Source: Candidatus Mcinerneyibacteriota bacterium
GTDB lineage: Bacteria; AUK180; JAQVHJ01
Assembly (NCBI GenBank): GCA_030630935.1
Contig: DAOVMD010000231.1
Location: forward strand, 1 to 5,526
Direction of reading: 5' to 3'
Length of the DNA: 5,526 nt
How positions within the stretch are numbered: position 1 is the first letter of the stretch; the number at the start of each line of letters is the position of its first letter. The notes under the pieces were generated by a model that saw only the letters and a list, made by a program, of their open reading frames with translations, was not told the origin of the DNA and ran no database searches. Of the stretch, positions 1 to 5,526 are shown piece after piece. A program made the translations under genes and the position numbers.

Positions 1-986
1 GTTGATTCTGCAGTGAGTTCAATATTATAAAGCTCTGATGCGCTCTTCTTAAAATATTGGAAAGTCTTCTCAATCTTTTCTGTTTTCTTTAGGGAAGGTC
101 TTGAAAAAGACCCGATTAATTCGCAACTGGTACCTTTTACGAACTCCTCTTTAATTATATCTGATAATTGTTTTTCTATTGAAGTAATAGTACTATTATC
201 ACAAACTCTAATATCTATATCAACCTCGGCATAATCAGGAATGACATTGGTTCGTGTACCACCCTTGATAATACCGGGCGTAACGGTTATGCCTTTTTCT
301 AAGTTTGTGATCTTTGAAATCTTTAAAACCTTATCTGATAATGCAATGATTGCATTTGAACCTTCTGTAAAATGTGACCCTGCATGAGCAGATTTTCCAT
401 GGACAACTACTTTAAAATCGCCTACTCCCTTACGCGCAGTCACTAATGCACCGGATTCCCGGGCTCCTTCAAAATTAAATACACCCAGAACCTGAGCTTG
501 AATACTTTTAAATAACTCACGTACTGAATAACTGCCAATCTCTTCATCTGTATTGAAAATTATCCTAATGGGTATTTTCGAAAGGAATTTGAGGTCATGT
601 AAAATTTTCATGGCTAAATAAAATACTACAATCCCACCCTTCATATCTATTACTCCGGGTCCAGTGATAGTTGATGAATTTACACGGGTGAACTTGTCAA
701 ATCCGGAATCGGGAGAGAAAACTGTGTCAAGATGCCCCAAAATCAGATAAGCATCTTCATCATCCGGAACATTTGATGCCAATAAATAACTGCGGTTATC
801 AGATCCGGACTTGATATCAGAACGAAAACCTAAACCGGTCAGTTTATCAGAAATTAAGTTCAAAACAATATTATTCCCTTTTATGTTATATGAACCGGAA
901 TTAGTATTTACTAAAACCTCAAGTAAATTAAGTGTTTTTTCAAAATGTTTCTCTGCGGATTCTTTTATCTGAGTAATCTCTGTCAT
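1..986 (-). CDS. M20-family zinc peptidase, glutamate carboxypeptidase (CPG2)-like, C-terminus cut off
   Basis: I read 328 codons from an ATG at 986-984; the frame stays open to the window edge, so the C-terminus is missing. The M20 dinuclear-zinc signature is visible: LGHLDTVF (H85, D87), GPGVIDMKGG (bridging D114), FNTDEEIGS (general base E148, metal ligand E149) and FEGARESG (E173). The dimerisation domain starts around 186 with HGKSAHAG (H201), and SFSRPS near 293-298 matches the RGRPAF segment of CPG2. The last zinc-binding His should lie beyond the window. Family members hydrolyse C-terminal glutamate or other small peptide/amide bonds; the substrate here is unknown. No signal peptide is seen, so it is probably cytoplasmic. 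One base separates it from the phosphoesterase stop, and only a weak GAG precedes the ATG, so translational coupling is likely. ArgE/DapE-type deacylase or tripeptidase activity is possible, but the motif spacing favours the CPG2 branch. Confidence 0.9.
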   Translation of the reverse strand, partial: MTEITQIKESAEKHFEKTLNLLEVLVNTNSGSYNIKGNNIVLNLISDKLTGLGFRSDIKSGSDNRSYLLASNVPDDEDAYLILGHLDTVFSPDSGFDKFTRVNSSTITGPGVIDMKGGIVVFYLAMKILHDLKFLSKIPIRIIFNTDEEIGSYSVRELFKSIQAQVLGVFNFEGARESGALVTARKGVGDFKVVVHGKSAHAGSHFTEGSNAIIALSDKVLKISKITNLEKGITVTPGIIKGGTRTNVIPDYAEVDIDIRVCDNSTITSIEKQLSDIIKEEFVKGTSCELIGSFSRPSLKKTEKIEKTFQYFKKSASELYNIELTAES

Positions 987-987
987 T

Positions 988-1794
988 TTAATGCTCAAGT
1001 GTTATTAATGTTAATTCAGGTCTACAATTAAATCTAATAGGAAATAAGGTCGTACCTATTCCTTTCGATAAATATACGGGAATATTGTTAAAATAATTCA
1101 AACCTGCATTGATCTTAAAACCTTTTTTAATATTTAAAAAAACCGGACCGAAAATAGGAAGGGCAACTTGACCACCATGAGTGTGACCGGTTAAAATTAA
1201 ATCGGGTTGACGGGATAATAAAAAATCAACCGTCTCAGGAGAATGAGTCAATACTATTCTAAGCTTATCCGATTTCGCAACTTCTCGAAATGCCTTAACC
1301 ATATTATCATAACCCCTGTGTGGGTCATCAACGCCTACTAAACGAATCTGATTCCCTATAATTATACTTTGGTTCCTTAATATCGTTATGTTCATATCTT
1401 TTAAAAACGCCTCAAGTGTCTTGACACGAGCACCATTAGCACTCAAACCATAATCATTATTGCCCAAAACACCAAAGACACCAAACTTCGATTTCATCGA
1501 TCTGAAAATCTTCTCAAATTTATAAAGCGCTGAGAAATCCTCAATAAAATCACCAGTTATAATTATTACGTCTGGGGTGACTCCATCTAAATAATCGACC
1601 AGACGCTGCTCACGACGGCCAAATTCACGCAAATGTAAATCTGAGAGATGTAATATCGTAAAGGATTCCTCTTCTGCTAAACGTGAAGTTCGAAGACTGA
1701 ACTCGTTCACCTCAAGATTATGCGGCTCAATGAAAATACTATATAATAAAATTAGTACTATAACTACTGAAATAATTAAACCGGCAATTACCAA
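988..1794 (-). CDS. Membrane-anchored metallophosphoesterase, YkuE/YaeI-like
   Basis: This 268-residue protein has a hydrophobic N-terminal segment (about 3-22) that looks like an uncleaved signal anchor, placing the catalytic domain outside the cytoplasmic membrane. The calcineurin-like metal motifs occur in order: HLSDLHL (D52, H54), ITGDFIED (D82), LGNNDYG (N112), THSPE (H184) and LTGHTHGGQ (H204, H206). Length and the GHTHGGQ ending match the YkuE/YaeI group of bacterial phosphodiesterases. The usual GNHD box is GNND here, with Asn in place of the conserved His. The start is TTG at 1794-1792; I accept it because AAGGAG lies 7 bases upstream and the frame then encodes the anchor at once. 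It is first in a two-gene unit with the M20 peptidase, under the consensus promoter at 1839-1867. The substrate is not predictable; a phosphodiester in the envelope or a lipid phosphate is plausible. UDP-diacylglucosamine hydrolase (LpxH-type) is less likely given the anchor and motif style. Confidence 0.9.
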   Translation of the reverse strand: MVIAGLIISVVIVLILLYSIFIEPHNLEVNEFSLRTSRLAEEESFTILHLSDLHLREFGRREQRLVDYLDGVTPDVIIITGDFIEDFSALYKFEKIFRSMKSKFGVFGVLGNNDYGLSANGARVKTLEAFLKDMNITILRNQSIIIGNQIRLVGVDDPHRGYDNMVKAFREVAKSDKLRIVLTHSPETVDFLLSRQPDLILTGHTHGGQVALPIFGPVFLNIKKGFKINAGLNYFNNIPVYLSKGIGTTLFPIRFNCRPELTLITLEH

Positions 1795-1801
1795 TTGTAT
1801 A

Positions 1802-1807
1802 CTCCTT
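1802..1807 (-). promoter_or_regulatory. Shine-Dalgarno site deciding a TTG start
   Basis: The minus strand reads AAGGAG here, with 7 bases before the TTG at 1794-1792. No ATG or GTG has comparable spacing, so this site fixes the non-ATG start of the phosphoesterase. Confidence 0.85.
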
Positions 1808-1811
1808 ATTT

Positions 1812-1835
1812 ATTTGACTGACCAGTCAGTCAAAT
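1812..1835. promoter_or_regulatory. Inverted-repeat operator, TetR-family style
   Basis: Two perfect 11-base arms, ATTTGACTGAC and GTCAGTCAAAT, flank a 2-base centre (CA). The site lies directly downstream of the -10 box at 1839-1844 and covers the expected transcription start (about 1831-1833). A repressor bound here would block initiation or clearance. The TGAC-type half-sites and 20-24-base symmetry resemble operators of TetR/AcrR-family repressors; that assignment is inferred. No regulator gene lies in the window. It could also form a short hairpin at the 5' end of the mRNA, but its position on +1 favours an operator. Confidence 0.75.
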
Positions 1836-1838
1836 TAT

Positions 1839-1867
1839 ATTATAACAAAAATATATTAATTTGTCAA
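1839..1867 (-). promoter_or_regulatory. Consensus sigma70 promoter of the phosphoesterase-peptidase unit
   Basis: On the minus strand, TTGACA (1867-1862) is followed after exactly 17 bases by TATAAT (1844-1839), a perfect match to both hexamers and the optimal spacing. The predicted start is about 37 bases upstream of the TTG codon, inside the palindrome at 1812-1835. A promoter this strong placed on an operator suggests high expression once a repressor is released. Confidence 0.85.
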
Positions 1868-1892
1868 GTAAAATATGTTACTGGCGATATTT

Positions 1893-1974
1893 GTCATTGC
1901 GCATCGAGCAGAGCGAGATCTAGCTTGCGTCCGAATTGTCCTGAGCATAGCGAAGGAACCAGACGCGGCAATCT
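1893..1974. repeat. REP-like dispersed repeat segment
   Basis: The segment begins GTCATTGCGC and ends GCGGCAATCT, with a loose inverted relation between ATTGC and GCAAT at its ends. Inside lie a GAGCAGAGCGAG stretch and, at 1939-1957, an imperfect hairpin of the TCCTGAGC...GCGAAGGA kind. These word patterns resemble short non-coding elements found dispersed between genes in many bacterial genomes. Membership in such a family rests on memory of the pattern; its copy number in this genome cannot be seen here. Confidence 0.5.
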
Positions 1975-2007
1975 GGGAGCAAGCTCCCTTTACAAACCCT
2001 GCTTGCA
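1966..2007. repeat. 42-base direct repeat, copy 1
   Basis: Identical over 42 bases to 2053-2094, starting CGGCAATCTGGGAGC and ending CCCTGCTTGCA. It holds the hairpin GGGAGC-AA-GCTCCC (1975-1988). In this copy a second hairpin, CCCTGC-TT-GCAGGG (1997-2010), runs 3 bases past the repeat end. It overlaps the end of the REP-like segment. Confidence 0.9.
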
Positions 2008-2039
2008 GGGAAAGAACTTTCTGTATCATTGCTATCAAA

Positions 2040-2052
2040 GAGGCTGTGCCTC
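2040..2052. repeat. Short hairpin GAGGC-TGT-GCCTC
   Basis: A 5-base-pair stem with a 3-base loop abuts the second 42-base repeat. No T-tract follows on either strand, so it is not a standard terminator. It looks like another module of the mosaic. Confidence 0.45.
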
Positions 2053-2094
2053 CGGCAATCTGGGAGCAAGCTCCCTTTACAAACCCTGCTTGCA
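2053..2094. repeat. 42-base direct repeat, copy 2
   Basis: Exact second copy of 1966-2007, offset by 87 bases with 45 bases between copies. The GGGAGC-AA-GCTCCC hairpin is kept at 2062-2075. The following CCCTGC hairpin is broken because GCAAAG replaces GCAGGG after the repeat ends, so copy 1 carries the more complete module. Confidence 0.9.
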
Positions 2095-2103
2095 AAGCAT
2101 TCA

Positions 2104-2143
2104 TTGAACATTTCAACACTTGAACATTTGAACACTTGAACGC
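2104..2143. repeat. Tandem 8-base repeat, five units
   Basis: The units are TTGAACAT, TTCAACAC, TTGAACAT, TTGAACAC and TTGAACGC, giving a consensus of TTGAACAY with one to two mismatches in the variant units. The tract starts 60 bases past the phosphohexomutase stop. A 14-base near-direct repeat (TGCAAAGCATTCAT at 2091-2104, TGCAAAGCATGCAT at 2145-2158) flanks it. Units of this size can change number by replication slippage. Confidence 0.85.
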
Positions 2144-2156
2144 ATGCAAAGCATGC
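2142..2156. repeat. GCATGC-AAA-GCATGC hairpin after the phosphohexomutase gene
   Basis: Two GCATGC words separated by AAA can form a 6-base-pair stem. In the minus-strand transcript it begins 8 bases after the phosphohexomutase stop codon. It might end or protect the mRNA 3' end, but the bases after it (GTTCAAG) are not U-rich, so I do not call it an intrinsic terminator. Confidence 0.5.
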
Positions 2157-2164
2157 ATTAAAAC

Positions 2165-3571
2165 TTACTTCTTTAAAACAAGGTTTACTCCTGCATTTAA
2201 AAGAGCCTTAACTTTACTTTTTATTTTTGATTCGGCATAAACTCTGACCAGTGGTTCTGTCCCGGAAGGTCTCATCAATAGCCAGGAATCCTGTGTGAGG
2301 ATAAATTTTTTGCCGTCAATTTTTTCAACTCGAAGGACTTTCAAGCCAGCCATGGTCTTCGGAGATAGTGAAGGAAGTTTTTTTTTGAAGTTATCAATCT
2401 GGTTCTTAGTGATTCTCAAGTCTATCCGGTCATAATAATATTTCCCGAATTCCTTCTGCATTTCCATAATTATTTCAGAGAGTTTTTTCTTTTCCATTGC
2501 CATCATCTCAAGTGTAAGCAGTGAGATAAATATTCCATCTCTCTCGAGTGACTGTTTATAGTACCCTATTCCACCGCTCTCTTCACCGCCATACCCGACT
2601 TTTCCCTGTTCCATTAATTCGGCGATATATTTAAAGCCAATTGGTTTTGTAAATAATTTAATAGATTTTTTTGTACAGATATTTTCCATGATCGATGAAA
2701 CTGCAAAAGTTATTCCGACACCAGCTTTATAATTTTTATTTTTAATCAGGTGCAGAAGCAGGAATCCGAGAATTTTCTGTGAATTAATGAAGTTGCCCTT
2801 TTCATCAATAAAGGCAATCCTATCAGCATCACCATCTGTAACGATCCCGAGATCAGCTTTTATCTCCCTAAGATGCTTAATTGCAGGCTTTACATTCTCT
2901 TCAAGTGGTTCAGGATACCGCCCTGCGAATAGTGGATCGAATTTATCGGTTTGGTTTATAATCTTCACTTTCTTCAGTATCTTCTCGAGAATTCCAAGAC
3001 CGGCGCCGCCCATTGATTCATATAAAACTTTAAATTTCTTTTTATTAATTAAGTCAATATCAATATTTTTATATAGCTGATTAATATAATCATTTGTAAC
3101 ATCAAAATTTAAAAGCAGTTTGTCGTTTGTTTTTGTTTTTATTTTGATCTTCTTATTTAAGATTTTATTTATGTTACTCTCAACTTCAGCTGTAACTTTC
3201 TTTGAAACTGAACCGCCTGTACCGGTTTTGAATTTTATCCCGTTATATTCAGCAGGATTATGGGAAGCGGTGATCATAATTCCACCATAAGCTCTCTTGA
3301 CAACTGCAGCAAATGAAAGGAACGGAGTTGGAATAATCTTGTTACTTAAAAATACTTTAATACCGTAAGCGGTTAAAACCTCACCCATTCTCCTTGCAAA
3401 ATTATTTGAAATAAATCTACCATCATAACCTATGACAATTATCTTATTTTTATTTTTTTTCAAAACATAAGCTGCGTAGGCATGTGCAACAAGTTCAACT
3501 TTCTCAAAAGTAAAATCTTTTGCAATCACACCACGCCAGCCATCGGTTCCAAATTTAATATCAGTCTTCAT
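2165..3571 (-). CDS. Phosphoglucomutase/phosphomannomutase, alpha-D-phosphohexomutase family
   Basis: This 468-residue cytoplasmic enzyme interconverts hexose 6-phosphate and hexose 1-phosphate through a phosphoserine, supplying glucose-1-P or mannose-1-P for nucleotide-sugar synthesis. All four family signatures are intact: FGTDGWRG (7-14); TASHNP (101-106) with catalytic S103; the metal loop TDGDADR with D246, D248 and D250; and the sugar-binding GEESGG (329-334). The phosphate-binding RPSGTEP (434-440) closes the C-terminal domain, and the length is normal. The FGTDGWRG opening with this length matches the PGM/PMM group common in Bacteroidota, Chlorobi and cyanobacteria. Sequence alone does not separate glucose from mannose specificity; GlmM is less likely. 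Translation starts at ATG 3571-3569 with GGAG 6 bases upstream (3578-3581). It follows the epimerase by 12 bases, so the two are almost certainly co-transcribed. Confidence 0.95.
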   Translation of the reverse strand: MKTDIKFGTDGWRGVIAKDFTFEKVELVAHAYAAYVLKKNKNKIIVIGYDGRFISNNFARRMGEVLTAYGIKVFLSNKIIPTPFLSFAAVVKRAYGGIMITASHNPAEYNGIKFKTGTGGSVSKKVTAEVESNINKILNKKIKIKTKTNDKLLLNFDVTNDYINQLYKNIDIDLINKKKFKVLYESMGGAGLGILEKILKKVKIINQTDKFDPLFAGRYPEPLEENVKPAIKHLREIKADLGIVTDGDADRIAFIDEKGNFINSQKILGFLLLHLIKNKNYKAGVGITFAVSSIMENICTKKSIKLFTKPIGFKYIAELMEQGKVGYGGEESGGIGYYKQSLERDGIFISLLTLEMMAMEKKKLSEIIMEMQKEFGKYYYDRIDLRITKNQIDNFKKKLPSLSPKTMAGLKVLRVEKIDGKKFILTQDSWLLMRPSGTEPLVRVYAESKIKSKVKALLNAGVNLVLKK

Positions 3572-3583
3572 GTTTTACTCCAA

Positions 3584-4510
3584 CTATTTTTTTAATTTTT
3601 TCTTGAACCATTCCACGGTTAAGTCCAAACCTTCTTTCATTGAAACTTTCGGGTTCCAATTACATTCCCGTAAAATTTTCTCTGAGCTCAAAACACTTCT
3701 GAACTGCTCCCCTGATTTTGGCGGACCGTGTCTTTCTTCCTGACCTGCGCCGGTATATTCATTAATATGATTAAATAGAAAATTAACATCTGTTTCGATG
3801 CCGGTACCGATATTAAATATATCCGAACCCTCGACATCCATAACTTTTATTACTGCATCAACCACGTCTTTCACATATACATAATCACGGGTTTGTTTAC
3901 CGTCCCCGTTTACAAGAGCCGGGTCACCATTAATCATCTTAGTTGCAAAAATAGCAATGACTCCAGCTTCACCGTACGGGTCCTGGCGAGGTCCATAAAT
4001 ATTAGCAAATCTAAGTGCGATAGAATCAAGTCCATAGTTTTCCTTGTAATAATATAAATATTTCTCAACTGCAAGTTTAGCAACCCCATAAGGACAAAGA
4101 GGATTGAGAGAATGATCTTCTTTTGCGGGAAATTCCTTCTGCTCCCCGTAAACTGTTCCGCCTGAAGAAGCAAAGATAAATTTCTTCAATTTCAAATCCT
4201 TTAAGGCTTCAAGAAGATTTAAGCTACCTAATATATTTACTTCAGCATCGAAAGTCGGGCTCTCAACAGATCGTCTCACATTCATTTGAGCAGCTAAATG
4301 GAAAAAGTAATCAGGTTCTGCTTTTTGGATTATTCCCTTAACTTTTTCATCTAAAATACTACAGTGATGGAACTTTGCTTTTTTGGGGATATTCTCTTTT
4401 TTCCCTGATGATAAATCGTCAATCACAATAACTTCAAATCCCTTTTCAATTAATCTATCGGCAATATGTGACCCGATGAATCCAGCACCGCCGGTAATAA
4501 TTGCTTTCAT
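3584..4510 (-). CDS. NAD-dependent sugar-nucleotide epimerase/dehydratase, UDP-glucose 4-epimerase-like
   Basis: This 308-residue extended short-chain dehydrogenase has the Rossmann motif GGAGFIG (7-13) and D31 in VIDDLSSGK for the NAD ribose. HLAAQMNVRRS (71-81) follows, then the catalytic set S115/S116 in FASSGGTVYG with Y141 and K145 (YxxxK). RFANIYGPRQ (167-176) and RDYVYVKD (208-215) are typical of GalE-like C-terminal substrate domains. It likely interconverts UDP-glucose and UDP-galactose, or the N-acetyl forms. At about 30 residues shorter than E. coli GalE it belongs to the short epimerase class, whose exact substrate is hard to predict; a 4,6-dehydratase or other epimerase is possible. 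It starts at ATG 4510-4508 with GGAG 6 bases upstream (4517-4520) and ends with TAG. The phosphohexomutase follows directly and the sugar transferase lies upstream, fitting polysaccharide precursor supply. A large palindrome and a possible promoter lie just upstream. Confidence 0.9.
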   Translation of the reverse strand: MKAIITGGAGFIGSHIADRLIEKGFEVIVIDDLSSGKKENIPKKAKFHHCSILDEKVKGIIQKAEPDYFFHLAAQMNVRRSVESPTFDAEVNILGSLNLLEALKDLKLKKFIFASSGGTVYGEQKEFPAKEDHSLNPLCPYGVAKLAVEKYLYYYKENYGLDSIALRFANIYGPRQDPYGEAGVIAIFATKMINGDPALVNGDGKQTRDYVYVKDVVDAVIKVMDVEGSDIFNIGTGIETDVNFLFNHINEYTGAGQEERHGPPKSGEQFRSVLSSEKILRECNWNPKVSMKEGLDLTVEWFKKKLKK

Positions 4511-4535
4511 AAATTGCTCCTTTTTTTTACTTACT

Positions 4536-4563
4536 TATATATGTCAATTGCACGATTGGTCAA
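4536..4563 (-). promoter_or_regulatory. Possible promoter for the epimerase-mutase pair
   Basis: On the minus strand TTGACC (4563-4558) is followed after 16 bases by TATATA (4541-4536), about 25 bases upstream of the epimerase ATG. Five of six bases match at each hexamer, but the spacing is one short of optimal and the predicted leader is only about 15-20 bases. The -35 box and spacer lie inside the palindrome at 4543-4584. Treat this as a weak candidate; read-through from the sugar transferase side is equally possible. Confidence 0.4.
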
Positions 4564-4584
4564 TTGACCAATCGTGCAACTGAC
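4543..4584. repeat. 42-base near-perfect palindrome in the intergenic gap
   Basis: The core 4548-4579 is a perfect palindrome of two 16-base arms with no spacer; the left arm is TTGCACGATTGGTCAA. Allowing one mismatch (4547/4580) extends the arms to 21 bases. In RNA it would form a stem of about 19 base pairs with AAUU as the loop. It lies 37 bases past the PAP2-like stop codon and 32 bases before the epimerase start. No T-tract follows on either strand, so it is not a standard intrinsic terminator. It could be an mRNA-stabilising hairpin, an operator over the -35 box, or a small inserted element. Confidence 0.9.
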
Positions 4585-4621
4585 TAATTATGCTCTACCA
4601 AATATTTTCTCTGTACAACTT

Positions 4622-5200
4622 TTAAGTTAACAGGAAAATTATATACACAACAAAAGACCCTAGTGCCAGACCTGTAAAGCACTCGTGAAGTTTATGTTTA
4701 TCAAGCCCGACTCTTGACCAGAATAGAACCGGTACAAGGATCAGGGCAATCAGGAAATAATAATCCAGATATAATCCCAGAAACAGGATATTCAGTACTA
4801 AAGTTGTTATGTGCCCGCTAACTTTAATTCTCTTAGAAATAAAGAATCCGATAACATAGCCAAGAAGGCATGTAAAATACATAAATATATACAGATTATT
4901 ATCGAGAAAAAGTTTCACAATATACAGATCAAGAAGGAATACAGAGATAAAAATTAAAAATAATCTTAGTTTATCTCTTTCATGTCTTTTACTAATATCA
5001 AGGTCAGAGATAACACCTGATAATTTCAAAATGTAAAGTGTTGTAAGCGGAATTATTACAACTATCCCTATTAGAATTAAGATCTCCATGAAGAATGCAT
5101 TCAATGATTCATTCCCGTAATATGCAATTATTCCAGCTCCGGCAATTGTAACTGTAATCGGATGTAAAATTACACTGATTGTTTTTAAAAAGTTCTTCAT
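4622..5200 (-). CDS. PAP2-like integral membrane phosphatase, degenerate motifs
   Basis: This 192-residue protein is mostly hydrophobic, with about six likely membrane segments (roughly 9-27, 38-60, 79-98, 103-122, 133-160, 174-191). Three spaced motifs suggest the PAP2 lipid-phosphatase superfamily: a charged stretch DLDISKRHERDK (66-77) where KxxxxxxRP is expected; VSGH (127-130) in place of PSGH; and SRVGLDKHKLHE (162-173) fitting SRx5Hx3D with E173 replacing Asp. Both catalytic histidines (H130, H169) and R163 remain. Family members dephosphorylate lipid phosphates such as undecaprenyl pyrophosphate or phosphatidic acid. Next to a polyprenyl glycosylphosphotransferase, carrier-lipid recycling is a reasonable but unproven role. 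The start ATG at 5200-5198 follows the transferase stop by 5 bases and has no visible Shine-Dalgarno site, suggesting translational coupling. An inactive membrane homologue cannot be excluded. Confidence 0.7.
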   Translation of the reverse strand: MKNFLKTISVILHPITVTIAGAGIIAYYGNESLNAFFMEILILIGIVVIIPLTTLYILKLSGVISDLDISKRHERDKLRLFLIFISVFLLDLYIVKLFLDNNLYIFMYFTCLLGYVIGFFISKRIKVSGHITTLVLNILFLGLYLDYYFLIALILVPVLFWSRVGLDKHKLHECFTGLALGSFVVYIIFLLT

Positions 5201-5205
5201 TGTTT

Positions 5206-5526
5206 TTAATACGCATTTTTATGAAATAGAAATTCAAATAAAGTTCTGAGAATTATCTTAATATCAAGGAAAAATGACCAATTCTCAACATAATAAAGGT
5301 CTGCTTTTGTCCGTTCCTTAATTGAAACATTACCTCGTAATTTATTAACCTGAGACCAGCCGGTGATTCCGCACTTAACTTTATGCCTTGAGTTATACTT
5401 TGAAATTTCCTTCTGGAATTTCTCCACAAAAAATGGGCGTTCAGGTCTTGGGCCAACTACACTCATCTCTCCTTTTAAAACATTAAAGAATTGGGGCATC
5501 TCATCCAAACTGGTTTTCCTCAGAAA
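5206..5526 (-). CDS. Polyprenyl glycosylphosphotransferase (bacterial sugar transferase), C-terminal fragment
   Basis: The last 106 residues are present; the frame runs open through the window edge and the start lies outside. The visible part is the conserved end of the bacterial sugar transferase domain. It begins [20 protein letters not shown] and continues with [21 protein letters not shown] and [21 protein letters not shown]. These enzymes sit in the inner membrane and move a hexose-1-phosphate from a nucleotide sugar to undecaprenyl phosphate, the first committed step of exopolysaccharide or O-antigen repeat assembly. The ending ([15 protein letters not shown], then a hydrophobic amphipathic tail and KNAY) resembles WcaJ-type undecaprenyl-phosphate glucose phosphotransferases, but the donor sugar and the N-terminal part (five-helix WcaJ type or short WbaP/PglC type) cannot be told from this piece. 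A TTG in LDEMP is an ordinary Leu codon, not a start. The PAP2-like gene follows after 5 bases. Confidence 0.93.

Follow-up and report, generated by a model that had tools for sequence, protein, structure and literature searches.

A palindrome over a perfect promoter is a predicted TetR operator shared by two efflux-pump operons and a protease gene in an uncultured bacterium

The window analysed here, a whole stretch of 5,526 nt from a Candidatus Mcinerneyibacteriota bacterium, contains an inverted repeat lying over the promoter of two minus-strand genes, which raises the question of whether it is a repressor operator and, if so, which repressor would bind it and which genes would be controlled. 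The window makes up the whole of contig C220 in G000, a 3.16 Mb metagenome assembly that is 80% complete. A pattern scan placed the −35 hexamer TTGACA at 1862–1867 (minus strand); after a 17-nt spacer follows the −10 hexamer TATAAT at 1839–1844 (minus strand), which is preceded by TGn and is thus an extended −10. The resulting TTGACA-17-TATAAT promoter (1867–1839, minus strand) matches the consensus at 12 of 12 positions. The palindrome, a perfect 11+2+11 inverted repeat ATTTGACTGAC-CA-GTCAGTCAAAT at 1812–1835 with the core TGACTGACCAGTCAGTCA at 1815–1832, begins 4 nt after the −10 hexamer and therefore covers the expected +1 (near 1832), an overlap with the core promoter that is looked for in a TetR operator. 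Downstream, the Shine-Dalgarno sequence AAGGAG (1802–1807, minus strand) stands 7 nt before the TTG start codon (1794–1792) of gene 1 (988–1794, minus strand), which encodes an N-terminally anchored calcineurin-like phosphoesterase (YaeI/LpxG-like). Every element and coordinate of this arrangement of promoter, palindrome, AAGGAG and TTG at 1792–1867, described earlier by the first-pass annotation, was confirmed to the base on the minus strand. The 57% identical orthologue in G001, the closest relative available (same family, another genus), speaks for the TTG start, as it has the same N-terminal layout and begins with an ATG one codon away.

We compared both elements with dinucleotide shuffles of the window. 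The results showed that a perfect TTGACA-17-TATAAT arises in 8 of 2000 shuffles (0.4%), and a perfect repeat with arms of at least 11 and a loop of at most 6 in 5 of 150 (~3%). Because of these frequencies, the palindrome alone or the promoter alone is unusual rather than astonishing, and their overlap is suggestive, not proof. The site is taken as real because its core recurs in the genome, each time after a 12/12 promoter. The 16-base core TGACTGAC-N2-GTCAGTCA was found in exactly three copies in the G000 assembly, compared with ~0.0003 expected from composition, and all three lie 5–9 nt downstream of a 12/12 TTGACA-17-TATAAT promoter with TGn before the −10. They precede the window operon, an operon of tetR, tolC, RND adaptor and RND permease genes on contig C43, and the gene of a 1075-aa tricorn-like protease with Tricorn_C1, PDZ_Tricorn and Peptidase_S41 domains on C458. 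Weak sites with three mismatches at C114, C128 and C331 were not counted, as the forward pattern gave 6 such matches and the reversed-pattern control 7.

On C43, the site is flanked by the promoter and the ATG of the gene that comes first in the pump operon and encodes a 205-aa TetR protein (TetR_N 59.9 bits against a cut-off of 24); the same palindrome is thus found at the promoter of a tetR-family gene. Since one of the three sites precedes the tetR gene itself, autoregulation of the C43 TetR is proposed. This protein scored below every NCBIfam equivalog cut-off (AcrR 45 bits against 271, MtrR 48.5 against 280). G000 encodes four TetR_N genes (C43, C281, C355 and C247), and the palindrome is absent from the printed upstream regions of the other three. 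These were rejected as the cognate regulator: the C281 gene carries a tandem operator of another type, and neither the C355 nor the C247 gene shows the palindrome in its upstream region. Upstream of the C281 TetR gene (L012, 1042–1695, minus strand), two tandem TetR-like operators of other sequence, GTGACCAAGTGGTCA and GTGACCGAGTGGTCA, follow a promoter-like TTGACT...TATACT. Judged by the shared site and its location, the C43 TetR is the best candidate and probably the regulator. It had been suggested that further copies of the palindrome might be found near TetR genes, that the regulator acts from elsewhere and that the regulon is small. One of the two other copies does sit at a tetR gene, the candidate repressor is predicted to be encoded outside the window contig, and three units carry the exact core in G000, which points to a small regulon. 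Because the assembly is incomplete (80%), further sites or another TetR could be missing.

In the window, the second gene of the operon, which encodes an M20 family peptidase (1–998, minus strand), is cut by the contig end and continues on contig C407 of the same assembly (G000:C407). The final 59 nt of the window's minus strand are repeated without a mismatch at the start of that contig, which encodes the M20 C-terminus, followed by genes for a TolC-family channel (OEP), a Yip1-domain protein, an HlyD-type adaptor, a MacB/LolD-like ATPase and a MacB_PCD/FtsX permease, which overlap or are separated by gaps of at most ~13 nt. The seven-gene order is therefore phosphoesterase, M20 peptidase, TolC-like channel, Yip1 protein, HlyD adaptor, MacB-like ATPase and MacB-like permease. 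The join of C220 and C407 rests on the exact 59-nt overlap and on a synteny with G001 that reaches to tolC; it is supported because the phosphoesterase, M20 and tolC genes share one contig there. The operon probably ends after the permease, because interspersed repeats come next.

The OEP, HlyD, MacB_PCD/FtsX and ABC ATPase domains all passed their Pfam cut-offs, as would be required of a tripartite exporter resembling MacAB-TolC, and the window operon is, on its gene content, a predicted efflux operon ending in a drug-pump-like ABC exporter. As in MacAB-TolC, a TolC-family channel, an HlyD-type adaptor, a MacB-like ATPase and a permease with the MacB core and FtsX are encoded in one operon. 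MacB is one fused chain, whereas the ATPase and permease here are separate genes with scores of 259 and 252 bits, far below the 966 bits of the MacB equivalog (NF007826); in addition, the phosphoesterase and M20 peptidase genes precede the exporter, and the Yip1 protein gene lies inside the operon. We conclude that the exporter is predicted to work like MacAB-TolC and is not a MacB equivalog. The first-pass annotation had named a phosphoesterase and an M20 peptidase, and not efflux pumps, as the controlled genes. The two named genes do head the operon, but the exclusion of pumps did not hold, as the operon runs into a tripartite ABC exporter and the candidate regulator gene on C43 itself heads an RND pump operon. 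These exporter genes could not be seen in the window, which stops within the M20 gene.

Conservation was analysed in G001, which also holds three exact cores. Two of them are located at the orthologues of the window phosphoesterase gene and the tricorn gene, where promoter and spacing are retained as well, and a −35 hexamer TTGACA is common to all six operator sites of the two family genomes. Between the orthologous sites only the two central spacer bases of the core vary, while the 205 bp of upstream DNA compared there aligned at only ~46–49%. The site is thus conserved at orthologous genes, a further feature looked for in a TetR operator. The third G001 site precedes the gene of a 422-aa protein (L112:5973–7241, minus strand) that gave no Pfam or NCBIfam match. 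Its orthologue in G000 (64%; C467, downstream of a ClpB-like gene) has no operator in its upstream region, and the 422-aa protein was rejected as a shared regulon target. An orthologue of the C43 TetR was not found in the G001 assembly (best match 26%). The G001 contig orthologous to the C43 pump operon starts inside tolC, and the place where tetR would be expected is therefore missing from that assembly.

A search for the core with at most one mismatch in 60 genomes gave nine matching genomes outside the family. The results showed that the core directly adjoins a tetR gene in seven of these nine, and that a tolC-like gene comes next after tetR in four of the seven (L071, L073, L074 and L079). 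A wider exact search added G244, with the order palindrome, tetR, tolC, and G155, in which the core stands without an evident tetR gene beside it. The extended 20-mer TTGACTGAC-N2-GTCAGTCAA is rare, being present in 4 of 386 genomes. An operator of the form TGACTGAC-N2-GTCAGTCA thus accompanies tetR-tolC pump operons in a number of unrelated genomes and could be used to find such regulons. Recurrence, conservation and tetR linkage together argue strongly for the predicted TetR-type operator that had been proposed for the window. The accompanying view of a tightly repressed strong promoter also gains support.

The repeat could also be a TetR operator whose cognate repressor is another TetR, either missing from the assembly or one of the other three, with the C43 gene being only another target. 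The 80% completeness of the assembly would fit this, as would the three sites kept in G001, where no orthologue of the C43 TetR was detectable. We nevertheless consider it unlikely: no other tetR gene was found to carry the palindrome, which in the C43 gene separates promoter and ATG; unrelated genomes as a rule have a tetR beside the site; and the G001 pump contig breaks off short of the position expected for tetR. Much less probable is that the inverted repeat acts in RNA rather than as a protein site, as a plus-strand intrinsic terminator or hairpin or as a hairpin in the 5′ leader. The pattern scan did flag 1812–1835 (plus strand) as terminator-like, but no plausible gene on the plus strand ends at this point, TATATTATAA makes a poor T run as a tail, and it is the sequence itself, beyond its ability to pair, that is conserved at unlinked genes and, in other families, next to tetR genes. 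Terminator-like matches showed no excess over shuffles (4 against 3.6) and there was no Rfam match, and on these two results an intrinsic terminator or RNA element was rejected. A chance overlap of promoter and palindrome has a practically negligible probability, for although arms of at least 11 bp arise in a few per cent of the shuffles, the recurrence of one core in three copies, all after perfect promoters and two of them conserved in another genus, refutes it.

Our preferred reading is that the palindrome is a TetR operator over +1, through which the C43 TetR would repress the three units until a ligand releases it; we assign this reading a rough probability of 0.85. Without ligand, a TetR dimer, most likely of the 205-aa C43 protein, would sit on the palindrome, cover +1 and exclude RNA polymerase, acting by repression rather than activation. 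A small, probably hydrophobic or toxic ligand would bind the repressor, which would then let go, and the operon of tetR, tolC, adaptor and RND permease, the seven-gene window operon (presumably transcribed as one message) and the tricorn-like protease gene would be switched on together. The C43 TetR would also repress its own gene. The expected outcome is a low basal level of the RND and MacAB-like ABC pumps, the phosphoesterase, the M20 peptidase and the tricorn-like protease, followed by their joint induction. Judged from these genes, the site is predicted to belong to a well-defined stress or efflux regulon of an ordinary kind. What began as an isolated palindrome in an uncultured lineage of bacteria would thereby become a regulon of three defined units for which a candidate regulator can be named.

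A more specific possibility, which we regard as speculative and rather doubtful, is a peptide-defence regulon, in which the TetR would sense a toxic peptide or peptide-like ligand and the exporters, the M20 and tricorn-like enzymes and the envelope phosphoesterase would be induced. It is hinted at because the operon ATPase scores well, though below cut-off, against models of darobactin- and bacteriocin-export ATPases, and because peptidases are present in two of the three regulon units (M20 and tricorn-like); we treat both as hints only. If it were true, the compound would be pumped out and its remains degraded.

In AcrR/TtgR/MtrR-type systems, the tetR gene is linked to an RND efflux operon that the TetR protein represses, and the operator overlaps the promoter. 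The C43 TetR gene is likewise linked to a TolC-adaptor-RND operon, which its product is predicted to repress, and its operator overlaps the promoter; it differs in that it opens the pump operon instead of being divergent from it, and in that the regulon here also takes in peptidases and a second exporter, of the ABC type. A literature search for the exact palindromes gave no match, and the half-site matches were papers on the Thermus thermophilus repressors SbtR and TTHB023. These TetR proteins, SbtR (TTHA0167) and TTHB023, bind palindromes of the TGACYRNNYRGTCA class with nanomolar affinity, and their best shared genomic site contains TGACTGACCGGTCA; the sites overlap promoters, and transporters and efflux proteins are frequent among the SbtR targets (PMC4948773, PMC7022988). 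The window operator resembles the TGACYRNNYRGTCA class, the likeness being one of operator sequence alone: its 18-bp core TGACTGACCAGTCAGTCA contains TGACTGACCAGTCA, by eye a close fit to the published 14-mer, in two such overlapping frames. The window palindrome is longer, with 3 further matching bp flanking the core TGACTGAC-N2-GTCAGTCA on either side; its host is unrelated, and two pump operons and a protease would make up the regulon.

Other repeats were also observed in the window. Interspersed intergenic repeats (GTCATTGCG..., CAATCTGGGAGCAAGCTCCCTTTACAAACCCTGCTTGCAGGG) occupy ~1889–2160 and have ~40 partial copies in the genome, some of them ahead of the C43 tetR operon and others after the C407 permease gene. 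At 4548–4579, between two minus-strand genes, there is a perfect 32-bp palindrome, TTGCACGATTGGTCAATTGACCAATCGTGCAA, which has 24 genome copies with at most 3 mismatches compared with none for the reversed control. Its symmetry seems to be kept, because in several variants (e.g., GATTTGTCAATTGACAAATC) a change in one arm is matched by the symmetrical change in the other.
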